Source: Clostridiales bacterium
GTDB lineage: Bacteria > Bacillota > Clostridia > Christensenellales > Aristaeellaceae
Direction: 5' to 3'
NCBI GenBank assembly: GCA_015056085.1
Contig: SVHA01000002.1
Coordinates: forward strand, 1-64,000
DNA length: 64,000 nucleotides
The translations under genes were made by a program, and so were the position numbers. The notes under the pieces are model-generated. The model was not told the DNA's origin. It saw nothing but the letters and a program-made list of their open reading frames with translations, and searched no databases. Position 1 is the stretch's first letter; each line of letters starts with the position of its first letter. Below are positions 1 through 64,000 of this stretch, piece after piece.

Positions 1-118
1 CTTCGATCCGGCCTTCTTTGCTGCCTTCATCAACAAGATCAATCTCCGTCCCCGCAAATGCCTTGGCTGGAAATCTCCCTTTGAAGTTTTCTTCAACCAA
101 CTGTTGCACTTGACTTGA
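1..118 (+). CDS. IS30-family transposase, C-terminal end only (cut by window edge)
   Basis: Reading from base 2 to a TGA at 116-118 gives the last 38 residues of a protein. They include the run INLRPRKCLGWKSPFEVF, which matches the conserved end of IS30-type DDE transposases (typically NNRPRKCLGYKTPFEVF-like). The catalytic domain lies outside the window, so intactness cannot be judged. IS30 elements cut and paste DNA between short terminal inverted repeats; the right end should lie within a few tens of bases after the stop, where the repeat array begins. The assignment to the IS30 family is firm on the motif but rests on few residues. Confidence 0.75.
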   Translation, partial: FDPAFFAAFINKINLRPRKCLGWKSPFEVFFNQLLHLT

Positions 119-1324
119 CAATTCAAGATACAAACAATCCCCCCAAGCCCGTCAGGTTTGGAGGGATGGGTCAAGGCCAAATAAGACTACTTGCATCCGA
201 AGGTTTCCAAAGGAAACGAACTGCCCAGTGGGCAGTCGCCGAAGGCGAGTTTCCGGAGCGAAGCGGAGGCGGACGACCGGAAAGCCCTTTGGTCGCCCGT
301 GAGGGCGAAACTCCACCTTGCACAAAAACATACTTTCAAAGTAAAGACCCACATACAAACAATCCCCCAAGCCTTTGGGCTTGGGGTGATGGGTCAAGGG
401 CTAAATAAGACTACTTGCATCCGAAGGTTTCCAAAGGAAACGAACTGCCCAGTGGGCAGTCGCCGAAGGCGAGTTTCCGGAGCGAAGCGGAGGCGGACGA
501 TCGGAAAGCCCCTTGGTCGCCTGTGAGGGCGAAACCCCACCTTGCACAAAAACCTACTTTCAAAGGAAAAACCCATATACAAACAATCCCCCAAGCCTTT
601 GGGCTTGGGGTGATGGGTCAAGGGCCAAATAAGACTACTTGCATCCGAAGGTTTCCAAAGGGCGATCGGAAAGCCCTTTGGTCGCCCGTGAGGGTGAAAC
701 CCCACCTTGCATAAAAACCTACTTTCAAAGGAAAATCCCCCATACAAACAATCCCCCAAGCCCGTTAGAGCTTGGGGTGGGCAAGGGCCAAATAAGACTA
801 CTTGCATCCGAAGGTTTCCAAAGGGCGACCGGAAAGCCCTTTGGTCGCCCGTGAGGGCGAAACTCCACCTTGCACAAAAACCTACTTTCAAAGGAAAAAC
901 CCATATACAAACAATCCCCCAAGCCCGTCAGGTTTGGAGGGATGGGTCAAGGCCAAATAAGACTACTTGCATCCGAAGGTTTCCAAAGGAAACGAACTGC
1001 CCAGTGGGCAGTCGCCGAAGGCGAGTTTCCGGAGCGAAGCGGAGGCGGACGATCGGAAAGCCCTTTGGTCGCCCGTGAGGGCGAAACTCCACCTTGCACA
1101 AAAACATACTTTCAAAGTAAAGACCCACATACAAACAATCCCCCAAGCCTTTGGGCTTGGGGTGATGGGTCAAGGGGCAATGCCCCTTGCGGGGGTGTCG
1201 GGGGCAGGGCCCCCGACCGGGGTGCAGGGGCGGAGCCCCTGCCGGGGCGTGGGGCAAAGCCCCACATAAGGGGTGTCGGGGGCAGGGCCCCCGACCGGGG
1301 TGCAGGGGCGGAGCCCCTGCTGGC
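119..1324. repeat. Intergenic mosaic repeat block, with tandem array and palindrome stack
   Basis: This 1.2 kb stretch has no credible gene. It starts right after the transposase stop with a tandem array (131-1131) and ends in a stack of short GC-rich palindromes (about 1175-1320) such as CAAGGGGCAATGCCCCTTG and CAGGGGCGGAGCCCCTG. A CCCCAAGCC/GGCTTGGGG hairpin separates the two parts at about 1140-1166. The palindrome stack has the orientation seen elsewhere after minus-strand stop codons, yet the gene to its right is on the plus strand. Apparent reading frames here repeat with the array and are not genes. Confidence 0.85.
131..1131. repeat. Tandem array of five 164- or 224-bp units
   Basis: Unit starts, marked by CAAACAATCCCCCAAGCC, fall at about 131, 356, 580, 744, 908 and 1132, giving spacings of 225, 224, 164, 164 and 224 bases. 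Each unit carries the CCAAGCC/GGCTTGG hairpin, ATAAGACTACTTGCATCCGAAGG, the GATCGGAAAGCCCTTTGG module and a CACCTTGCACAAAAAC tract. Long units differ from short ones by one 60-bp cassette made of three small hairpins (CTGCCCAGTGGGCAG, CGCCGAAGGCG, TCCGGAGCGAAGCGGA). The same cassette recurs at about 3760-3830 and 29320-29395. Confidence 0.85.
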
Positions 1325-1334
1325 TTGACACAAG

Positions 1335-1343
1335 TGCTATAAT
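1335..1343 (+). promoter_or_regulatory. Extended -10 promoter candidate for the GTPase pair
   Basis: TGCTATAAT is a perfect -10 hexamer (1338-1343) with a TGn extension. No -35 sits at 17 bp, where the repeat palindrome lies. A TTGACA at 1325-1330 is only 7 bp away and cannot pair with it. The leader to the 1414 start holds a CGCTCCG/CGGAGCG hairpin near 1369-1387. Confidence 0.5.
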
Positions 1344-1413
1344 GAAAAGTGACGAGTTACACTACACACGCTCCGGCAGCGGAGCGACGACATCCATAAG
1401 GAGCACACAAACC

Positions 1414-2583
1414 ATGGTGAAAATCAATATCGTGTCTGGCTTTCTGGGCGCAGGCAAAACCACGCTCATCAAAAAACTGCTGGGCGGCAGCGTGAAGCAG
1501 GAAAAGATCATCCTGCTGGAAAACGAATACGGCGACGTCAGCGTGGACGGCAGCTTCATGAAGGACGCCGGCATCACCGTGACGGAACTGAGCAGCGGCT
1601 GCATCTGCTGCAGCCTCGTGGGCGATTTCCAGAAGGCCATCGACGACCTCATCGCCCAGTATCACCCCGACCGCCTGCTCATCGAGCCCTCCGGCGTGGG
1701 CAAGCTGAGCGAAATCGTCTCCGCCGTGGAAAAGGCCAAGGAGCGCAACGACATCGAAATCACTGGCTGCGCCACCGTGGTGGACGCCGGCAAGTGCCGG
1801 ATGTATATCAAGAACTTCGGCGAGTTCTTCCTCGATCAGGTCAAAACTGCCGACACCGTCATCTTCAGCCGCACGCAGATGCTCTCCGCTGAAAAGGTGG
1901 AAGCCGCCCGTCTGCTGATCGATCAGCAGCACCCCGGCGTGCGCATCATCACCACCCCCTGGGATGACCTCTCCGCTGACATGATGATGGAAGTCATCGA
2001 GTCTGGCCGCCCCATCGATATGCACGACCATCATGAGCATCATCACCATGATGAACACTGCACCTGCGGCTGCCATGACCACGAGCATCATCACCATGAC
2101 CATGATCACGAGCATCATCATCATGACCATGAGCATTGCGACTGCCACGAGCATCATCATCATGACCATGAGCATTGTGACTGCCATGAGCATCATCATC
2201 ATGAGCATGAGCATTGTGACTGCCATGAACATCATCATCATGAGCATGAGCATGGCGAGCACTGCACCTGCGGCTGCCACGATCATGAGCATCATCACCA
2301 TCATGCGGATGACGTGTTTGTGTCCATTGGCGTGGAGACGGCACGGCGGTACGAGCAGGACGAGATTCAGGCGATGCTGGACCAGCTGGAGGCTGACGAA
2401 GCCTACGGTCAGGTGCTGCGTGCCAAGGGTGTGCTGCAGAATAGCGCCGGGGAATGGTTCCAGTTTGACTATGTGCCCGGCGAGGCGCAGTTCCGCCCCG
2501 GTCAGGCTGATTACACGGGCCGCCTGTGCTTGATCGGCGCACACATGGACGAAAAGGCCCTGCGGGAGTTGTTTCATCTGTGA
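1414..2583 (+). CDS. G3E-family (CobW/YjiA-type) GTPase with long His/Cys metal-binding region
   Basis: A 389-residue GTP-binding protein of the COG0523/G3E group, whose members insert or deliver metals, often zinc. Residues 9-16 are the Walker A loop GFLGAGKT, 63-66 the family metal motif CICC, and 91-94 the Walker B-side EPSG. The usual base-recognition NKxD is replaced by SRTQ (152-155). Residues about 204-298 are an extraordinary run of His, Asp, Glu and paired Cys (repeats of CDCHEHHHH type), interposed before the C-terminal CobW domain. I chose ATG 1414 because AAGGAG lies 10 bases upstream; earlier in-frame codons have no site and run into the repeat. It overlaps the next GTPase gene by 4 bases. 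A zinc chaperone role is inferred; no Zur site was identified. Confidence 0.88.
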   Translation: MVKINIVSGFLGAGKTTLIKKLLGGSVKQEKIILLENEYGDVSVDGSFMKDAGITVTELSSGCICCSLVGDFQKAIDDLIAQYHPDRLLIEPSGVGKLSEIVSAVEKAKERNDIEITGCATVVDAGKCRMYIKNFGEFFLDQVKTADTVIFSRTQMLSAEKVEAARLLIDQQHPGVRIITTPWDDLSADMMMEVIESGRPIDMHDHHEHHHHDEHCTCGCHDHEHHHHDHDHEHHHHDHEHCDCHEHHHHDHEHCDCHEHHHHEHEHCDCHEHHHHEHEHGEHCTCGCHDHEHHHHHADDVFVSIGVETARRYEQDEIQAMLDQLEADEAYGQVLRAKGVLQNSAGEWFQFDYVPGEAQFRPGQADYTGRLCLIGAHMDEKALRELFHL

Positions 2584-3536
2584 GTAACGCAAGCAAGCGG
2601 GAGACCTTTGTGCCGGTGTATCTGGTGACCGGCTTTCTGGAAAGCGGCAAGACGTCGCTGATTCACAATATGCTCTCCGACGAGGGATTCTCCCGGGGGC
2701 AGCGCACGATGATCCTGTGCTGCGAAGAGGGCATTGAGGAATATGACGAGGCGCTGCTGAAGAAGGGCAACGCCACCGTGGTGATGCTGGAGGATCCGTC
2801 GGAACTGGACACCAACCGGCTGATTGAGCTGACCCGTCAGCACAAGCCGGAGCGGGTCATTATGGAATACAACAGTATGTGGACCATTGAACTGCTGGCC
2901 CGCACGCCCATGCCCATGTCCTGGCGGATGGTGCAGGTCATCACCATGGCCGACGCCACCACCTTCGACACCTACATGACCAATATGCGCAAGCTGCTCA
3001 CCGATCCGATGAAGGAAGCGGATTTGGTGCTGGTGAATCGCTGCCGCCCGGAGCATCCCAAGAGCCCGTGGCGCAGGCAGATTCGTGCGCTGAATCCCCG
3101 CTGCAACATCATTTTTGAGAATGTGGATGGCTCCACGGAGGATGGCGTGGCGGATGAAGACCTGCCCTACGACATGAAGGCGGCCATCATTGACATTCCC
3201 GAAGAGCAAATGGGCACGTTCTACATTGACACCATGGAGCACCCGGAGCGGTATGCCAACAAGACGGTGCGTCTGGTGGGCGAGTACTTCCAGGAGAAGG
3301 GCCTGCCGCCGGGGTATGCGCTGTTCGGGCGGCTGGCCATGACCTGCTGTGCGGATGATATTGCCCAGGTGGGCTGGATTTGCCAGCACAAGCGGCTCTA
3401 CGGCAAGGGTGTGTTTGCCCGACTGACGGCGAAGTGCCAGGTGATGCAGGAGGGCGGGCAGTCGATGCTGATGTTTGAAGAGCTCAGCAGCGAGAAGGCG
3501 CCCGCCCCCAAGGAAGAATACATGACCTTCAACTAA
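2580..3536 (+). CDS. Second G3E-type GTPase fused to a DUF1980/TIGR03943-like C-terminal domain
   Basis: A 318-residue partner of the preceding GTPase. Walker A is GFLESGKT (18-25) and a CC pair stands at 47-48 where the family has CxCC. The region 213-305 reads differently from a CobW-C domain: KTVRLVGEYF, a GRLAMTCCADD segment (Cys256-Cys257) and a following VGWIC resemble the C-terminal half of DUF1980/TIGR03943 proteins, which accompany YraQ-type permeases. The GTG start at 2580 overlaps the upstream TGA, with GGGAG about 11 bases before, so the two are translationally coupled. A joint role in metal trafficking is inferred. The repeat palindromes begin directly after the TAA. Confidence 0.8.
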   Translation: MSNASKRETFVPVYLVTGFLESGKTSLIHNMLSDEGFSRGQRTMILCCEEGIEEYDEALLKKGNATVVMLEDPSELDTNRLIELTRQHKPERVIMEYNSMWTIELLARTPMPMSWRMVQVITMADATTFDTYMTNMRKLLTDPMKEADLVLVNRCRPEHPKSPWRRQIRALNPRCNIIFENVDGSTEDGVADEDLPYDMKAAIIDIPEEQMGTFYIDTMEHPERYANKTVRLVGEYFQEKGLPPGYALFGRLAMTCCADDIAQVGWICQHKRLYGKGVFARLTAKCQVMQEGGQSMLMFEELSSEKAPAPKEEYMTFN

Positions 3537-3675
3537 CTTCCAAAGGGCTTTGCCCTTTGGAAACCCACCAGGGGGCTCTGCCCCCTGGACCCCTTTTGCG
3601 GGGCTTTGCCCCGCACCCCAATCGGGGGCGCTGCCCCCGATACCCCCGCAAGGGCCATTGGCCCTTGACCCATCA

Positions 3676-3705
3676 CCCCAAGCCCAAGGGCTTGGGGGAT
3701 TATTA
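3676..3705 (+). terminator. Type-1 repeat terminator hairpin after the GTPase pair
   Basis: CCCCAAGCCC (3676-3685), loop AA, GGGCTTGGGG (3688-3697), then GATTATTATTG. A perfect 10-bp stem with a modest T-rich tail; probable Rho-independent terminator. Confidence 0.65.
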
Positions 3706-4028
3706 TTGAGGGCATTTATACATCTCTCTTGTCTTGGCCGGGGCAACCAGGGGGCTTTCCGATCGGTCCGCCTCCGCTTCGCTCCGGAAACTCGCCTTTG
3801 GCGACTGCCCACTGGGCAGTTCGTTTCCCCTGGACCCCTTCGGTCCGCATCCTTGTTAGTAGACTTTCCCGACTCGATGAAAACCGTTCCCTCAATAAAC
3901 AGGATAATACCCCTTCATCCGGAGGGAGCCCGAAGGTTTCCAAAGGGCGATCGGAAAGCCCTTTGGTCGCCCGTGCGGGCGAAACCTCACCTTGCACAAA
4001 AAATCACTTCCAAAGGAAAAACCTACAT

Positions 4029-4062
4029 AAAAACAATCCCCCAAGCCCGTCAGGGCTTGGGG
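4029..4062 (-). terminator. Type-1 repeat terminator hairpin after the ABC-F gene
   Basis: On the minus strand CCCCAAGCCC, loop TGAC, GGGCTTGGGG is followed by GATTGTTTTTATG. The stem is 10 bp and perfect. It lies about 190 bases past the ABC-F stop codon, after the palindrome stack. Confidence 0.65.
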
Positions 4063-4248
4063 TGAAGGGTCAAGGGTCGAAGACCCTTGCGGGGTGCAGG
4101 GGCGGCGCCCCTGCCGGGGTGTGGGGCAAAGCCCCACATAGGGAGTCCAGAGGGCAGCGCCCTCTGGTGGGTTTCCAAAGGGCAAAGCCCTTTGGCAGGG
4201 GTGTCGGGGACAGAGTCCCCGACTGGGGGTCCAGGGCGAAGCCCCTGG

Positions 4249-5847
4249 TTACCGGTCGTTCTTGGTGCGCTCGAGATACTCTTCGTAGGAGCACCAGTAG
4301 TCCGCAATGGTGCCATCATCCTTGATCTCAATAATGCGATCAGCAATGGTGGTCACAAACTGGTGATCCTGGCTGGTGAAGATCACATTGCCGGGGAAAT
4401 TGATCAGCGCATTGTTGACGGCGGTGATGGATTCCAGATCCAGATGGTTGGTGGGCTGATCCAGCATGAGGAAGTTGGCGCCGGAGAGCATCATGCGGGA
4501 GAGCATCACACGCACCTTTTCGCCGCCGGAGAGCACAGACACCTGCTTGTACACATCATCGCCGGAGAAGAGCATCCGGCCCAGGAAGCCGCGCATATAG
4601 GTTTCCAGCTGCTCGGGGGAATACTGGGCGAACCAGTCCATCATGGACATATTGCAGCCCTCGAAGAACTTGGTGTTGTCCTTGGGGAAGTAACTGGTGG
4701 AAATGGTCACACCCCACTTGAAGGAGCCGCTGTCGGGGGTCAGTTCCTCATTCAGAATGCGGAACAGCGCCGTCTGTGCCTGCTCATTGCTGCCCACGAT
4801 GGCGATCTTCTGGCCCTTGCCCACAATGAAGTTGACGTCCTTGAGGAGCTGCACGCCGTCCTGAGAATAGCACAGGTCGGTCACCTGCAGGATGTCCTTG
4901 CCGGCTTCGCGGTCGGGGGTGAAGCACACCCAGGGATACCGGCGGGAGGAAGCGGGCATCTGCTCAATGGTCAGCTGATCCAGCAGCTTGCGGCGGCTGG
5001 TGGCCTGCTTGGCCTTGGACTTATTGGAGGAGAAGCGCTGGATGAAGGCCTGCAGTTCCCGGATCTTGTCCTCACGGCGCTTCTTCTGGTCGTTCATCAG
5101 GGCCTGCATCATCTTGGAAGACTCATACCAGAAGTCATAGTTGCCCACGTAGAGTTTGACCTGGTTGAAGTCGATGTCCACGATATGCGTGCAGATGTTG
5201 TTGAGGAACCAGCGGTCATGGGATACCACGATCAGTGTGCCGGGGAAGTCCATCAGGAAGTCCTCCAGCCACGCCACAGAGCGGTTGTCCAGGTTGTTGG
5301 TGGGCTCGTCCAGCAGCAGGATGTCGGGGTTTCCGAACAGGGCCTGAGCCAGCAGCACCTTCACCTTTTCGCCGCCCTTGAGGTCGCCCATCATGGCGTA
5401 GTGCATATCCGCAGGGATGCCCAGGCCGGTCAGCAGGGTCGCGGCGTCGGATTCGGCGTTCCAGCCGTCCATTTCGGCGAATTCGCCTTCCAGTTCAGCG
5501 GCCTTTTCGCCGTCGGCGTCGGTGAAATCCTCCTTGGCATAGAGGGCGTCCTTTTCCTGCATGATGTCATACAGGCGCTGATTGCCCATGATGACCGTAT
5601 CCAGCACGGTGTAGGCGTCGTACTTGAACTGGTCCTGCTTCAGCGTGGACATACGCTGATCGGCAGGGTAACTCACAGAGCCGGTGGTGGGCTCCAACTC
5701 GCCGGACAGGATGCGCAGGAAGGTGGATTTGCCTGCGCCGTTGGCGCCGATGATGCCGTAGCAGTTGCCGGGCAGGAACTTCAGGTCCGCGCCGGAAAAG
5801 AGCTTCTGGCCGCCGAAAGTCAGGGACACGTTGGATACAGTTACCAT
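4249..5847 (-). CDS. ABC-F family ATPase, YkpA/YbiT type
   Basis: A 532-residue soluble tandem ATPase with no membrane segments, of the ABC-F class that works on the ribosome. The N-terminal motif FLPGNCYGIIGANGAGKST (Walker A 34-42), the LKGGE signature (156-160), LLLDEPTNNLD and SHDR (209-212) are intact. The second nucleotide site is not: its Walker A reads GSNEQAQT (352-359) without the lysine, Walker B has LDQPTNHLD (Gln464 for the catalytic Glu), and the His switch reads SQDH (492-495). The signature LSGGE (440-444) remains. Residues 240-300 form the charged linker. ATG 5847 follows AAAGGAG. The TAA overlaps the first repeat palindrome. Translation-factor role is from the family; an antibiotic-resistance role is not suggested by the sequence. 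Confidence 0.9.
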   Translation of the reverse strand: MVTVSNVSLTFGGQKLFSGADLKFLPGNCYGIIGANGAGKSTFLRILSGELEPTTGSVSYPADQRMSTLKQDQFKYDAYTVLDTVIMGNQRLYDIMQEKDALYAKEDFTDADGEKAAELEGEFAEMDGWNAESDAATLLTGLGIPADMHYAMMGDLKGGEKVKVLLAQALFGNPDILLLDEPTNNLDNRSVAWLEDFLMDFPGTLIVVSHDRWFLNNICTHIVDIDFNQVKLYVGNYDFWYESSKMMQALMNDQKKRREDKIRELQAFIQRFSSNKSKAKQATSRRKLLDQLTIEQMPASSRRYPWVCFTPDREAGKDILQVTDLCYSQDGVQLLKDVNFIVGKGQKIAIVGSNEQAQTALFRILNEELTPDSGSFKWGVTISTSYFPKDNTKFFEGCNMSMMDWFAQYSPEQLETYMRGFLGRMLFSGDDVYKQVSVLSGGEKVRVMLSRMMLSGANFLMLDQPTNHLDLESITAVNNALINFPGNVIFTSQDHQFVTTIADRIIEIKDDGTIADYWCSYEEYLERTKNDR

Positions 5848-6183
5848 GATTTGCTCCTTTATATACAGTCGTTGGATTGCGTGCAACATCCTTTATTGTA
5901 CCATATCGCCGGGGGAAATGGAAGGGGAAAATCAGCGAAAAAGGCCGGGAAGCCCAGATAAATCCGCCGCCGGATTTTCCTAATGCAGATGATAAAATTT
6001 TCGGTTGAAAAAATGCCGGAAAAGACAAATCTGAGCAGGAAAAGCGGGCATGAGCGTCGAAAGGTATCAATACAATCAGCAGAAAGGGTGTGATGCCCGT
6101 GGCGCAGCATCATCTTCTGCGGAGGCTGTAACGCCAGCCGACGCGCTTCTGACCCTATTTCGTGAAAGGAGCACGCCTGATAT
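5848..6183. other. Divergent intergenic region between ABC-F and hpf
   Basis: These 336 bases hold the leaders of two divergent genes. A TACAAT on the minus strand (plus coordinates 5895-5900) may be the -10 of the ABC-F gene, but no good -35 accompanies it. No convincing promoter was found for hpf. A CGCCGCCGGATT tract and AT-rich DNA at 5970-6010 are the only other notable features. Confidence 0.4.
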
Positions 6184-6726
6184 ATGAAGCTGTCTATTTA
6201 CGCAAAGAATATGGTCGTTACCCCCAATATCACCCGCCGCATTGAGAAGAAAACCAACAAAATGAGCCGCTATCTCCTGCCCGACACGGAAATGCAGGTG
6301 CGGATGCGCAAGGAAAAGAATGACCGCCGCGTGGTGGAAATCACTGTGCCCATGGGCAACAATGTCATTCTCCGCGCAGAAGCCGCCGAGCAGGATAACC
6401 TCTTCCTTGCGATCGATCAAGCCCTGGCCAAAATGGAACGGCAGATTCACCGCCATCGCACCAAACTGGAAAAACGCCTGCGGGACGACGCCTTCAAGAC
6501 CGCCGAGCCGGAGTATTTCGAAGAGGAAATCAAGGAGGAGGAAAGCCCCAAGGTTGTCCGCCGCAAGACGTTCCCTGTGCGTCCCATGTCTGTGGATGAC
6601 GCGATTATCCAGATGGAACTGCTGGGACACAGTTTCTTCGCCTTTGTGAATGTGGATACGGAGCGTACCAATATCCTTTATCAGCGTAAAGACGGCGATC
6701 TAGGCCTCCTGGAGCCCGAAACATAA
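6184..6726 (+). CDS. hpf: Ribosome hibernation promoting factor, long form (HPF)
   Basis: A 180-residue protein with the two-domain layout of long HPF. The N-terminal part (about 1-105) fits the S30AE/YfiA ribosome-binding fold: it starts MKLSIYAKNMVVTPNI and carries the basic stretch RQIHRHRTKLEKRLR. A charged, Glu-rich linker (about 113-125) leads to the C-terminal dimerisation domain, beginning near VVRRKTFPVRPMSVDDAI and ending with ILYQRKDGDLGLLEPE. Long HPF pairs 70S ribosomes into inactive 100S dimers in resting cells. ATG 6184 follows AAAGGAGC at a normal distance. It is alone, with repeats beginning 0-3 bases past its stop. Confidence 0.95.
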   Translation: MKLSIYAKNMVVTPNITRRIEKKTNKMSRYLLPDTEMQVRMRKEKNDRRVVEITVPMGNNVILRAEAAEQDNLFLAIDQALAKMERQIHRHRTKLEKRLRDDAFKTAEPEYFEEEIKEEESPKVVRRKTFPVRPMSVDDAIIQMELLGHSFFAFVNVDTERTNILYQRKDGDLGLLEPET

Positions 6727-6918
6727 GCCAGGGGGCTATGCCCCCTGGACCCTGCCAAAGGGCTTTGCCCTTTGGAATCCCAGGTGGGGGCTTTGCCCCC
6801 GCCGCCCCCAGCAGGGGCTCTGCCCCTGCACCCCGCCAAAGGGCTTTGCCCTTTGGAAACCCAATCGGGGGCGCTGCCCCCGATACCCCCGCAAGGGCCA
6901 TTGGCCCTTGACCCATCA

Positions 6919-6954
6919 CCCCAAGCCCTGACGGGCTTGGGGGATTATTTGTTA
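6919..6954 (+). terminator. Type-1 repeat terminator after hpf
   Basis: CCCCAAGCCC (6919-6928), TGAC loop, GGGCTTGGGG (6933-6942), then GATTATTTGTT. It stands about 190 bases past the hpf stop at the end of the palindrome stack. Confidence 0.65.
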
Positions 6955-7431
6955 TGGGGATTATCCTTTGTTTATTGTTGGGACGAGCAACAACGGAGGG
7001 GACTCCGAAGGGGTCCAGGGGGCGACCGGAAAGCCCCCCTGGTTGCTCCGGCAAAGGGACGTTGCAGGTATAAGCATAGAAATGGAACAATCTTTTGTGC
7101 GAGGTGGAGTTTCGCCCTCACGGGCGACCAAAGGGCTTTCCGATCGCCCTTTGGAAACCTTCGGCGCCCCTCCGGCTGGAGGGGTATTAGAATGTTTGCA
7201 GGAGGAACGGTTTTCTTCTGCTATTTGCTCAAAATAGTAGGTAGGGGTGCGGCCGAAGGGGTCCAGGGGGCAATCGGAAAGCCCCCTGGTTGTTGTGGGG
7301 GAAACGTGCAACAGGTATCGGATTAGAAACGGATAATCCTTTATCCAAGGTGGGAGTTTCGCCCTCACGGGCGACCAAAGGGCTTTCCGATCGCCCTTTG
7401 GAAACCTTCGGATGCAAGTAGTCTTAACAGT

Positions 7432-7828
7432 GGCACAAAGAAAAGCCCCCTCCGGGAGGGGGCTCCGCCGTCAGGCGGCGGGGGAGCCTGCGGTGCAGCG
7501 GGTATGAATTCTTGCAAGGGATAGCGCTTGTTAGGCGTTCTTTCTCAAGCCTGAGAAAGAACCAAAGAGGGCCAGAGGGGGTGTCTCAATTCATCCCACC
7601 CGGAGACACCCCCTCTGGACTCCCCCCTTTCCCCCTGTCTTGTGAGAGTTATTGAGTTGACTGACCCTCAAACGCCTAGCGGGGGCGGCCCGTTTCGGGG
7701 TCGCTCCGATGGAGTCCGTGTGCGGCGACGGAGCGCCGCACGCCGGAACTGTTGTGCCGGAGCGGGTACGAAATATGTTTCAGTTTATTGCCGGGGCAAA
7801 GTCAACTAACAAGGATGCAGACCGAAGG
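7432..7828 (+). repeat. Structured dispersed element, copy 1 of 3
   Basis: About 397 bp running from GGCACAAAGAAAAGCCCC to CAAGGATGCAGACCGAAGG. It carries a GGGAGGGGGC-rich start, an 11-bp stem TTCTTTCTCA/TGAGAAAGAA, a perfect 16-bp stem CCAGAGGGGGTGTCTC (7572-7587) with GAGACACCCCCTCTGG (7603-7618), and a GTGCGGCG/CGCCGCAC stem. Near-identical copies lie at 29603-30000 and, inverted, at 32404-32797. It has no terminal inverted repeats and no coding frame shared by all copies. It may be a structured RNA or a small nonautonomous element. Confidence 0.8.
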
Positions 7829-8049
7829 GGTCCAGGGGGCGATCGGAAAGCCCCCTGGTTGCTCCGGTAAAAACAAGCCAGCTGTGCAAGACAACTCCAA
7901 AAAAAGAAATCCCCGGAAATCCTTCGGGATTTCCGGGTGATGGGTCAAGGGCCAAATAAGACGACTTGCATCCGAAGGGGTCCAGGGGGCGATCGGAAAG
8001 CCCCCTGGTTGCTCCGGCAAAGACAACCTAAATCCATAAGATGACTCCA

Positions 8050-8086
8050 AAACAAAACACCCCGGAAATCCTTCAGGATTTCCGGG
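8050..8086 (-). terminator. Type-2 repeat terminator after the GH13 gene
   Basis: On the minus strand CCCGGAAATCC, loop TGAA, GGATTTCCGGG is followed by GTGTTTTGTTTTGG. The 11-bp stem is perfect (plus coordinates 8061-8071 and 8076-8086). A second such hairpin stands at 7912-7937 with a TTCTTTTTTT tail on the minus strand. Confidence 0.75.
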
Positions 8087-8192
8087 TAATGGGTCAAGGG
8101 TCGAAGACCCTTGCGGGGGTGTCGGGGGCAGGGCCCCCGACTGGGGTGCGGGGCAACGCCCCGCAGGGTGACCAGGGGGCACAGCCCCCTGG

Positions 8193-9965
8193 TCACCGGC
8201 GGATGGTGATCACCTGCTTGTCGTGAATGGGCGTCTCCTGCCCCAGCGCATCCACGCCATCCAGATACCGGGTGATGACCACCGTGTCATCATCCAGTGC
8301 CTCCGTGACGCAATGGCCATACTTCAACACATCGGAATGCTGCCGCTGGGTCATCAGCGCAGCAATATCCTCCTGCAGCGCCTTGTCTTCCTTTCCCCAG
8401 GGGAAAGGCCGGCGGCAGAAGGGATCATGGCAGCCTGTCAGGCCTGCCTCGTCGCCATAATATACCGTGGGGCAGCCGGGCAGGGCGCACAGCAGCGCCA
8501 CTGCCTTGCGATAACGGCTCGTTGCCAGCGCATACTCATCTTCCGTCAGGAAAAGCTGATGCTGCTCTGCCTTGGGCAGATCTTCCCCGGCCTTGTCCGC
8601 CAGGAAGTTCAGCACCCGGGCACGATCGTGACTGCCCAGCAGATTCATCAGCGCGTAGCGGAAGGGTGCAGGGTACACTTCTGCCTGATGATTGATCAGC
8701 CGCACCAACTGCAGGGCGGTGGTCTTGCCCGTCAGGAACGAAATAATGGCGTCCCGAAGGGGATAGTTCATCACGCTGTCGAGGGTGTCGCCGCTGCAGT
8801 AGCAGCGCATTTCGCCGTAGGCAATCTTGTTGCTGGCGTCTTCCCACACCTCGCCCAGCACCACGGCTTCGGGGTTTTCCTGCTTGGCGCTCTTGCGCAG
8901 CTTCCGCAGGAAGTCCATGGTCAGTTCATCGGCCACGTCCAGCCGCCATCCGCAGGCGCCGGCACGAATCCACCGGGGCACAATGCCTTCTTCCGGGCCC
9001 AGAATGAACTTCTGGTATGCCGGGTGATCCTTGCGGCATTCGGGCAGGGAATCAATGTCCCACCAGCAGCGGTAATCATTGGGGAAGCGCCGGAAGGTGT
9101 ACCAGTCGTAATAGGGCGATTCCTTGCTCTGATAGGCGCCGAGGGTGTCGTAGGTGCCGTAGCGGTTGAAGTACCGGCTGTCCTCGCCCGTGTGGGAGAA
9201 CACGCCGTCCAGCATCACCCGCATCCCGTATTGGGAAGCCTCCTGGCACAGGCGGCGGAATTCCTCCTCCGTGCCCAGAAGGGGATCGATCATGGTGTAA
9301 TCGCCGGTGTCATAGCGGTGATTGGACCGGGCTTTGAAAATCGGGTTGAGGTAGATGATATCAATGCCCATGTCCCGCAGATAGGGCAGTTTTTCCATAA
9401 TGCCCGTCAGCGTGCCGCCGAAGAAATCCAACTCCATGTACTCGCCGCCCCGCTTGTCCGTTTCCGGCAGCAGGTCTTCATCCCAGGAAGGGTGAACGTA
9501 GCGGTCCGTGCGGTTGTCCACCGCCTGGGTGGGCGCACGATGGAAGCGGTCGGGGAAAATCTGATAGATGTTGGCGCCGTGCATGAAAGCGGGCGTCTTG
9601 TAGGCGGGGTCGTATACGGTGATCTGAAAGGACTCCGGGTCGTCGCTGTCGTACACGCCGCCCACGCCGCCCAGCCGGTCATAGGCTGCGCCGTAGCGGA
9701 CAGTCCGGCCATCCTTGCGATAGGCGATGAAGTAGTACCAGTAGGGGCCGGTCTTGTCCTTGGGCATGGTTACGGTGGTTTCCCAGGTGTCGCCCGGCTT
9801 TTTCTTCATCACGAAGCACAGTTCTTCCTCAAACCAGGTGCGCAGCACCACGGACTGGGCATTTTCGCACAAAAGGCGCAGCGTGACCGCTGTGCCGGAG
9901 GTCACTGCACCCTGAGGGCTCCTGAAGAAAGGATTCTGGGAATCATGAAGCAGCATATCATCCAT
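8193..9965 (-). CDS. GH13 alpha-glucan hydrolase, neopullulanase/cyclomaltodextrinase-like
   Basis: A 590-residue cytoplasmic enzyme (no signal peptide) of glycoside hydrolase family 13. An N-terminal beta-domain of about 120 residues resembles CBM34 of neopullulanases. The barrel then shows DGVFSHTG (253-260), GWRLDVADE with the predicted nucleophile Asp343, GEVWEDA with acid/base Glu372, and GSHDR with Asp447. Such enzymes cut alpha-1,4 (and some alpha-1,6) links in maltodextrins. The gene follows glgP on the same strand with a 67-base gap, so the two probably act together on glycogen or imported maltodextrins. ATG 9965 has only a weak upstream site (GGGATGG). The exact substrate cannot be told from sequence. 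Confidence 0.88.
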   Translation of the reverse strand: MDDMLLHDSQNPFFRSPQGAVTSGTAVTLRLLCENAQSVVLRTWFEEELCFVMKKKPGDTWETTVTMPKDKTGPYWYYFIAYRKDGRTVRYGAAYDRLGGVGGVYDSDDPESFQITVYDPAYKTPAFMHGANIYQIFPDRFHRAPTQAVDNRTDRYVHPSWDEDLLPETDKRGGEYMELDFFGGTLTGIMEKLPYLRDMGIDIIYLNPIFKARSNHRYDTGDYTMIDPLLGTEEEFRRLCQEASQYGMRVMLDGVFSHTGEDSRYFNRYGTYDTLGAYQSKESPYYDWYTFRRFPNDYRCWWDIDSLPECRKDHPAYQKFILGPEEGIVPRWIRAGACGWRLDVADELTMDFLRKLRKSAKQENPEAVVLGEVWEDASNKIAYGEMRCYCSGDTLDSVMNYPLRDAIISFLTGKTTALQLVRLINHQAEVYPAPFRYALMNLLGSHDRARVLNFLADKAGEDLPKAEQHQLFLTEDEYALATSRYRKAVALLCALPGCPTVYYGDEAGLTGCHDPFCRRPFPWGKEDKALQEDIAALMTQRQHSDVLKYGHCVTEALDDDTVVITRYLDGVDALGQETPIHDKQVITIRR

Positions 9966-9997
9966 CCCGTCATAACAAAATGGGGAACATCACGAAA

Positions 9998-10026
9998 GCG
10001 CCCGGAATACAGGTGTACCCGGGCGC
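9998..10026 (-). other. Stem-loop between glgP and the GH13 gene
   Basis: GCGCCCGG (minus strand, starting at 10026) pairs with CCGGGCGC, loop 13 bases, followed by TTTCG. It lies in the 67-base gap of a co-directional pair. It may act as a partial terminator or mRNA-stabilising hairpin that lowers the downstream gene's output. Confidence 0.5.
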
Positions 10027-10032
10027 AGGGAA

Positions 10033-12489
10033 TCAGTGCTTGTGCAGGGGGGTCATGTGCCAGATGGTATCGTTGTACTCCCTGATGGTGCGGTCAGAGG
10101 AGAACACGCCGGACATGGCGGTGTTGATGACGGCCATGCGGTTCCACTTGTCTTTGTCGGCGTAATCCTGATTGACACGCTGCTGGGCCATGGAGTAGGA
10201 GCCGAAGTCCTTGAGCACAAAGTAGGGGTCAGCCAGGGAGCCCCAGTCGGCCATCAGCAGGGAATGGTACAGCTCCTGGAAGGCGCCGGGCGCTTCGGGA
10301 AGGAGCGTGCCGTCGATGAGCTGGGTCAGTGCCTGACGGATTTCGTGGTTGGTCTCATAGATGGTCATGGGGTTGTAGGTGCCATCGCGGTACATATCCA
10401 GCACCGTGTCAGAGCGCATACCGAAGATGTAGATGTTGTCCATGCCCACCTGCTGGGAGATCTCCACATTGGCGCCGTCCATGGTGCCGATGGTGACAGC
10501 GCCGTTCATCATGTACTTCATGTTGCCGGTGCCGCTGGCCTCCTTGGAGGCGGTGGAGAGCTGCTCGGACAGTTCCGTGGCAGGGATGAGAACCTGGGCG
10601 CTGGACACATCGTAGTTCTCCAGGAACACCACCTGCAGCATCTGGCGGGCCCGGGGATGGGCGTCGATGAGGCGGGAGAGGGCGTTGATGAAGCGGATGA
10701 TCTGCTTGGCGCGGTTGTAGCCGGGGGCCGCCTTGGAGCCGAAGATGAATGCACGGGGCTCCATGGTGAAGGAGGCGTCGTTGACGATGCGGTTATACAA
10801 AACCAGAATGTGCAGGGCGTTGAGCATCTGGCGCTTGTACTCATGCAGACGCTTGGACTGGGCGTCGAACATGAAGTCGGGGTCCACCGTCACGCCCTGC
10901 TGGCGCTTGAGGTATTCCGTCAGGCGCAACTTGTTTTCCCGCTTGATGGCGGCGAACTTTTCCCGGAAGGCGGCGTCATCGGCAAAGGGAGCAAGGTTGC
11001 TGAGCAGGGAGGTGTCCTTGATCCAGTCGGTGCCGATGGATTCGTTGATCAGGCTGGTCAGCTTGGGGTTGCAGGCCATGAGCCAGCGGCGATGGGTGAT
11101 GCCGTTGGTGATGGCGCTGAACTTTTCGGGCATCACGGCGTGGAAATCCCGGAAGGTTTCCGCCTTGAGGATGTCGCCGTGGAGCTGGCTGACGCCGTTG
11201 GTGTTGAAGGTCATGGCTACGCACAGGTTCGCCATGTGAATCTGGCCATAGCTGATGATGGCCATCTTGCCCACCCGCTCTGCCTGACCGGGGAAGTGAT
11301 TCCACAGGCGGGCGCACAGGCGGCGATTCATCTCCACCAGAATCATGTGGATGCGGGGCAGGAGCGTGCGCACCATGTCCTCGGGCCACTTTTCCAGGGC
11401 CTCGGCCATGATGGTGTGGTTGGTGTAGGCCATGGTCTTGCTGACGATGGCCTGCGCTTCGTCCCAGCCCAGGCCTTCCTGGTCCATCAGCAGGCGCATC
11501 AGTTCGGGGATGGCCAGACCGGGATGGGTGTCATTGATGTGAATGACCACCTGCTCGGGCAGACGCTGCCAGTCGGGGCCGTTGAGCTTCTTGAAGTCCC
11601 GCAGGATGTACTGCAGGGTGGCAGAGGTGAAGAAATACTGCTGCTTGAGGCGCAAGAGCTTGCCCTCGTAGTGCTTGTCTTCGGGATAGAGGATGTTGGA
11701 GATGGCCTCCGCCAGTTCCTTTTCTGCGGCGGCCTGCACATAGTGGCCTTCGCCGAAGTCGCTCAGGTTCATGCGCTTGGGACTGCGGGCGCTCCACAGG
11801 CGCAGGCTGTTGACGGTGGAGGTGTCATAACCCACGATGGGCATATCGTAGGGGATGGCTTCCACGGTGTTATAATCCCTGTGGACAAAGGTCATGCGGC
11901 CGTTTTCTTCGGTCATGTCCACATGGCCGTTGAAGTGCACCTCGCAGGCGTCTTCCATCACGGGCATTTCCCAGACGTTGCCGTTGCCCAGCCAGTAGTC
12001 GGGCAGTTCCACCTGCTGACCGTCGATGATCTTCTGGCGGAACAGGCCGTATTCATAGCGGATGGAGCAGCCCATGGTGGGCAGGTCCAGAGATGCCAGG
12101 GAGTCCATAAAGCAGGCAGCCAGACGGCCCAGACCGCCGTTGCCCAGGGCAGGTTCCGGCTCTTCCTTGAGCACGTCGTCGATGTTGATGTCCAGTTCCT
12201 TCAGCGCCTGCTGATAGGCGTCGGTGGAAACGAGGTTGAGGATGTTGCAGTACAGGCTGCGGCCCATCAGGAATTCCACGGAGAGATAATACAGGCGCTT
12301 GGCCTTGGAGGTCTTGCGCTCCTGGCGGGAAATCATCCACTTCTGCATAATCTGATCGCGGACAGTGGAAGCCAGGGCGCGGTAAATCTGCTGATTGGAC
12401 GCTTCCTTGATGGTGCGGCCGTTATACCGCTGAAGCTTGCCGACAATGGATGCCTTGATGGACTCCTTGTCGAAGGTCGTGGTAGGCAT
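10033..12489 (-). CDS. glgP: Glycogen/starch/alpha-glucan phosphorylase
   Basis: An 818-residue GT35 phosphorylase that releases glucose-1-phosphate from alpha-1,4-glucan ends. The pyridoxal-phosphate site EASGTGNMKYMMNGAVTIGT is complete, with Lys658 as the cofactor lysine, followed by DGANVEI. The N-terminal region has GNGGLGRLAACFMDSLA and EYGLFRQ, as expected. Length is normal. I chose ATG 12489 because GGAGGA lies just upstream; an earlier in-frame ATG lacks a site. The downstream GH13 enzyme would remove side chains or short dextrins. Divergent from the Zn-ribbon/dinB unit. Confidence 0.96.
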   Translation of the reverse strand: MPTTTFDKESIKASIVGKLQRYNGRTIKEASNQQIYRALASTVRDQIMQKWMISRQERKTSKAKRLYYLSVEFLMGRSLYCNILNLVSTDAYQQALKELDINIDDVLKEEPEPALGNGGLGRLAACFMDSLASLDLPTMGCSIRYEYGLFRQKIIDGQQVELPDYWLGNGNVWEMPVMEDACEVHFNGHVDMTEENGRMTFVHRDYNTVEAIPYDMPIVGYDTSTVNSLRLWSARSPKRMNLSDFGEGHYVQAAAEKELAEAISNILYPEDKHYEGKLLRLKQQYFFTSATLQYILRDFKKLNGPDWQRLPEQVVIHINDTHPGLAIPELMRLLMDQEGLGWDEAQAIVSKTMAYTNHTIMAEALEKWPEDMVRTLLPRIHMILVEMNRRLCARLWNHFPGQAERVGKMAIISYGQIHMANLCVAMTFNTNGVSQLHGDILKAETFRDFHAVMPEKFSAITNGITHRRWLMACNPKLTSLINESIGTDWIKDTSLLSNLAPFADDAAFREKFAAIKRENKLRLTEYLKRQQGVTVDPDFMFDAQSKRLHEYKRQMLNALHILVLYNRIVNDASFTMEPRAFIFGSKAAPGYNRAKQIIRFINALSRLIDAHPRARQMLQVVFLENYDVSSAQVLIPATELSEQLSTASKEASGTGNMKYMMNGAVTIGTMDGANVEISQQVGMDNIYIFGMRSDTVLDMYRDGTYNPMTIYETNHEIRQALTQLIDGTLLPEAPGAFQELYHSLLMADWGSLADPYFVLKDFGSYSMAQQRVNQDYADKDKWNRMAVINTAMSGVFSSDRTIREYNDTIWHMTPLHKH

Positions 12490-12574
12490 GGGGGGTACTC
12501 CTCCTTCGTATATGCGCCGGACACAAGGCCCGGAATCATGCAATATATATGCGCCGGAAAGACCGGCTTCATGC

Positions 12575-12603
12575 ATTATACTCTATTTTCGCCAAAAGTA
12601 CAA
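12575..12603 (-). promoter_or_regulatory. Promoter candidate for glgP
   Basis: On the minus strand TTGTAC, 17 bp, TATAAT (plus coordinates 12598-12603 and 12575-12580). The -10 is perfect, the -35 weak. The leader of about 80 bases contains two CCGGCGCATATA repeats of unknown meaning. Confidence 0.5.
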
Positions 12604-12672
12604 GTTTTTCCCGTGTTTTCGGAAACGTTTTCGGAATTCCCCTCATCGGGGCGGGATCAGGCCCTGTTCCCC

Positions 12673-12701
12673 TTGCCCCATTCAGGTCTTCGTGGTATAA
12701 T
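12673..12701 (+). promoter_or_regulatory. Promoter of the Zn-ribbon/dinB unit
   Basis: TTGCCC (12673-12678), 17-bp spacer, perfect TATAAT (12696-12701). Distance to the 12750 start is about 48 bases. No LexA-type box was recognised nearby. Confidence 0.6.
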
Positions 12702-12749
12702 ATGACCATGTTCCCGGGCGAAAAACCCGGCAGAAAGGATGAATGTTTC

Positions 12750-12998
12750 ATGCGTTGTTCCTGCAAGGAGTGCGGCGTGTATATGGTGCAGGCGGAAAGC
12801 GATCACCTGGGCTGCATCTGCCCGGAGTGCAAGTATCGCTGCAACGATTGTCTGGGCACCAACACCGTGGTCAGCCGGGAGTCTTTGCGGGCCCTGGCCT
12901 TCGACCCCCGCTTCCAGCCGGATTCCCTCAATGAATCCTTCCTGCCTCAGGACGAGGAGGACGAACAGGACGGTGCGCCCTATGACCTGCGGCGGTAA
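12750..12998 (+). CDS. Small zinc-ribbon-like protein
   Basis: An 82-residue protein of unrecognised family. Two CxxC-type knuckles are obvious: CSCKEC near the start, then CICPEC and CNDC (residues about 26-40), enough cysteines for one or two structural zinc ions. The rest is acidic and probably flexible (LPQDEEDEQDGAP). The start at 12750 follows AAAGGATG. Its last 17 bases overlap the start of the DNA polymerase IV gene, so the two are co-translated. A link to lesion bypass is only inferred from this overlap; a nonspecific nucleic-acid-binding role is equally possible. Confidence 0.65.
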   Translation: MRCSCKECGVYMVQAESDHLGCICPECKYRCNDCLGTNTVVSRESLRALAFDPRFQPDSLNESFLPQDEEDEQDGAPYDLRR

Positions 12999-14202
12999 GC
13001 GGGTCATACTCCACTGCGACTGCAACAATTTCTTTGCGTCGGTGGAGTTGTTGGAGCATCCGGAACTCAAGGACAAGCCGGTGGCGGTGGCGGGCGACCC
13101 GGAAGGCCGCCACGGCATCATTCTGGCGAAAAATAACATCGCAAAGGCCTACGGCGTGCAGACGGCGGAGGCCATCTGGCAGGCACGGCAGAAATGCCCG
13201 GGCCTTGTTTTGCTGCCGCCCCATCATGACAAGTATGCGGAGATGTCCCGCCGGGTCAATGAGATCTACCTCAGCGTCACCGATCAGGTGGAGCCCTTTT
13301 CTGTGGATGAAAGCTGGCTGGATGTGACGGCGTCCCAGGGGCTTTTCGGGGATGGCAAGACCATTGCGGATTTGCTGCGCCGTCGGGTGCGGGAGGAACT
13401 GGGCATCACCATCTCCGTGGGCGTGAGCGATAACAAGACCTGGGCCAAACTCGGCAGTGATTACAAAAAGCCGGATGCCACCACCTGCATCACCCGGGAG
13501 AACTTTGCGGAACTGATGCACCCGCTGGCGGCGTCGGAGATGCTCTTTGTGGGCAAAAGCGCCGCCCAGCAACTGAAAAAGCACGGCGTCACCACCATCG
13601 GCGCCATGGCGGCCTGCACCAAGGAACTGCTCACGGCCTATCTGGGCAAGCAGGGCGAAAGCTGCTGGCGGATGGTCCATGGGCTGGACGACAGTCCGGT
13701 GAAGGTATGGGGCGAAACGGACCCAGTAAAATCCGTGGGCAACAGCCTGACCTTCCCCCACGATCTGGTGGGCAGGGAGGCCTGCCATGCGGGATTGATG
13801 CCCCTGTGCGAGTCCGTGGGCGCAAGGCTGCGGGCCCAGCACCTCAAGTGCCGCACCGTCACCGTGCAGATCAAGGATCCCCAGCTCAAGGTGATTTCCC
13901 GCCAGCACACTTTGCCCATGCCCACCAACCTTACCAGGCAACTCTACCGGGAGTCCTGCGCCATTTTTGACGCCGCCTGGCCCGCCCATGCGCCGGTGCG
14001 GTTGCTGTCCGTCACGGCGGACGGTCTGTGCGGCGAGGACGACCCTGCGCCGGCCCAACTGTCCCTTTTGGAGTGCGTGCGGGAGGACGACCCGAAGCAG
14101 GTGCGGCTGGAACAGGCCATTGATGGCGTCAGACGGCGCTTTGGCAAGGATGCCGTCAGCAGCGCTTTGCCTGACATGATGCGCAGGGACAGGGAAGAAT
14201 GA
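12982..14202 (+). CDS. dinB: Y-family DNA polymerase (DinB/Pol IV)
   Basis: A 406-residue translesion polymerase. The palm motif HCDCNNFFASVE carries the metal ligand Asp13, and FSVDESWLDVT gives Asp109-Glu110. A helix-hairpin-helix-like region (about 178-200) and a C-terminal little-finger domain follow, so the enzyme looks complete. ATG 12982 lies inside the upstream reading frame and overlaps its stop; no stronger start is available. DinB copies damaged DNA with low fidelity. The C-terminus lacks an obvious QLSLF-like clamp motif except AQLSLLEC, which resembles one (about residues 358-365). Confidence 0.93.
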   Translation: MTCGGKRVILHCDCNNFFASVELLEHPELKDKPVAVAGDPEGRHGIILAKNNIAKAYGVQTAEAIWQARQKCPGLVLLPPHHDKYAEMSRRVNEIYLSVTDQVEPFSVDESWLDVTASQGLFGDGKTIADLLRRRVREELGITISVGVSDNKTWAKLGSDYKKPDATTCITRENFAELMHPLAASEMLFVGKSAAQQLKKHGVTTIGAMAACTKELLTAYLGKQGESCWRMVHGLDDSPVKVWGETDPVKSVGNSLTFPHDLVGREACHAGLMPLCESVGARLRAQHLKCRTVTVQIKDPQLKVISRQHTLPMPTNLTRQLYRESCAIFDAAWPAHAPVRLLSVTADGLCGEDDPAPAQLSLLECVREDDPKQVRLEQAIDGVRRRFGKDAVSSALPDMMRRDREE

Positions 14203-14222
14203 ATCACCCCCGAAAAAAGGGC

Positions 14223-14251
14223 TTGCAATCGGGGGACAAGTGGCGTATAAT
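14223..14251 (+). promoter_or_regulatory. Promoter of the serS T-box transcript
   Basis: TTGCAA (14223-14228), 17-bp spacer, TATAAT (14246-14251). Transcription should start near 14258, giving a leader of about 260 bases. Confidence 0.65.
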
Positions 14252-14257
14252 AAGAGC

Positions 14258-14500
14258 AACATTTCCCGATGGACGGGGGACGGTTCCGGGCATTGCCTGT
14301 CAAGAGAACTGCCGGAAGGTGCAAGGCAGTCAGGTGGCACGGAATTTCCACTCCCGGATGGGGCAGGCGATGAGTCTGCCGGGTGCGCCCGATACAGCGC
14401 ATACGAGCGGCCGGTGATTCTTCATCGGCAAACTGGGTGGCAACGCGAGCTTCTCGTCCCGGATTTTCCCGGGCAGGGAGGCTCTTTCTGTTTGCAAGCA
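14258..14500 (+). promoter_or_regulatory. T-box riboswitch (serine) controlling serS
   Basis: The leader carries the T-box core TGGGTGGCAACGCGAG (14434-14449, consensus GGGTGGNACCGCG), followed by a long terminator stem from GAGCTTCTCG to GGGAGGCTC and CTTTCTGTTT (about 14446-14492). A large upstream stem I region (about 14270-14400) is present. A UCC codon at about 14345-14360 in the sequence TTTCCACTCCC is a candidate specifier for serine; this is less sure. Uncharged tRNA-Ser would stabilise the antiterminator and switch serS on. Confidence 0.9.
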
Positions 14501-14516
14501 TAAGGAGGAACACATC

Positions 14517-15797
14517 ATGCTGGACATCAATCTCATTCGCAACAACCCCGAACTGGTCAAGGAAAACATCCGCAAGAAGTTCCAGGACAGCAAGCTGGTG
14601 CTGGTGGATGAAGTGATCGAACTGGATAAGCTCAACCGTCAAGCCATTCAGAAGGCCGATACCCTGCGTGGCCAGATCAAGACCATCTCCAAGCAGATCG
14701 GTATGTACATGGGCAAGGGCATGAAGGACGAAGCCGAAGCCGCCAAGGCCCAGGTGGCTGCCATCAAGGCAGAACTGGCTGACCTGGAAGTGAAGGAAGA
14801 GGAATATCAGCAGGAAGTCCGCAAGCGGATGCTGGTGATCCCCAACATCATCGACCCCACCGTGCCTGTGGGCAAGGATGACAGCGAAAACGTGGAAGTG
14901 CAGCGCTACGGCGAGCCCGTCGTGCCGGAATTCGAAGTGCCCTATCATGTGGACATCATGGAGCGCCTCGCCGGCATTGACCTGGACAGCGCCCGCAAGG
15001 TGTCCGGCAATGGCTTCTATTATCTCATGGGCGATATTGCCCGCCTGCATTCCGCCATCCTCAACTATGCCCGGGATTTCATGATTGACCGGGGCTTCAC
15101 CTATGTGATTCCCCCCTACATGATTCACGGCAACGTGGTCACGGGCGTGATGTCCTTCGCCGAAATGGAAAACATGATGTACAAGATCGAGGGTGAAGAC
15201 CTCTACCTCATCGGTACTTCTGAACATTCCATGATCGGCAAGTTCATTGACACCATCCTCACCGAGGATCAGTTGCCCCAGACGCTGACTTCCTATTCCC
15301 CCTGCTTCCGCAAGGAAGTGGGCGCCCACGGTATTGAGGAGCGCGGCGTGTACCGCATCCACCAGTTCGAAAAGCAGGAAATGATCGTGGTGTGCAAGCC
15401 GGAGGAAAGCCCCGAATGGTTCAACAAACTCTGGCAGAACTCCGTTGATTTCTTCCGCAGCCTGGATATTCCCGTGCGTACCCTGGAGTGCTGCTCCGGC
15501 GACCTGGCAGACCTGAAGGTGAAGTCCATCGACGTGGAAGCCTGGTCTCCCCGCCAGAAGAAGTACTTCGAGGTCGGCTCCTGCTCCAACCTGGGCGATG
15601 CTCAGGCCCGCCGCCTGCAGATCCGCGTCAAGGGCGACGACGGACGCAAGTATTTCGCCCATACCCTCAACAACACCTGCGTGGCGCCGCCCCGGATGCT
15701 CATCGCCTTCCTGGAGAATAACCTGGAAGCCGACGGCCGCGTGCGGATTCCCCAGGCGCTGCGGATGTACATGGGCGGCAAGGAATACATCGGCTGA
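14517..15797 (+). CDS. serS: Seryl-tRNA synthetase
   Basis: A 426-residue class II synthetase that charges tRNA-Ser. The N-terminal coiled-coil arm (about 28-105) is rich in Lys/Glu/Ala. Motif 2 is visible in SPCFRKEVGAHGIEERGVYR with HQFEK following, and the C-terminal motif 3 region contains NNTCVAPPRMLIAFLEN. Start ATG follows AAGGAGG. Regulated by the T-box just upstream; a strong terminator follows, so the gene is monocistronic. Confidence 0.97.
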   Translation: MLDINLIRNNPELVKENIRKKFQDSKLVLVDEVIELDKLNRQAIQKADTLRGQIKTISKQIGMYMGKGMKDEAEAAKAQVAAIKAELADLEVKEEEYQQEVRKRMLVIPNIIDPTVPVGKDDSENVEVQRYGEPVVPEFEVPYHVDIMERLAGIDLDSARKVSGNGFYYLMGDIARLHSAILNYARDFMIDRGFTYVIPPYMIHGNVVTGVMSFAEMENMMYKIEGEDLYLIGTSEHSMIGKFIDTILTEDQLPQTLTSYSPCFRKEVGAHGIEERGVYRIHQFEKQEMIVVCKPEESPEWFNKLWQNSVDFFRSLDIPVRTLECCSGDLADLKVKSIDVEAWSPRQKKYFEVGSCSNLGDAQARRLQIRVKGDDGRKYFAHTLNNTCVAPPRMLIAFLENNLEADGRVRIPQALRMYMGGKEYIG

Positions 15798-15822
15798 TTT
15801 CGGCATCATATTTGGTTTTAGT

Positions 15823-15848
15823 CCCCCGGATGTCCGGGGGATTTTTTT
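15823..15848 (+). terminator. Rho-independent terminator of serS
   Basis: CCCCCGGA, TG loop, TCCGGGGG, then ATTTTTTTG. Textbook structure. Confidence 0.9.
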
Positions 15849-15954
15849 GTTTCCCCGCCTGTTTTGTTACATCGGTAAACTTTTCCAGAACGGGAACGAC
15901 CGCCCAATTCCCAGCGTTTTATAGGTGAAAACAAACTCCAAAGGAGGAGAGAAC

Positions 15955-17391
15955 ATGAAGAAATGGGTGGCGTTGATCCTGTGTGCTTTGCTGGCACTGC
16001 CCTGCGTTGCATGGGCGTATGATGAAACGGCTTTCGGTGCGGAAAACACGCCGGACAGCATCCGGGCATTTTTGCAGGAGAGCCGATGGAAGGATTGGGA
16101 AATCACTGGCTGGACGGACACCGATGCGCCCGGCAAAAAGACCGCCTGTGCCTTTGTGGCTGTGCAGAAGGGTAAGGAACATGACCTGCTTGCCTTTGCC
16201 TATGACGGCGACTGGGTTTTCCTGTGGAACAACCCTTATGCCTTGCCCCGGGTGGAGGAGCCTGTGATTCTGGACCGCTTGGGTGACGGCGGAGAAATCG
16301 GCGGTCTGCGCTGGTTCTATGTGGTGGACAATGAGATTCAGGAAGCAACCTGCACCTTTGCCTATGACGGCAACGGCAAATGGTTGCTGCAGCACGTGGG
16401 ACATATTGGCTATTATCGCCCGGATGCACCCACCATGTTCATTGATGCCACCCGGGAAGGTCGCCTGCACATGGAAAACGTGGGCTGGGCGCTGGAAGGG
16501 GAAGAAGTGGACAGAGTTTTCTACGGGGAATATCAGCGGGATTTGCGGTATTTTTCCATGGAAGATTTCCCTTTGACGGTGAAGGAAGCCCGGGAGAAAC
16601 TGACCGTTGCGCCGGACATCCCCTGGGGAACGCTGACGGCGGAGAAAATCAAATTCACCGGCGGACAGAAGTATAAGGTGTATCACGGTCCCGGCGAAGC
16701 GTATGGTCAGGCGGGCGGCGGGAAGGCTGTGGTGTCCACCAATGACTGGATTCAGGTGTTCGGCGTGCAGGACGGCTGGGCGATGATCCAGTACGACATC
16801 AGCGCAGATGAAATGCGTATCGGCTGGATTGACGCTGAGGCGCTGCCGAAGAAGGCGTCTGTGCCGGAACTGACCTTCCCTGGCGAAAAGAGTGCTTATA
16901 CGACAGAAGCCGTCGTGCTGACGGATGATCCGCTGGGCAGCTGCAGGGAAGTGATCAGGCTGGCGCAGGGACAGGTTGTGTCCTGGCTGGCCACCATGGG
17001 CGAATGGGCGTATGTGGAGGTGTCCACGGGCGATCAGCTGCAGGGCTTCGTGCCGGCGGACAGCCTGACCACCGACCGGGTGTTTCATCTGGAAGACCAT
17101 GCGGAATCCACCTTCCAGCACTATCCTCTCACCGGCACATTGAAGGTATCCGGCAGCGGCATGGTGACGCTGTCCATCGACTCCTACACCCCCAAACAGG
17201 GTGGCCATGCGGCTGTATCCTTTGCGGTGTATGATGAAATCAGCGGCGCAGTGCTGATGCGCACCTCTGCGGGCGGTCGCTTCTGGACGGTGCAGGGAAT
17301 GCTGCCGCAAGGCACCACGGCGCTGCTGATTGTGCCTGTGGACGCAAACGGTCAGGAGGACAGGGGCTGCGCTGTCAGCATCCAGTGGTAA
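15955..17391 (+). CDS. Secreted SH3-domain protein of unknown role
   Basis: A 478-residue exported protein. The first 21 residues form a clear signal peptide (MKKWVALILCALLALP... ending AWA). Residues about 239-300 and 316-372 look like two bacterial SH3-type modules: both have the hallmark of a variable strand followed by GWAMI/EWAYVEV and G-[WF]-[IV]-x-A-[ED]-[AS]-L. Such modules bind peptidoglycan peptides. The N-terminal part (22-235) and C-terminal beta-rich part are not recognised. No catalytic domain was found. ATG 15955 is preceded by AAGGAGG. Placed alone between two terminators. Confidence 0.75.
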   Translation: MKKWVALILCALLALPCVAWAYDETAFGAENTPDSIRAFLQESRWKDWEITGWTDTDAPGKKTACAFVAVQKGKEHDLLAFAYDGDWVFLWNNPYALPRVEEPVILDRLGDGGEIGGLRWFYVVDNEIQEATCTFAYDGNGKWLLQHVGHIGYYRPDAPTMFIDATREGRLHMENVGWALEGEEVDRVFYGEYQRDLRYFSMEDFPLTVKEAREKLTVAPDIPWGTLTAEKIKFTGGQKYKVYHGPGEAYGQAGGGKAVVSTNDWIQVFGVQDGWAMIQYDISADEMRIGWIDAEALPKKASVPELTFPGEKSAYTTEAVVLTDDPLGSCREVIRLAQGQVVSWLATMGEWAYVEVSTGDQLQGFVPADSLTTDRVFHLEDHAESTFQHYPLTGTLKVSGSGMVTLSIDSYTPKQGGHAAVSFAVYDEISGAVLMRTSAGGRFWTVQGMLPQGTTALLIVPVDANGQEDRGCAVSIQW

Positions 17392-17409
17392 TCGACAAAT
17401 TCATGATTC

Positions 17410-17440
17410 TTTCAGAGGGGCGGGAAACCGCTCCTCTTTC
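17410..17440 (+). terminator. Terminator-like hairpin after the SH3 gene
   Basis: CAGAGGGGCGG, AAA, CCGCTCCTCTTTCAG. It closely resembles the hairpin at 17686-17709, with a shorter T tract. Confidence 0.5.
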
Positions 17441-17489
17441 AGTTTACCCCAAAAGGTCGAGCATACAGTGCAGTAATTCGCCGTCGGCA

Positions 17490-17679
17490 GACTGCAAATC
17501 GAAATTCAGCGAGCCCCTTCGGGGCGGTTAGACGGGGCGAAGCCCCTGTACGGTGAATTTCGTGCGATTTCGTCAGAAATCGCTTCCTTACACGGAGGAA
17601 CGGCCGTCAGGGCTGCTTGCAGCCCTGACAGTGACGGAGTGCAAAACTCGGAAAAGTGCCTTCAGCACTTTTCCGACAC
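17490..17679 (-). repeat. Second dispersed repeat family, copy 1
   Basis: About 190 bp that matches 35203-35393 in the opposite orientation. Shared landmarks are a GAAAAGTGCC/GGCACTTTTC hairpin, CACTCCGTCACTGTCAGGGC, GCAAGCAGCCCTGA, CCGTGTAAGGAAGCGATTT and ACAGGGGCTTCGCCCCGT. Most parts are hairpins. No coding role is seen in this copy. Confidence 0.75.
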
Positions 17680-17685
17680 GCTTTC

Positions 17686-17722
17686 AGAGGAGCGGACAAC
17701 CGCTCCTCTGTTTCATTTTTTG
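17686..17722 (+). terminator. Rho-independent terminator
   Basis: AGAGGAGCGG, ACAA loop, CCGCTCCTCT, then GTTTCATTTTTTGG. Perfect 10-bp stem. Confidence 0.75.
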
Positions 17723-17735
17723 GCCGGGATTCCCC

Positions 17736-17764
17736 TTGTGCAATTGCGAAAAAACAGGTATAAT
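17736..17764 (+). promoter_or_regulatory. Promoter candidate for the priA-rpe operon
   Basis: TTGTGC, 17 bp, TATAAT (17759-17764), about 58 bases before the priA start. The -35 is weak. Confidence 0.5.
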
Positions 17765-17822
17765 AACAATTGGGGTTTTATGACCCTTTATTCGGCTTGC
17801 AATCAAGCGGGGAGGTGAAGAA

Positions 17823-20060
17823 ATGTACGCCCAGGTCATCGTGGACATCGTGCATGAAAACGTGGCGCACACCTTCACTTACCGCATACCCCAGGGGCTG
17901 AATGTGGCTGTGGGACAGCGGGTGACGGTGCCCTTCGGGAGAATGTCCAAAGAGGGCGTCGTGGTGGCGCTGACGGAACTAAGCGATGTTCCGCCGGAAA
18001 AAATGCGGGACATCACGGGCGTGCTGGAGGATTATCCGGCGATTCTGCCCTGTCTGATTCATCTGGCGCGGCGCATGGCGGAAGCGGTGCATTGCCCCCT
18101 GGCGGAAACCCTTCGGCTGATGATTCCCGCACAGATGCGGGGCGGGCGCATTCAGGTGCGCCAGCAGCCCATGGTGCGCCTGGCGATTCCCGCCGATCAG
18201 GTGGAAAAGGCCATGGGTGAACAGGGACGCTCCCGCAAGCGCAGGATGCTCCTGCAACTATTGCGGGATGGGGAAATTCACCCGGTGGGCGAAATGAAAC
18301 TGCTGGTGCGGGACCCCATGGAGGCGCTGCACCAGCTGGAAGAAGCAGGGCTGGTGGAAATCAGCCTGGAAGAAGTGCTGCGCCGCCCCGGGGGCAACGA
18401 CCCGGTGACGCCGGTGGAGGATCCGCCGCTGACGCCCTCCCAGGAGGAAGTGCTGCAGGTGGTGACGCCGGAATTGGAACAGGGCCGGGGCAAGTTTCTG
18501 CTCCACGGCGTGACGGGCTCCGGCAAGACGGAGGTGTTCATCCGTCTGGTGCGCCACACGCTGAAAATGGGCAAGTCCGCCATGATTCTCGTGCCGGAAA
18601 TCGCCCTCACGCCCCAGATGGTTTCCTGGTTCCGCAGCAGGTTTGGTCAGGTGGCGGCGGTGATTCACTCCCGCCTGTCTGCCGGCGAGCGCTTTGACGA
18701 ATGGCGGCGCATCCGCCGGGGCGACGCCCGGGTGGTGATCGGCGCCCGCAGTGCCGTGTTTGCGCCCTGTGAGAACCTCGGCCTGATCGTGGTGGACGAG
18801 GAGCATGAAACCACCTATTTGTCAGACCGTCATCCCCGGTATGACGCAAGGGAGGTGGCAGCCTGGCGCTGCGACCACGAAGGCGCCGCGCTGGTGCTGG
18901 CGTCGGCCACGCCCAGCATCCTGTCCTTCGCCATGGCGCGCCGGGGGGATTATACCCTGCTGGAAATGCCCTTCCGGGTGCACAAGCGGCCCCTTCCCAC
19001 GGTGGAAGTGGTGGATATGCGTCAGGAACTGGAAATGGGCAACCGCTCGGTGTTTTCCGGCGTCCTGCAGCGGAAACTCCGCACCTGCATGGAGCGGGGC
19101 GAACAGGCGATGCTGCTGATGAATCGCCGGGGATACAACACCTTCATCAGCTGCCGCAGCTGCGGTCACACCATGAAGTGCCCCAACTGCGATATTTCCC
19201 TGACCTATCATGTGGCCACGGGCGATGGAAAACTCCACTGCCACTACTGCGGGCACATGGAAGATTCCCCTCAAACGTGCCCCGAGTGCGCCAGCACCTA
19301 TATCCGCTATTTCGGCGCCGGCACGCAGAAGGTGGAGGAGGAACTGCGCCGGATGTTCCCCGGCACGGGCATTGTTCGCATGGACATCGACACCACCTCC
19401 GGCAAGGAGGGCCATGCAAAACTGCTGGATGAATTCCGCTCCGGCAGGGCCCGGATTCTGGTGGGTACGCAGATGATCGCCAAGGGGCTGGATTTCCCCA
19501 AGGTGACGCTGGTGGGCGTGGTGGCAGCGGACATGACGCTGAACCTGCCCGATTATCGCAGCCGGGAGCGCACCTTCCAATTGCTGACCCAGGTGGCTGG
19601 CAGAGCAGGCCGTGGCGAGATTCCCGGCGAAGTGGTGGTGCAGACCTACAAACCCGAAGACGAAGTGATTCAGGCCTCCGCAAGGCAGGACTACCGTGCC
19701 TTTTTCGAAAGGGAATTCGCCCGCCGCAGGGCAGGACTGTATCCGCCCTTCACGGTGATGGCACGGCTTCTGGTGGAATCCACCGCAGGGGAGAAGGCTT
19801 ACAAGCGGGCGGAAGAGATGCACCGTGAGTGCCTGAAACTGCTTTCGGAGCATCCTGACTGGAAAAAGCGCACGATGATGCTGCGGCTGGATCAGCCGTC
19901 GGTGACGGTGCTTCGTGGCAAGTGCCGCTGGCAGGTGCAGATGAAACTGCTGGTGCATCCGGCAACGGAGCAGTTCTGCGCTGCGCTGACGGATCTGGCT
20001 CATACGCCCTGTGAAGGCGCTGAAACGTATTTTGAGTATAATCCCGTGACCATGATGTGA
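17823..20060 (+). CDS. priA: Primosomal replication restart helicase PriA
   Basis: A 745-residue superfamily 2 helicase that reloads the replisome at stalled forks. Walker A is HGVTGSGKTEV, Walker B DEEH. Eight cysteines in four pairs (CRSC, CPNC, CHYC, CPEC; nucleotides about 19150-19290) form the binuclear zinc site. The N-terminal DNA-binding domain starts YAQVIVDIVHENVAHTFTY. Length is normal. ATG 17823 follows GGGAGGTG. First gene of a long co-directional run. Confidence 0.97.
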   Translation: MYAQVIVDIVHENVAHTFTYRIPQGLNVAVGQRVTVPFGRMSKEGVVVALTELSDVPPEKMRDITGVLEDYPAILPCLIHLARRMAEAVHCPLAETLRLMIPAQMRGGRIQVRQQPMVRLAIPADQVEKAMGEQGRSRKRRMLLQLLRDGEIHPVGEMKLLVRDPMEALHQLEEAGLVEISLEEVLRRPGGNDPVTPVEDPPLTPSQEEVLQVVTPELEQGRGKFLLHGVTGSGKTEVFIRLVRHTLKMGKSAMILVPEIALTPQMVSWFRSRFGQVAAVIHSRLSAGERFDEWRRIRRGDARVVIGARSAVFAPCENLGLIVVDEEHETTYLSDRHPRYDAREVAAWRCDHEGAALVLASATPSILSFAMARRGDYTLLEMPFRVHKRPLPTVEVVDMRQELEMGNRSVFSGVLQRKLRTCMERGEQAMLLMNRRGYNTFISCRSCGHTMKCPNCDISLTYHVATGDGKLHCHYCGHMEDSPQTCPECASTYIRYFGAGTQKVEEELRRMFPGTGIVRMDIDTTSGKEGHAKLLDEFRSGRARILVGTQMIAKGLDFPKVTLVGVVAADMTLNLPDYRSRERTFQLLTQVAGRAGRGEIPGEVVVQTYKPEDEVIQASARQDYRAFFEREFARRRAGLYPPFTVMARLLVESTAGEKAYKRAEEMHRECLKLLSEHPDWKKRTMMLRLDQPSVTVLRGKCRWQVQMKLLVHPATEQFCAALTDLAHTPCEGAETYFEYNPVTMM

Positions 20061-20111
20061 CCGGGTGCAGACAGGGACGCAGTCGTCCCCATGAGAAGGA
20101 GACAGAACAAG

Positions 20112-20603
20112 ATGGCGATTCGCAAGATCGTGGAACTGGGCGATGACGCCCTGCGGCAGGTGTGCCGCAAGCAGGAAAAGTTTGACCTGAGGCTGTGGAT
20201 TCTGCTCAAGGATATGGCGGACACCATGTATCGTGCCGACGGCGTGGGTCTGGCGGCGCCTCAGGTGGGCATCCTGCGCCGGGTGGCGGTGATCGACGTG
20301 GGCGAAGGCCTGGTGGAACTGATCAACCCCGAAATTATTGACCGGGAAGGTGAGCAGTGCGGCCGGGAAGGCTGCCTGTCCGTGCCGGGGCGTCAGGGCA
20401 TCGTGACCCGCCCCCGCAAGGTGACCGTCCGGGCCCAGGATCGCAAGGGCCGCCCCATCGAACTGACGGCGGAAGGCTTCTTCGCCCGGGCTGTGTGCCA
20501 TGAACTGGATCACCTGGACGGCGTGGTGTATGTGGACAAAATGGACCGGGAACTGACCCCGGAAGAGATCGAGGGCCATGTGCCGGAGGACGACTACGAA
20601 TGA
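20112..20603 (+). CDS. def: Peptide deformylase
   Basis: A 163-residue metallohydrolase that removes the N-formyl group from new proteins. All three motifs are intact: GVGLAAPQ (44-51), EGCLS with metal ligand Cys88, and HELDH with His130 and His134. I start at ATG 20112, 10 bases after AAGGAG; the alternative ATG at 20091 overlaps that site. The stop overlaps fmt by 4 bases, coupling addition and removal of formyl groups. Confidence 0.96.
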
Positions 20604-21535
20604 GGATCGTTTTCATGGGTACGCCGGATTTCGCCGTGCCCACGCTGAAAAAACTCATCGCCAGCCATCATGAGGTGGTGGCGGTGTTCACCCAGCCTGA
20701 CCGTCCCAAGGGCCGGGGCAACAAGGTGGTGGCGTCCCCGGTGAAGGAAGTCGCCCTCGCCAACGGCATCCCGGTGTATCAGCCCCAGCGCATCCGCAAG
20801 GAGAGCGTGGAGGACCTGAAGGCGCTGAAGCCCGACCTGTGCGTCACGGCGGCCTTCGGGCAGATTCTGTCGCAGGAATTGCTGGACATCCCGGTGCATG
20901 GCACCTTCAACGTCCATGCCTCCCTGCTGCCCAAGCACCGGGGCTCTGCGCCCATTGCCTGGGCCATCATGCAGGGCGACAGGGAAGCGGGCGTGACCAC
21001 CATGGTCACTTTCCGGGGCATCGACAACGGCGATATGCTGCTCAAGGCCTCCACACCCATCGGTGAAACGGAAACCGCCGGGGAACTGACGGTGCGCCTG
21101 AGCGAAATCGGCGCTGACCTGCTGATGGAAACGCTCAAGCGGCTGGAAGACGGCACGCTGGAACGGATTCCTCAAAATGAAGACGAAATGACCTACGATC
21201 CCATGCTCACCAAGGAGATGGGCGTTGTGGACTGGACGATGGACGCCCAGCACATCGTGTGGCGGATGCACGGCCTGAATCCCTGGCCGGGGTGCTCCAC
21301 CCAGGCAGAGGGCGGAAGGCTCAAACTGCTCAAAGGCCGGGCGGTGGAAGGCAGCGGCACGCCGGGGGAAATCCTCACGGCTGACCCCAAAGCCGGTCTG
21401 GTGATTGCCGCTGGGCAGGGCGCTGTGGAAGTGCTGCAGCTGCAGGCTCCCGGCGGGAAACCCATGCTTGCCAAAGATTATCTGCGAGGCCATCCCATGC
21501 AGGTGGGCGCCGTGCTGAAAGAGGAAATGCAATGA
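20600..21535 (+). CDS. fmt: Methionyl-tRNA formyltransferase
   Basis: A 311-residue enzyme that formylates initiator Met-tRNA. Seen: [14 protein letters not shown] at the start, the catalytic stretch [16 protein letters not shown] with Asn, His and later Asp, and a C-terminal OB-type domain from about 205. ATGA overlap with def upstream and with rsmB downstream. Confidence 0.97.
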
Positions 21536-23283
21536 GCGATGAACGCAAAAATGCCCCTGCTGGTGGGGAAAAGCGAATGAACAGCGAAAAGAAAACTGCC
21601 TTCGGTGGGAAAACGGGCGCAAATAGCGCCGGGAAACCCGCTTTCGGTGGAAACGGCCGCGCAAACAGTGGCTTCCATGGGAAGACGGGCGACAAAAAGC
21701 CGGCTTTCGGCGGTGCAAGTGGGGAAAAACGCCCCTTCCGTGGGGATAAACCTGCCTTTGGTGGGGAAAAGAGCGCAAATCCCGCTGAAAAGCGCCCCTT
21801 CCGTGGTCCTCGCGTGGAGGCGAATGGGGAAAAGGGCGCATTCCGCACCGCAAAACCCGGCTTTGGTGGGAATCGCCCGGCAAATCCTGACAGAAGGCGC
21901 TCCTTTGGTGGGGATCAGCGCCCTGAAAAGCGCCGCCCTGAGCAGCAGGAGGGTCTGGCGACCCGTCGCATGGCCCTGGAAGTGATCCGGGAAGTGACGG
22001 AGAATGGCGCCTATATCAATCAGGTGCTGGACGACAAGCTGCGGGACTGCGGCCTGTCGGCGGTGGACCGCCGTCTGGTGGCCCGCCTGGCCTACGACAC
22101 CATTGAGAATCAGATGAAACTGGACTGGGCGCTGAATCAGATCATGGCCAAGCCGGACACGGACATCAAACTCCGCAACGTGCTGCGCCTGGGCGCCTGT
22201 CAGATTCTGCTGGAAGACCGCATTCCTGATTCCGCTGCCACCAACACCTCTGTTGTGCTGTGCAAGGAAATCGGCATGGAAGGCCTGGCGGGCGTGTGCA
22301 ACGGCATCCTGCGCAACCTCATCCGCCAGAAGGATGAACTGACCTGGCCCGACCCGGAAACGGAGCCTGTCAAGGCCAAGTCCATCCGTTACAGCGTGCC
22401 GGAATGGCTGGTGGAGCGCCTCACCGCCGACTGGGGCGATGAATCAGACGAAATCATGGGCTATCACGAGCAGGAGACCTCTGTCACCCTGCGTCCCAAC
22501 ATGACCAGGCATACCGATGCTTCCTTCGAAGCTCTTCTGAACAAGAAGGTTTGGGAGCACGAAAAGGGCGATGTGTCCTTTGCGTGGAAGGTCCGCAACA
22601 TGGTGGACATCGGCAGGGACGCCGGCTTTGTGGGAGGCGACTACTCCATTCAGAGTGAGAGCAGCATGATGGCCTGCCTGGCGGTTTCCCCCAAGCGGGG
22701 CGCCACGGTGCTGGACTGCTGTGCGGCCCCCGGCGGCAAGAGCTGCCTGCTGGCGGAAATGATGGGCGGCAGCGGCCGTGTGCAGGCGTGGGAAATCCAT
22801 GCCCACCGCACCGACCTGATCGCCGCTCAGGCCAAGCGCCTTTCCCTTGACAACGTGCGCCCCATGACCCGTGACGCCTCCATCCACCGGGATGACTGCG
22901 TGCAGGCCATGGATGCGGTGCTGCTGGACGCCCCCTGCTCCGGCTTGGGCGTGATGGCCGGCAAGCCCGACGTCAAGTACCGGGTGAGCGAGGAAAGCGT
23001 GGCGGAACTGACCGCCCTTCAGGAGAAGATTCTGGAGACGGTGTCTGCCTATGTGAAAAAGGGCGGCGTGCTGGTGTATTCCACCTGCTCGGTGCTCAAG
23101 GATGAAAACGAAAATCAGGTGAAAAAGTTCCTGCAGAAGCATCCTGAGTTTGAAGTGGACGCCCTGCCGGAAACCATCCCGGAGAAGTTCCGCTGCCACG
23201 CCGATGTGGGCCTGCAGCTTTTGCCCCACAGGGATCACGTGGAAGGCTTCTACATCTGCCGGATGCGGAGGAAGCGCGTATGA
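21532..23283 (+). CDS. rsmB: 16S rRNA m5C967 methyltransferase RsmB with repetitive N-terminal extension
   Basis: A 583-residue SAM-dependent RNA methyltransferase. The NusB-like domain starts near residue 143 (TRRMALEVIREVTENGAY), and the catalytic domain shows CCAAPGGKS for SAM, DAPCSGLGV and the catalytic-pair segment YSTCSV. Ahead of this stands an unusual extension of about 140 residues made of repeated KPAFGG, KRPFRG and ANSG-like units, basic, Gly-rich and probably disordered. Typical RsmB proteins are about 440-450 residues, so the extension accounts for the excess. ATGA overlap with fmt fixes the start and shows the extension is read in frame from the coupled start. Confidence 0.94.
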   Translation: MSDERKNAPAGGEKRMNSEKKTAFGGKTGANSAGKPAFGGNGRANSGFHGKTGDKKPAFGGASGEKRPFRGDKPAFGGEKSANPAEKRPFRGPRVEANGEKGAFRTAKPGFGGNRPANPDRRRSFGGDQRPEKRRPEQQEGLATRRMALEVIREVTENGAYINQVLDDKLRDCGLSAVDRRLVARLAYDTIENQMKLDWALNQIMAKPDTDIKLRNVLRLGACQILLEDRIPDSAATNTSVVLCKEIGMEGLAGVCNGILRNLIRQKDELTWPDPETEPVKAKSIRYSVPEWLVERLTADWGDESDEIMGYHEQETSVTLRPNMTRHTDASFEALLNKKVWEHEKGDVSFAWKVRNMVDIGRDAGFVGGDYSIQSESSMMACLAVSPKRGATVLDCCAAPGGKSCLLAEMMGGSGRVQAWEIHAHRTDLIAAQAKRLSLDNVRPMTRDASIHRDDCVQAMDAVLLDAPCSGLGVMAGKPDVKYRVSEESVAELTALQEKILETVSAYVKKGGVLVYSTCSVLKDENENQVKKFLQKHPEFEVDALPETIPEKFRCHADVGLQLLPHRDHVEGFYICRMRRKRV

Positions 23284-24335
23284 CGGACCTGGCGGGGATG
23301 AATCCCCGGGAACTGTCTGACTGGTGCAAGGAGCAGGGACTGCCGGCCTTCCGGGGCAAGCAGATCTTCCAGTGGATTCATCAGGGCGCTGACTTTGATG
23401 AAATGACCAACCTGCCCCTTTCCCTGCGCCAGCAGCTGCGTCAAACGGCCGTGGCCCAGCCGGTGTCCATCATCGAGGAGAGGAAATCCCGCATCGACGA
23501 CACGGTGAAGTTCCTCTTTGGCCTCAAGGACGGCAACTGCGTCGAAGGCGTGCTGATGCGGTATCATCACGGCTGCACGCTGTGCATCTCCACTCAGGTG
23601 GGCTGCCGCATGGGCTGCACCTTCTGCGCCTCCACGCTGGATGGTTGCGTCCGCAGCCTGACGGCGGGAGAAATGCTGGGGGAAATCCTGTGCGCCAACC
23701 GCTATTTGAAAGGCGAAAGCCGGGTGCACAACGTGGTGCTGATGGGCAGCGGCGAACCGCTGGACAACTATGACAACGTGATGCGCTTCCTGCGCCTGCT
23801 GCGGGAAGAAAACGGCGTGAACATCGGGCTGCGCAATGTGTCCCTGTCCACCTGCGGTCTGGTACCGAAAATGTACCAATTGGCGGAGGAAAACCTACCG
23901 GTGACCCTCTCGGTGTCCCTCCATGCGCCCAACGATGACATCCGCCGTAAGACCATGCCCATTGCCAAAGTGTATCCCATGGAGGAATTGCTGGCCGCCT
24001 GCCGAAACTATATTGAGAAAACAGGCCGCCGGGTGATCTTCGAGTATGCGCTGGTGGGCGGCGTGAACTGCGAGGATGAACACGCAGTGGAACTGGCCTC
24101 ACGCCTGAGGGGAATGCAGTGCCATGTCAACCTGATTCCCCTGAATGTGGTGGAGGAAAGGGATCTCAAAGGCGTGACGGAAAAGACCGTGCGCCGGTTT
24201 ATGGATAAATTGGAAAGCCTGCACATCTCCGTGACCCGCCGTCGGGAGATGGGCGATGATATCGAAGGCGCCTGCGGACAGCTGCGCCGAAAGACCATCA
24301 TGGACAAGCAGGGTGAAGGAAACAATGAACCATAA
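23280..24335 (+). CDS. rlmN: Dual-specificity 23S rRNA/tRNA adenine-C2 methyltransferase
   Basis: A 351-residue radical-SAM enzyme that methylates A2503 of 23S rRNA and A37 of some tRNAs. The [4Fe-4S] motif is CRMGCTFC (Cys109, Cys113, Cys116). The N-terminal KQIFQWIH segment and the C-terminal catalytic cysteine in EGACGQLR are present. Starts within the rsmB stop (ATGA). Confidence 0.96.
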   Translation: MTDLAGMNPRELSDWCKEQGLPAFRGKQIFQWIHQGADFDEMTNLPLSLRQQLRQTAVAQPVSIIEERKSRIDDTVKFLFGLKDGNCVEGVLMRYHHGCTLCISTQVGCRMGCTFCASTLDGCVRSLTAGEMLGEILCANRYLKGESRVHNVVLMGSGEPLDNYDNVMRFLRLLREENGVNIGLRNVSLSTCGLVPKMYQLAEENLPVTLSVSLHAPNDDIRRKTMPIAKVYPMEELLAACRNYIEKTGRRVIFEYALVGGVNCEDEHAVELASRLRGMQCHVNLIPLNVVEERDLKGVTEKTVRRFMDKLESLHISVTRRREMGDDIEGACGQLRRKTIMDKQGEGNNEP

Positions 24336-25173
24336 GTTTCGTTTCAACAAGGAAAGCATGGATCGCATCAAGCGCTTCATGACCGGGGAAGAGCCTCCCC
24401 AGACGCCGGAGCCTCCCCAGGAGGAGGAGCAGCCGTCCCAGGTGGAAGTGGTCCGGGAGGGCGGCCTTTGTGCGGCCCTTTTGACGGACATTGGCTGCGT
24501 GCGCGTAAGCAATCAGGACGCACTGGTCAAGGGCGAAATGCTCTTTGGCGTGGCGGATGGCATGGGCGGCCATAACGGCGGCGAAACGGCCTCTGCCGGC
24601 GCCCGGGATGGCCTTGTCTCCCTGCTGGAAGGCAAGCAGCCCTCCGTGGATGCGCTGCGCACGGCCTTCAAGGCCGTCAACCACCGGCTGTTTCTGCAGC
24701 AGCAGGAGGATGAATCCCTCTCCGGCATGGGCACCACCCTGTCGGTGGTGTGGCTGAGCGAAAACTATGTGTATATCGGCCATGTGGGCGACAGCCGGGT
24801 GTATCTGCTCAGGGACGGTGAATTCCGCCAGGTGACGGACGATCACTCCCTGGTGGCGGAACTGGAGCGCCTGGGGCAATTGACCCATGAGCAGGCGCTG
24901 CATCACCCTATGAAGAATGTCATCACCCGGGCTGTGGGCACGGAAGAGACCATCGACACCGACCTGATGGTGGAGGAGCGGCGCAAGGGCGACACCTGGC
25001 TGATTTGCTCCGACGGCCTGACCGGCATGGTGTCTGACAAATCCATCGAAGCCATCATTTCTGCCAATGAAGTGGAAAAAGCGGCGGAACTGCTGGTGGA
25101 AGCGGCGCGCAAGGGCGGCGGACGGGATAATATCTCTGTCGCTTTGGTGCGGGAAGAGGAGGCTGCCGAATGA
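24325..25173 (+). CDS. prpC: PPM-type serine/threonine protein phosphatase
   Basis: A 282-residue Mn/Mg-dependent phosphatase, the partner of the PASTA kinase encoded next. Metal-binding motifs are FGVADGMGGHNGGE, GDSRVYLL, CSDGLTGMV and GRDNISVALV. An extra acidic, Pro-rich stretch of about 45 residues precedes the phosphatase domain (EEPPQTPEPPQEEEQPSQ), longer than in most homologues. I chose ATG 24325, preceded by GAAGGA; it overlaps the rlmN stop by 11 bases. Confidence 0.94.
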   Translation: MNHKFRFNKESMDRIKRFMTGEEPPQTPEPPQEEEQPSQVEVVREGGLCAALLTDIGCVRVSNQDALVKGEMLFGVADGMGGHNGGETASAGARDGLVSLLEGKQPSVDALRTAFKAVNHRLFLQQQEDESLSGMGTTLSVVWLSENYVYIGHVGDSRVYLLRDGEFRQVTDDHSLVAELERLGQLTHEQALHHPMKNVITRAVGTEETIDTDLMVEERRKGDTWLICSDGLTGMVSDKSIEAIISANEVEKAAELLVEAARKGGGRDNISVALVREEEAAE

Positions 25174-27083
25174 TCGGACGAATCCTCGCAGACCGCTATC
25201 GGCTGGTGGAACAGATCGGCGTGGGCGGCATGGCCATTGTGTACAGGGCGCAGGACTTGCGCACGGGGCACAGCGTGGCGGTGAAACTGCTCAAGCCGGA
25301 ATTCAACCGGGATGCGGAGTTTGTCAGCCGCTTCCAGCGGGAAGCGGAAGCCGCCAGCAAAATGACCCACCACAACATCGTCAACCTGCTGGACGTGGGC
25401 ATGGACGGCGAAAACCGCTATCTCATCATGGAGCACGTTCAGGGCAAGACCCTCAAGGAAGTCATCCGCCAGAAGGGGAGGCTCAATCCCACCGTGGCGG
25501 CACAGGTGACCATCCGCATCCTGTCTGCCCTGCAGCACGCCCACCAAAACGGCATCATCCACCGGGACATCAAACCTCAGAATATCCTCGTCCATGCCGA
25601 CGGCCACATCAAGGTGGCAGACTTCGGCATTGCCCGCATGGCTAACAGCTCCACCCTCACCAGAGGCGACAGCGTCATGGGCTCAGTGCATTATTTCAGC
25701 CCCGAACAGGCCAGCGGTCAGGCCACGGACGTCACTTCCGACATCTACTCTGTGGGCGTGACGCTCTATGAGATGCTCACCGGCCATGTGCCCTTTGAGG
25801 GCGATACCCAGGTGGCCATCGCCATGCAGCATCTCCACAGCCAGCCCACACCCATCGAGGCCTATGCCCCTGATGTGCCCCCGGCCATCCGCCATGTGTG
25901 CCTGATGGCTATGGAGAAAAATCCCCGCTACCGCTATCAGTCCGCCCGGGAAATGGCGGCGGAATTGCGCATGGCTCTGGAGGGCCGCACCAATGAGATG
26001 CAGCCCCGTCTGGCCCAGGTGCAGCCGGCGTCTGCCCCCCGGCAGGGCGTGAGTTACAACACTTCCGGCGAGCACCCCGGCGTGCGCATTGCCCCCAGGC
26101 GGGCGGCCCGTCAGCCCAAGGCGAATCTGCGCTGGTGGCTGGTGACGCTGCTGGTGACGGCGGTGGTTTTCTACGGCTTGTACGTGGGCGGCATGGCGAT
26201 TTACGAAAAATTGGTTAACTCCGTGGTGGTCACGGATTACATCGGCGCCGATGTGGACAGTGCCACCAGGGAAATTCAGCGCAGCGGCCTGAAGGTGGAA
26301 GTGGTGGAAATCAACCATCCCACCATTGCTGAAGGCGTTGTGGTTTTGCAGACGCCTCTGGAGGGCGAAACCCTCTCCAAGGGCGACACGCTGGTGCTGA
26401 CGGTCTCCAAGGGTCCCACGGCCATGGCCATGCCTCAACTGGTGGGGTCGAGCCTGCAGGACGCCATGAAGGTGGTGCAGTCCTACGGCATGACCCTGAC
26501 GCTGGTGGAACGCGTGGTGTCTCCCACCGTGCGGGCGGACTACATCATCACCCAGATCCCCGAAGCGGGCACGGCCTGCAAAAAGGGCGACGTGGTGCAG
26601 GTGACGGTCTCCGGCGGCGTGAACTATGTGCCGGACGTGATGGGCGAGGACTTCAACGACGCCATCGGTCACATTGCTCTCAGCGGCCTGACCATGAATC
26701 CCAACATCCAGTATCTGGACACGGATACGGCCTCTCAGCACAACAAGGTGGCGGCCCAGTCGCCCGCTGGCGACACGGCGGTGATTCAAGGCACCCAGGT
26801 GACCATCAGCGTCTACCGGGTGCAGTCCATGCTCCACCGCCAGCGCATTGCTCTTGATTTGCCCGAATCCGACAGCCTGGTCACCGTCCGGGTGACGCTG
26901 ACGTCCACGGCGACCTCCGCTGCGGCCAATCAGGTGGAATATACCGTCTATAAGGCGGATTATCCCGCCAACTCTGCCCGCAAGACGGAAATCGAGTTGG
27001 TGAATCCCACGGCGGGCGAGTACGTCTACCGGGTGTATTTCAACGAAGTCTTTGCCTACAGCGGCACGGTGGTGTTGCCATGA
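25170..27083 (+). CDS. prkC: PASTA-domain serine/threonine protein kinase
   Basis: A 637-residue membrane kinase that senses cell-wall fragments. The cytoplasmic kinase domain (about 8-270) has GVGGMAIVYRA, the VAVKLLKPE lysine, HRDIKPQNIL and DFGIAR. One transmembrane helix lies at about 321-343 (WWLVTLLVTAVVFYGLYVGG). Outside are three PASTA domains (about 350-420, 421-487 and 488-550) and a further beta-rich segment to the C-terminus. ATGA overlap with the phosphatase gene and with rsgA. Confidence 0.96.
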   Translation: MIGRILADRYRLVEQIGVGGMAIVYRAQDLRTGHSVAVKLLKPEFNRDAEFVSRFQREAEAASKMTHHNIVNLLDVGMDGENRYLIMEHVQGKTLKEVIRQKGRLNPTVAAQVTIRILSALQHAHQNGIIHRDIKPQNILVHADGHIKVADFGIARMANSSTLTRGDSVMGSVHYFSPEQASGQATDVTSDIYSVGVTLYEMLTGHVPFEGDTQVAIAMQHLHSQPTPIEAYAPDVPPAIRHVCLMAMEKNPRYRYQSAREMAAELRMALEGRTNEMQPRLAQVQPASAPRQGVSYNTSGEHPGVRIAPRRAARQPKANLRWWLVTLLVTAVVFYGLYVGGMAIYEKLVNSVVVTDYIGADVDSATREIQRSGLKVEVVEINHPTIAEGVVVLQTPLEGETLSKGDTLVLTVSKGPTAMAMPQLVGSSLQDAMKVVQSYGMTLTLVERVVSPTVRADYIITQIPEAGTACKKGDVVQVTVSGGVNYVPDVMGEDFNDAIGHIALSGLTMNPNIQYLDTDTASQHNKVAAQSPAGDTAVIQGTQVTISVYRVQSMLHRQRIALDLPESDSLVTVRVTLTSTATSAAANQVEYTVYKADYPANSARKTEIELVNPTAGEYVYRVYFNEVFAYSGTVVLP

Positions 27084-27997
27084 GAAAAGAAACGGAACAG
27101 ACGGTGGAACCCCAAAGCCTCTGTCAGGGTGTGCTGGTGCGGGGATTCGGCGGCTTCTATGTGGCCAGTGACGAATCCGGCGCCGAGTTCACCCTCAGAT
27201 GCAAGAAGAAATTCCGCCGCATGAAAATGTCGCCTCTGGTGGGCGACGAGGTGCTGTTTCAGCCCGGGGAAGGGGAGGAACACGGCTGGCTGGAGGAAAT
27301 CCTTCCCCGGAAAACCGAGTGCCTGCGTCCGCCGGTGGCCAATGTGACGCTGCTGCTGATCGTGGTGGCGCCGGCGCCCGCCCCCGACCTGCTGCTGGTG
27401 GATCGCATGATGATCCGTGCCCGTCAGCAGGGCATGAAGGTGTGCCTGGTGGTGAACAAGTGCGACCTGGATGCCTCTTTGGCGCAGCAGATGCGCCTGC
27501 AGTACGCCGGGGCGGACTGCCCGGTGCTGGAAGTGAGCGCCCATGAGCACAAAGGCCTGGAAGACGTGCGATCCATGATGGCAGGGGAGACCTGCTGCTT
27601 CACCGGGCAATCCGGCGTGGGCAAAAGCACCATGATCAACGCCCTGCTGGGCCTGGAACTGGAAACGGGCGAAATCAGCCAGAAAATCCTCCGGGGGAAA
27701 AACACCACCCGCCACGCAGAACTGCTGCTGTCCGGCGGCCTGCGGGTGCTGGACACGGCCGGTTTCAGCCTGCTGGAACTGGACGGAAAAATGGAGCCTG
27801 TGCTCCTCAAGGAATTCTATCCCGAGTTTACGCCCCTGGAAGGGCAGTGCCGGTTCACCCCCTGCTACCATGACAAGGAGCCGGGATGTGCCGTCACCGC
27901 CTGTGTGGAAAAGGGAGAAATCAATCAGGAACGTGTAGAAAGATATCGTCTGCTGCTGGCGGATGTCAGGCAGACTTGGAGGGAACGATATGATTAA
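27080..27997 (+). CDS. rsgA: Small ribosomal subunit biogenesis GTPase RsgA
   Basis: A 305-residue circularly permuted GTPase that helps finish 30S subunits. Order seen: OB-fold N-terminal domain, NKCD (G4) before the P-loop GQSGVGKST (G1), DTAGFS (G3), then the zinc site CRFTPCYHDKEPGC. Starts in the prkC stop codon (ATGA). Confidence 0.96.
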   Translation: MRKETEQTVEPQSLCQGVLVRGFGGFYVASDESGAEFTLRCKKKFRRMKMSPLVGDEVLFQPGEGEEHGWLEEILPRKTECLRPPVANVTLLLIVVAPAPAPDLLLVDRMMIRARQQGMKVCLVVNKCDLDASLAQQMRLQYAGADCPVLEVSAHEHKGLEDVRSMMAGETCCFTGQSGVGKSTMINALLGLELETGEISQKILRGKNTTRHAELLLSGGLRVLDTAGFSLLELDGKMEPVLLKEFYPEFTPLEGQCRFTPCYHDKEPGCAVTACVEKGEINQERVERYRLLLADVRQTWRERYD

Positions 27998-28628
27998 GAT
28001 TGCACCGTCTGTATTGTCTGCGGACATCCTGAACATGGAGCGGGATGTCAACAAGATGCTGGAAGGTGGCGCTGACTGGATCCATGTGGATATCATGGAC
28101 GGCCACTTTGTGCCCAACCTCAGCTACGGCCCCTCTCTGGTGGAGGCGCTGCACAAGCGCTATCCCGAGGTGCCCCTGGATGTCCACCTGATGATGGACA
28201 ATCCCCAGTATTACATTGACCGCTTTGCCCGCAGCGGCGCTTCTGTGCTGACCATTCATGCCGAACTGCACGCTGATATTTCCGACACCCTGCGCCGTAT
28301 CCGTGCCAGGGGTATGATGTCCAGCATTGCTCTGCGCCCCGGCACCCCGGCGGAATCCATCCGCGGCTACCTGCCCCTGCTGGACATGGTGCTGGTGATG
28401 ACCGTGGAGCCCGGCTTTGGCGGTCAGCCCTTCAATGCCGGCATGGCCACGAAGGTGGCGGAAATCCGCAAGATGGGCTACACCGGCCTGATCGAAGTGG
28501 ACGGCGGCGTGTCTGTGAAGAATCTGCCCTACCTGCGGGAACTGGGCGTGGACGTGGCGGTGATGGGCAACAGCCTGTTCACCAGTGAAGATCCTCTGGG
28601 CGACATGGAGAAGATTCACCAGATGTAA
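27990..28628 (+). CDS. rpe: Ribulose-phosphate 3-epimerase
   Basis: A 212-residue TIM-barrel enzyme of the pentose phosphate pathway. HVDIMDGHFVPN carries metal ligands, VEPGFGGQPF and VDGGVS bind phosphate. ATG 27990 follows GGAGGG and overlaps the rsgA stop by 8 bases. Last gene of the priA run; unlike Bacillus, no thiN follows. A terminator stands directly after. Confidence 0.96.
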   Translation: MIKIAPSVLSADILNMERDVNKMLEGGADWIHVDIMDGHFVPNLSYGPSLVEALHKRYPEVPLDVHLMMDNPQYYIDRFARSGASVLTIHAELHADISDTLRRIRARGMMSSIALRPGTPAESIRGYLPLLDMVLVMTVEPGFGGQPFNAGMATKVAEIRKMGYTGLIEVDGGVSVKNLPYLRELGVDVAVMGNSLFTSEDPLGDMEKIHQM

Positions 28629-28644
28629 GAAGGTATCTGCATCG

Positions 28645-28680
28645 CCTCCCGGGGGCATACTGCTTCCGGGAGGTGCTTTT
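28645..28680 (+). terminator. Terminator of the priA-rpe operon
   Basis: CCTCCCGG (28645-28652), 13-base loop, CCGGGAGG (28666-28673), TGCTTTT. Confidence 0.75.
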
Positions 28681-28842
28681 ATGCAGGAAAACCAGAAGCA
28701 TCAGCAGAGGAATCAGCCGAAGGAGCAGCATCTGTTCGCCCCGGTGAAAAGAAAAAAGTCCATGACCCGCAGATGGAGCGTTTCATCCTGACCTGAAAAG
28801 GGTATATATCTTACACCAAACTATGCAAAGGAGGCACTGCGT

Positions 28843-29106
28843 ATGTCCTGTGTTGTGAATGTGACCGGCGGCGTGCTGGAGCAGGCGGAAATCGACGCCT
28901 ACATCCATCGGGCCAAGGAGAAGTTCGGCAAGGAGCCCTTCGGCATGGATATTCATGTCGATGGCGATTTTGTGGAGCTGTCCTATGATTTCGGCAATCA
29001 GCCCTTCCAGCGCATCCGCCGCATCACCGGGTATCTGGTGGGAACGCTGGATCGCTTCAATAATGCCAAGCGGGCTGAAGAGGCCGATCGTGTGAAGCAC
29101 TGCTGA
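28843..29106 (+). CDS. Small protein with an anaerobic ribonucleotide reductase-like tail
   Basis: An 87-residue protein, well supported by AAAGGAGG before ATG 28843 and by a codon pattern like its neighbours. The C-terminal stretch (about 57-87, RITGYLVGTLDRFNNAKRAEEADR) resembles the end of anaerobic ribonucleotide reductase NrdD, where RVTGYL and NNAKREEWKDRV-like strings flank the glycyl-radical region, but no radical glycine loop is present. The N-terminal half has no recognised motif. It may be a stand-alone NrdD-tail-like protein, as annotated in some Clostridia; function unknown. Repeat palindromes begin at its stop. Confidence 0.6.
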   Translation: MSCVVNVTGGVLEQAEIDAYIHRAKEKFGKEPFGMDIHVDGDFVELSYDFGNQPFQRIRRITGYLVGTLDRFNNAKRAEEADRVKHC

Positions 29107-29238
29107 CCAGGGGGCTTTGCCCCCTGGACCCCCAGCAGGGGCGCTGCCCCTGCACCCCTTTTGCGGGGCGTTGCCCCGCACCCCAGCAGGGGCTCTGCCC
29201 CTGCACCCCGCAAGGGCCATTGGCCCTTGACCCATCAC

Positions 29239-29271
29239 CCGGAAATCCTGACGGATTTCCGGGGATTTTTT
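29239..29271 (+). terminator. Type-2 repeat terminator
   Basis: CCGGAAATCC, TGAC loop, GGATTTCCGG, then GGATTTTTTG. Strong Rho-independent form. Confidence 0.85.
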
Positions 29272-29602
29272 GTTGGTAGGATGATATCCTGCATGTTGAC
29301 TGTTGTGGGGCAACCAGGGGGCTTTCCGATCGGTCCGCCTCCGCTTCGCTCCGGAAACTCGCCTTCGGCGACTGCCCACTGGGCAGTTCGTTTCCCCTGG
29401 ACCCCTTCGGCTTGACCTCTACCGGCAGTCTTGAGCAAGCAACAAAGGAAAAACCGTTCCTCCAACAAGCAGGTTACAACCCTAAACAAGAGATGGGACT
29501 CCGAAGGTTTCCAAAGGGCGATCGGAAAGCCCTTTGGTCGCCCGTGAGGGCGAAACCCTCCCTTGCATGTAAAACTATGCCATTAAGGAAAAAGCGTGCA
29601 AC

Positions 29603-30000
29603 GGCACAAAGAAAAGCCCCCTCCGGGAGGGGGCTCCGCCGTCAGGCGGTGGGGGAGCCTGCGGGCGTAGCGGGTATGACCCTTTGCAAGGGGTAGTGTT
29701 TGTTGGGTGTTCTTTCTCAAGACTGAGAAAGAACCAAAGAGGGCCAGAGGGGGTGTCTCAATTCATCCCACCCGGAGACACCCCCTCTGGACTCCCCCCT
29801 TTCCCCCTGTCTTGTGAGGGTTATTGGGTTGAGTTACCCTCAAACGCCTCGCGGGGGCGGCCCGTTTCGGGGTCGCTCCGATGGAGTCCGTGTGCGGCGA
29901 CGGAGCGCCGCACGCCGGAACTGTCGTAGAGTAGCGGGTACGAGGTGTGCTTCGGTTTGTTGCCGGAGCAAAGTCAACTCACAAGGATGCAGACCGAAGG
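29603..30000 (+). repeat. Structured dispersed element, copy 2 of 3
   Basis: About 398 bp, near-identical to 7432-7828 over its whole length. The 16-bp stem is at 29744-29759 and 29775-29790 with the same loop ATTCATCCCACCCG. The junctions at both ends match copy 1: GGCACAAAG at the left and GCAGACCGAAGG at the right, followed by a GATCGG module. Confidence 0.8.
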
Positions 30001-30372
30001 TTTCCAAAGGGCGATCGGAAAGCCCTTTGGTCGCCCGTGAGGGCGAAACCCCACCTCGCATAAAAGCATAGCCTGAAAGGGAAAACCTACATAAAGACAA
30101 TCCCCCAAGCCCGTCAGGGCTTGGGGTGATGGGTCAAGGGGCAATGGCCCTTGCGGGGGTGTCGGGGGCAGCGCCCCCACTGGGGTGCGGGGCAACGCCC
30201 CGCTGATGGGTCAAGGGGCAATGGCCCTTGCGGGGGTGTCGGGGGCAGCGCCCCCGACCGGGGTGCAGGGGAAGAGCCCCTGCTGGGGGTGTCGGGGGCA
30301 GCGCCCCCAACTGGGTTTCCAAAGGGCAACGACCTTTGGTGCACAACTTTGCCGAAACAGGGCGAAAAATAG

Positions 30373-31917
<1,545 letters not shown>

Positions 31918-32050
31918 GCGGGGCGCTGCCCCTGCACCCCACCAAAGGGCTTTGCCCTTTGGAAACCCTTTCGTGGGGCTCCGCCCCACACCCCAGTCGG
32001 GGGCGCTGCCCCCGACACCCCCGCAAGGGGCATTGCCCCTTGACCCATTG

Positions 32051-32086
32051 CCCGGAAATCCTGATGGATTTCCGGGGTGTTTTTGT
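32051..32086 (+). terminator. Type-2 repeat terminator after guaB
   Basis: CCCGGAAATCC, TGAT, GGATTTCCGGG, then GTGTTTTTG. Perfect 11-bp stem. Confidence 0.85.
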
Positions 32087-32403
32087 TTTGGGTAGTCTGA
32101 TGGATTTGGCTTGTCTGTTCTGAAGCAACCAGGGGGCTTTCCGATCGCCCCCTGGACCCCTTCGGTCTGCATCCTTGTAAGTAGACTTTCCCGAATCGAT
32201 GAAAACCGTTCCCTCAACAAACAGGTTAATATCCCTTCATCCGGAGGGGCGCCGAAGGTTTCCAAAGGGCGATCGGAAAGCCCTTTGGTCGCCCGTGAGG
32301 GCGAAATCCCACCTTGCACATAGAATTTTGCCGTTTCTACGCCTATACCTGCAACATCCTTTTGCCGGATGAACCAGGGGGCTTTCCGATCGCCCCCTGG
32401 ACC

Positions 32404-32797
32404 CCTTCGGTCTGCATCCTTGTGAGTTGACTTTGCTCCGGCAACAAACCGAAGCACGCTTCGTACCCGCTCCTCCACAACAGTTCCGGCGTGCGGCGCT
32501 CCGTCGCCGCACACGGACTCCATCGGAGCGACCCTGAAACGGGCCGCCCCCGCGAGGCGTTTGTGGGTCAGTCAACAAAATAACTCGCACAAGATAGAGG
32601 GAAAGGGGGGAGTCCAGAGGGGGTGTCTCCGGGTGGGATGAATTGAGACACCCCCTCTGGCCCTCTTTGGTTCTTTCTCAGGCCTGAGAAAGAACAATCA
32701 TCAGGCGCTACCCCTTGCAAGAGGTCATACCCGCAGCACCGCAGGCTCCCCCACCGCCTGACGGCGTAGCCCCCTTTACACAAGGGGCCCTTTGGTT
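32404..32797 (-). repeat. Structured dispersed element, copy 3 of 3 (inverted)
   Basis: About 394 bp on the minus strand. The 16-bp stem appears at 32614-32629 and 32645-32660. The end near 32797 diverges from copies 1 and 2 (AAAGGGCCCCTTGTG in place of GCACAAAGAAAAGC), the rest is close. Confidence 0.75.
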
Positions 32798-32961
32798 ATC
32801 CGTTGCAAACCTATTCGTTCCTCCAACAAACAGGCTAAAAGCACCTCCATCCGGAGGGAGCCCGAAGGTTTCCAAAGGGCGATCGGAAAGCCCTTTGGTC
32901 GCCCGTGAGGGCGAAACCCTCACCTCGCATAACAAAACATCATGTAAGGAAAATCCTACAT

Positions 32962-32993
32962 ACAAACAATCCCCCAAGCCCTTGGGCTTGGGG
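32962..32993 (-). terminator. Type-1 repeat terminator of the E2-like gene
   Basis: On the minus strand CCCCAAGCCC, AA, GGGCTTGGGG, then GATTGTTTG. It stands about 190 bases after the stop codon. Confidence 0.6.
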
Positions 32994-33182
32994 TGAAGGG
33001 TCAAGGGGCAATGCCCCTTGCGGGGGTGTCGGGGGCAGGGCCCCCGACCGGGGTTCAGGGGCGGCGCCCCTGGTGGGGGCGGTGGGGGCAAAGCCCCCAC
33101 CCAGGGGTGTCGGGGGCAAAGCCCCCACCTGGGTTTCCAAAGGGGAAAGCCCTTTGGTGGGGTGCAGGGGCAACGCCCCGCA

Positions 33183-34103
33183 TTAAGCAGATTGTTCCGC
33201 AGATTCTTCCTTGGCGGCGGGCTGTACCTTGGGCACATGATACTCCAGCCCGGGCTCGTAGCGCACAGACTCCGGCGGGACTTCCAGCAGCTCGGGGTGA
33301 GCCATATACTTGTTCATGGAGGCGAAGAATCCCGCATAGTGGGCGCCGGAGCAGACACGCTCGTCGGCTGTAATGCCAATGGGCAGCCAGCGCTTCATCT
33401 TCGCATTGCCCTTGGCATCCACCACCGCAGAGCGTTCCACCGTGCCCATGCCGAAGAACAGGCTGGTGGAGCCGAAATTATAAATGTGGTGGTTGACGTG
33501 GTGCAGGCCGATGGAAGCGTTGTTGGTGATGTACATGGAGGTATGGAAGGGCAGTTCGTCCAACAGGGCGCCGGGGCACAGACCATAGCGGTCCAGAAGA
33601 CGCACCAGCCCGATGACTGCCGTGGGCAGACCGGGCACACCCAGCAGCACACGCACCAGCTTGTCCACAAAATTCAGGTTGGTTTCACCACGGTTGGCGT
33701 TCACCACAGCATTCATGCGGTCACGCACGTCAAAGAGGGTGTCGGAAGGATCAAACTTGATCTTCACAGCGGTTTCGCCGGCAGCGGCATCGTGGGGATC
33801 CTTGAGCATGGTGAAGGACACGGTGCAGTTGTTGCGGGCGTAGAACTGCTTGTTCATGATGTAGCGGTTGATTTCCGGGTGCTCGCTCACGGCACGCACG
33901 AAGGCCGCCACGATGATATTCATGAAGGTGATTTTTTCATCCCGGGCGCCAAGAGCCGCAATGTAGCGGGCGAGGGCTTCATAATCCAGCTTGTGCTGCA
34001 GGAACACCTGGGCGTCGCAGCGCATGGGCATCAGGTAGGGGGTGATGCGGACGATGGGGTCAATGGAAGACACCCGGCGGCCGTCAGGTCTATGACCAAA
34101 CAT
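33183..34103 (-). CDS. 2-oxoacid dehydrogenase E2/CAT-like acyltransferase domain protein
   Basis: A 306-residue single-domain relative of the E2 (lipoate acyltransferase) catalytic core and chloramphenicol acetyltransferase; there is no lipoyl or subunit-binding domain. The C-terminal motif, DHRxxDG in true E2 enzymes, reads DERVCSG here (Asp247-Gly253), so the catalytic histidine and aspartate are both changed. Other fold features remain, such as FMNIIVAAFVRAV and the SMYITNNASIG strand. No dehydrogenase genes are near. It may act on an unknown acyl substrate with altered chemistry or be noncatalytic. ATG 34103 with AAAGGGA upstream. Confidence 0.7.
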   Translation of the reverse strand: MFGHRPDGRRVSSIDPIVRITPYLMPMRCDAQVFLQHKLDYEALARYIAALGARDEKITFMNIIVAAFVRAVSEHPEINRYIMNKQFYARNNCTVSFTMLKDPHDAAAGETAVKIKFDPSDTLFDVRDRMNAVVNANRGETNLNFVDKLVRVLLGVPGLPTAVIGLVRLLDRYGLCPGALLDELPFHTSMYITNNASIGLHHVNHHIYNFGSTSLFFGMGTVERSAVVDAKGNAKMKRWLPIGITADERVCSGAHYAGFFASMNKYMAHPELLEVPPESVRYEPGLEYHVPKVQPAAKEESAEQSA

Positions 34104-34178
34104 GGAATCATCCCTTTCGTATCTTTCGTCTCAAGCAGCCTGCCAATATGAACACAACATGAACACGCCGCTGATATT

Positions 34179-34206
34179 ATTTTACCATGAATGCGGCATT
34201 TGTCAA
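34179..34206 (-). promoter_or_regulatory. Promoter of the E2-like gene
   Basis: On the minus strand TTGACA (34201-34206), 16 bp, TAAAAT (34179-34184). The -35 is perfect. Confidence 0.55.
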
Positions 34207-34222
34207 TCAATCGGCAAAAAAT

Positions 34223-34459
34223 TCAAATCATCACGTCCACCAGAATGACGTCATCGCCGATTTTGCAGATGTTTTCCCAGGGGATGACAATGCCGCAGCG
34301 CTCGCCCCTAATCATGGCGGACAGGCAGAATTCCCCCGGCACCACCAGCGCCGTCACCCGGCCTTCCGCCGGGCAGAATTCCAGGTCCATTGGGCGGCCC
34401 AGACAGTGGCCGTCTCTGGTGTTGATGACATCCTTTTGGCGCAGTTCGCTCAGGCTCAT
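34223..34459 (-). CDS. YlmC/YmxH-family PRC-barrel protein
   Basis: A 78-residue PRC-barrel protein. It shows the family layout: MSLSELRQKDVINTRDG, GRPMDLEF, a turn to LVVPGEF and the ending IPWENICKIGDDVILVDV. Family members are sporulation-associated in Bacillus and Clostridia, with unknown biochemistry. I start at 34459, seven bases after GGAGGTG; an ATG three codons earlier lies in that site. Confidence 0.85.
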   Translation of the reverse strand: MSLSELRQKDVINTRDGHCLGRPMDLEFCPAEGRVTALVVPGEFCLSAMIRGERCGIVIPWENICKIGDDVILVDVMI

Positions 34460-34509
34460 GGCGCACACCTCCCCGGAAAAGGCTATGCTCCGGCGCTGCG
34501 GTGCAGACC

Positions 34510-34538
34510 TTGACGGCTCAAAATCCCCGTGTTATGAT
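34510..34538 (+). promoter_or_regulatory. Promoter of the transglutaminase-like gene
   Basis: TTGACG (34510-34515), 17 bp, TATGAT (34533-34538). Confidence 0.6.
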
Positions 34539-34571
34539 GAAGGCATCACCACGCCGGAAAGGAGCCCGGGC

Positions 34572-35273
34572 ATGAATATCACCCATCGGGAAATGCTGGC
34601 GCAATATTTGCACGGGCTGCATCATAACCGGGTCTTTCAGGCGGATTTCACCCTGACGCCGCCCTTTTCCAGCCCTCTCAACCGGGAAAATCTGCGGGAA
34701 ATGCTGAGCCTCTGCCTGCCCATGGCCCAGGAAATGACCACCCAAATGCGCCGGGAGCGAAACGGCGCCTGGCGGGTGCAGGTGAAGTGGCACGGCCGCC
34801 TGGGGGCCAGTATTGCGGAGAAATGGCGAACCGGCGCCCCGCTGACTGACAGGGAGCAGCAGGTGCTGAACAGGGCGCAGATGCTGGTTTGCGATATGCC
34901 AAAGGGCACGGACAGCGAGCGCATCACCTGGCTGGCCCAGCGGCTGCATCAGTCGGCAGTGTATGAGGATCCGCCTCTGGGCACACAGGCCCATCGCCGG
35001 GCGGTGGACGCCGCTGCCGTGCTGCTGGAGGGCCGGGGGAACTGTCAGGCCTTTGCGGATGCCTTCTGCCTGTTGGCGGCGCTGTGCGGATTCACCGCTG
35101 AATGCCGCTGCGGATTCAAAAACCGCCTGCTGCACCTGTGGAACGAGGTGGAAACGCCGGAGGGTACGCTTGCGGTGGATGCGGTGGAAGGCAGCGTGTA
35201 TTTCGAAAAAGTGCCGGAGGCACTTTTTCGAGGCTTTGCACTCCGTCACTGTCAGGGCCGCAAGCAGCCCTGA
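34572..35273 (+). CDS. Transglutaminase-like cysteine protease-fold protein, C-terminus made by a repeat
   Basis: A 233-residue protein with a transglutaminase core. The triad can be placed: Cys in GRGNCQAFADAF, His in LLHLWNEVE and Asp in LAVDAVEGS. No signal peptide is visible. Codons after about residue 210 lie wholly inside a dispersed repeat (35203-35393), so the ending LFRGFALRHCQGRKQP was contributed by that repeat and the native C-terminus may be missing. ATG 34572 follows AAAGGAG. Role unknown; relatives act as peptidases or amidases. Possibly still functional because the triad is upstream of the junction. Confidence 0.75.
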   Translation: MNITHREMLAQYLHGLHHNRVFQADFTLTPPFSSPLNRENLREMLSLCLPMAQEMTTQMRRERNGAWRVQVKWHGRLGASIAEKWRTGAPLTDREQQVLNRAQMLVCDMPKGTDSERITWLAQRLHQSAVYEDPPLGTQAHRRAVDAAAVLLEGRGNCQAFADAFCLLAALCGFTAECRCGFKNRLLHLWNEVETPEGTLAVDAVEGSVYFEKVPEALFRGFALRHCQGRKQP

Positions 35274-35393
35274 AGGCCGTGACTCCGTGTAAGGAAGCGA
35301 TTTTGCAAGCAAAATCGCACGAAAATCGCCGCACAGGGGCTTCGCCCCGTTGAATCGCCCTGAGGGGGCTCGCCGATTTGCGATTGGAAGTTG
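35203..35393 (+). repeat. Second dispersed repeat family, copy 2
   Basis: Matches 17490-17679 in inverted orientation: TCGAAAAAGTGCC hairpin, CACTCCGTCACTGTCAGGGC, GCAAGCAGCCCTGA, CCGTGTAAGGAAGCGATTT, ACAGGGGCTTCGCCCCGT. The first 70 bases overlap the end of the transglutaminase-like gene. Confidence 0.75.
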
Positions 35394-35440
35394 GAGGGCT
35401 TGCGAGCCCTCCAACACCTCCCGGAGAGATTGAAAATGTG

Positions 35441-35472
35441 AAGCCGACCTGTTTTCAGGCCGGCTTTTTTTG
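35441..35472 (+). terminator. Terminator between convergent genes
   Basis: GCCGACCTG, TTTT, CAGGCCGGC, then TTTTTTTG. Probably serves the transglutaminase-like gene; it may also stop transcription from rnz on the other strand. Confidence 0.85.
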
Positions 35473-35487
35473 TCTTCATTCAGTTGC

Positions 35488-36396
35488 TCACCGCTGGGGA
35501 AACCGGAGCGTCCAGGTCATCAGGTCCTGGGCACAAAAAGTATCTGGGAAAACTTCCTGCGCCAGGGGAAGGAATTCCTCCGGGTCTTCAATGCAGGTGG
35601 AGAAGTGGGTCAGCGCCAGGGCTTTGGTGCCGGCGTCCCGGGCCAGGGCGGCGGATTCCCGGTAGAGGGAATGGTGATTCTTCTTCGCCTGGGGCATCTT
35701 GTCGTCGGAGCCGTACATTCCTTCCAGGAACATCAGGTCGGTTTCATAGCCGTACTGGGCAATGGCGCCCACCGGGCGGGTGTCGGTGCAATAAAGGAAG
35801 GACAGGCCCCTGCGGGGCTCGCCGGATACCTGCTGACGGGTCACAGTGCAGCCGTCCACAGTCACATCCTGCCCCTGCTGGAGCAGTTTCCACATCGATT
35901 GGGGGACATTCAGCGCCTGCGCCTTTTCCGGGGAGAAGGCGGCGGGGCGGTGCAGATCAAACCGGTAGCCCAGGCAGGGCATTCCGTGATCCAGCGCAAA
36001 GCAGTTGATTTCCAGCCCGATGGCTGAGAAGGTCTCGCCGGGGGTCAATTCGTGAACAATCACCTGGAAGGGCAGTTGGGGGCAAATCACCCGCAGCCCG
36101 GCCACCACGGCCTTCAGCCCCACAGGGCCCCAGATGTGTACCGGCTCGGTGCGGGGCGTTTTGGCGATGGACAGCAGGAAGCCTGGCAGTCCGCCGCAGT
36201 GATCGGCATGGAAATGGGTGATGAGGATATGGTCCACCGTCACAAAGCCCCAGCCCAGACGGCGCACGGCGGTCTGGGTGCCTTCGCCGCAGTCCACCAG
36301 CAGCAGACGACCATTCACCCGCACATACAGGCTGGAAAGCCCCCGATCCGGCATGGGCAGTGAGCCGCCGGTACCCAGGGTGCAAAGATCGATCAT
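35488..36396 (-). CDS. rnz: Ribonuclease Z
   Basis: A 302-residue metallo-beta-lactamase-fold nuclease that matures tRNA 3' ends. The zinc motif is THFHADHCGG; PDRGLSS and TDTRPV are typical, and HSLYRESA and LTHFST bear further histidines. I chose ATG 36396, nine bases from GGAGG; ATG 36402 is too close. A short C-terminal tail ends the usual length for bacterial RNase Z. Confidence 0.92.
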   Translation of the reverse strand: MIDLCTLGTGGSLPMPDRGLSSLYVRVNGRLLLVDCGEGTQTAVRRLGWGFVTVDHILITHFHADHCGGLPGFLLSIAKTPRTEPVHIWGPVGLKAVVAGLRVICPQLPFQVIVHELTPGETFSAIGLEINCFALDHGMPCLGYRFDLHRPAAFSPEKAQALNVPQSMWKLLQQGQDVTVDGCTVTRQQVSGEPRRGLSFLYCTDTRPVGAIAQYGYETDLMFLEGMYGSDDKMPQAKKNHHSLYRESAALARDAGTKALALTHFSTCIEDPEEFLPLAQEVFPDTFCAQDLMTWTLRFPQR

Positions 36397-36460
36397 GGAC
36401 ATAGTCCTCCCCATTCGTTACTTCGGTGTGTATTCGCCGTGTGGACGAAAAAATCCTGCA

Positions 36461-36491
36461 AACAAAAAGCGGCCCGCCGCAGGGGCAGGCC
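36461..36491 (-). terminator. thiT terminator
   Basis: On the minus strand GGCCTGCC, CCTGC, GGCGGGCC, then GCTTTTTGTTTG. Confidence 0.8.
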
Positions 36492-36509
36492 GGATGGGGT
36501 GGGGGAGAA

Positions 36510-37199
36510 TCAGCCCCGCATGATCTTCATCACACGCTTGCCCACGATGACGGCAAGGACGATGCAGATGATGGTGTCGGGGATCAGGTAGGTGCCGTTG
36601 TACACCAGGGACGCCCAGGGGGCAGTCTCCCAGTAGAGGATGCCCGCCAGCGTGGCAGACAGGGCACGACCCAGTGCAGCCACCACCATGCAGGCGTACA
36701 GGCTCCACTTGTTCCAGCTCTTGGGCAGAACGGTGTGCAGGCCCGCCAGACCGATCATGGCAAAGGCGATGGGGTAGTCCAGCAGGAACTGGATGGGATG
36801 GACAAAGAAGCCGCCCTGCAGGTACTGCAGCAGGCCGTAGGCAGCGCCCGCCAGCAGGCCGGGGCCCACGCCGTAGGCAGCGGCAAAGAGCATCAGCGGC
36901 AGCATGGACGCCAGCGTCACAGAGCCGCCCTGGGGCATGGAGTACACCTTGATGTAGCTCAGCACGAAGGACAGGGCGATGGACAGGGCGGCGAAGGCCA
37001 GGGACTTGGCGGTCCAGCGCTTGCGGGAATGGCTCACGCCGACCATGATCGCCGCCAGCAGCACGATGGCGATCAGGGTGATCCAGCCGGTGGCGCCCAC
37101 ATCGGCCACACGACCGGTCAGTTCTTCCCAGAAGGTGGGCTCGGTCTCGACGACGGCTTCCGCCTCGTCAGCAAATGCACGGGGAATCAGGTTCAACAT
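36510..37199 (-). CDS. thiT: Energy-coupled thiamine transporter S component ThiT
   Basis: A 229-residue membrane protein with about six helices after a 50-residue N-terminal segment that carries an additional helix (WITLIAIVLLAAIMVGV). The thiamine-binding signature YSMPQGGSVTLASMLPLM matches ThiT. ThiT works with a shared ECF AAT module encoded elsewhere. ATG 37199 follows AAAGGAGG. The upstream TPP riboswitch confirms the substrate. Confidence 0.93.
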   Translation of the reverse strand: MLNLIPRAFADEAEAVVETEPTFWEELTGRVADVGATGWITLIAIVLLAAIMVGVSHSRKRWTAKSLAFAALSIALSFVLSYIKVYSMPQGGSVTLASMLPLMLFAAAYGVGPGLLAGAAYGLLQYLQGGFFVHPIQFLLDYPIAFAMIGLAGLHTVLPKSWNKWSLYACMVVAALGRALSATLAGILYWETAPWASLVYNGTYLIPDTIICIVLAVIVGKRVMKIMRG

Positions 37200-37261
37200 G
37201 GGAAAATCCTCCTTTGCGACGCATCCTGTTGGCAACGGGGTTTGCCCCGCACCTTACGCAA

Positions 37262-37288
37262 ATGAAAAACCCGCGATGGTTTCGCGGG
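37262..37288 (-). terminator. Riboswitch-controlled terminator
   Basis: On the minus strand CCCGCGA, AACCA, TCGCGGG, then TTTTTCATTTG. It lies between the TPP aptamer and thiT, so it is the likely expression platform. Confidence 0.85.
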
Positions 37289-37342
37289 AAAGCAGATGAC
37301 CTGACGGCCATGACACGCCGCCTTGCCTCAAGCAAACGGTGT

Positions 37343-37430
37343 GTTCCGCTTCCCTACGGTAGGATGATCTACACAGGTTCCAAGGGTCGGGCGGATGCCC
37401 TCTCAGCAGCATTGGCTGCACCCCCAGCGG
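37343..37430 (-). promoter_or_regulatory. TPP riboswitch (THI element)
   Basis: On the minus strand the aptamer has GGGGGTGCAGCC, GCTGAGAGG, ACCCTTGGAACCTG and CCGTAGGGAAGCGG, matching the conserved P2/P4 core of thiamine pyrophosphate riboswitches. With TPP bound, the terminator at 37270-37288 should form and thiT be shut off. Confidence 0.93.
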
Positions 37431-37450
37431 TGGATGCGATTGTCAGGTTT

Positions 37451-37478
37451 ATTATAGCACGATGACGGAAATTGTCAA
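37451..37478 (-). promoter_or_regulatory. thiT promoter
   Basis: On the minus strand TTGACA (37473-37478), 16 bp, TATAAT (37451-37456). Confidence 0.75.
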
Positions 37479-37615
37479 GAAAAATGTCATCAGCGATAGT
37501 TTCTGAAAAATTTCGGAAAGTTGCGCTGTTCCCCTCGTCAAACGGCGCATTTTGGTGTACAATAAAAGATACCCCCTGCGCCCGGGAAGGGGAAAGGGGA
37601 TATAAGGAGGAAACC

Positions 37616-38209
37616 ATGTCTCACTTTTTTGCTTATTTATCCCGTCTGCGGTATATCCGCCGCTGGGGGCTGATGCGCAACACCCAGCAGGAAAACGACG
37701 CCGAGCATTCCCTGCAGGTGGCGATGATCGCCCATGCGCTGGCGGTGATGTCCCGTGATCGCTATCACAATGACGTCAACCCCGAACACGTGCTGGCGCT
37801 GGCGGTGTATCATGATGCCACGGAGGTCATCACCGGTGATCTTCCCACGCCGGTCAAGTATCACTCCGCTGCCCTCCGGGACGCTTACAAGCGGCTGGAA
37901 GCCATGGCGGCCACCCGCCTGACCCAGATGCTCCCTGAGGAAATGCAGGGCGAATTCGGGCCCTATCTGGAAAGCGGCGCCACCTATGAGCACAAGTTGG
38001 TGAAGGCGGCGGACAGCATCTGCGCCTATATCAAGTGCCTGGAGGAACAGCAGGCCGGCAATCCTGAATTCGACGCCGCCGGGGCAAACGTGCTGAACTT
38101 CATTCAGGAGATGAATCTGCCAGAAGTGAATGATTTCATGGCGGAATTCGTGCCGTCCTTCACCCTGACGCTGGACGAACTCAACCGGGACGGAGGCGGT
38201 CTGCTGTGA
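37616..38209 (+). CDS. yfbR: HD-domain 5'-deoxynucleotidase, YfbR-like
   Basis: A 197-residue HD-fold phosphohydrolase. ENDAEHSLQVAMIAHAL and YHDATEVITGDLPTPVKY match YfbR, which dephosphorylates deoxynucleoside 5'-monophosphates; the final metal ligand lies in VKAADSICAYIKC. ATG 37616 has AAGGAGG upstream. The next gene starts in its stop codon (GTGA). Confidence 0.9.
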   Translation: MSHFFAYLSRLRYIRRWGLMRNTQQENDAEHSLQVAMIAHALAVMSRDRYHNDVNPEHVLALAVYHDATEVITGDLPTPVKYHSAALRDAYKRLEAMAATRLTQMLPEEMQGEFGPYLESGATYEHKLVKAADSICAYIKCLEEQQAGNPEFDAAGANVLNFIQEMNLPEVNDFMAEFVPSFTLTLDELNRDGGGLL

Positions 38210-39003
38210 TTGCCATCGGCCTGAGCAGCGCCGCCTTTTACGGCGAAAACAACACGGAAGATCAGGTGCGCAGCCTGCTCAATTATCCGGTGGAGGTCTG
38301 CGAGGTGTTCCTGCAGACCTTCGGGGAGTATACGCCTGCTTTCGGCCTGCAGTTGCGCCGGGAATTGGGAGACGTCCGCTGCCTGGCGGTGCATCCCAAG
38401 AGCACCCAGTTGGAAGGGGAACTCTTCGGCAAGAGTCCCCGCCAGCGGGAGGAAGCCATCGAAATGTTTGCAGGGGCGTGCCTGGCCGGAAAGATGCTGG
38501 GCGCCCGCTATTATGTGTTCCACGGCCCCTTCAGCGTGGACAAAAACATCACCCCGGAGAGAATCTTCCGCCTGGAAGAAAATATGCAGGTGCTGTACGA
38601 CATCGCCGGGCGCGAGGGCATCGAACTTTTGTGGGAAAACGTCAGCTGGGCGGCCCTGTCCACGCCGAAAAGCGTGGAGGAAATCCGCCGGCGCCTGCCC
38701 CGCCAGCGGTATGTGCTGGATGTGAAGCAGGCCTTCCGGGCGGGCGTTGACCCCATCGACATGATCGACGCCATGGGCGATCGCCTGGCCCACGTTCATG
38801 CCTTGGACTGGGACGAGAAGGGCAACCTCTGCCTGCCGGGCGAGGGTGTGCTGGACTGGCAGGCCCTGATGCGCCATTTGGCGGATGTCGGCTATGATGG
38901 CGCCGTGATACTGGAGCCCTACGGCTGGATGAGCGGCGACCATCAGCGGATGATGCGCAGTCTGGAATATCTGCGCAGGTGCGCCGAAAAAGCCAATGCC
39001 TGA
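38206..39003 (+). CDS. Xylose isomerase-like TIM-barrel protein
   Basis: A 265-residue protein of the AP-endonuclease-2/sugar isomerase superfamily. Barrel features include YYVFHGP, LLWENVSW, YVLDVKQAF, HVHALDWDEKG and VILEPYGW, with several metal-ligand candidates. GTG 38206 overlaps the upstream stop by four bases, so it is coupled to the nucleotidase. Substrate unknown; either a sugar epimerase or an endonuclease IV-like enzyme is possible. Confidence 0.75.
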   Translation: MIAIGLSSAAFYGENNTEDQVRSLLNYPVEVCEVFLQTFGEYTPAFGLQLRRELGDVRCLAVHPKSTQLEGELFGKSPRQREEAIEMFAGACLAGKMLGARYYVFHGPFSVDKNITPERIFRLEENMQVLYDIAGREGIELLWENVSWAALSTPKSVEEIRRRLPRQRYVLDVKQAFRAGVDPIDMIDAMGDRLAHVHALDWDEKGNLCLPGEGVLDWQALMRHLADVGYDGAVILEPYGWMSGDHQRMMRSLEYLRRCAEKANA

Positions 39004-39020
39004 ACTGAATAATGATGAAT

Positions 39021-39063
39021 GCCGGGCCTCGCAGCGGATAAAGCGTTGCGGGCCCGGCTTTTT
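39021..39063 (+). terminator. Terminator after the TIM-barrel gene
   Basis: GCCGGGCC (39021-39028) pairs with GGCCCGGC (39051-39058), an inner CGCA/TGCG also fits, and TTTTT follows. Confidence 0.85.
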
Positions 39064-39067
39064 CATG

Positions 39068-39121
39068 CAACGAAAAACTCCCGTCCCTTGGGGACAGGAG
39101 CGGGTCAACGGTTTTCTCAGC
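39068..39121. repeat. Left copy of island-flanking direct repeat (with minus-strand terminator)
   Basis: GCAACGAAAAACTCCCGTCC and the following bases to GTTTTCTCAG match 48889-48942 with only two or three differences, in the same orientation. Read on the minus strand it holds CTCCTGTCCC/GGGACGGGAG followed by TTTTTCGTT, a perfect 10-bp terminator. Confidence 0.85.
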
Positions 39122-39157
39122 GCCTGAATGGACTGCGGCGGTCGAATCGGAAAACAG

Positions 39158-39195
39158 CCATGAAACGGGGGCGTCTTCCGGCATCATGGCTGTTT
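39158..39195 (-). terminator. Terminator of the AraC-type gene
   Basis: AACAGCCATGA pairs with TCATGGCTGTT around a 20-base loop; on the minus strand TTTTCC follows. A related hairpin (AGCCATGATG/CATCATGGCT) ends the other side of the island at 48808-48850. Confidence 0.65.
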
Positions 39196-39212
39196 CTTTT
39201 CAGAAACACTTA

Positions 39213-40136
39213 TCAAGGCAATGCCGCATCAGTGGAATCGGGGTGTTTGCTGCATTGCTGCTGCCGCTTCCACCGGGTGGGGGACATACCGAATTCCTGC
39301 AGGAAATGGCGGTTGAAAGAGGATAAAGTGTTGTATCCTACGTTGAAGGCCACGTCTGCAACGGGAATACCCTCTGCCAGCAGCAGCGTGGCACGCTTCA
39401 TGCGCAGCTGGTGGATGTACTGCATGGGCGCCAGGCCGGTAAAGTCGATCATGTCCCGCTGCAGAGTGGCCTTGCTGATGCCGCTGGCACGGGTCAGGTG
39501 ATCGATGGTCAGGTCTTCGGTGTAATGCTGGTTGATGTACAGCAGCACTTCGCCCAGGCGGGAAAGAAGCTGCTGCTGGCTGCTCTGGTGGACATGGGCT
39601 GACTTTTTTGTGGGGGTCATCATGCGGCTGTGCCGGGTCAAAAGGGCCATGATCAGCCCCCGCATGGCGGTGAGATAATCCCCTTTGAGGGTGGCGGATT
39701 CATCCAGCGCAGCAACCACCAGCTGATGCAGAATGGGATCAGCCGCCTGGGAGAGAACGGTGGGAAAGTCATACAGATGGGGAGACATGGCCTTGAGGCG
39801 ACTGACCTCAACAAGTTCTGTATCGGTGAAGAGTTTCTTGAGGTTGATGTAGCAGAAATGCCACAGGCTGCGCTGGGGGCCGACGTTCTGGGCGATGTGC
39901 ACCTGCCCGCCATAAATGATGGAAAAGCAGGGAGCGCTGAAGGGAATGACCTCGCCGTCTACATAGAATAGTCCGCTGCCGCTGACGCAATAGCCGATTT
40001 CCAGGAAGTCGTGATAGTGCAGCGCTTCCGGCTCGTTGAACAGGAAATATTCATGCAGATAGCCTTCGGGCATGAAAGGATGTTCTTTTGTCAGCCTTCT
40101 TGGGTCAAAGTCGACAGATAATGACTCGAATTGCAC
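39213..40136 (-). CDS. AraC-family transcriptional regulator
   Basis: A 307-residue regulator with an N-terminal cupin ligand-binding domain (HYHDFLEIGYCVSGSG, PFSAPCFSIIYGGQVH) and a C-terminal pair of helix-turn-helix motifs (LTIDHLTRASGISKATLQRD; VADVAFNVGYNTLSSFNRHF). The start is GTG 40136, five bases after GAGGTG; the upstream ATG near 40173 overlaps the -10 box and cannot be used. Divergent from the PHP gene, so it likely controls that operon. Ligand unknown. Confidence 0.88.
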   Translation of the reverse strand: MQFESLSVDFDPRRLTKEHPFMPEGYLHEYFLFNEPEALHYHDFLEIGYCVSGSGLFYVDGEVIPFSAPCFSIIYGGQVHIAQNVGPQRSLWHFCYINLKKLFTDTELVEVSRLKAMSPHLYDFPTVLSQAADPILHQLVVAALDESATLKGDYLTAMRGLIMALLTRHSRMMTPTKKSAHVHQSSQQQLLSRLGEVLLYINQHYTEDLTIDHLTRASGISKATLQRDMIDFTGLAPMQYIHQLRMKRATLLLAEGIPVADVAFNVGYNTLSSFNRHFLQEFGMSPTRWKRQQQCSKHPDSTDAALP

Positions 40137-40173
40137 AGTTTCACCTCGATTATGCGTGGAAATTGTTACCTTC

Positions 40174-40202
40174 ATTATATAAGATATAAATAGGAATGTC
40201 AA
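40174..40202 (-). promoter_or_regulatory. Consensus promoter of the AraC-type regulator
   Basis: On the minus strand TTGACA (40197-40202), 17 bp, TATAAT (40174-40179): both hexamers perfect. It points away from the PHP gene, whose own promoter in this 112-base gap was not recognised. Confidence 0.85.
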
Positions 40203-40248
40203 CGACACATATATGCCTTGTTAGTTGAATGAATCAGGAGGTGTGATG

Positions 40249-41781
40249 ATGAAGCTGATGCAAACCCGACGTGATTTTCTCCGGTTGGCAGGCAAAGGAC
40301 TGGTGGGTGGCGCTGCAGTGGCGACCCTGCCCAATTTGCTGACGGAATCCGGTGCTCAGGCGGCGACGCCCATGGCTACTGCCGGCATCGTCCGCGGCAA
40401 GGTGACCGACGATAACAGCAACATGATGCCTGCGGTGATCATGGTTACGGATGCGGAAGGCGCCGTGTACCGGGCCTTCACCAATGCTCTTGGCGGCTAT
40501 GCCATTGCCCTGGAGCCTGGCGAATACACCCTGACCTTCATGAAGGGTCACGAGTATTCCACTGTGGAGCGCACGGTGGAAGTGGCGAGCCTCAAGACCT
40601 ACTATCTGCAGGACGCCCGCCTTTCTCCCCTGTATGACAGCTATGCCAAGGGCTTCCTGGCTGGCGACTGCCATCAGCACAGCTACTATTCCGACGGCGT
40701 GGATGCAGTGGATCACATCATGGTCGCCAATGCAGCCAACGGTCTGTACTTCGGCTTCCTGACGGATCATAACACTTCCCGTGGCGTGCCGGAATACAAC
40801 ACCGTCTGCCGCATCAACGTCCGCACTGAGGGCGGTCAACCCCGCTTCTTCTGCGGCATGGACGGCGTGGAAGTGACCACAGAGTTCGGCCACTACAACG
40901 CCCTGGGCACCGGTCTGACCCTGGAAACCTACGACATGAAGCTTACCGAGTCTGAACGCTCCTCGGACGAGAAGATGACGCATATCCGCAACAAGATTCT
41001 CTACGTGGCGGACTGCATCACCCGTGTGGGCGGCGTGGCGCAGATGAATCATCCCTATTCCACCAACAACATGGGCATGGCCAACTGGGTGGACAAGGAC
41101 GACATGGAAGTGTACGACCTCTATGACACCATGGAGATCTGGAACGGCTACTTCTGCCCGCCCGATGGCGTTTTCACCACGGAAAACTCCATGAACCAGA
41201 ACTATTCCTCCAAACTGCTGTGGTATCATCTGCTCAACCAGATGAAGAGCGGACACCCCTTCCATGCGGCCACCGGCGGTACGGACAATCACGAAGTGGC
41301 GGGCACTGCCAGCGCCAAGAACCGTGCCAAGATCGTGGAAGAGCCTGCCACGCTGGATGAATACTACAACACCTGGACGGCCACTGCCAAGTATAACGGT
41401 ATGCCTGCCACCTACACCTACTTCGGCGAGCAGCCCCTTACCATGGAAAATGCCTGCGCTGCCATCAAGGCCGGCCGCTCCTTCATCACCAGCGGCCCCG
41501 TGGTCATCTGCAAGGCGCAGGACAAGGTCTACGGCGAGGAAGTGGTGCTTCAGGGCGATACCCTGACCATCGACACCGACATCTTCAACCGTGACGGCCT
41601 GAGGGAAATCCGCGTGGTGGTCAACGGCGAAACGGTGCAGACCATCGCCCTCAATGGTGAAAAGACCTACAACGAGCCCATCACCGTTTCCCGCACCTGG
41701 GAAAAGAAGGACTGGGTGCTGCTGGAGGTTCTGGGCCCCACCTGCCAGTATGCGATCACGAATCCTTTCATCATCGGCTGA
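40249..41781 (+). CDS. Tat-exported PHP-domain metallophosphoesterase
   Basis: A 510-residue protein with a twin-arginine signal: TRRDFLRLAG (Arg7-Arg8), a hydrophobic stretch and cleavage near AQA (about 38). Residues 45-115 look like a carboxypeptidase-regulatory-type beta-sandwich (IVRGKVTDDN, ALGGYAIALEPGEYTL). The PHP-type core follows: GDCHQHSYYSDG, LTDHNTSRGVPEY, MNHPYS and ATGGTDNHE supply metal ligands. PHP enzymes hydrolyse phosphoesters. ATG 40249 stands seven bases after AGGAGG. As the first gene before a nucleoside-type transporter, it may free nucleosides from outside nucleotides; this is inference. Confidence 0.82.
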   Translation: MKLMQTRRDFLRLAGKGLVGGAAVATLPNLLTESGAQAATPMATAGIVRGKVTDDNSNMMPAVIMVTDAEGAVYRAFTNALGGYAIALEPGEYTLTFMKGHEYSTVERTVEVASLKTYYLQDARLSPLYDSYAKGFLAGDCHQHSYYSDGVDAVDHIMVANAANGLYFGFLTDHNTSRGVPEYNTVCRINVRTEGGQPRFFCGMDGVEVTTEFGHYNALGTGLTLETYDMKLTESERSSDEKMTHIRNKILYVADCITRVGGVAQMNHPYSTNNMGMANWVDKDDMEVYDLYDTMEIWNGYFCPPDGVFTTENSMNQNYSSKLLWYHLLNQMKSGHPFHAATGGTDNHEVAGTASAKNRAKIVEEPATLDEYYNTWTATAKYNGMPATYTYFGEQPLTMENACAAIKAGRSFITSGPVVICKAQDKVYGEEVVLQGDTLTIDTDIFNRDGLREIRVVVNGETVQTIALNGEKTYNEPITVSRTWEKKDWVLLEVLGPTCQYAITNPFIIG

Positions 41782-41824
41782 TGATGTTGGAAAATAAAAA
41801 CACGACACGGAAAGGAAGAACATC

Positions 41825-42703
41825 ATGAAGAAGTACATCGCCCTGCTCGTTTCCCTGCTCCTGGTTTGCATGGTTTCCTTTGCTCTGGCCGCTGAAGGCC
41901 CCTTCGTGCCCGGCGAAGATTTCGCTGAGTATGAAATCGAAAACGCTTCCGGCTACAATGTGGTAACGGTGAATATGCTCATCACCGCCGGCGAAGACAA
42001 GATCTTTGACGGCAAGGTGAAGCTGACCAGCGACTCTCTGCTGGCCTCTGAATTCACCCAGGCTGCCGTGTTTGAAGCCGGCTGCGGCGCTGACGGCATC
42101 GAGAGCGGCTTTGTGACCTTCATCGGCGACTACGCCAACGGCCCCGACGCCAACGGCAACTACGTCTGCTGGACTTACACCGTCAACGGCAAGTATGTCC
42201 CCCTGGCCTGCAACCAGTTCGTGCTGCTGGAAGGCGATTACATCCACTGGGATTATGTGGCCTTCAGCGACAGCAGCGAAGACGTGAGCGAAGTGGTGGA
42301 AGCTGCTCCCACTGGCTTTGATCCTCCCTTCGAAGTGGGCGAGGATGAGACCGAATACGAAGTGGAAGGCGCTTCCGGCTACACCGTGGAAACCGTCAAC
42401 GTGAAGATCGTTGCCGGCGAAGACGTGCTGTTCAACGGCAAGGTGAAGCTGACCAGCGACACCGTGCTGGCTTCCGAGTTCACCCAGGCTGCTGTGTATG
42501 AGGCCGGCTGCGGTGCTGACGGCATCGAGAGCGGCTTCGTCACCTACATCGGCGATTATGCCAACGGCAACGACGCCGACGGCAACTACGTCTACTGGTC
42601 CCTGAGCATCAACGGCAAGTATGTGCCCGTGTCCTGCAACCAGATCGCTGTGCTGGACGGCGACTACATCCTGTGGGATTTCGTGACCTACGTCGCCGAG
42701 TAA
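41825..42703 (+). CDS. Secreted protein with two DUF4430-like domains
   Basis: A 292-residue exported protein with signal peptide (residues 1-22, ending ALA). Two homologous modules of about 125 residues each follow (about 25-150 and 163-290). Each repeats ASGY, VKLTSD, LASEFTQAAV, EAGCGADGIESGFVT, GDYANG, VNGKYVP and a final GDYI-W. The pattern fits DUF4430, the transcobalamin-like C-terminal fold. One cysteine pair per module is conserved. The DNA of the modules is also similar, suggesting a fairly recent duplication. Possibly a ligand-capturing surface or soluble protein for the transporter. Confidence 0.75.
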   Translation: MKKYIALLVSLLLVCMVSFALAAEGPFVPGEDFAEYEIENASGYNVVTVNMLITAGEDKIFDGKVKLTSDSLLASEFTQAAVFEAGCGADGIESGFVTFIGDYANGPDANGNYVCWTYTVNGKYVPLACNQFVLLEGDYIHWDYVAFSDSSEDVSEVVEAAPTGFDPPFEVGEDETEYEVEGASGYTVETVNVKIVAGEDVLFNGKVKLTSDTVLASEFTQAAVYEAGCGADGIESGFVTYIGDYANGNDADGNYVYWSLSINGKYVPVSCNQIAVLDGDYILWDFVTYVAE

Positions 42704-42717
42704 ACCGAACAAACAAA

Positions 42718-42753
42718 GGCGCGGGCCGGCATCATGCTTGCCGGCGCCTTTTT
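42718..42753 (+). terminator. Intra-operon terminator/attenuator
   Basis: GGCGCGGGCCGGC pairs with GCCGGCGCC, followed by TTTTTC. It would reduce transcription from the DUF4430 gene into the transporter. Confidence 0.7.
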
Positions 42754-42780
42754 CACTACAACGATTGAGGAGAAACCGCT

Positions 42781-43908
42781 ATGAAGAATCTTTACCGTAT
42801 CCTTGCGCTGCTGCTGTGCGTCATTTTTCTGCCGCTGACTGCGTCTGCTGCCTCGGTGGCAGACCTCAATGACGGCGTGACCAAGATTGCCCTGCTGATC
42901 TCCGGCGACCTGGGCGATATGTCTTTCTGGGACAGCGCCAATGCCGGCCTGACCAAGTTCGCGGCCGATCACCCCGACGTGGTGGTGGACATCATCGAGA
43001 TGGGCTCCAGCGATACCACCAAGTATGAGTCCACCCTGACGAAGACCTGCAACGAGGCTTACGACCTGATCATCGTGGGCTCCACCGATATGCGCGAGCC
43101 CCTGCAGCGTGCTGCGAAGAAGAGCAAATACTCAGACCGCCGCTTCATCATCTTCGATACCGAGATCAAGGACGGCAAGGCCGCTGATTATCCCACCGTG
43201 CATTCCATCATGTTCTCCCAGAACGAGGGCGGCTACCTGGCCGGCACCCTGGCGGCCCTGATGTCCCAGGAGAAGGGCACTGCTGCCACCGCATTCGTCG
43301 GCGGCACCAAGAATGACATCATCAACGACTTCGGCTTTGGTTTCATGCAGGGTGTACGGGATGCCAACGTCGCTAAGAGCATCAATGTGGGCGCCTACAA
43401 TGCCTACATCGGAGACTTTGTCAACAGCCCCAAGGGTTCTTCCCTGGCCACCAGTTTCTATGAGTCAGGCGTGGAAGTGCTCTTCGCTGCCGCTTCCCAG
43501 GCGGGCCTGGGCTGTATTGACAGCGCCAAGAACAACGGCAAGCTGATCATTGGCGTGGACTCCGACCAGTACGCCTACTATGCTGATACCGACCCGGAGA
43601 AGGCCTCCCACATCGTCACCTCCGTGCTCAAGCGTGTTGACCTGGCCCTGTATGAGTGCTGCGAGGAATTCCTTGCCGGCACCCTGACCTACGGCGACCT
43701 GGAAGTGCTGGGCGTCAAGGACGGCATGATCGGCCTGGTGGAGAATGACAACTACAATGCTCTGGTGTCCGAGGAAACCCGTGCCTATGTGGCGGACGTG
43801 ACTGCCAGGATCGCTTCCGGCGAGTTGGTCGTCCAGTCCGGTCTGAAGCGCTACACCAAGCAGGACGTGCTTAACGAGCTGTTTGACTCCCTGGATCCCA
43901 CCAAGTAA
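42781..43908 (+). CDS. BMP/PnrA-family nucleoside-binding protein
   Basis: A 375-residue substrate-binding protein of the Bmp/Med family, which carry purine nucleosides in most studied cases. IALLISGDLGDMSFWDSA and NEAYDLIIVGST are characteristic. The signal peptide ends LTASA; no lipobox cysteine is found, unlike most Firmicutes members, so membrane anchoring is unclear. Followed after 21 bases by its ATPase gene. Confidence 0.87.
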   Translation: MKNLYRILALLLCVIFLPLTASAASVADLNDGVTKIALLISGDLGDMSFWDSANAGLTKFAADHPDVVVDIIEMGSSDTTKYESTLTKTCNEAYDLIIVGSTDMREPLQRAAKKSKYSDRRFIIFDTEIKDGKAADYPTVHSIMFSQNEGGYLAGTLAALMSQEKGTAATAFVGGTKNDIINDFGFGFMQGVRDANVAKSINVGAYNAYIGDFVNSPKGSSLATSFYESGVEVLFAAASQAGLGCIDSAKNNGKLIIGVDSDQYAYYADTDPEKASHIVTSVLKRVDLALYECCEEFLAGTLTYGDLEVLGVKDGMIGLVENDNYNALVSEETRAYVADVTARIASGELVVQSGLKRYTKQDVLNELFDSLDPTK

Positions 43909-43929
43909 GAAAAACCTAAGGAGAGAACC

Positions 43930-45444
43930 ATGAGCGAACTCCTTTCAATGAAAAACATCACCAAGCGCTATGGGAACGGCGTCCTTGCCAACGAGGACGC
44001 CTCCTTCTCCCTGCGCGAGGGTGAAATTCATGCCATCGCCGGCGAAAACGGTGCGGGCAAATCAACCCTGATGAAAATCCTCTTCGGTGCGGAACAGCCC
44101 ACCGAGGGTGTGATTGAACTGCACGGAAAGCCCGTCAAAATTACCTCCCCGAAGGTGGCCACCAGCCTGGGTATCGGCATGGTGTATCAGCACTTTATGC
44201 TGGTGGACGAGCTGCCGGTGTACCTGAATGTGTTCCTGGGCGTGGAGAAACGCAAGGGCCTCCTGCTGGACAAGCAGGCCATGATCGAAGAAACTCGCAC
44301 CCTGTGCGAGAAGTACGATATGCCTGTGGATCCCACGGCCCTGTGTGGCGATCTGCCCGTGGGTCTGCGCCAGAAGGTGGAAATCCTCAAGGTGCTGGCC
44401 CGTGGTGCAAAGATCATCATCCTGGATGAGCCCACCGCCGTCCTCACCCCCCAGGAGACCGAGCAGCTCTTCAAGCAGCTGCGCATCCTCAGGGACGCCC
44501 AGCACACCATCGTCATCATCACCCACAAACTCAAGGAAATGAAGGAACTGTGCGACCGCATCACCATCATGCGCCAGGGCAAGACCATGGGCGTGGTGAA
44601 TGTGTGCGACGTGACGGAGCAGCAGATTTCCGAATTGATGGTGGGCGGCACGGTCCGCCTGAAGGTGGACAAGGCGGACGTCACCCCCGGCGAGGTGCTG
44701 GCGGAAATGGTGAACGTCACCGTCCCCGGTGACGGCAAACCCAAACTGGACAGCATCAGCCTGACCGCCCGGTCAGGGGAGATCCTCTGCCTTGCCGGCG
44801 TGGAAGGCAACGGTCAGCAGCAGGCCATCGAGTGCCTCACCGGACAGATTGCCTATCAGGGCAGCACGAAGGTGATGGGGCAGGAAGTGCGGGGCAAGTC
44901 CGTGCGTAAAATCCGTGACCTGGGCATGGCCCACATCCCGGAGGACCGCATGACCATGGGTACCGACCAGAAGGCCTCCCTGCATGAAAACCTGATCTCC
45001 GTGGACTTTGACCGCAACACTGTGGCCGGTTTCCTCAAGGATAAGGCGCTCAAGACCCGCTCCGAGGAGCAACTGACAAAATTCCTCGTCAAGGGCGAGC
45101 GGCAGACGCCCATTTCCATGCTCTCCGGCGGCAATATGCAGAAGGTTGTCGTCGCCCGTGAACTGAGCCAGAACCCGAAACTGGTCATTGCCAACCAGCC
45201 CACCCGCGGCGTGGACGTGGGCGCCATTGCCTTCATCCATGAGAAACTGGTGGAACTGCGGGATCAGGGCTGCGGCATCGTGCTGTGTTCTGCGGACATG
45301 AGCGAAGTGTTCTCTCTGGCAGACCGCATTATTGTGTTCCACGAAGGCCATATCGCTGCGGAAATTACCGACGTGGCCCATTGCACCGAACAGCAGCTGG
45401 GCCGCTATATGCTCGGCATCGACAGAATGGAGGCTGCACAATGA
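43930..45444 (+). CDS. Nucleoside ABC transporter, tandem ATPase subunit
   Basis: A 504-residue protein with two ABC domains, as in RbsA/NupA-type systems. First domain: GENGAGKSTLMKIL, LPVGLRQKVEIL and ILDEPTAVLTPQE. Second: GVEGNGQQQAIECL (Walker A without the usual Lys, as common in this family), LSGGNMQKVVVAREL and NQPTRGVDVGA. ATG 43930 follows AAGGAG. The next permease gene overlaps its stop by four bases. Confidence 0.93.
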   Translation: MSELLSMKNITKRYGNGVLANEDASFSLREGEIHAIAGENGAGKSTLMKILFGAEQPTEGVIELHGKPVKITSPKVATSLGIGMVYQHFMLVDELPVYLNVFLGVEKRKGLLLDKQAMIEETRTLCEKYDMPVDPTALCGDLPVGLRQKVEILKVLARGAKIIILDEPTAVLTPQETEQLFKQLRILRDAQHTIVIITHKLKEMKELCDRITIMRQGKTMGVVNVCDVTEQQISELMVGGTVRLKVDKADVTPGEVLAEMVNVTVPGDGKPKLDSISLTARSGEILCLAGVEGNGQQQAIECLTGQIAYQGSTKVMGQEVRGKSVRKIRDLGMAHIPEDRMTMGTDQKASLHENLISVDFDRNTVAGFLKDKALKTRSEEQLTKFLVKGERQTPISMLSGGNMQKVVVARELSQNPKLVIANQPTRGVDVGAIAFIHEKLVELRDQGCGIVLCSADMSEVFSLADRIIVFHEGHIAAEITDVAHCTEQQLGRYMLGIDRMEAAQ

Positions 45445-46484
45445 AAATGAAATTTGTCAAGCCTCTGCTGACGCTGCTTTTGCGGCTTTTGCTGGCGGTG
45501 GCTGTGGCTGCCATCGTGCTGGCAGGCGCCTGCATCCTCATGGAAGGCGACATGAAAGAGGTCATGACGGCCTTCTTCCTGGGTCCGGTGGAGGATGAAT
45601 ACGCCATTGCCGAAATCCTGCGGGAAATGGTGCCCCTGATCTTCACCGGCGTGGCCGTCTCCCTGATGGTGCGCTGCGGCCAGTTCAATATGTTCGTGGA
45701 GGGCGCCTTCTTCGGCGGCGCTTTCCTGGCGGGCGTGCTGGCCCCCATGCTGGGCGAAAACTTCATTGTTACCCCGGTGATTGCCATCCTTGCCGCCGCT
45801 GTTGCCATGGGCGCAGTGGGGTATATCCCGGCAAAGATGAAATCCTCCCTGGGCGTGAATGAATTCGTGTCCAGCCTGATGCTCAACTACATTGTCTATT
45901 GGGTGGTCATGTACCTCATCCACGGCGTGGCGGCGGACCCGGATTATCCCAACGCCACCATGTACCTGGAGGACGCCATGCGTCTGCCCCTGCTCAACGA
46001 GGACACCGAACTGTCCTCCAATCTGCTCATCGCCCTAGTGGTGGCGCTGCTCAGCGGATTGTTCCTGTTTAAGACCAAGTGGGGCTATGCCCTGCGCATG
46101 ACCGGCGACAATCCCAGGTTTGCGGTGTATTCCGGCATCAAAGCAGAAAAGTATGTCACCTCCTCCCAGGTGATCGGCGCTTCTCTGGCCGGTATGGGCG
46201 GTGCGTCTTTCCTGTTGGGCAACTACTACCGTTTCCAGTGGGCCAGCCTGCCCAATTACGGCTTTGACGGCTTCGTTATTGCCTCCATTGCAGGCAATAA
46301 TCCCTACGCCGTACCTCTGGCGGCGCTGTTCCTGGGATATCTGCGCGTGGGTGCGCTGCAGGTCAGCCGTCTGGGCGACATCCCCAACGAGGTGATCTAC
46401 GTCATTCAGGCGATCATCATTATCCTCTTCGGCGCACAGTTTGTGCTGAGCCGGCGGAAGAAGGGAGGCAGGAAGCATGCTTGA
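45441..46484 (+). CDS. Nucleoside ABC transporter permease 1
   Basis: A 347-residue branched-chain-type permease with eight to nine helices. The EAA-like loop NPRFAVYSGIKAEKYV and the ending GAQFVLSRRKKGG fit the NupP/YufP type. ATGA overlap with the ATPase gene decides the start; a longer frame upstream lies within that gene. Confidence 0.9.
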   Translation: MKMKFVKPLLTLLLRLLLAVAVAAIVLAGACILMEGDMKEVMTAFFLGPVEDEYAIAEILREMVPLIFTGVAVSLMVRCGQFNMFVEGAFFGGAFLAGVLAPMLGENFIVTPVIAILAAAVAMGAVGYIPAKMKSSLGVNEFVSSLMLNYIVYWVVMYLIHGVAADPDYPNATMYLEDAMRLPLLNEDTELSSNLLIALVVALLSGLFLFKTKWGYALRMTGDNPRFAVYSGIKAEKYVTSSQVIGASLAGMGGASFLLGNYYRFQWASLPNYGFDGFVIASIAGNNPYAVPLAALFLGYLRVGALQVSRLGDIPNEVIYVIQAIIIILFGAQFVLSRRKKGGRKHA

Positions 46485-47388
46485 GTGGATTTTCTCTGAG
46501 AATTTCCTGGTCAATGTGATTGCCTACGCCATCCCGATCATCTTCGCTGCCTATGCGTCGCTGATCTCCAACAAGGCGGGCATTTCCGCCATCAACATCG
46601 AAGGCGCCATGAGCGTTGCCGCCGTGACAGGCGCATTGGTGAGTCACTTTGCCAACAACTGGGTGATTGGCCTTGCGTGCGCCATGTCCGCCGGCATCCT
46701 GATGATGATGCTTCTGGCGCTTTCTGCCCTGAAACTCAAGGCGGACTCCTTCCTCAGCGGCATTGCCCTCAACACCTTCGCCACTGGCGCTTGCCTGCTG
46801 ATTGTCAAAGGCGTGCTGGATGGCCGCACGGACTCCTCCACTGCCCCCAGCGTGTTGGTGCCCCATGTGAACATCCCCCTGCTGAGCGACATCCCCGTTA
46901 TCGGCAAGGCGATTTTCGGGCAGAACCTGCTGTTCTTCATCATGCTGGCGGTGCTGGCGCTGCTGATTGTGCTGCTGAACTGCACCCGTCTGGGCGTGCA
47001 GATCAAGACTGCCGGCTATCATCCTGAGGCTGGCGAATCCGTGGGCGTGAGCGTCAAGCGCACCCGGGTGATCGCACTGATCATCTGCGGCGCCATGGCG
47101 GGCCTGGGCGGCGCATACCTGTCCATGGCAAACCTGGGCTACTTCTCTGCGGGCATGGTGTCCGGCCGCGGCTTTATCGGCATTGCGGCGGAAGCCATGG
47201 GCGCAGGTATGCCCATCAAGACCACGCTGTTTGCTTTCCTCTTCGGCGCGGTGGATTACTTCGCAGTGGGCGGCCAGACGGTGCTGTCCTTCCCCTATGA
47301 GCTGCTCAACACCCTGCCCTACCTGATGACCCTGCTGGCGCTGACGATCTATGCAGTGGCGCACAAAAAGAAAAACGTGAAAAAGTGA
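46477..47388 (+). CDS. Nucleoside ABC transporter permease 2
   Basis: A 303-residue second permease (NupQ/YufQ type), with INIEGAMSVAAV and GYHPEAGESVGVSVKRTR as family marks. Eight nucleotides overlap with permease 1; GGGAGG precedes ATG 46477. Confidence 0.9.
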   Translation: MLEWIFSENFLVNVIAYAIPIIFAAYASLISNKAGISAINIEGAMSVAAVTGALVSHFANNWVIGLACAMSAGILMMMLLALSALKLKADSFLSGIALNTFATGACLLIVKGVLDGRTDSSTAPSVLVPHVNIPLLSDIPVIGKAIFGQNLLFFIMLAVLALLIVLLNCTRLGVQIKTAGYHPEAGESVGVSVKRTRVIALIICGAMAGLGGAYLSMANLGYFSAGMVSGRGFIGIAAEAMGAGMPIKTTLFAFLFGAVDYFAVGGQTVLSFPYELLNTLPYLMTLLALTIYAVAHKKKNVKK

Positions 47389-47404
47389 AAGAGGCATATC
47401 AACC

Positions 47405-48793
47405 ATGAGCAAGAAAGCCTGGCAGATTGAACTGGAAACCATGCAGAATTCCATCCCGGTGGTCCTCAAGCAGGAGGAGCAGGGCTGGAACTATGCCGAA
47501 ACCCTGGAAATGGTGGAAGACGCCGCTGTGGCCATGAAGTGGCACAGCAACGTTCCCGGCTCCCACGCTGAGGAGCACGTCATCATCGGTGCCATGCAGG
47601 ACATGGAGAACATGGGCTATGACATTTCCGCCGCAGAAGCGATGATCGAAACCGGCCGCAAGTACCTTCAGGAGGGCAACAAGTCCGCCCTGGCGGGTCA
47701 CACTGCCCGGGTGTGGAACGTGATGATGAACTCCCCCAAGATTCCCGATCATCCCTACTGGAAGCATACCATCTATGAGAGTTTCGAGCAGTATGCTGCC
47801 GCGGTAACCTTCCCTGAATATGACTACGACATGACCAGCGAGGACTTCCTGCGCCGCACCCACCTGGGCTGGCAGGGGCAGATCGTCGCCGGCGCCATCG
47901 GCACCGCCGTGGAAGGCTATGTGACCGAGAACATCCGCAAGGTCTTCGGCGAGGTGTACGATTATCCCCGCACTCCCAACACTTTCAATGACGACATCAC
48001 CTACGAGCTGGCGCTGATCAAGGCCGTGGAAAAGTGCGGCAAGAACGTCACCTCCGCCGACATTGCCGAGCAGTGGGTGGCGCTGGTGCCCATGGGCTGG
48101 TCCGCAGAGGAAATCGCTCTGGCGAACCTGAAATTGGGCGTTTTCCCGCCCATGAGCGGCTACCTGAACAACCCCTACCGCGAGTGGATCGGCGCCCAGA
48201 TGCGCGGCGTGATCTGCGGTCAGTTCTTCCCCGGCAAGCCTCGTGAGGCGGCCCGTCTGGCCTGGATGGACGGCCAGGTTTCCCACCATAACAACGGCAT
48301 CCTGGGCGAGGTATTCAATGCCGTGATGGCCTCCCTGGCCTATGTGGAAACTGACATCCGCAAGATCGTCAAAATGGCCATCGACATGATCCCTGCGGAC
48401 AGTGAATACTACACCGTGGTCAAGTTCGCCTGGGATGAGTGCCAGAAGCATGAGGACTGGGAGTCCGCCTGGAAGGTCTGCGAAAAGAAGTACGAGCGCT
48501 ACAACTGGATCCACGCCTATCCCAATGCGGCGGCGGAAGTGGTGGCCATGTACTTCGGTAACGGCGACTTCGACCAGACCATGCACATCATTGCCATGTG
48601 CGGCTGGGACGTGGACTGCAACGCTGCCCAGATTGCCACCGTCATCGCCACGGCCAACAACATCCCCCTGAATGAAAAGTGGACGGCCCCCATCGGCGAC
48701 AAACTGGACACCTATATGCGTGACATCAAGAAACTGAGCATCTACGGTTTGAGCGAGCATACCTGCGAACTGGCCCGCATCCTGAACGCCTGA
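47405..48793 (+). CDS. ADP-ribosylglycohydrolase (DraG/ARH) family protein
   Basis: A 462-residue cytoplasmic protein of the ADP-ribosylglycohydrolase fold. Metal-binding aspartates appear in FNDDITYELA (about 195) and GWDVDCNAAQIA (about 400), the expected two positions. Members remove ADP-ribose from proteins or hydrolyse nucleoside-like N-glycosides. It closes the transporter operon, 16 bases after permease 2, so a role in splitting imported nucleosides or ADP-ribose fits. Confidence 0.83.
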   Translation: MSKKAWQIELETMQNSIPVVLKQEEQGWNYAETLEMVEDAAVAMKWHSNVPGSHAEEHVIIGAMQDMENMGYDISAAEAMIETGRKYLQEGNKSALAGHTARVWNVMMNSPKIPDHPYWKHTIYESFEQYAAAVTFPEYDYDMTSEDFLRRTHLGWQGQIVAGAIGTAVEGYVTENIRKVFGEVYDYPRTPNTFNDDITYELALIKAVEKCGKNVTSADIAEQWVALVPMGWSAEEIALANLKLGVFPPMSGYLNNPYREWIGAQMRGVICGQFFPGKPREAARLAWMDGQVSHHNNGILGEVFNAVMASLAYVETDIRKIVKMAIDMIPADSEYYTVVKFAWDECQKHEDWESAWKVCEKKYERYNWIHAYPNAAAEVVAMYFGNGDFDQTMHIIAMCGWDVDCNAAQIATVIATANNIPLNEKWTAPIGDKLDTYMRDIKKLSIYGLSEHTCELARILNA

Positions 48794-48807
48794 TGAAATG
48801 ACCAAAT

Positions 48808-48858
48808 AGCCATGATGAAAGGGACGTAAAGCCTCCCGGACATCATGGCTGTTTTTTG
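48808..48858 (+). terminator. Terminator of the nucleoside operon
   Basis: AGCCATGATG (48808-48817) pairs with CATCATGGCT (48841-48850); GTTTTTTG follows. Confidence 0.8.
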
Positions 48859-48888
48859 TTGGCGCTTTGAGGCCGGATGCTTTCCCCG

Positions 48889-48942
48889 CAACGAAAAACT
48901 CCCGTCCCTTGGGGACAGGAGCGGGCCAACCGTTTTCTCAGT
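48889..48942. repeat. Right copy of island-flanking direct repeat (with minus-strand terminator)
   Basis: Matches 39068-39121. On the minus strand the hairpin 48899-48921 with TTTTT ends the first SASP gene. Confidence 0.85.
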
Positions 48943-49171
48943 GACCGGACATCTGGCGCTCGGCCTGCTCGATGAGGCGCTTGACCATGTATCCGCCGAT
49001 GTAGCCGGCCTGGCGGGAAGGCAGGTCGCCGTTGTAGCCCTGCTTGAGGTTGATGCCCAGCTCGCCGGCGATTTCATACTTCATGTTGTTCAGCGCGGCG
49101 CGGGCTTCGGGCACCATGGCGCCGGGCTTGGTGCCGGTGGACTGATTGTTGCCATTCTGGTTGTTGAACAT
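48938..49171 (-). CDS. Alpha/beta-type small acid-soluble spore protein
   Basis: A 77-residue SASP that coats spore DNA. The two family signatures are clear: ALNNMKYEIAGELGI (with the GPR cleavage region) and GYIGGYMVKRLIEQAE. An Asn/Gln/Gly-rich N-terminus precedes. ATG follows AAGGAGG. A paralogue lies immediately upstream. Confidence 0.95.
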   Translation of the reverse strand: MFNNQNGNNQSTGTKPGAMVPEARAALNNMKYEIAGELGINLKQGYNGDLPSRQAGYIGGYMVKRLIEQAERQMSGH

Positions 49172-49216
49172 GGGTGGTTCCTCCTTTTTACGACAATGGG
49201 AAATAGGGCTTGCTGA

Positions 49217-49420
49217 TTACTTGCCGCCCAGCTGCTTTTCGGCCTGCTCGATGAGGCGCTTGACCATGTAGCCGCCGACATACCCGTTTTCCCGGGAAGA
49301 CAGGTCGCCGTTGTAGCCCTGCTTGAGGTTCACGCCCAGTTCCCGGGCGATTTCGAACTTCATGTCGTTCAGGGCAGCGCGGGCTTCGGGAACCACCTGC
49401 TTGTTGGACTTGTTGTTCAT
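49217..49420 (-). CDS. Alpha/beta-type small acid-soluble spore protein
   Basis: A 67-residue paralogue of the preceding SASP: ALNDMKFEIARELGV, LKQGYNGDLSSRENG and GYVGGYMVKRLIEQAE. AGGAGGTG precedes the ATG. The pair is probably expressed in the forespore; no sigma-G promoter was pinned down. Confidence 0.95.
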   Translation of the reverse strand: MNNKSNKQVVPEARAALNDMKFEIARELGVNLKQGYNGDLSSRENGYVGGYMVKRLIEQAEKQLGGK

Positions 49421-49753
49421 GCCATTTCACCTCCTGTTGCTGTTCTCATTCCTATTGTGCCGCATTGCGGGCGCAATACGCTGGGAATGGATGACAGCCG
49501 GGGAGGGAAAATCCGGCGCTGCTGCCTACGCCGGGAAACGCAAAATGCCTGATGCCCCAAAAACCGCCGGAGCGTCCGTCCTGCCGTGTCCGGCGACCTT
49601 CACCGCCGCAGCATTCGCGCAAGGCCGTCAGGCGTTATTTCAGCAGAAAGGGCACACTGCCGTTTCGGGGCCCAAAAAGACTGCGCCGACCGGGCAGAAC
49701 CGGGTCAGCGCAGCGTTACCTGGCAGATTCAATGTATGCACTTGAGAGCCTTG
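49421..49753. other. Intergenic region between spore genes, with yhcN-type terminator
   Basis: The 333 bases hold no gene I can support. The one clear element is a hairpin at 49681-49713 (minus strand CTGCGCTGACCCGG / CCCGGTCGGCGCAG, then TCTTTTTGG), a good terminator for the lipoprotein gene. The remainder, about 49450-49670, shows nothing recognised. Confidence 0.6.
49675..49713 (-). terminator. Terminator of the spore lipoprotein gene
   Basis: A 14-bp stem with one mismatch and a TCTTTTTGG tail on the minus strand, 41 bases past the stop. Confidence 0.85.
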
Positions 49754-50335
49754 TTATGCCATGGCGCCCTTGATTTTCTGGATGATGGCGTCCAGTTCGG
49801 TCTTCAGATCGTCCATGGCGCCGTTGGCGTCCAGCTTGTCGCCCAAATCTTCGATGCGGGTGAACAGCTCCGGCTCCTCGGTGATGATCACGTCCTCAAT
49901 GTCCTTGACCACACCCTTGACCCGCTCTGACACGATGTCCTTCAGCCGCTGATCAAGCCCGCTTTGGTATTGGTCATCAAACTCCAGGGCCACCACGGCG
50001 GTGGTGCCGGCCAGAGCCACCTGAGCGTCGTCCACCTCGCTGAGCCTCTCCAGTTCCTCCTCGATCTTCTCGGCCATCTTCATGGCGTCAGACATGGAGG
50101 TCACGCCTGCTGCCGCGGGGGCCGCAGAGGGATTCATGTCCTGCATGGGATTGGTCTGAGCGGGTGCGGTGGTGATGACAGGCGCATTGGTCATGTTCTG
50201 CGTGGCCTGAGGCGTCTGGGTCGCCATGTCCATGGCGGTGTTGTCCATGCAGGCCGTCATCAGCAGCGCACAGGCAAACGCACCGGGGATCATCAGCATT
50301 CTTCTGAAATTCCGCAAATTCTCCTGATTCTTCAC
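49754..50335 (-). CDS. YhcN/YlaJ-like sporulation lipoprotein
   Basis: A 193-residue lipoprotein: basic start, hydrophobic core and lipobox LMTAC (Cys29). A Thr/Pro/Met-rich linker follows, then the YhcN-type domain (about 80-193) with SEVDDAQVALAGTTAVVAL and VKGVVKDIEDVIITEEPELF. Such proteins localise to spore membranes. The start is GTG 50335 after AGGAGGTG. Confidence 0.85.
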   Translation of the reverse strand: MKNQENLRNFRRMLMIPGAFACALLMTACMDNTAMDMATQTPQATQNMTNAPVITTAPAQTNPMQDMNPSAAPAAAGVTSMSDAMKMAEKIEEELERLSEVDDAQVALAGTTAVVALEFDDQYQSGLDQRLKDIVSERVKGVVKDIEDVIITEEPELFTRIEDLGDKLDANGAMDDLKTELDAIIQKIKGAMA

Positions 50336-50499
50336 TCGGATTCACCTCCTCGGGGCTATTCTGCACAGGCGGCTGTTTTTGTAACACATGAAAAATTTGA
50401 AAAATTCTCTATGCAGAAAGGGAAAATCAAGGTATAATAGGGTGAATGAGTCTGTGCGGAGAGAAGTTGCCCGCGCAGCCGGGAAAGGAGCGGGAAGCG

Positions 50500-51183
50500 T
50501 TGGCGACCTGGCTTACACAGTTGCTTTCGATGGTGTCTGCGGGCGCAATGCTCGTGAGCACTTCTCTTGATACCCTTGCGCCCCAGCACAATCAGAAGGG
50601 ACTGCTGTTTCTGATCAACCGCCAGTGGCGTGTCAGCGAGACCTTCGAGCCCTCCCTGCGCATGGCGGACGTGCCCGGTCAGCTGCGCCGGATGCGGGAA
50701 GACGCCTCCTATGCGCTGGAAGAGATGTTCGCTGCCTGCAAAATGGAGACTGGCATCAGGCTGGAAACCGTCAGCGGCTACCGCAGCTATCAGAAGCAGG
50801 AAAACATTTACAACAACAAGCTCCGCTCCGTGGGCACCGAGGAAAAGGCCGACGAATATGTGGCCCGCCCCGGCGCCAGCGAGCATCAGATGGGTCTGGC
50901 CATGGACGTGAGCCAGGATTCTGACATGGTTAACCTCACCAGCGCCTTCGGCAGAACCAGAGGCGGCCTCTGGATCAGGGAAAACTGCTGGCGATTCGGT
51001 TTTATCCTGCGCTACGATGAAGGCTGGGAAGACGTGACCGGCTATGAGTACGAGCCGTGGCACGTGCGCTATGTGGGCAAGGAATATGCCGCCCGACTCC
51101 ACGAATCGCCCATGCCGCTGGAAACCTTCCTGATCCTCCACCGCACGGAAACGATGCTGGATCTGCTTGTCCGGGAAAAGTAA
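50500..51183 (+). CDS. VanY-type D-alanyl-D-alanine carboxypeptidase, paralogue 1
   Basis: A 227-residue peptidase of family M15B. The motif SEHQMGLAMDV carries the zinc ligands His and Asp, and EPWHVRYVG the catalytic Glu and third ligand. I choose TTG 50500, nine bases after AAAGGAG; the ATG at 50446 is at the likely transcription start of a TATAAT at 50433-50438. The N-terminus (ATWLTQLLSMVSAGAML) then makes a signal or anchor segment. First of three adjacent homologues. Confidence 0.85.
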   Translation: MATWLTQLLSMVSAGAMLVSTSLDTLAPQHNQKGLLFLINRQWRVSETFEPSLRMADVPGQLRRMREDASYALEEMFAACKMETGIRLETVSGYRSYQKQENIYNNKLRSVGTEEKADEYVARPGASEHQMGLAMDVSQDSDMVNLTSAFGRTRGGLWIRENCWRFGFILRYDEGWEDVTGYEYEPWHVRYVGKEYAARLHESPMPLETFLILHRTETMLDLLVREK

Positions 51184-51219
51184 CGCCAAGGCTTACGACA
51201 TCTTCAGAGGTGTAACATC

Positions 51220-52053
51220 ATGCAAAAGAAGTTCCTGGCACTGCTGATTTGCCTGCTCCTGCTGCCGGTTTCGGCATGGGCGCAGGGAGAATGGAACATT
51301 GACCTGACCGTGCCTGTCAATCCTCATTTGCTGGCGCTGACGGCTCCGGCGGAAACATTGGGGGAAGAGTACGAGCCCCACAACCTCCATCAGATTTCCT
51401 CCAAGCAGCCCGGTGTGAAACTGACGGTCAGCCGGGCGAACCTTTTGTGTGAGGACGCCCTGGACAGCCTCTATGCTATGCTGGCGGACGCCCAGCAGGC
51501 AGGCCTGACCATCTATGTCCGTCAGGCGTATCGCTCCTATGCTGATGAAGCCCGGCGCTATCAGCTCACCGGGGAAGGCCCGGAACCGGGCAAGAGCAGT
51601 TATCAGACGGGATATTCCGTCACGCTGGTGAACGAAACCTACAAGAAGGGCGACATCGGCGCTGATTTTGCCCAGTCCCCTGAAGGCGTGTGGCTGATGG
51701 ACAACTGCCACCTCTACGGATTCATCCTGCGGTATCCCGCTGGAAGGGAAGAGGTCACTGGTCACGCTTGTGAGCCCTGGCACTTCCGCTATGTGGGCAA
51801 GGACATCGCCGCTGCCCTGAAGGAAAATGGCCTGAGTCTGGAAGATTTCCGCCTTGCGTATGATGCTGCGGAGCAGGTGGGCGTCTATGTGGATCCTGAC
51901 GCCACACCCACGCCGCCGCCTACGCCTACGCCGGCGCCGACCCCCACGCCCACGCCCCTGCCGGAAGGCGTCATCCTGCTGGAAGAAACGGGCGCTGACG
52001 GCGACTTTGAGTTTGACTTTGATTATTTTCTGCCCCTGACCCCGGCTCCCTGA
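51220..52053 (+). CDS. VanY-like protein with degenerate active site, paralogue 2
   Basis: A 277-residue secreted member of the M15B family with signal peptide (1-21, ending AWA). The fold is kept: YVRQAYRSY, GVWLMDNCHLYGFILRY and CEPWHFRYVG (Glu185, His188). The first zinc motif is lost: SSYQTGYSVTL replaces S-x-H-x-x-G-x-A-x-D, with Tyr128 for His and Thr135 for Asp. A Thr/Pro-repeat linker (229-248) and an acidic tail end the protein. Likely noncatalytic, perhaps a peptidoglycan-binding or regulatory partner. Confidence 0.85.
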   Translation: MQKKFLALLICLLLLPVSAWAQGEWNIDLTVPVNPHLLALTAPAETLGEEYEPHNLHQISSKQPGVKLTVSRANLLCEDALDSLYAMLADAQQAGLTIYVRQAYRSYADEARRYQLTGEGPEPGKSSYQTGYSVTLVNETYKKGDIGADFAQSPEGVWLMDNCHLYGFILRYPAGREEVTGHACEPWHFRYVGKDIAAALKENGLSLEDFRLAYDAAEQVGVYVDPDATPTPPPTPTPAPTPTPTPLPEGVILLEETGADGDFEFDFDYFLPLTPAP

Positions 52054-52077
52054 CCGGCGGGGCAAGGAGGGACCTGC

Positions 52078-52938
52078 ATGAATGGATGGAAGCGGGCGCT
52101 GGCTCTGGTGCTGGCGCTGATGACATGGATGCCGCTGACGGTCGCTATGGCGGACGACGACGTGGAAATCAGCTTTGAGGACACCTCGGGCATCATTCTG
52201 GAAGAAAACGTCTACGACAACGTGGTATGGAACTTCCCGGTGGATTTGTCCGACATGGATCCGGAACTGGTGCGCCTGGCTAACAAGAAAGTGCTGCTGC
52301 CGGAGGACTTCATTCCCGACCCGCTGGTGACCATGAAAGCCCGCAAGGAGGACTCCGAGGGCAACAACACAAACGGCGGCGTGAAGAAGGTTTCCAGCGA
52401 CGAAATGAAACTGCAGGAAGAATGCGCCCAGCATCTGGTGGAAATGTTCGACACCGCGCTGGAAGAGGGCATCACCCTGTACCTGAAATCTGCCTATCGC
52501 AGCTATCGTACCCAGAAGACCATGTATTACAACCGCCTGGAAAATAACAACGGCGTGGATGACGGATGGGTAGCCATGCCCGGCTCCAGCGATCATCAGA
52601 CGGGCCTGGGCTGCGACGTGGTGCCCCGTGCCTGGCGGGAACGCCCTATGAACGGCGACATGGGCAAGGAAAAAGAGTGCATCTGGATGGCGGAAAACTG
52701 CCACCGATTCGGCTTCATCCTGCGCTACCCTGAAGACAAGCAGGATGTGACGGAAATCAACTACGAGCCCTGGCATATGCGCTATGTGGGCGTTCCCGTG
52801 GCCACCTACATCATGGAAAACGGCCTGTGCCTGGAGGAATTCCAGGATCAGCTGCAGGCGGCCATCGCAGAATTTCTGCAAAATGGCGGCCGCCGCTCCC
52901 TGGTGGAGGATTACATCATCAAAACGGATGCCGACTGA
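52078..52938 (+). CDS. VanY-type D,D-carboxypeptidase, paralogue 3
   Basis: A 286-residue secreted M15B peptidase. Signal peptide ends VAMA (about 25). The motif SSDHQTGLGCDV and EPWHMRYVG are intact, so zinc and catalytic residues are all present; SAYRSYRTQ is the usual preceding loop. AAGGAGG precedes the ATG. These enzymes trim the terminal D-Ala of wall pentapeptides. Confidence 0.9.
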   Translation: MNGWKRALALVLALMTWMPLTVAMADDDVEISFEDTSGIILEENVYDNVVWNFPVDLSDMDPELVRLANKKVLLPEDFIPDPLVTMKARKEDSEGNNTNGGVKKVSSDEMKLQEECAQHLVEMFDTALEEGITLYLKSAYRSYRTQKTMYYNRLENNNGVDDGWVAMPGSSDHQTGLGCDVVPRAWRERPMNGDMGKEKECIWMAENCHRFGFILRYPEDKQDVTEINYEPWHMRYVGVPVATYIMENGLCLEEFQDQLQAAIAEFLQNGGRRSLVEDYIIKTDAD

Positions 52939-52967
52939 AAAATCAGCCGAATACAGGAGAGAAAATC

Positions 52968-53429
52968 ATGAAAGCAAGCGAACTGGCGAAGAAGTATCAT
53001 CTGGATCCCCATGTGGAAGGCGGCTCCTTTGTGGAACTGTTCAGGGACAACGTGCCGGAAAACCGTCCCCGGGGAGCCCATGGCGAAATCTACTACTATC
53101 TGGGGGAAACGGAGCATTCCGACTTCCATGTGCTGGACAGCGACGAATACTGGCTCTATCATGCCGGCACCACGCTGGAAATCTGGATCGTCAATGACGA
53201 CGGCAGCCTGCGGGTGGAAAAACTGGGCATGGAGGACGGATCAGATTTGTGCGTGCTTTTGCCCAGCGGCACCATTTTCGGCGCCCGCCATACCGCTGAC
53301 CGCACCGACGGCACCTTCGTCAGCTGCGTCACCGTGCCGGAATTCACCTATCGCAACTACCGCATCGTGACCAAAGCGGAAATGCTGGAAAAGTATCCCG
53401 CCAGCGCTGACTTCTGGGCAAACATCTGA
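52968..53429 (+). CDS. DUF985 cupin protein
   Basis: A 153-residue beta-barrel protein of the DUF985 cupin family. EGGSFVELFR, IYYYLGETEHSDFHVLDSDE and YWLYHAGTTLEIWI are characteristic, with GARHTADRTDGTFVSCVTVPEF following. Function unknown in the family. Starts 30 bases after the third VanY gene, with AGGAGAG upstream. Confidence 0.85.
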   Translation: MKASELAKKYHLDPHVEGGSFVELFRDNVPENRPRGAHGEIYYYLGETEHSDFHVLDSDEYWLYHAGTTLEIWIVNDDGSLRVEKLGMEDGSDLCVLLPSGTIFGARHTADRTDGTFVSCVTVPEFTYRNYRIVTKAEMLEKYPASADFWANI

Positions 53430-53447
53430 CCTTCGGAGGATCATTGC

Positions 53448-54233
53448 ATGGCGACGACCAAGGTGATTTTCGCATCGGACATCCACGCCTGCCACATCGA
53501 CTGGATGGATTGCCCCACCGATGAGCGGATGCAGGCGATGATCCGCTGCCTCAACGCCCACGAAGCCGATCAGGTGATCTTGCTGGGGGATTACGCCCTG
53601 GATTTCTGGGGCTGCGACCGGGGCGGCTGCTGGCTCAATGACGGCGTATCCAACACGAGACGCCTGGCGCAGGAAATTCTGCCTGCATTGCGCCATCCCT
53701 GGTACATGGGCCCGGGCAATCACGAGCAGTATGACCATCAGACCTTCCGGGAATTCACCGGCTGCGAGCGGCAGGCCCATTGGGTCATCGGCGGATACCT
53801 CATCATCTTCTGCGATAACTTCTGCGGATGCCTTGCCCCCACCCAACACAGCGACGGCGAATACTCCGCCACCGACCTGGACCGCATCCGCCGCCTGATG
53901 GCGCTCCATCCCGGCCTGCCGGTGATCCTCTGCGGCCACTATTTCGATGAAACTCTGGAGCCAGCGGAATTTTTCGACCTCCTGCGGGAAGAAAAGCGCA
54001 TCACTGCATTGTTCTGCGGCCACGACCACCAGTTTGCCGTCACTCCCATGGGCGACAGCGGCGTGCGTATGTGCCACGACGGTCACTTCTCCTACCCCCA
54101 CCACGCTACGCTGGATCACCCCACCCCCTGGGGCTTCCTGGAAGCCGAACTGACCGGCGCCGGCGTTCATGTGCGGTACTATTCCGATGAAGGCGCCGTC
54201 ACCAACGAGGCCCATTTCCCCCTCCGCGCCTGA
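53448..54233 (+). CDS. Calcineurin-like metallophosphoesterase
   Basis: A 261-residue phosphoesterase: FASDIHACHIDW, LLGDYALDFWG, GPGNHEQY, ILCGHYFDE and FCGHDHQFAV give the full metal-ligand series. No signal peptide. Substrate unknown. GGAGGAT precedes the ATG; likely cotranscribed with the cupin gene 18 bases upstream. Confidence 0.88.
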   Translation: MATTKVIFASDIHACHIDWMDCPTDERMQAMIRCLNAHEADQVILLGDYALDFWGCDRGGCWLNDGVSNTRRLAQEILPALRHPWYMGPGNHEQYDHQTFREFTGCERQAHWVIGGYLIIFCDNFCGCLAPTQHSDGEYSATDLDRIRRLMALHPGLPVILCGHYFDETLEPAEFFDLLREEKRITALFCGHDHQFAVTPMGDSGVRMCHDGHFSYPHHATLDHPTPWGFLEAELTGAGVHVRYYSDEGAVTNEAHFPLRA

Positions 54234-54290
54234 TGCCCCGGCGGACAGAGGCTTTTTTCAAAAAAACACGAAAAAAGTTGATTCACCCCC

Positions 54291-54319
54291 TTGCAATTTG
54301 CATACGGCTGTGCTATAAT
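54291..54319 (+). promoter_or_regulatory. tRNA-Thr promoter
   Basis: TTGCAA, 17 bp, TATAAT. Confidence 0.75.
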
Positions 54320-54348
54320 GCCAATGTTGCCTGAAAAGCACAGCCCAT

Positions 54349-54421
<73 letters not shown>

Positions 54422-54430
54422 CTCAAAAAT

Positions 54431-54465
54431 CCCGAATGCGAATGCGTTCGGGCTTTTTACTTTTC
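54431..54465 (+). terminator. tRNA-Thr terminator
   Basis: CCCGAATGC, GAAT, GCGTTCGGG, then CTTTTTACTTTTC. Confidence 0.85.
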
Positions 54466-54733
54466 CCCTCTTCCTTATAACGCATTCGGGAATTTTTGAG
54501 GGAAGAGGTAAGAGGGAATAGGGAAGAAGTTGTTTGCAAGGCTCGTCCTCTGTTTCTTCCATATATAGTGCTACTGACTGCAATCGCTTCAGGGGCAGGG
54601 GAGGAGCACCTCCTTTTGGGCTGCCCCAAAATGAGCATCAATCCGCCCAAATCAGCGCAGTTCCCGCCTTCAGGCAGAAATTGTCAGGATTGTTCTCTTT
54701 TTGTTTTTTGGGGTGACAAAGGGTGACAGACGG

Positions 54734-54768
54734 TTGACACAAAAATTGATGCATGGTACAATTGTACC
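54734..54768 (+). promoter_or_regulatory. Opp operon promoter with overlapping palindromic operator candidate
   Basis: TTGACA (54734-54739), 17 bp, TACAAT (54757-54762). The -10 lies inside the perfect 14-base palindrome GGTACAATTGTACC (54755-54768), a likely repressor site. The leader to the start is about 95 bases. Confidence 0.75.
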
Positions 54769-54862
54769 GTTCATACAGCGCTTTGCATGAAAATGCAGTT
54801 CTCACATTTTGGATGCAGAGCAGCTCGTTGAAAAGCAACAAATCAGAAAAGGAGAAAACATC

Positions 54863-57382
54863 ATGAGCAAGACCCTGAAGACCGTTGTCGCGTTTGTGCT
54901 GTGCCTGGCGATGTGCGCTTCTCTGTTCACCGCTTCCGCTGAACAGTATGTGCCCAAGCAGGCTGAGTATAACACGACTACCTCCGTGATGCCCAGCAAC
55001 TGGAACGAATTCACCTATGCGGACAACAATGACACTCAGATCATGAGCTACATTGGCTCCGCCTTCTTCGAGTATGACTACAAGTTCGAAGATGACAAGA
55101 AGTTCAACGACGACGGCTCCATCAACAAGGACGGCATCGTGGAAGGTGCTTACACCACCAACTACTCCGCTGCCACCAAGCTGGAAGACGTCACTGCTAC
55201 CGTCGACGCCAAGTGGGGCTACACCGACAAGCAGAAGGAAGAGGGCGGCTACGCCTGGAAGATCACCCTGCGTGACGACCTGAAGTGGGACGATGGCACC
55301 GCCATCACCGCAGAAGACTTCGTGTACTCCATGAAGGAACTGCTGGATCCTGCCTTCATGAACTTCCGTGCCAACACCTACTATGACACGCTGAAGATCA
55401 AGAACTCCAAGAGCTACTTCTTCAAGAACCAGGAAGGCACCTATGAGACCCTCGGTGCTCTGGGCTATGCCTCTGTGCAGGCTGCTCTGGATGCCGGCGA
55501 GACCGTCTACTGCAACATCTGGAACATGTGGGGCACCAAGGGCTACACCGATGCCAATGGCAACGAGTGCCCTGAGTACGTCACCGTGACCGATGAAACC
55601 GTCTACAGCAGCGCTGATGGTTCCGACTCCGCTTCTGGCGCTTTCCTGCTCAAGAACTACGGCGCCTACCTCGAGCCCGGTGCTGGCTACGACGCCACCA
55701 TCTACGTTGAGAACACCAACCGCGACATCGACTTCGAAGACGTTGGTATCTATGCCATCGCCGACGAGAATGCCGTCGTGGTCTGCCTGGACGTTGCCTA
55801 CGACTTCCTGAAGGAAGACGGCAGCCTGTCCGTGTGGGCTCCCTACTACTTCTCCAGCCTGCCCCTGGTCAAGAAGGATCTGTACGAGTCCTGCAAGATC
55901 GCTCCCGCTGCTGGCGCGACCCTGTGGACCTCCAACTACAACTCCTCTCTGGCTACCACTGCCAGCTGGGGTCCCTACAAGCTGGCCGAGTTCGAAGCCG
56001 GTTCCCACTACAAGCTCGTGAAGAACGAGAACTGGTACGGCTGGAACCTGGAACAGTACAAGAACCAGTACAACATCACCGCCATCAACTGCCGCAAGGT
56101 TGAAGAGTTCTCCACCAAGTGGATGGGCTTCCTGAACGGCACCTACGACGACGCTTCTCTGCAGACTGAAAACGTCGCCGAGTACCTGGATTCCAAGTAC
56201 GTCTACTTCACCTCCACCTCCACCGGCACCTTCGGCATGCAGCTGTTCTCTGACCTGTCTGTCCTGAAGGAGAGCGAGAACAACAACGGCATCCTGGCTA
56301 TCCAGGAATTCCGTCACGCTTTCAACCTGGCTCTGAATCGTAGCGACATCGTTGAGAAGATCTGGCCCGGCTCCGCTGTGCCCTGCTTCGGTCTGCTGAA
56401 CGTTGCTTACTACTATGACATCGAGAACTCTCCCGACCTGGAAGACGGTGGTCAGTATCGTAACACCACCACTGCCAAGGAAGGCATCCTGCGCGCCTAC
56501 GGCTACACCCAGGATGAAGACGGCCTCTGGACCTCCGGCGACCTGACCGGCCTGGATACCGAAGAAGCCTACGAGACCCTGACTGGCTACAACCCCGTGG
56601 TTGCCAAGGAAAAGATGAAGGATGCTATCGCTATCCTGCTGGCTGATCCTGAGTACTACGGCTACGACGCCACCAAGAACATCACCCTGGTGTATGGTTC
56701 TTCCTCCGACACCGACAAGCAGCGCTTCCGCGCCAGCTATCTGCAGGACGTCCTGGACGACCTGACTGCCGGCACCGAACTGGAAGACAAGATCGACGTT
56801 GTGTTTGACGCTTCCGCTGGCGCTCAGTGGGCTGAAGCTTTCCGTTCCGGCGACACCCAGATCGGCTTCGGCTATGGCTTCTCCGGCAACGCCTTCAACC
56901 CCTTCGACATCATCGGCGCCTTCGTCAACCCCGACGACGACCTGAACTACCATATGTACTGGGATACCTCCGCTATCCCCATGACCATGACCATGCCCGA
57001 GGGCGACTACGATGGCGCTGGTGAAGAAATCACCATGTCCGTCCAGAACTGGTTCTACTGCCTGAACAACCTGGCCGAGTCTGAGAATCAGCCCGTGGTC
57101 TACAACTGGGGCGCTGGCGATGCTCCCGTGGAAGTTCGCCTGATGATCCTGTCCGCTCTGGAAGAACTGACCATCAAGGAATCCCGTTCTGTCATGCTGA
57201 TCGCTGACGGCGGCGGATCCTTCCTGGGCGCCAAGTTCGCTTACTTCTCCGAAGATGAGCACACCTTCATGGGCTTCGGTGGCATGCGTTACATGGAAGT
57301 CGTTTACACCGACGCCGAGTGGGCTGATTTCGTCGCTGCCAACAACAACGACCTGTCCGCCGAGTACAAGAAGGCTGAGTAA
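54863..57382 (+). CDS. oppA: Oversized oligopeptide-type ABC transporter binding protein (SBP family 5)
   Basis: An 839-residue exported protein, against a usual 520-600 for the family. The signal peptide ends FTASA (about 26) with no proper lipobox. Family-5 traits are WKITLRDDLKWDDGTAITAEDFVYS and REFRHAFNLALNRSDIVEKIWPGS-like segments. A long insert (about 180-340) is rich in Tyr, Asp and Gly. AAAGGAG precedes ATG 54863. First gene of a five-gene operon; codon use is strongly biased, fitting high expression. Confidence 0.88.
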   Translation: MSKTLKTVVAFVLCLAMCASLFTASAEQYVPKQAEYNTTTSVMPSNWNEFTYADNNDTQIMSYIGSAFFEYDYKFEDDKKFNDDGSINKDGIVEGAYTTNYSAATKLEDVTATVDAKWGYTDKQKEEGGYAWKITLRDDLKWDDGTAITAEDFVYSMKELLDPAFMNFRANTYYDTLKIKNSKSYFFKNQEGTYETLGALGYASVQAALDAGETVYCNIWNMWGTKGYTDANGNECPEYVTVTDETVYSSADGSDSASGAFLLKNYGAYLEPGAGYDATIYVENTNRDIDFEDVGIYAIADENAVVVCLDVAYDFLKEDGSLSVWAPYYFSSLPLVKKDLYESCKIAPAAGATLWTSNYNSSLATTASWGPYKLAEFEAGSHYKLVKNENWYGWNLEQYKNQYNITAINCRKVEEFSTKWMGFLNGTYDDASLQTENVAEYLDSKYVYFTSTSTGTFGMQLFSDLSVLKESENNNGILAIQEFRHAFNLALNRSDIVEKIWPGSAVPCFGLLNVAYYYDIENSPDLEDGGQYRNTTTAKEGILRAYGYTQDEDGLWTSGDLTGLDTEEAYETLTGYNPVVAKEKMKDAIAILLADPEYYGYDATKNITLVYGSSSDTDKQRFRASYLQDVLDDLTAGTELEDKIDVVFDASAGAQWAEAFRSGDTQIGFGYGFSGNAFNPFDIIGAFVNPDDDLNYHMYWDTSAIPMTMTMPEGDYDGAGEEITMSVQNWFYCLNNLAESENQPVVYNWGAGDAPVEVRLMILSALEELTIKESRSVMLIADGGGSFLGAKFAYFSEDEHTFMGFGGMRYMEVVYTDAEWADFVAANNNDLSAEYKKAE

Positions 57383-57683
57383 TTCTTGATCCAATAGTTA
57401 CTTGGATTAAACGGTCACAAAGGGCGGTGGGCCTCTGGCTCACCGCCTGTTTGTGACAAATGGATTGCCATATCCTAATGCTTCCAAAAGTAGCAGTAAA
57501 AACTGGACTGTTACGAAGATGATCAATCCAAGCGACCGGTTTCATGGGCTGCATCAGCAGCTGTTTGGATGACTTTTTGAGTATCAGGCGATGGTGCCGC
57601 GAAAACCCCGCTGCGCCTGCAATCAGCTGCTTTCATGCTCAGACACTGTGAAGTGAGAAAAACTAAGCAGAGGAGAAAAACCT
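57383..57683. other. Long gap between oppA and oppB with attenuator-like hairpin
   Basis: GGCGGTG (57423-57429) pairs with CACCGCC (57441-57447), followed by TGTTTGTG. It probably stabilises the oppA message or partly ends transcription, common after binding-protein genes. The rest to 57683 contains no recognised feature. Confidence 0.55.
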
Positions 57684-58691
57684 ATGTATATGTTTAAATA
57701 CGTGTCGAAGCGCTTGGGTTTGATGTTGCTGACATTCAGCATCATCTTTACGATGTGCTTTGTACTGATCAAGCTTCTGCCCATCCCCACCACGGCGCTT
57801 CCCGGCCAGGATCAGGAAGTCGTGATGAAGACCCTGGAGGGTCGTGGTTGGATTACCAACATCAAGGAAGGTTCCAACGGCGTTTGGAGCTACGACCGTG
57901 TGCCGATCATGCTGCAGTTCGGCAATTACCTCTCGAGAATCTTCACCAAGGGCGATTTCGGCATCGCCACTACCTACGGTGAGTATCTCAACATGGATCT
58001 GTGGGAGGTCTTCGTCAATCATCTGCCGCCCACCATCCTCATCAACATCTATTCCACGCTGATCGGTGTGCCGATCGGCCTTGCTCTGGGCATCATTGCC
58101 GCTCTGAAGAAGAACAAGTGGCAGGACCAGGTCATCAACATCATCATTATTTTGCTCATTTCCTTCCCTTCGATTGTTCTTGCACTGCTGATTCAGTATG
58201 TGTTCTGCTTTAAATTGGGCTGGTTCCCGCTGACAATGTCGGTCAGCAATGAATATTTCACCTGGCCCGTCTTCCGCTCCATGCTGCCCGCTGTGTTCGC
58301 CCTGTGTCTGGGCTCCATCGCCGGCTATGCCCGTTATACCCGTGCAGAGCTGTCCGAGGTCCTCACCGGCGAGTTTATGCTGCTGGCACGCACCAAGGGC
58401 CTGACCAAGCGGCAGGCGATTTATCGTCATGCCATGCGTAACTCCATGGTTGTCATTTTCCCCTCCATTCTGTCTGAGTTCGTCTCCGTGCTCTCCGGCT
58501 CTCTGATCATTGAAAAAATGTTCGGCATCAACGGCGTGGGCGGTCTGTACCTGAACTCCATCACCTTCCAGGATTATGACTTCTTCATGTTGCTGTCTGG
58601 CTTTTACACCCTGGTCAGCCTGACCGCCGGTATCGTCATCGATATCAGCTATGGCTTCATTGACCCGAGAATCAGAATGGGAGCGAAGTAA
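57684..58691 (+). CDS. oppB: Peptide ABC transporter permease, OppB/DppB type
   Basis: A 335-residue permease with six helices, starting MYMFKYVSKRLGLMLLTFSI. The EAA loop LLARTKGLTKRQAIYRHAMRNSM is typical. Length is near normal (305-340), with a modest loop insert after helix 1. AGAGGAG precedes the ATG. Confidence 0.92.
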   Translation: MYMFKYVSKRLGLMLLTFSIIFTMCFVLIKLLPIPTTALPGQDQEVVMKTLEGRGWITNIKEGSNGVWSYDRVPIMLQFGNYLSRIFTKGDFGIATTYGEYLNMDLWEVFVNHLPPTILINIYSTLIGVPIGLALGIIAALKKNKWQDQVINIIIILLISFPSIVLALLIQYVFCFKLGWFPLTMSVSNEYFTWPVFRSMLPAVFALCLGSIAGYARYTRAELSEVLTGEFMLLARTKGLTKRQAIYRHAMRNSMVVIFPSILSEFVSVLSGSLIIEKMFGINGVGGLYLNSITFQDYDFFMLLSGFYTLVSLTAGIVIDISYGFIDPRIRMGAK

Positions 58692-58693
58692 TT

Positions 58694-60274
58694 ATGGAAA
58701 ATAATACGCGTAATATTCCCATTGAGAAATTCAAATTTGCCCATCGGAACGACTTGCTGCATGACAGCAAGTTTGAAACCAAGCCCGTCAGTTATTTCCA
58801 GGGCGCCTTCAAGCGCTTCAGCAAGAACAAGGGCGCTGTGGTGGGCGGCGTGGTCATCGCTGTGCTGGTGCTGTTCGCTATTCTCGCTCCCTTCTTCACG
58901 CCCTTCCGTCCTGCCTACTACGACATGGTGTATGCCTATGTCTATCCCAAGCTGGACGTCTTCGCCGAGAACGACATTCCTTTCTGGGATGGCTGCAAGA
59001 CGAAGAGCACCAACAAGATTGGGTACCTCAAGGACGTGGCCCTGGCCGCTGAAACCGGCCGTGAGGTCATCAAAAACAACGAGGTTGAAATCAGCGAGGA
59101 CGGCTCTGTCTACACGTACCGCTACGACACCTACTACGGTGTGGGCTTTGGTAAGTACAAGACCATCTCCCTGCAGGAATTCCAGGATATCCAGGAGTAT
59201 CAGCTCCGCACGGGGCGTCAGGTGCTCTATCCCGTGGTGAAGTTCTCTGAACGTCCTACCATGGAAAAGAACAAGTACGACGCCAACATCTACTACGAGG
59301 TCAAAAACAAGAAGAAGTCCACGCTGGAGCCCAAGCTGGACGATGAAGGCAACATCATCCCCAACTACTGGAGATATGAAGACGGCAAGGCCAGCTCCAC
59401 CATTCCTGAGTACAACTCCCTGCGCATTGAAGGCGAGGATGGCATCCAGGAAGACGGCAAGACGTACTACTACGCCTATGGCCGCAAGGTGGACGGCGGC
59501 GTGGAAGTCCGTGCTGAGTATTACGAATACTACACCTATCAGCACACCGAAGTGAAGAAGGACGGCATCGCCGAGCCCAGCTTCATCTTCGGCACCACCC
59601 AGACCGGTAAGGACATCTTTGCCTGCCTGGCCTACGGCGCACGCTTCTCCTTCGTCTTTGCAACGATCGTTGCGCTGGCTAACTTCATTGTCGGCGTCAT
59701 CTGGGGTTCCATCTCCGGCTATTGCGGCGGCAAGATCGACCTGTGCATGGAGCGCTTCGCTGAAATTCTCGGCTCCGTGCCCAGCATGATCGTCATCACC
59801 CTGTTGAAGTACCACATGGGCGCCACCAGTCAGACGCTGGTGCTGTTCATAGCGTTCTTCGCAACGGGCTGGATTGGCATGGCCGGCAGAACCCGTATGC
59901 AGTTCTACCGCTTCAAGAACCAGGAATATGTGCTGGCTGCACGGACGCTGGGCGCCCGCGACTCCCGCATCATGTTCAAGCACATCCTGCCCAATGGCCT
60001 GGGCACCATCGTTACCAGCGTGGCACTGGTCATCCCCTCGATGATCTACTCCGAAACCAGCCTGTCTTATCTGGGTATCATCAATCTGGAAGCCGGCGAC
60101 ACCACTTCTGTGGGTACCCTGATTGCGGCTGGCCAACAGTCCATCATGGCTGATGCAGCCTATGTTGCGCTGTTCCCCTGCCTGTTCCTGATTCTTTTGA
60201 TGCTTAGCTTCAACCTGTTCGGTAACGGATTGCGCGACGCATTCAATCCTTCTCTGAGAGGAACGGAGGATTAA
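58694..60274 (+). CDS. oppC: Peptide ABC transporter permease OppC type with about 220-residue extracytoplasmic insertion
   Basis: A 526-residue permease, against about 290-310 for ordinary OppC. The N-terminal cytoplasmic stretch and helix 1 (about 47-68) are normal. The usual short loop to FGTDxxGRD-I is replaced by residues about 72-298, rich in Tyr, Lys, Asp and Glu, before FGTTQTGKDIF (299). The last 228 residues are a standard permease core with EYVLAARTLGARDSRIMFKHILPN. Starts two bases after oppB. Confidence 0.9.
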   Translation: MENNTRNIPIEKFKFAHRNDLLHDSKFETKPVSYFQGAFKRFSKNKGAVVGGVVIAVLVLFAILAPFFTPFRPAYYDMVYAYVYPKLDVFAENDIPFWDGCKTKSTNKIGYLKDVALAAETGREVIKNNEVEISEDGSVYTYRYDTYYGVGFGKYKTISLQEFQDIQEYQLRTGRQVLYPVVKFSERPTMEKNKYDANIYYEVKNKKKSTLEPKLDDEGNIIPNYWRYEDGKASSTIPEYNSLRIEGEDGIQEDGKTYYYAYGRKVDGGVEVRAEYYEYYTYQHTEVKKDGIAEPSFIFGTTQTGKDIFACLAYGARFSFVFATIVALANFIVGVIWGSISGYCGGKIDLCMERFAEILGSVPSMIVITLLKYHMGATSQTLVLFIAFFATGWIGMAGRTRMQFYRFKNQEYVLAARTLGARDSRIMFKHILPNGLGTIVTSVALVIPSMIYSETSLSYLGIINLEAGDTTSVGTLIAAGQQSIMADAAYVALFPCLFLILLMLSFNLFGNGLRDAFNPSLRGTED

Positions 60275-60276
60275 GC

Positions 60277-62508
60277 ATGAATAAAGAGATTAAACTTTCC
60301 GTCAACGATCTGAAGGTTTCCTTCCGCACGGACGCCGGCAAGGTGCAGGCTGTGCGCAACATCTCCTTCGATCTGTATAAGGGCGAGACCCTGGCCATCG
60401 TCGGCGAGTCCGGCTCCGGCAAGTCTGTCACCTCCAAGGCCATCATGGGCATTTCCGCCGGCAACTCCATCTACGAGGGCGGCGAAATCCTCTACGACGG
60501 CCAGGACCTGACCCGTATCCCTGAGGAAGAGATGCACAAGTTGCGTGGCGACAAAATCGCCATGATCTTCCAGGATCCCCTGTCTTCCCTCAACCCCATC
60601 ATGCGCATCGGCAAGCAGATCACCGAAGCCATGCTGCTCAAGAACAAGGCCAACCGCAAGGAAGGCCGCACCACCTTCAACAAGACCCTGGCACTGCTGT
60701 CCGAGACGATCAAGAAGGCCCTGGCGGCCAATCCGCAGTCCGGTGTGACCAATGCGGATGTGGACAAGTACATCAAGACCTTTGATGACTTCAACATCCA
60801 GGCCATCAAGCTGGAAAACAGCTACAATGCCGCCCGCACTGCTGCTGAAGAAATGATCGCCGCCATTGAAGACCTGCTCTTCATGACGGAAAAGAAGCAG
60901 AAGGTCGATACGGTGGCTTCCCTGGACCTGATCAAGAACAGGCTCAAGGTCATCAACGACAAGTACTTCACCTCCGGCCAGGAGGACGTCCTCAAGGCAC
61001 ACGTTGCCGCTGTGGATGCCGTGGCCCGTGAAGAGCGCTCCAAGGTCACTGCGCTTGACTTCGTCAAGAAGGTGGCTGGCGCCGGCGGATACAGGAAGGA
61101 AGCATCTCCCGAGACGGTTGACGCCATGAAGGAACTGGAAAAGACTGCCCAGGAACTGCTGGCCCGTCCCCAGTACAACTTCTTCCGCATCGGCTACTAT
61201 GTGATGAAGCATCCTGCTGAAGACCTGAGCCAGATGCCCGCTGAAGAAGCCAACGAAATGGCCCTGAAGTTCCTCAAGGAAGACTTCATTGATTCCTTCA
61301 TGGAGCTTGTCAAGCTGGCGGTGCAGTTCTCCTTTGACAAGACCAACGAGAACAAGAAGGTCGCAATCCGTGAACTGGAAAGCGCCATCCAGTTCTTCAA
61401 GGCTGGCAATTTCACCGCTCAGGACGCCGAAAAGCACAGCAAGCACATCATTTCCTGCGTGAGCGCTGCCATCGATCCTCTGGCTATTGTCAAGGATAAC
61501 GTGGCCTACACCTTCGGCAGCACGCTGGAAAACGCCGTGGACAAGTACTTCTTCTACATCAAGAATAACCCCAAGGAAGAAGCCCGTTTTGCCCGTCAGA
61601 CGGCACAGCGCGAGAAGCTGCTGGCCCGGGGCAAGAAGGTGGAGTGGAAGATCGTTCCCAAGTCCGTCATCGCTCCCGAGGTGCAGATTGAGGCCATCGC
61701 CTCCATCATGACCCGTGTGAAGACCAAGTTCGAGGCCGATATCGCTGCGGCTGGCAAGTTCGATGCCGATCAGCGCTGCCTGGACATCATCGACTTCCTC
61801 AAGGAAAAGGCTTCCCAGATCGTTTATACCCTCACCAAGCGGATCGCCAAGGAAAAGGCCATCAAGCTCATGGAAGAGGTGGGCATCCCCGAGGCCCGCA
61901 TCCGTTACCGGCAGTATCCCTTCGAGTTCTCCGGCGGTATGCGTCAGCGCATCGTGATCGCCATCGCTCTGTCTGCCAACCCTGACGTGCTCATCTGCGA
62001 CGAGCCCACCACGGCTCTGGACGTGACCATTCAGGCCCAGATTCTGGAACTGATCAACCGTCTGAAGAAGGAGCGCAACCTCTCCATCATTTTCATCACC
62101 CATGACCTGGGCGTGGTGGCCAACATGGCTGACCGCATCGCTGTGATGTACGCCGGCAAGATCGTGGAATACGGCACGGCTGAAGAGGTCTTCTATGATC
62201 CTCAGCATCCCTACACCTGGGCGCTGCTGTCCTCCATGCCTGACCTGGACACCAACGAGAAGCTGGACGCCATCCCCGGCACGCCTCCCAACATGATCTA
62301 TCCCCCGGTGGGCGACGCCTTTGCCGAGAGAAGCAAGTACGCCATGGAGATCGACTACGAGATGCAGCCGCCCATGTTCGAAGTTTCTCCCACGCATTAC
62401 GCTGCCACCTGGCTGCTCCATCCCAACGCACCCAAGGTGGAAATGCCCAAGATCATCACCGAGCGCATCCGCCGCATGAAAGAAAGGGGGTCCGACCATG
62501 CAGAATAA
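60277..62508 (+). CDS. oppD: Peptide ABC transporter ATPase OppD type with about 390-residue insertion
   Basis: A 743-residue ATPase, more than twice the usual 320-340. Walker A GESGSGKS (43-50) and Q-loop FQDP (98-101) are normal. About 390 predicted helical residues (about 125-515) interrupt the helical subdomain before the normal EEVGIPEARIRYRQYPFEFSGG segment. Signature SGGMRQR starts at 552, Walker B ICDEPTTALD, His switch FITHD, and the C-terminal HPYTWALLSSMP region are intact. GGAGG precedes ATG 60277. Overlaps oppF by 11 bases. Confidence 0.92.
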   Translation: MNKEIKLSVNDLKVSFRTDAGKVQAVRNISFDLYKGETLAIVGESGSGKSVTSKAIMGISAGNSIYEGGEILYDGQDLTRIPEEEMHKLRGDKIAMIFQDPLSSLNPIMRIGKQITEAMLLKNKANRKEGRTTFNKTLALLSETIKKALAANPQSGVTNADVDKYIKTFDDFNIQAIKLENSYNAARTAAEEMIAAIEDLLFMTEKKQKVDTVASLDLIKNRLKVINDKYFTSGQEDVLKAHVAAVDAVAREERSKVTALDFVKKVAGAGGYRKEASPETVDAMKELEKTAQELLARPQYNFFRIGYYVMKHPAEDLSQMPAEEANEMALKFLKEDFIDSFMELVKLAVQFSFDKTNENKKVAIRELESAIQFFKAGNFTAQDAEKHSKHIISCVSAAIDPLAIVKDNVAYTFGSTLENAVDKYFFYIKNNPKEEARFARQTAQREKLLARGKKVEWKIVPKSVIAPEVQIEAIASIMTRVKTKFEADIAAAGKFDADQRCLDIIDFLKEKASQIVYTLTKRIAKEKAIKLMEEVGIPEARIRYRQYPFEFSGGMRQRIVIAIALSANPDVLICDEPTTALDVTIQAQILELINRLKKERNLSIIFITHDLGVVANMADRIAVMYAGKIVEYGTAEEVFYDPQHPYTWALLSSMPDLDTNEKLDAIPGTPPNMIYPPVGDAFAERSKYAMEIDYEMQPPMFEVSPTHYAATWLLHPNAPKVEMPKIITERIRRMKERGSDHAE

Positions 62509-63754
62509 TGAAGTGTTGCTGAAGGTGGACCACCTTTGCCAGTATTTCAAGCTGGGCCGCAAGGACCTCAAGGCCGTGGATGACGTGTGCTTCGAGATCA
62601 AGAAGGGCGAATCCTTCGGTCTGGTGGGCGAATCCGGCTGCGGCAAGACCACCACTGGCCGCTCCATCATCAAGCTCTACAACATTACCTCCGGTAACGT
62701 GTACTTCAAGGGTGAAAGAGTCGGCGCCGGCATCCGCTCCTATCAGGACGCCATCCGCAAGGCCCGCACCGAAGCCTCTGAGAAGATCAAGGCGCTCCGT
62801 GCCGAGGCTGCTGCCGATGAATCCCGCAAGGCTGAAATTCAGGACGAGATCAAGCAGATCAATGCCAATCTTCACGCCGTTGTGGAAGAGAATCGTGCCC
62901 TGATCCGTGGCGCCAAGTCCAACACCAAGGACGTGGACAAGCGGTATGTGGGCACCCTGCTCAAGGCGCTGGAAGCGGAGTATGCCGAGAAGTTCGACAA
63001 TGCCGCCAACAACCCCGATGAACTGGCTGCCCTGAAGAAGGAATACAAAAACCGCTGCCGTGTGGCCAAGAAGAGCAAGCTCATCACCCAGATTCAGATG
63101 ATCTTCCAGGACCCCATCGCTTCTCTTGACCCCCGTATGACCGTCCGTGACATCATTGCGGAAGGTCTGGTGATCAAGGGCATTACCGATCAGGCGTACA
63201 TCAACGAGAAGGTCTACGAGATTCTGGAAATGGTCGGCCTGGTGCGTGAGCACGCAGACCGCTATCCCCATGAGTTCTCCGGCGGCCAGCGTCAGCGCAT
63301 CGGCATCGCCCGTGCTGTCATCATGGAGCCCGAGATGATCATCGCCGACGAGCCCGTTTCCGCACTGGACGTGTCCATTCAGGCGCAGGTTATCAACCTG
63401 CTCAACGACCTGCGGGAACGCCTGGGCCTGACCATCCTGTTCATCGCTCACGATCTGTCTGTCGTCAAGTACTTCTCCGACCGCATTGGCGTGATGTACT
63501 TCGGCAAGATGGTGGAACTGGCGGATTCTGACGAGCTGTTCAAGAATCCCCTGCATCCCTACACCAAGTCCCTGCTGTCTGCTATTCCTCTGCCCGACCC
63601 GGTGTACGAGAAGCAGCGCACGAGAATCATCTACAACCCCATTGCGGAGCATGACTACTCCGTGGACGCTCCCTCCTTCCGTGAGGTGGCCCCGGGCCAT
63701 TTCGTGCAGTGCAACGATGCTGAAGAAGCAAAGTATAAGCAGCAGCTCAAGTAA
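62498..63754 (+). CDS. oppF: Peptide ABC transporter ATPase OppF type with coiled-coil insertion
   Basis: A 418-residue ATPase against about 310-330 in typical OppF. Walker A GESGCGKTT (44-52) and Q-loop FQDP (203-206) are separated by an extra stretch of about 105 residues (about 80-190) rich in Ala, Glu, Lys and Arg, likely a helical hairpin (KARTEASEKIKALRAEAA). Signature SGGQRQRIGIARAV, IADEPVSALD, and AHDLSVV are intact. AAAGGGG precedes ATG 62498. Confidence 0.92.
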   Translation: MQNNEVLLKVDHLCQYFKLGRKDLKAVDDVCFEIKKGESFGLVGESGCGKTTTGRSIIKLYNITSGNVYFKGERVGAGIRSYQDAIRKARTEASEKIKALRAEAAADESRKAEIQDEIKQINANLHAVVEENRALIRGAKSNTKDVDKRYVGTLLKALEAEYAEKFDNAANNPDELAALKKEYKNRCRVAKKSKLITQIQMIFQDPIASLDPRMTVRDIIAEGLVIKGITDQAYINEKVYEILEMVGLVREHADRYPHEFSGGQRQRIGIARAVIMEPEMIIADEPVSALDVSIQAQVINLLNDLRERLGLTILFIAHDLSVVKYFSDRIGVMYFGKMVELADSDELFKNPLHPYTKSLLSAIPLPDPVYEKQRTRIIYNPIAEHDYSVDAPSFREVAPGHFVQCNDAEEAKYKQQLK

Positions 63755-63772
63755 CAGGACGGTTGTGTAACG

Positions 63773-64000
63773 GTGAAAGATACAACAAAAACCAATTTGA
63801 GGAACTATGGCATCTGCGCCTGTATTGAACTGCTGATTGCCTTCCTGGTCGTCTGGTCCAAAGGGTTTTTCGTCCACTCTGCGGCGGTGAACCTGCAGAT
63901 TGCCGCCGATGCGTTCTTTGTCGCAGGCGTCCTGATGACGCTGTTTGCGGGCATGATGTTCGTCAGCGGCGAAGGCGCCCTCATCGGCATCGGATTTGTG
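63773..64000 (+). CDS. Membrane protein, DUF3899-like, N-terminal part (cut by window edge)
   Basis: GTG 63773 opens 76 codons to the window end. Two hydrophobic segments are seen (about 15-32 and 45-68), with the string ADAFFVAGVLMTLFAG and a following GEGALIGIGF, which resemble DUF3899 proteins. They often sit with peptide transporters. Only 18 bases after oppF. Ribosome-binding site is poor. Confidence 0.6.
   Translation, partial: MKDTTKTNLRNYGICACIELLIAFLVVWSKGFFVHSAAVNLQIAADAFFVAGVLMTLFAGMMFVSGEGALIGIGFV

Follow-up and report, generated by a model that had tools for sequence, protein, structure and literature searches.

Why an oligopeptide (Opp-type) importer should carry enlargements in four of its five subunits, and whether these enlargements belong together, is the question raised by an operon within the 64,000-nucleotide stretch of DNA analysed here (the window). 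The carrier of this operon is a gut bacterium. The features, all on the plus strand, are as follows.

54734..54762, +, candidate sigma-70-like promoter, TTGACA-17-TACAAT with TG ahead of the second hexamer (consensus scan)
54863..57382, +, oppA, substrate-binding protein, 839 aa (PF00496, E 3.6e-29)
55418..55762 (boundaries approximate), +, part of the added OppA sequence that varies most, about aa 186-300 (aligned against OppA proteins of 577-669 aa)
57684..58691, +, oppB, permease, large insert absent, 335 aa (PF00528, E 9.3e-35)
58694..60274, +, oppC, permease, 526 aa
58919..59587, +, OppC insert, predicted alpha/beta, in the outside loop between the first and second membrane segments, 223 aa (AF2)
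60277..62508, +, oppD, ATPase, 743 aa
60664..61845, +, OppD insert, predicted all-helical, between Q-loop and signature, 394 aa (alignment and AF2)
62498..63754, +, oppF, ATPase, 5' end overlapping the end of oppD, 418 aa (PF00005 and PF08352)
62720..63094, +, OppF insert, located after Walker A and before the Q-loop, length about 125 aa, net gain about 105
63773..64000, continuing past the window end to G000:C20:64198, +, sixth gene, DUF3899 membrane protein, GTG start, 141 aa

The core of the operon is an ordinary Opp/Dpp type I peptide importer, as judged from families and folds, with a putative function in ATP-driven uptake. OppA is a family 5 substrate-binding protein (PF00496; 102.5 bits against a Pfam cut-off of 32.4), PF00528 (BPD_transp_1) was above cut-off in both OppB and OppC, as was PF12911 (OppC_N) in OppC, and OppD and OppF each contained PF00005 and PF08352 (oligo_HPY) above cut-off. 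A preliminary description of the locus had reported four enlarged proteins with intact catalytic motifs, and both points held: open reading frames of 839, 526, 743, and 418 aa were found at these coordinates, and Walker A, Q-loop, signature, Walker B, and H-loop were all present in each ATPase. The extent that it gave (54863..63754) covered the five opp genes correctly and left out the DUF3899 gene from 63773. The promoter evidence was weak, because the region contained four such sites and shuffled sequences averaged 2.2. Our main reading, to which we assign a probability of roughly 0.5, is that six genes (oppA-B-C-D-F and DUF3899) form one operon for an Opp3-like type I importer, enlarged specifically in this lineage, and that the additions work by the mechanism proposed below.

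The inserts in OppC, OppD, and OppF lay at defined points, and their measured sizes agreed with those first proposed (about 225, 390, and 105 residues, respectively). The OppC insert (aa 76-298; 223 aa) extended from after the first membrane segment to before FGTTQTGKD, and was 207-243 aa long in 70 of 73 OppC including that of the window, the exceptions being one fragment and inserts of 340 and 470. The genome also encodes Opp ATPases of ordinary size (367 and 327 aa; 327 and 378 aa), and alignment with these placed the OppD insert (aa 130-523; 394 aa) between the Q-loop (96-100) and the signature (552-558), and the OppF insert in the segment from Walker A (44-51) to the Q-loop (201-205), at approximately aa 75-199. 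The length of the former was 368-403 aa in all 78 OppD, window included, with motifs conserved among relatives, and that of the latter 73-126 aa in 78 of 80 OppF including the window (exceptions: 48 and one broken reading frame). AF2 predicts a fold for the OppC and OppD inserts with good confidence: block pLDDT values were 88-97 for OppC and 57-94 for OppD (at least 80 in 32 of 39 blocks), while the OppD core had values below 50 at residues 45-63 and 647-724. The OppF insert, for which 20 Pfam matches were all below cut-off, several of them to coiled-coil families, is perhaps a helical hairpin. None of the three inserts of the window contained a Pfam domain at curated cut-offs, and a sequence search of the PDB with the OppD-insert and OppC-insert profiles gave nothing convincing (the top hits had E 0.018, to a designed coiled coil, and E 0.12, respectively). 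Structure comparisons were no test of the inserts alone, because the matches were filled by the transporter and ATPase cores. Where it could be computed, dN/dS was 0.09-0.40 for the added stretches (0.09-0.35 excluding OppA) against 0.01-0.17 for the cores. The OppC, OppD, and OppF inserts are thus conserved under purifying selection; since the sizes also recur among relatives, they are not products of chance, as had been argued at the outset.

OppA behaved differently from this picture of insertions at defined points. It had grown mainly by the variable stretch near aa 186-300, with lesser additions elsewhere, and the alignment showed that this stretch differs freely among relatives, also in length, which rules it out as a clean conserved insert. 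Of the outcomes that would have spoken against the preliminary description, free variation among relatives was observed for OppA, and not, within this lineage, for the near-constant OppC and OppD inserts, which are folded in the AF2 models. A signal peptide was present at the N-terminus of OppA; the lipobox cysteine after it was absent from OppA of the window and of three close relatives. Of the 68 OppA sequences scanned, 60 contained a loose lipobox pattern, and the loss of the lipobox, considered as a lineage-wide trait, was rejected, being confined to few sequences.

The sixth gene encodes a protein with four hydrophobic segments that belongs to DUF3899 (PF13038; 38.1 bits against a gathering cut-off of 23.4). 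It was located directly downstream of oppF in all 78 testable loci (of 80), in 7/7 further operons, and in the genome of the window itself; in 17 loci it was found by profile search, the initial gene call having passed over it, probably by preferring longer open reading frames on the opposite strand. Among 162 genomes of the class, DUF3899 was above cut-off in three, all with the enlarged operon. Among 299 genomes of the phylum, five others were above cut-off; in four of these distant genomes DUF3899 adjoined a differently arranged Opp operon, and in the remaining one (G221) it was located away from Opp genes.

Large, apparently folded, and fairly fast-evolving yet constrained domains with no recognised relatives would also suit interaction modules, and no enzyme family was recognised in the inserts. 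They may, on this alternative, be docking platforms for partners encoded by genes beyond the operon, with OppD/OppF binding a peptidase or regulator in the cytoplasm and OppC a cell-wall or extracellular partner. No conserved neighbour besides the opp genes and DUF3899 was, however, found in 81 gene sets (80 loci and one window stretch) whose flanking sequence was short and whose genes had been called crudely; the other neighbour families listed were opposite-strand reading frames overlying the operon, or one present in 7 loci at scattered distances. This argument is weak, because of those flanks and gene calls and because a partner need not adjoin the operon, but we consider docking platforms unlikely.

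The preliminary description had proposed that the enlargement was coordinated. In the class, 392 genomes were searched, and the OppD-insert and OppC-insert profiles matched an identical set of 8; the enlarged subunits occurred together in 7/7 orthologous operons from other families; thus, within this lineage, the OppC and OppD inserts were not found to occur independently of each other. Other Opp branches combine insertions otherwise: OppC and OppF were enlarged with the OppD insert absent in the G437, G456, and G186 branches, and in G134 and G453 an OppD insert was present at another site with the OppC insert absent. In the tree, the 30 enlarged operons formed one clade among 54 compared (SH-aLRT 100). 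The enlarged operon arose once and has been inherited as a package with DUF3899. Because it rests on one operon lineage, the co-occurrence does not represent many independent events. When the tree was rooted on Fe-S operons, the length of OppC rose stepwise (305, 340, 370, 378, and above 500), and growth of OppC in ordinary-sized relatives appears to have come before the OppD insert.

This stepwise rise, the similar-site insertions that arose in other branches and other combinations, the faster evolution of inserts than of cores, and the freely varying length of the OppA stretch would all suit a mostly non-adaptive growth of tolerated loops, kept once the complex depended on them. On the other hand, the motifs of the OppD insert are conserved and insert lengths near-constant, the OppC and OppD inserts have high predicted order, and the inserts were retained in the orthologous operons examined; we regard such growth as quite unlikely to be the main explanation.

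A further alternative concerns the Fe-S clusters of related ATPases: E. coli DppD and DppF are each reported to require a [4Fe-4S] cluster for assembly (PMC12136057), and the inserts might stand in for the C-terminal [4Fe-4S] domains that keep other complexes of the Opp/Dpp kind assembled. The four cysteines were indeed missing from the two ATPases of the window (alignment) and from the 7 enlarged operons tested (L133-L139). This explanation is weakened by ordinary-sized relatives of the same branch (L145, L166, L167, L169-L171, L174, L176, L177, and L182), which likewise lacked the cysteines in both ATPases and had no inserts; moreover, the loss of cysteines was one change that preceded the inserts in the tree rooted on Fe-S operons, and we judge a replacement improbable. 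An artefact of gene calling or assembly has a negligible chance of being correct, because, although the sources are nearly all draft assemblies, the same architecture was found in many separately assembled genomes and the inserts are under purifying selection.

Returning to the enlarged six-gene importer, we compared distance matrices for covariation between its parts. The OppD and OppF inserts gave a weak signal after control for the cores (partial r 0.27; 0/2000 permutations as high), and none was found between the OppC and OppA inserts (partial r -0.01). Signals were also obtained for two pairs separated by the membrane, the OppD and OppA inserts (0.17; 3/2000) and the OppF insert and OppA core (0.18; 8/2000), so this was not a clean test of contact. 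The proposed coordination is supported as co-inheritance of one operon lineage; contact between the inserts is hypothetical.

The additions may work as follows. The OppC insert would be a folded outside domain that helps to hold OppA, itself oversized, on the translocator and to orient it there. The helical OppD insert would extend from the helix following the Q-loop, and the OppF insert from the region preceding its Q-loop. ABC dimers have a head-to-tail geometry, from which both inserts can be placed at one ATP site: they would flank the composite site of the OppF Walker A and OppD signature, possibly as a scaffold or brake on ATPase closure. A sixth subunit, embedded in the membrane, would be provided by DUF3899, and transport proper would follow the known Opp cycle. 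A stronger version, which we put forward tentatively and consider rather doubtful, is a new structural Opp subtype, in which DUF3899 is an obligate subunit, a cytoplasmic clamp of helical OppD tower and OppF hairpin times ATPase closure over one ATP site, and an OppC docking cup keeps OppA at the membrane, permitting the loss of the lipid anchor in the species of the window. If the additions work as proposed, they would show one way of rebuilding a type I importer with added control of docking and ATP-site closure, and DUF3899 would gain its first function. The single-origin package and its ordinary-sized sister operons form a natural comparison set for the role of each part.

Among ABC transporters, peptide importers are widespread and have been studied in depth; nevertheless, no enlarged Opp operon, sixth (accessory membrane) Opp subunit, or inserted domains of this kind were found in the literature searched (titles and starts of abstracts, with many subscription papers missing), and no paper in that literature contained the term DUF3899. 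E. coli OppBCDF (PDB 8z21) and DppABCDF (8z1v-8z1z) have ordinary-sized subunits (OppD, 336 residues; OppF, 333), in contrast to those described here; DppD and DppF contain the Fe-S cysteines that OppD and OppF of the window lack, and no sixth gene is mentioned in the accessible text of PMC12136057, whereas DUF3899 follows oppF here. The best NCBIfam matches of OppB and OppC were to Opp3B (E 1.9e-63) and Opp3C (E 3.6e-77), models of ordinary length (308 and 328 positions), with scores far below the curated cut-offs of these equivalogs (NF045471, 214.7 vs 480 bits; NF045475, 259.7 vs 450 bits). OppD and OppF best matched the mollicute-type MMSYN1_0167 and MMSYN1_0168, also below cut-off (NF043079, 471.2 vs 740 bits; NF043078, 405 vs 800 bits). 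G134 scores above the MMSYN1_0167 cut-off; its OppD and OppF are likewise enlarged and lack the Fe-S cysteines, but its OppC is ordinary (330 aa) and its OppD insert is located between Walker A and the Q-loop, not between the Q-loop and signature; an insertion site common to mollicute-type OppD was thus ruled out for this relative. In G437, G456, and G186, the outside loop of OppC that is expanded in the window is expanded as well (OppC of 604-612 aa; the insert resembles RCC1-type repeats in one sequence read by eye, not by profile), and OppF is likewise enlarged between Walker A and the Q-loop (472-508 aa); these operons differ from that of the window in an ordinary OppD (330-331 aa) and retained Fe-S cysteines. 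The enlarged importer is a real, unusual variant of a familiar machine.

All five products of oppA-B-C-D-F, found as ORFs of the window (on contig C20 of a draft genome of 2.08 Mb) where the preliminary description had placed them, were assigned to the Opp/Dpp family by Pfam and NCBIfam. The nearest NCBIfam models were Opp3B and Opp3C for OppB and OppC, respectively, and mollicute-type for OppD and OppF, with scores below the curated cut-offs. Gene-neighbour clustering revealed an additional small membrane protein gene after oppF. The features of this region are as follows.

50446-52938, + strand: a tandem set of three ORFs (245, 277, and 286 aa) with common stretches YRSY and EPWHxRYVG, resembling those of VanY-type D-Ala-D-Ala carboxypeptidases
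54349-54421: tRNA gene immediately preceding the operon (76.4 bits with the Rfam tRNA model)
54863-63754: oppA-B-C-D-F
54863-54940: signal peptide of OppA
63773-64198 of contig C20: sixth gene (profile search)

Insertions at defined points with intact nucleotide-binding motifs, as originally described, were confirmed. By comparison with the ordinary-sized Opp ATPases of the same genome, the inserts corresponded to residues 130-523 of OppD and approximately 75-199 of OppF, the motifs being kept in both, while that of OppC (residues 76-298) was located between the first membrane segment and FGTTQTGKD. The enlargement of OppA was found mainly in a variable stretch near residues 186-300.

Among the best 80 of 125 loci encoding an OppD relative (one scan of genome contigs; only ORFs not truncated by a contig end), the sizes were 717-749 residues for OppD, 815-956 for OppA, 509-641 for OppC (except for one of 770 and an 80-residue fragment), and 367-482 for OppF (except for two shorter ORFs, 295 and 212 residues long). 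When the window was included with these 80 loci, the insert length was 368-403 in 78 of 78 OppD, 207-243 in 70 of 73 OppC (others: 340, 470, and the 80-residue fragment), and 73-126 in 78 of 80 OppF (others: 48 and the 212-residue ORF). The dN/dS values between the window and eight close relatives were 0.01-0.17 in the cores and 0.09-0.40 in the added stretches, with the top values in OppA; saturation prevented the computation of a few, and OppA was not complete in one relative. Conserved motifs were kept in the OppD insert, and invariant positions were fewer in the OppC and OppF inserts. In L056, L058, and L084 (operon loci), OppD and OppF were nearer to those of the window than OppB and OppC were (OppA was likewise less near in L058), a sequence pattern suggesting either that the outer parts were exchanged or that rates were uneven.

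The OppD-insert and OppC-insert profiles each matched 8 of 392 class genomes (E up to 0.001), and these were the identical eight, with eight family labels; within this lineage, the two inserts thus occurred together. The OppB query (E up to 1e-50) matched 14 of the 392, including the source genome; among the other 13, seven contained the whole enlarged set and six did not. A concatenated tree was constructed for 54 operons by a quick method without bootstrap and rooted on seven operons retaining [4Fe-4S] cysteines; it covered the window, 22 of the best-80 loci, and 31 others, two of them ordinary operons of the same genome. The 30 enlarged operons grouped together (SH-aLRT 100), some ordinary rows being flagged as long branches. 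The OppD insert required one change and the long OppC two; with this root, OppC was already lengthening in ordinary-sized relatives ahead of the OppD insertion. This tree and the distribution among the 392 genomes indicate that the enlarged package has one origin and a patchy distribution, which may stem from either transfer or loss.

Coordinated enlargement, as initially proposed, held as a fixed combination in the lineage of the window, but not in other Opp branches, where the combinations varied. OppC (604-612 residues) and OppF (472-508) were long and OppD was ordinary in G437, G456, and G186, whereas two other genomes (G134 and G453) possessed an OppD of 588 residues with an insert at a different site, an OppB of 527, and an OppC of about 330. 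Insertion at these sites therefore recurs. The former three loci kept the Fe-S cysteines, and their outside OppC insert resembled RCC1-type repeats (one of three sequences read). In the latter two, the mollicute-type OppD carried its insert between Walker A and the Q-loop, and OppF (433 aa) had a C-terminal membrane-like extension. An OppD-OppF fusion (663-682 aa) was observed in six ordinary operons (L140, L141, L168, L180, L181, and L195), some of them closely related to the enlarged clade.

E. coli DppD and DppF each contain a [4Fe-4S] cluster bound by four C-terminal cysteines that are required for assembly (PMC12136057). These cysteines were absent from OppD and OppF of the window, from seven enlarged operons checked, and also from ordinary-sized operons of the same branch; their loss was one change on the tree and, given the Fe-S root, predated the inserts. 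The idea that the inserts arose as a substitute for the cluster was therefore not supported.

A loose lipobox was detected within the first 75 residues in 60 of 68 OppA sequences (the window and best-80 loci contributed 58, and other genomes 10, three of these from ordinary-sized operons). The eight without it included a fragment (L137), one with a likely lipobox just past the scanned stretch (L015), and one with an apparent membrane anchor (L058); it was also absent from this stretch in L087 and in the group formed by the window, L011, L014, and L088. OppA of this window group had a signal peptide with an ASA-EQ or VSA-EQ junction, which we read as typical of signal peptidase I, and a further binding protein encoded in the genome kept a lipobox-like TTAC. 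OppA of L137 (7065-9653) was split into two ORFs (595 and 229 aa), perhaps by a frameshift or assembly error.

The sixth gene, whose product belonged to DUF3899 (38.1 bits; cut-off 23.4) with four hydrophobic segments, was found by a profile search in 78 of 78 testable loci among the best 80 of 125 (in the other two, the contig ended too early or oppF was absent), and in all seven enlarged operons from other families (L133-L139). In 77 loci, its start lay from 112 bases upstream to 69 bases downstream of the oppF end; in one, it was 335 bases downstream. Among 299 phylum genomes, DUF3899 was matched in seven, six over the cut-off (including the source genome) and G005 below. It adjoined an Opp operon in four of the five others above the cut-off: in G183, G253, and G293, it was divergent and lay upstream of the gene for the binding protein, and in G231, it was antisense between oppA and oppB; in G221, it was not beside one. 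It directly followed an ordinary-sized oppF in G713. Among 162 class genomes, three exceeded the cut-off, all with the enlarged operon, and G327 was below it. Such recurrent proximity, with the genes arranged differently, is the strongest evidence that DUF3899 acts with Opp. No sixth Opp gene of this kind appeared among the papers listed by a literature search.

By AlphaFold2, the OppD insert was predicted to be an all-helical domain whose longest helices reach 55 residues (53 aligned sequences; pLDDT at least 80 in 32 of 39 ten-residue blocks, range 57-94, the ATPase core being poor in places), and the OppC insert an alpha/beta domain (50 sequences; block pLDDT 88-97). Neither had a convincing PDB relative in a sequence-profile search, and none of the three inserts matched Pfam at the cut-off. 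The OppC domain may be a docking aid on the outside, the OppD and OppF inserts would lie at one composite ATP site, as placed by general ABC geometry, and DUF3899 may be a transporter subunit. In distance-matrix covariation (62 operons, cores controlled for, 2000 permutations), the D- and F-inserts gave 0.27 (0/2000 as high), and C-insert/D-insert, C-insert/F-insert, and C-insert/A-insert gave -0.08, -0.03, and -0.01, respectively; C-insert/A-core gave 0.12 (70/2000). Since pairs across the membrane also gave signals (D-insert/A-insert, 0.17, 3/2000; F-insert/A-core, 0.18, 8/2000), such covariation is regarded as weak evidence.

These results establish the family, architecture, constraint, and co-inheritance of the operon, together with its sixth gene. 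The operon, with its sixth gene, encodes a genuine variant of a known importer that is both conserved and unusual, and the cores of its predicted OppC and OppD structures matched E. coli OppC and OppD.
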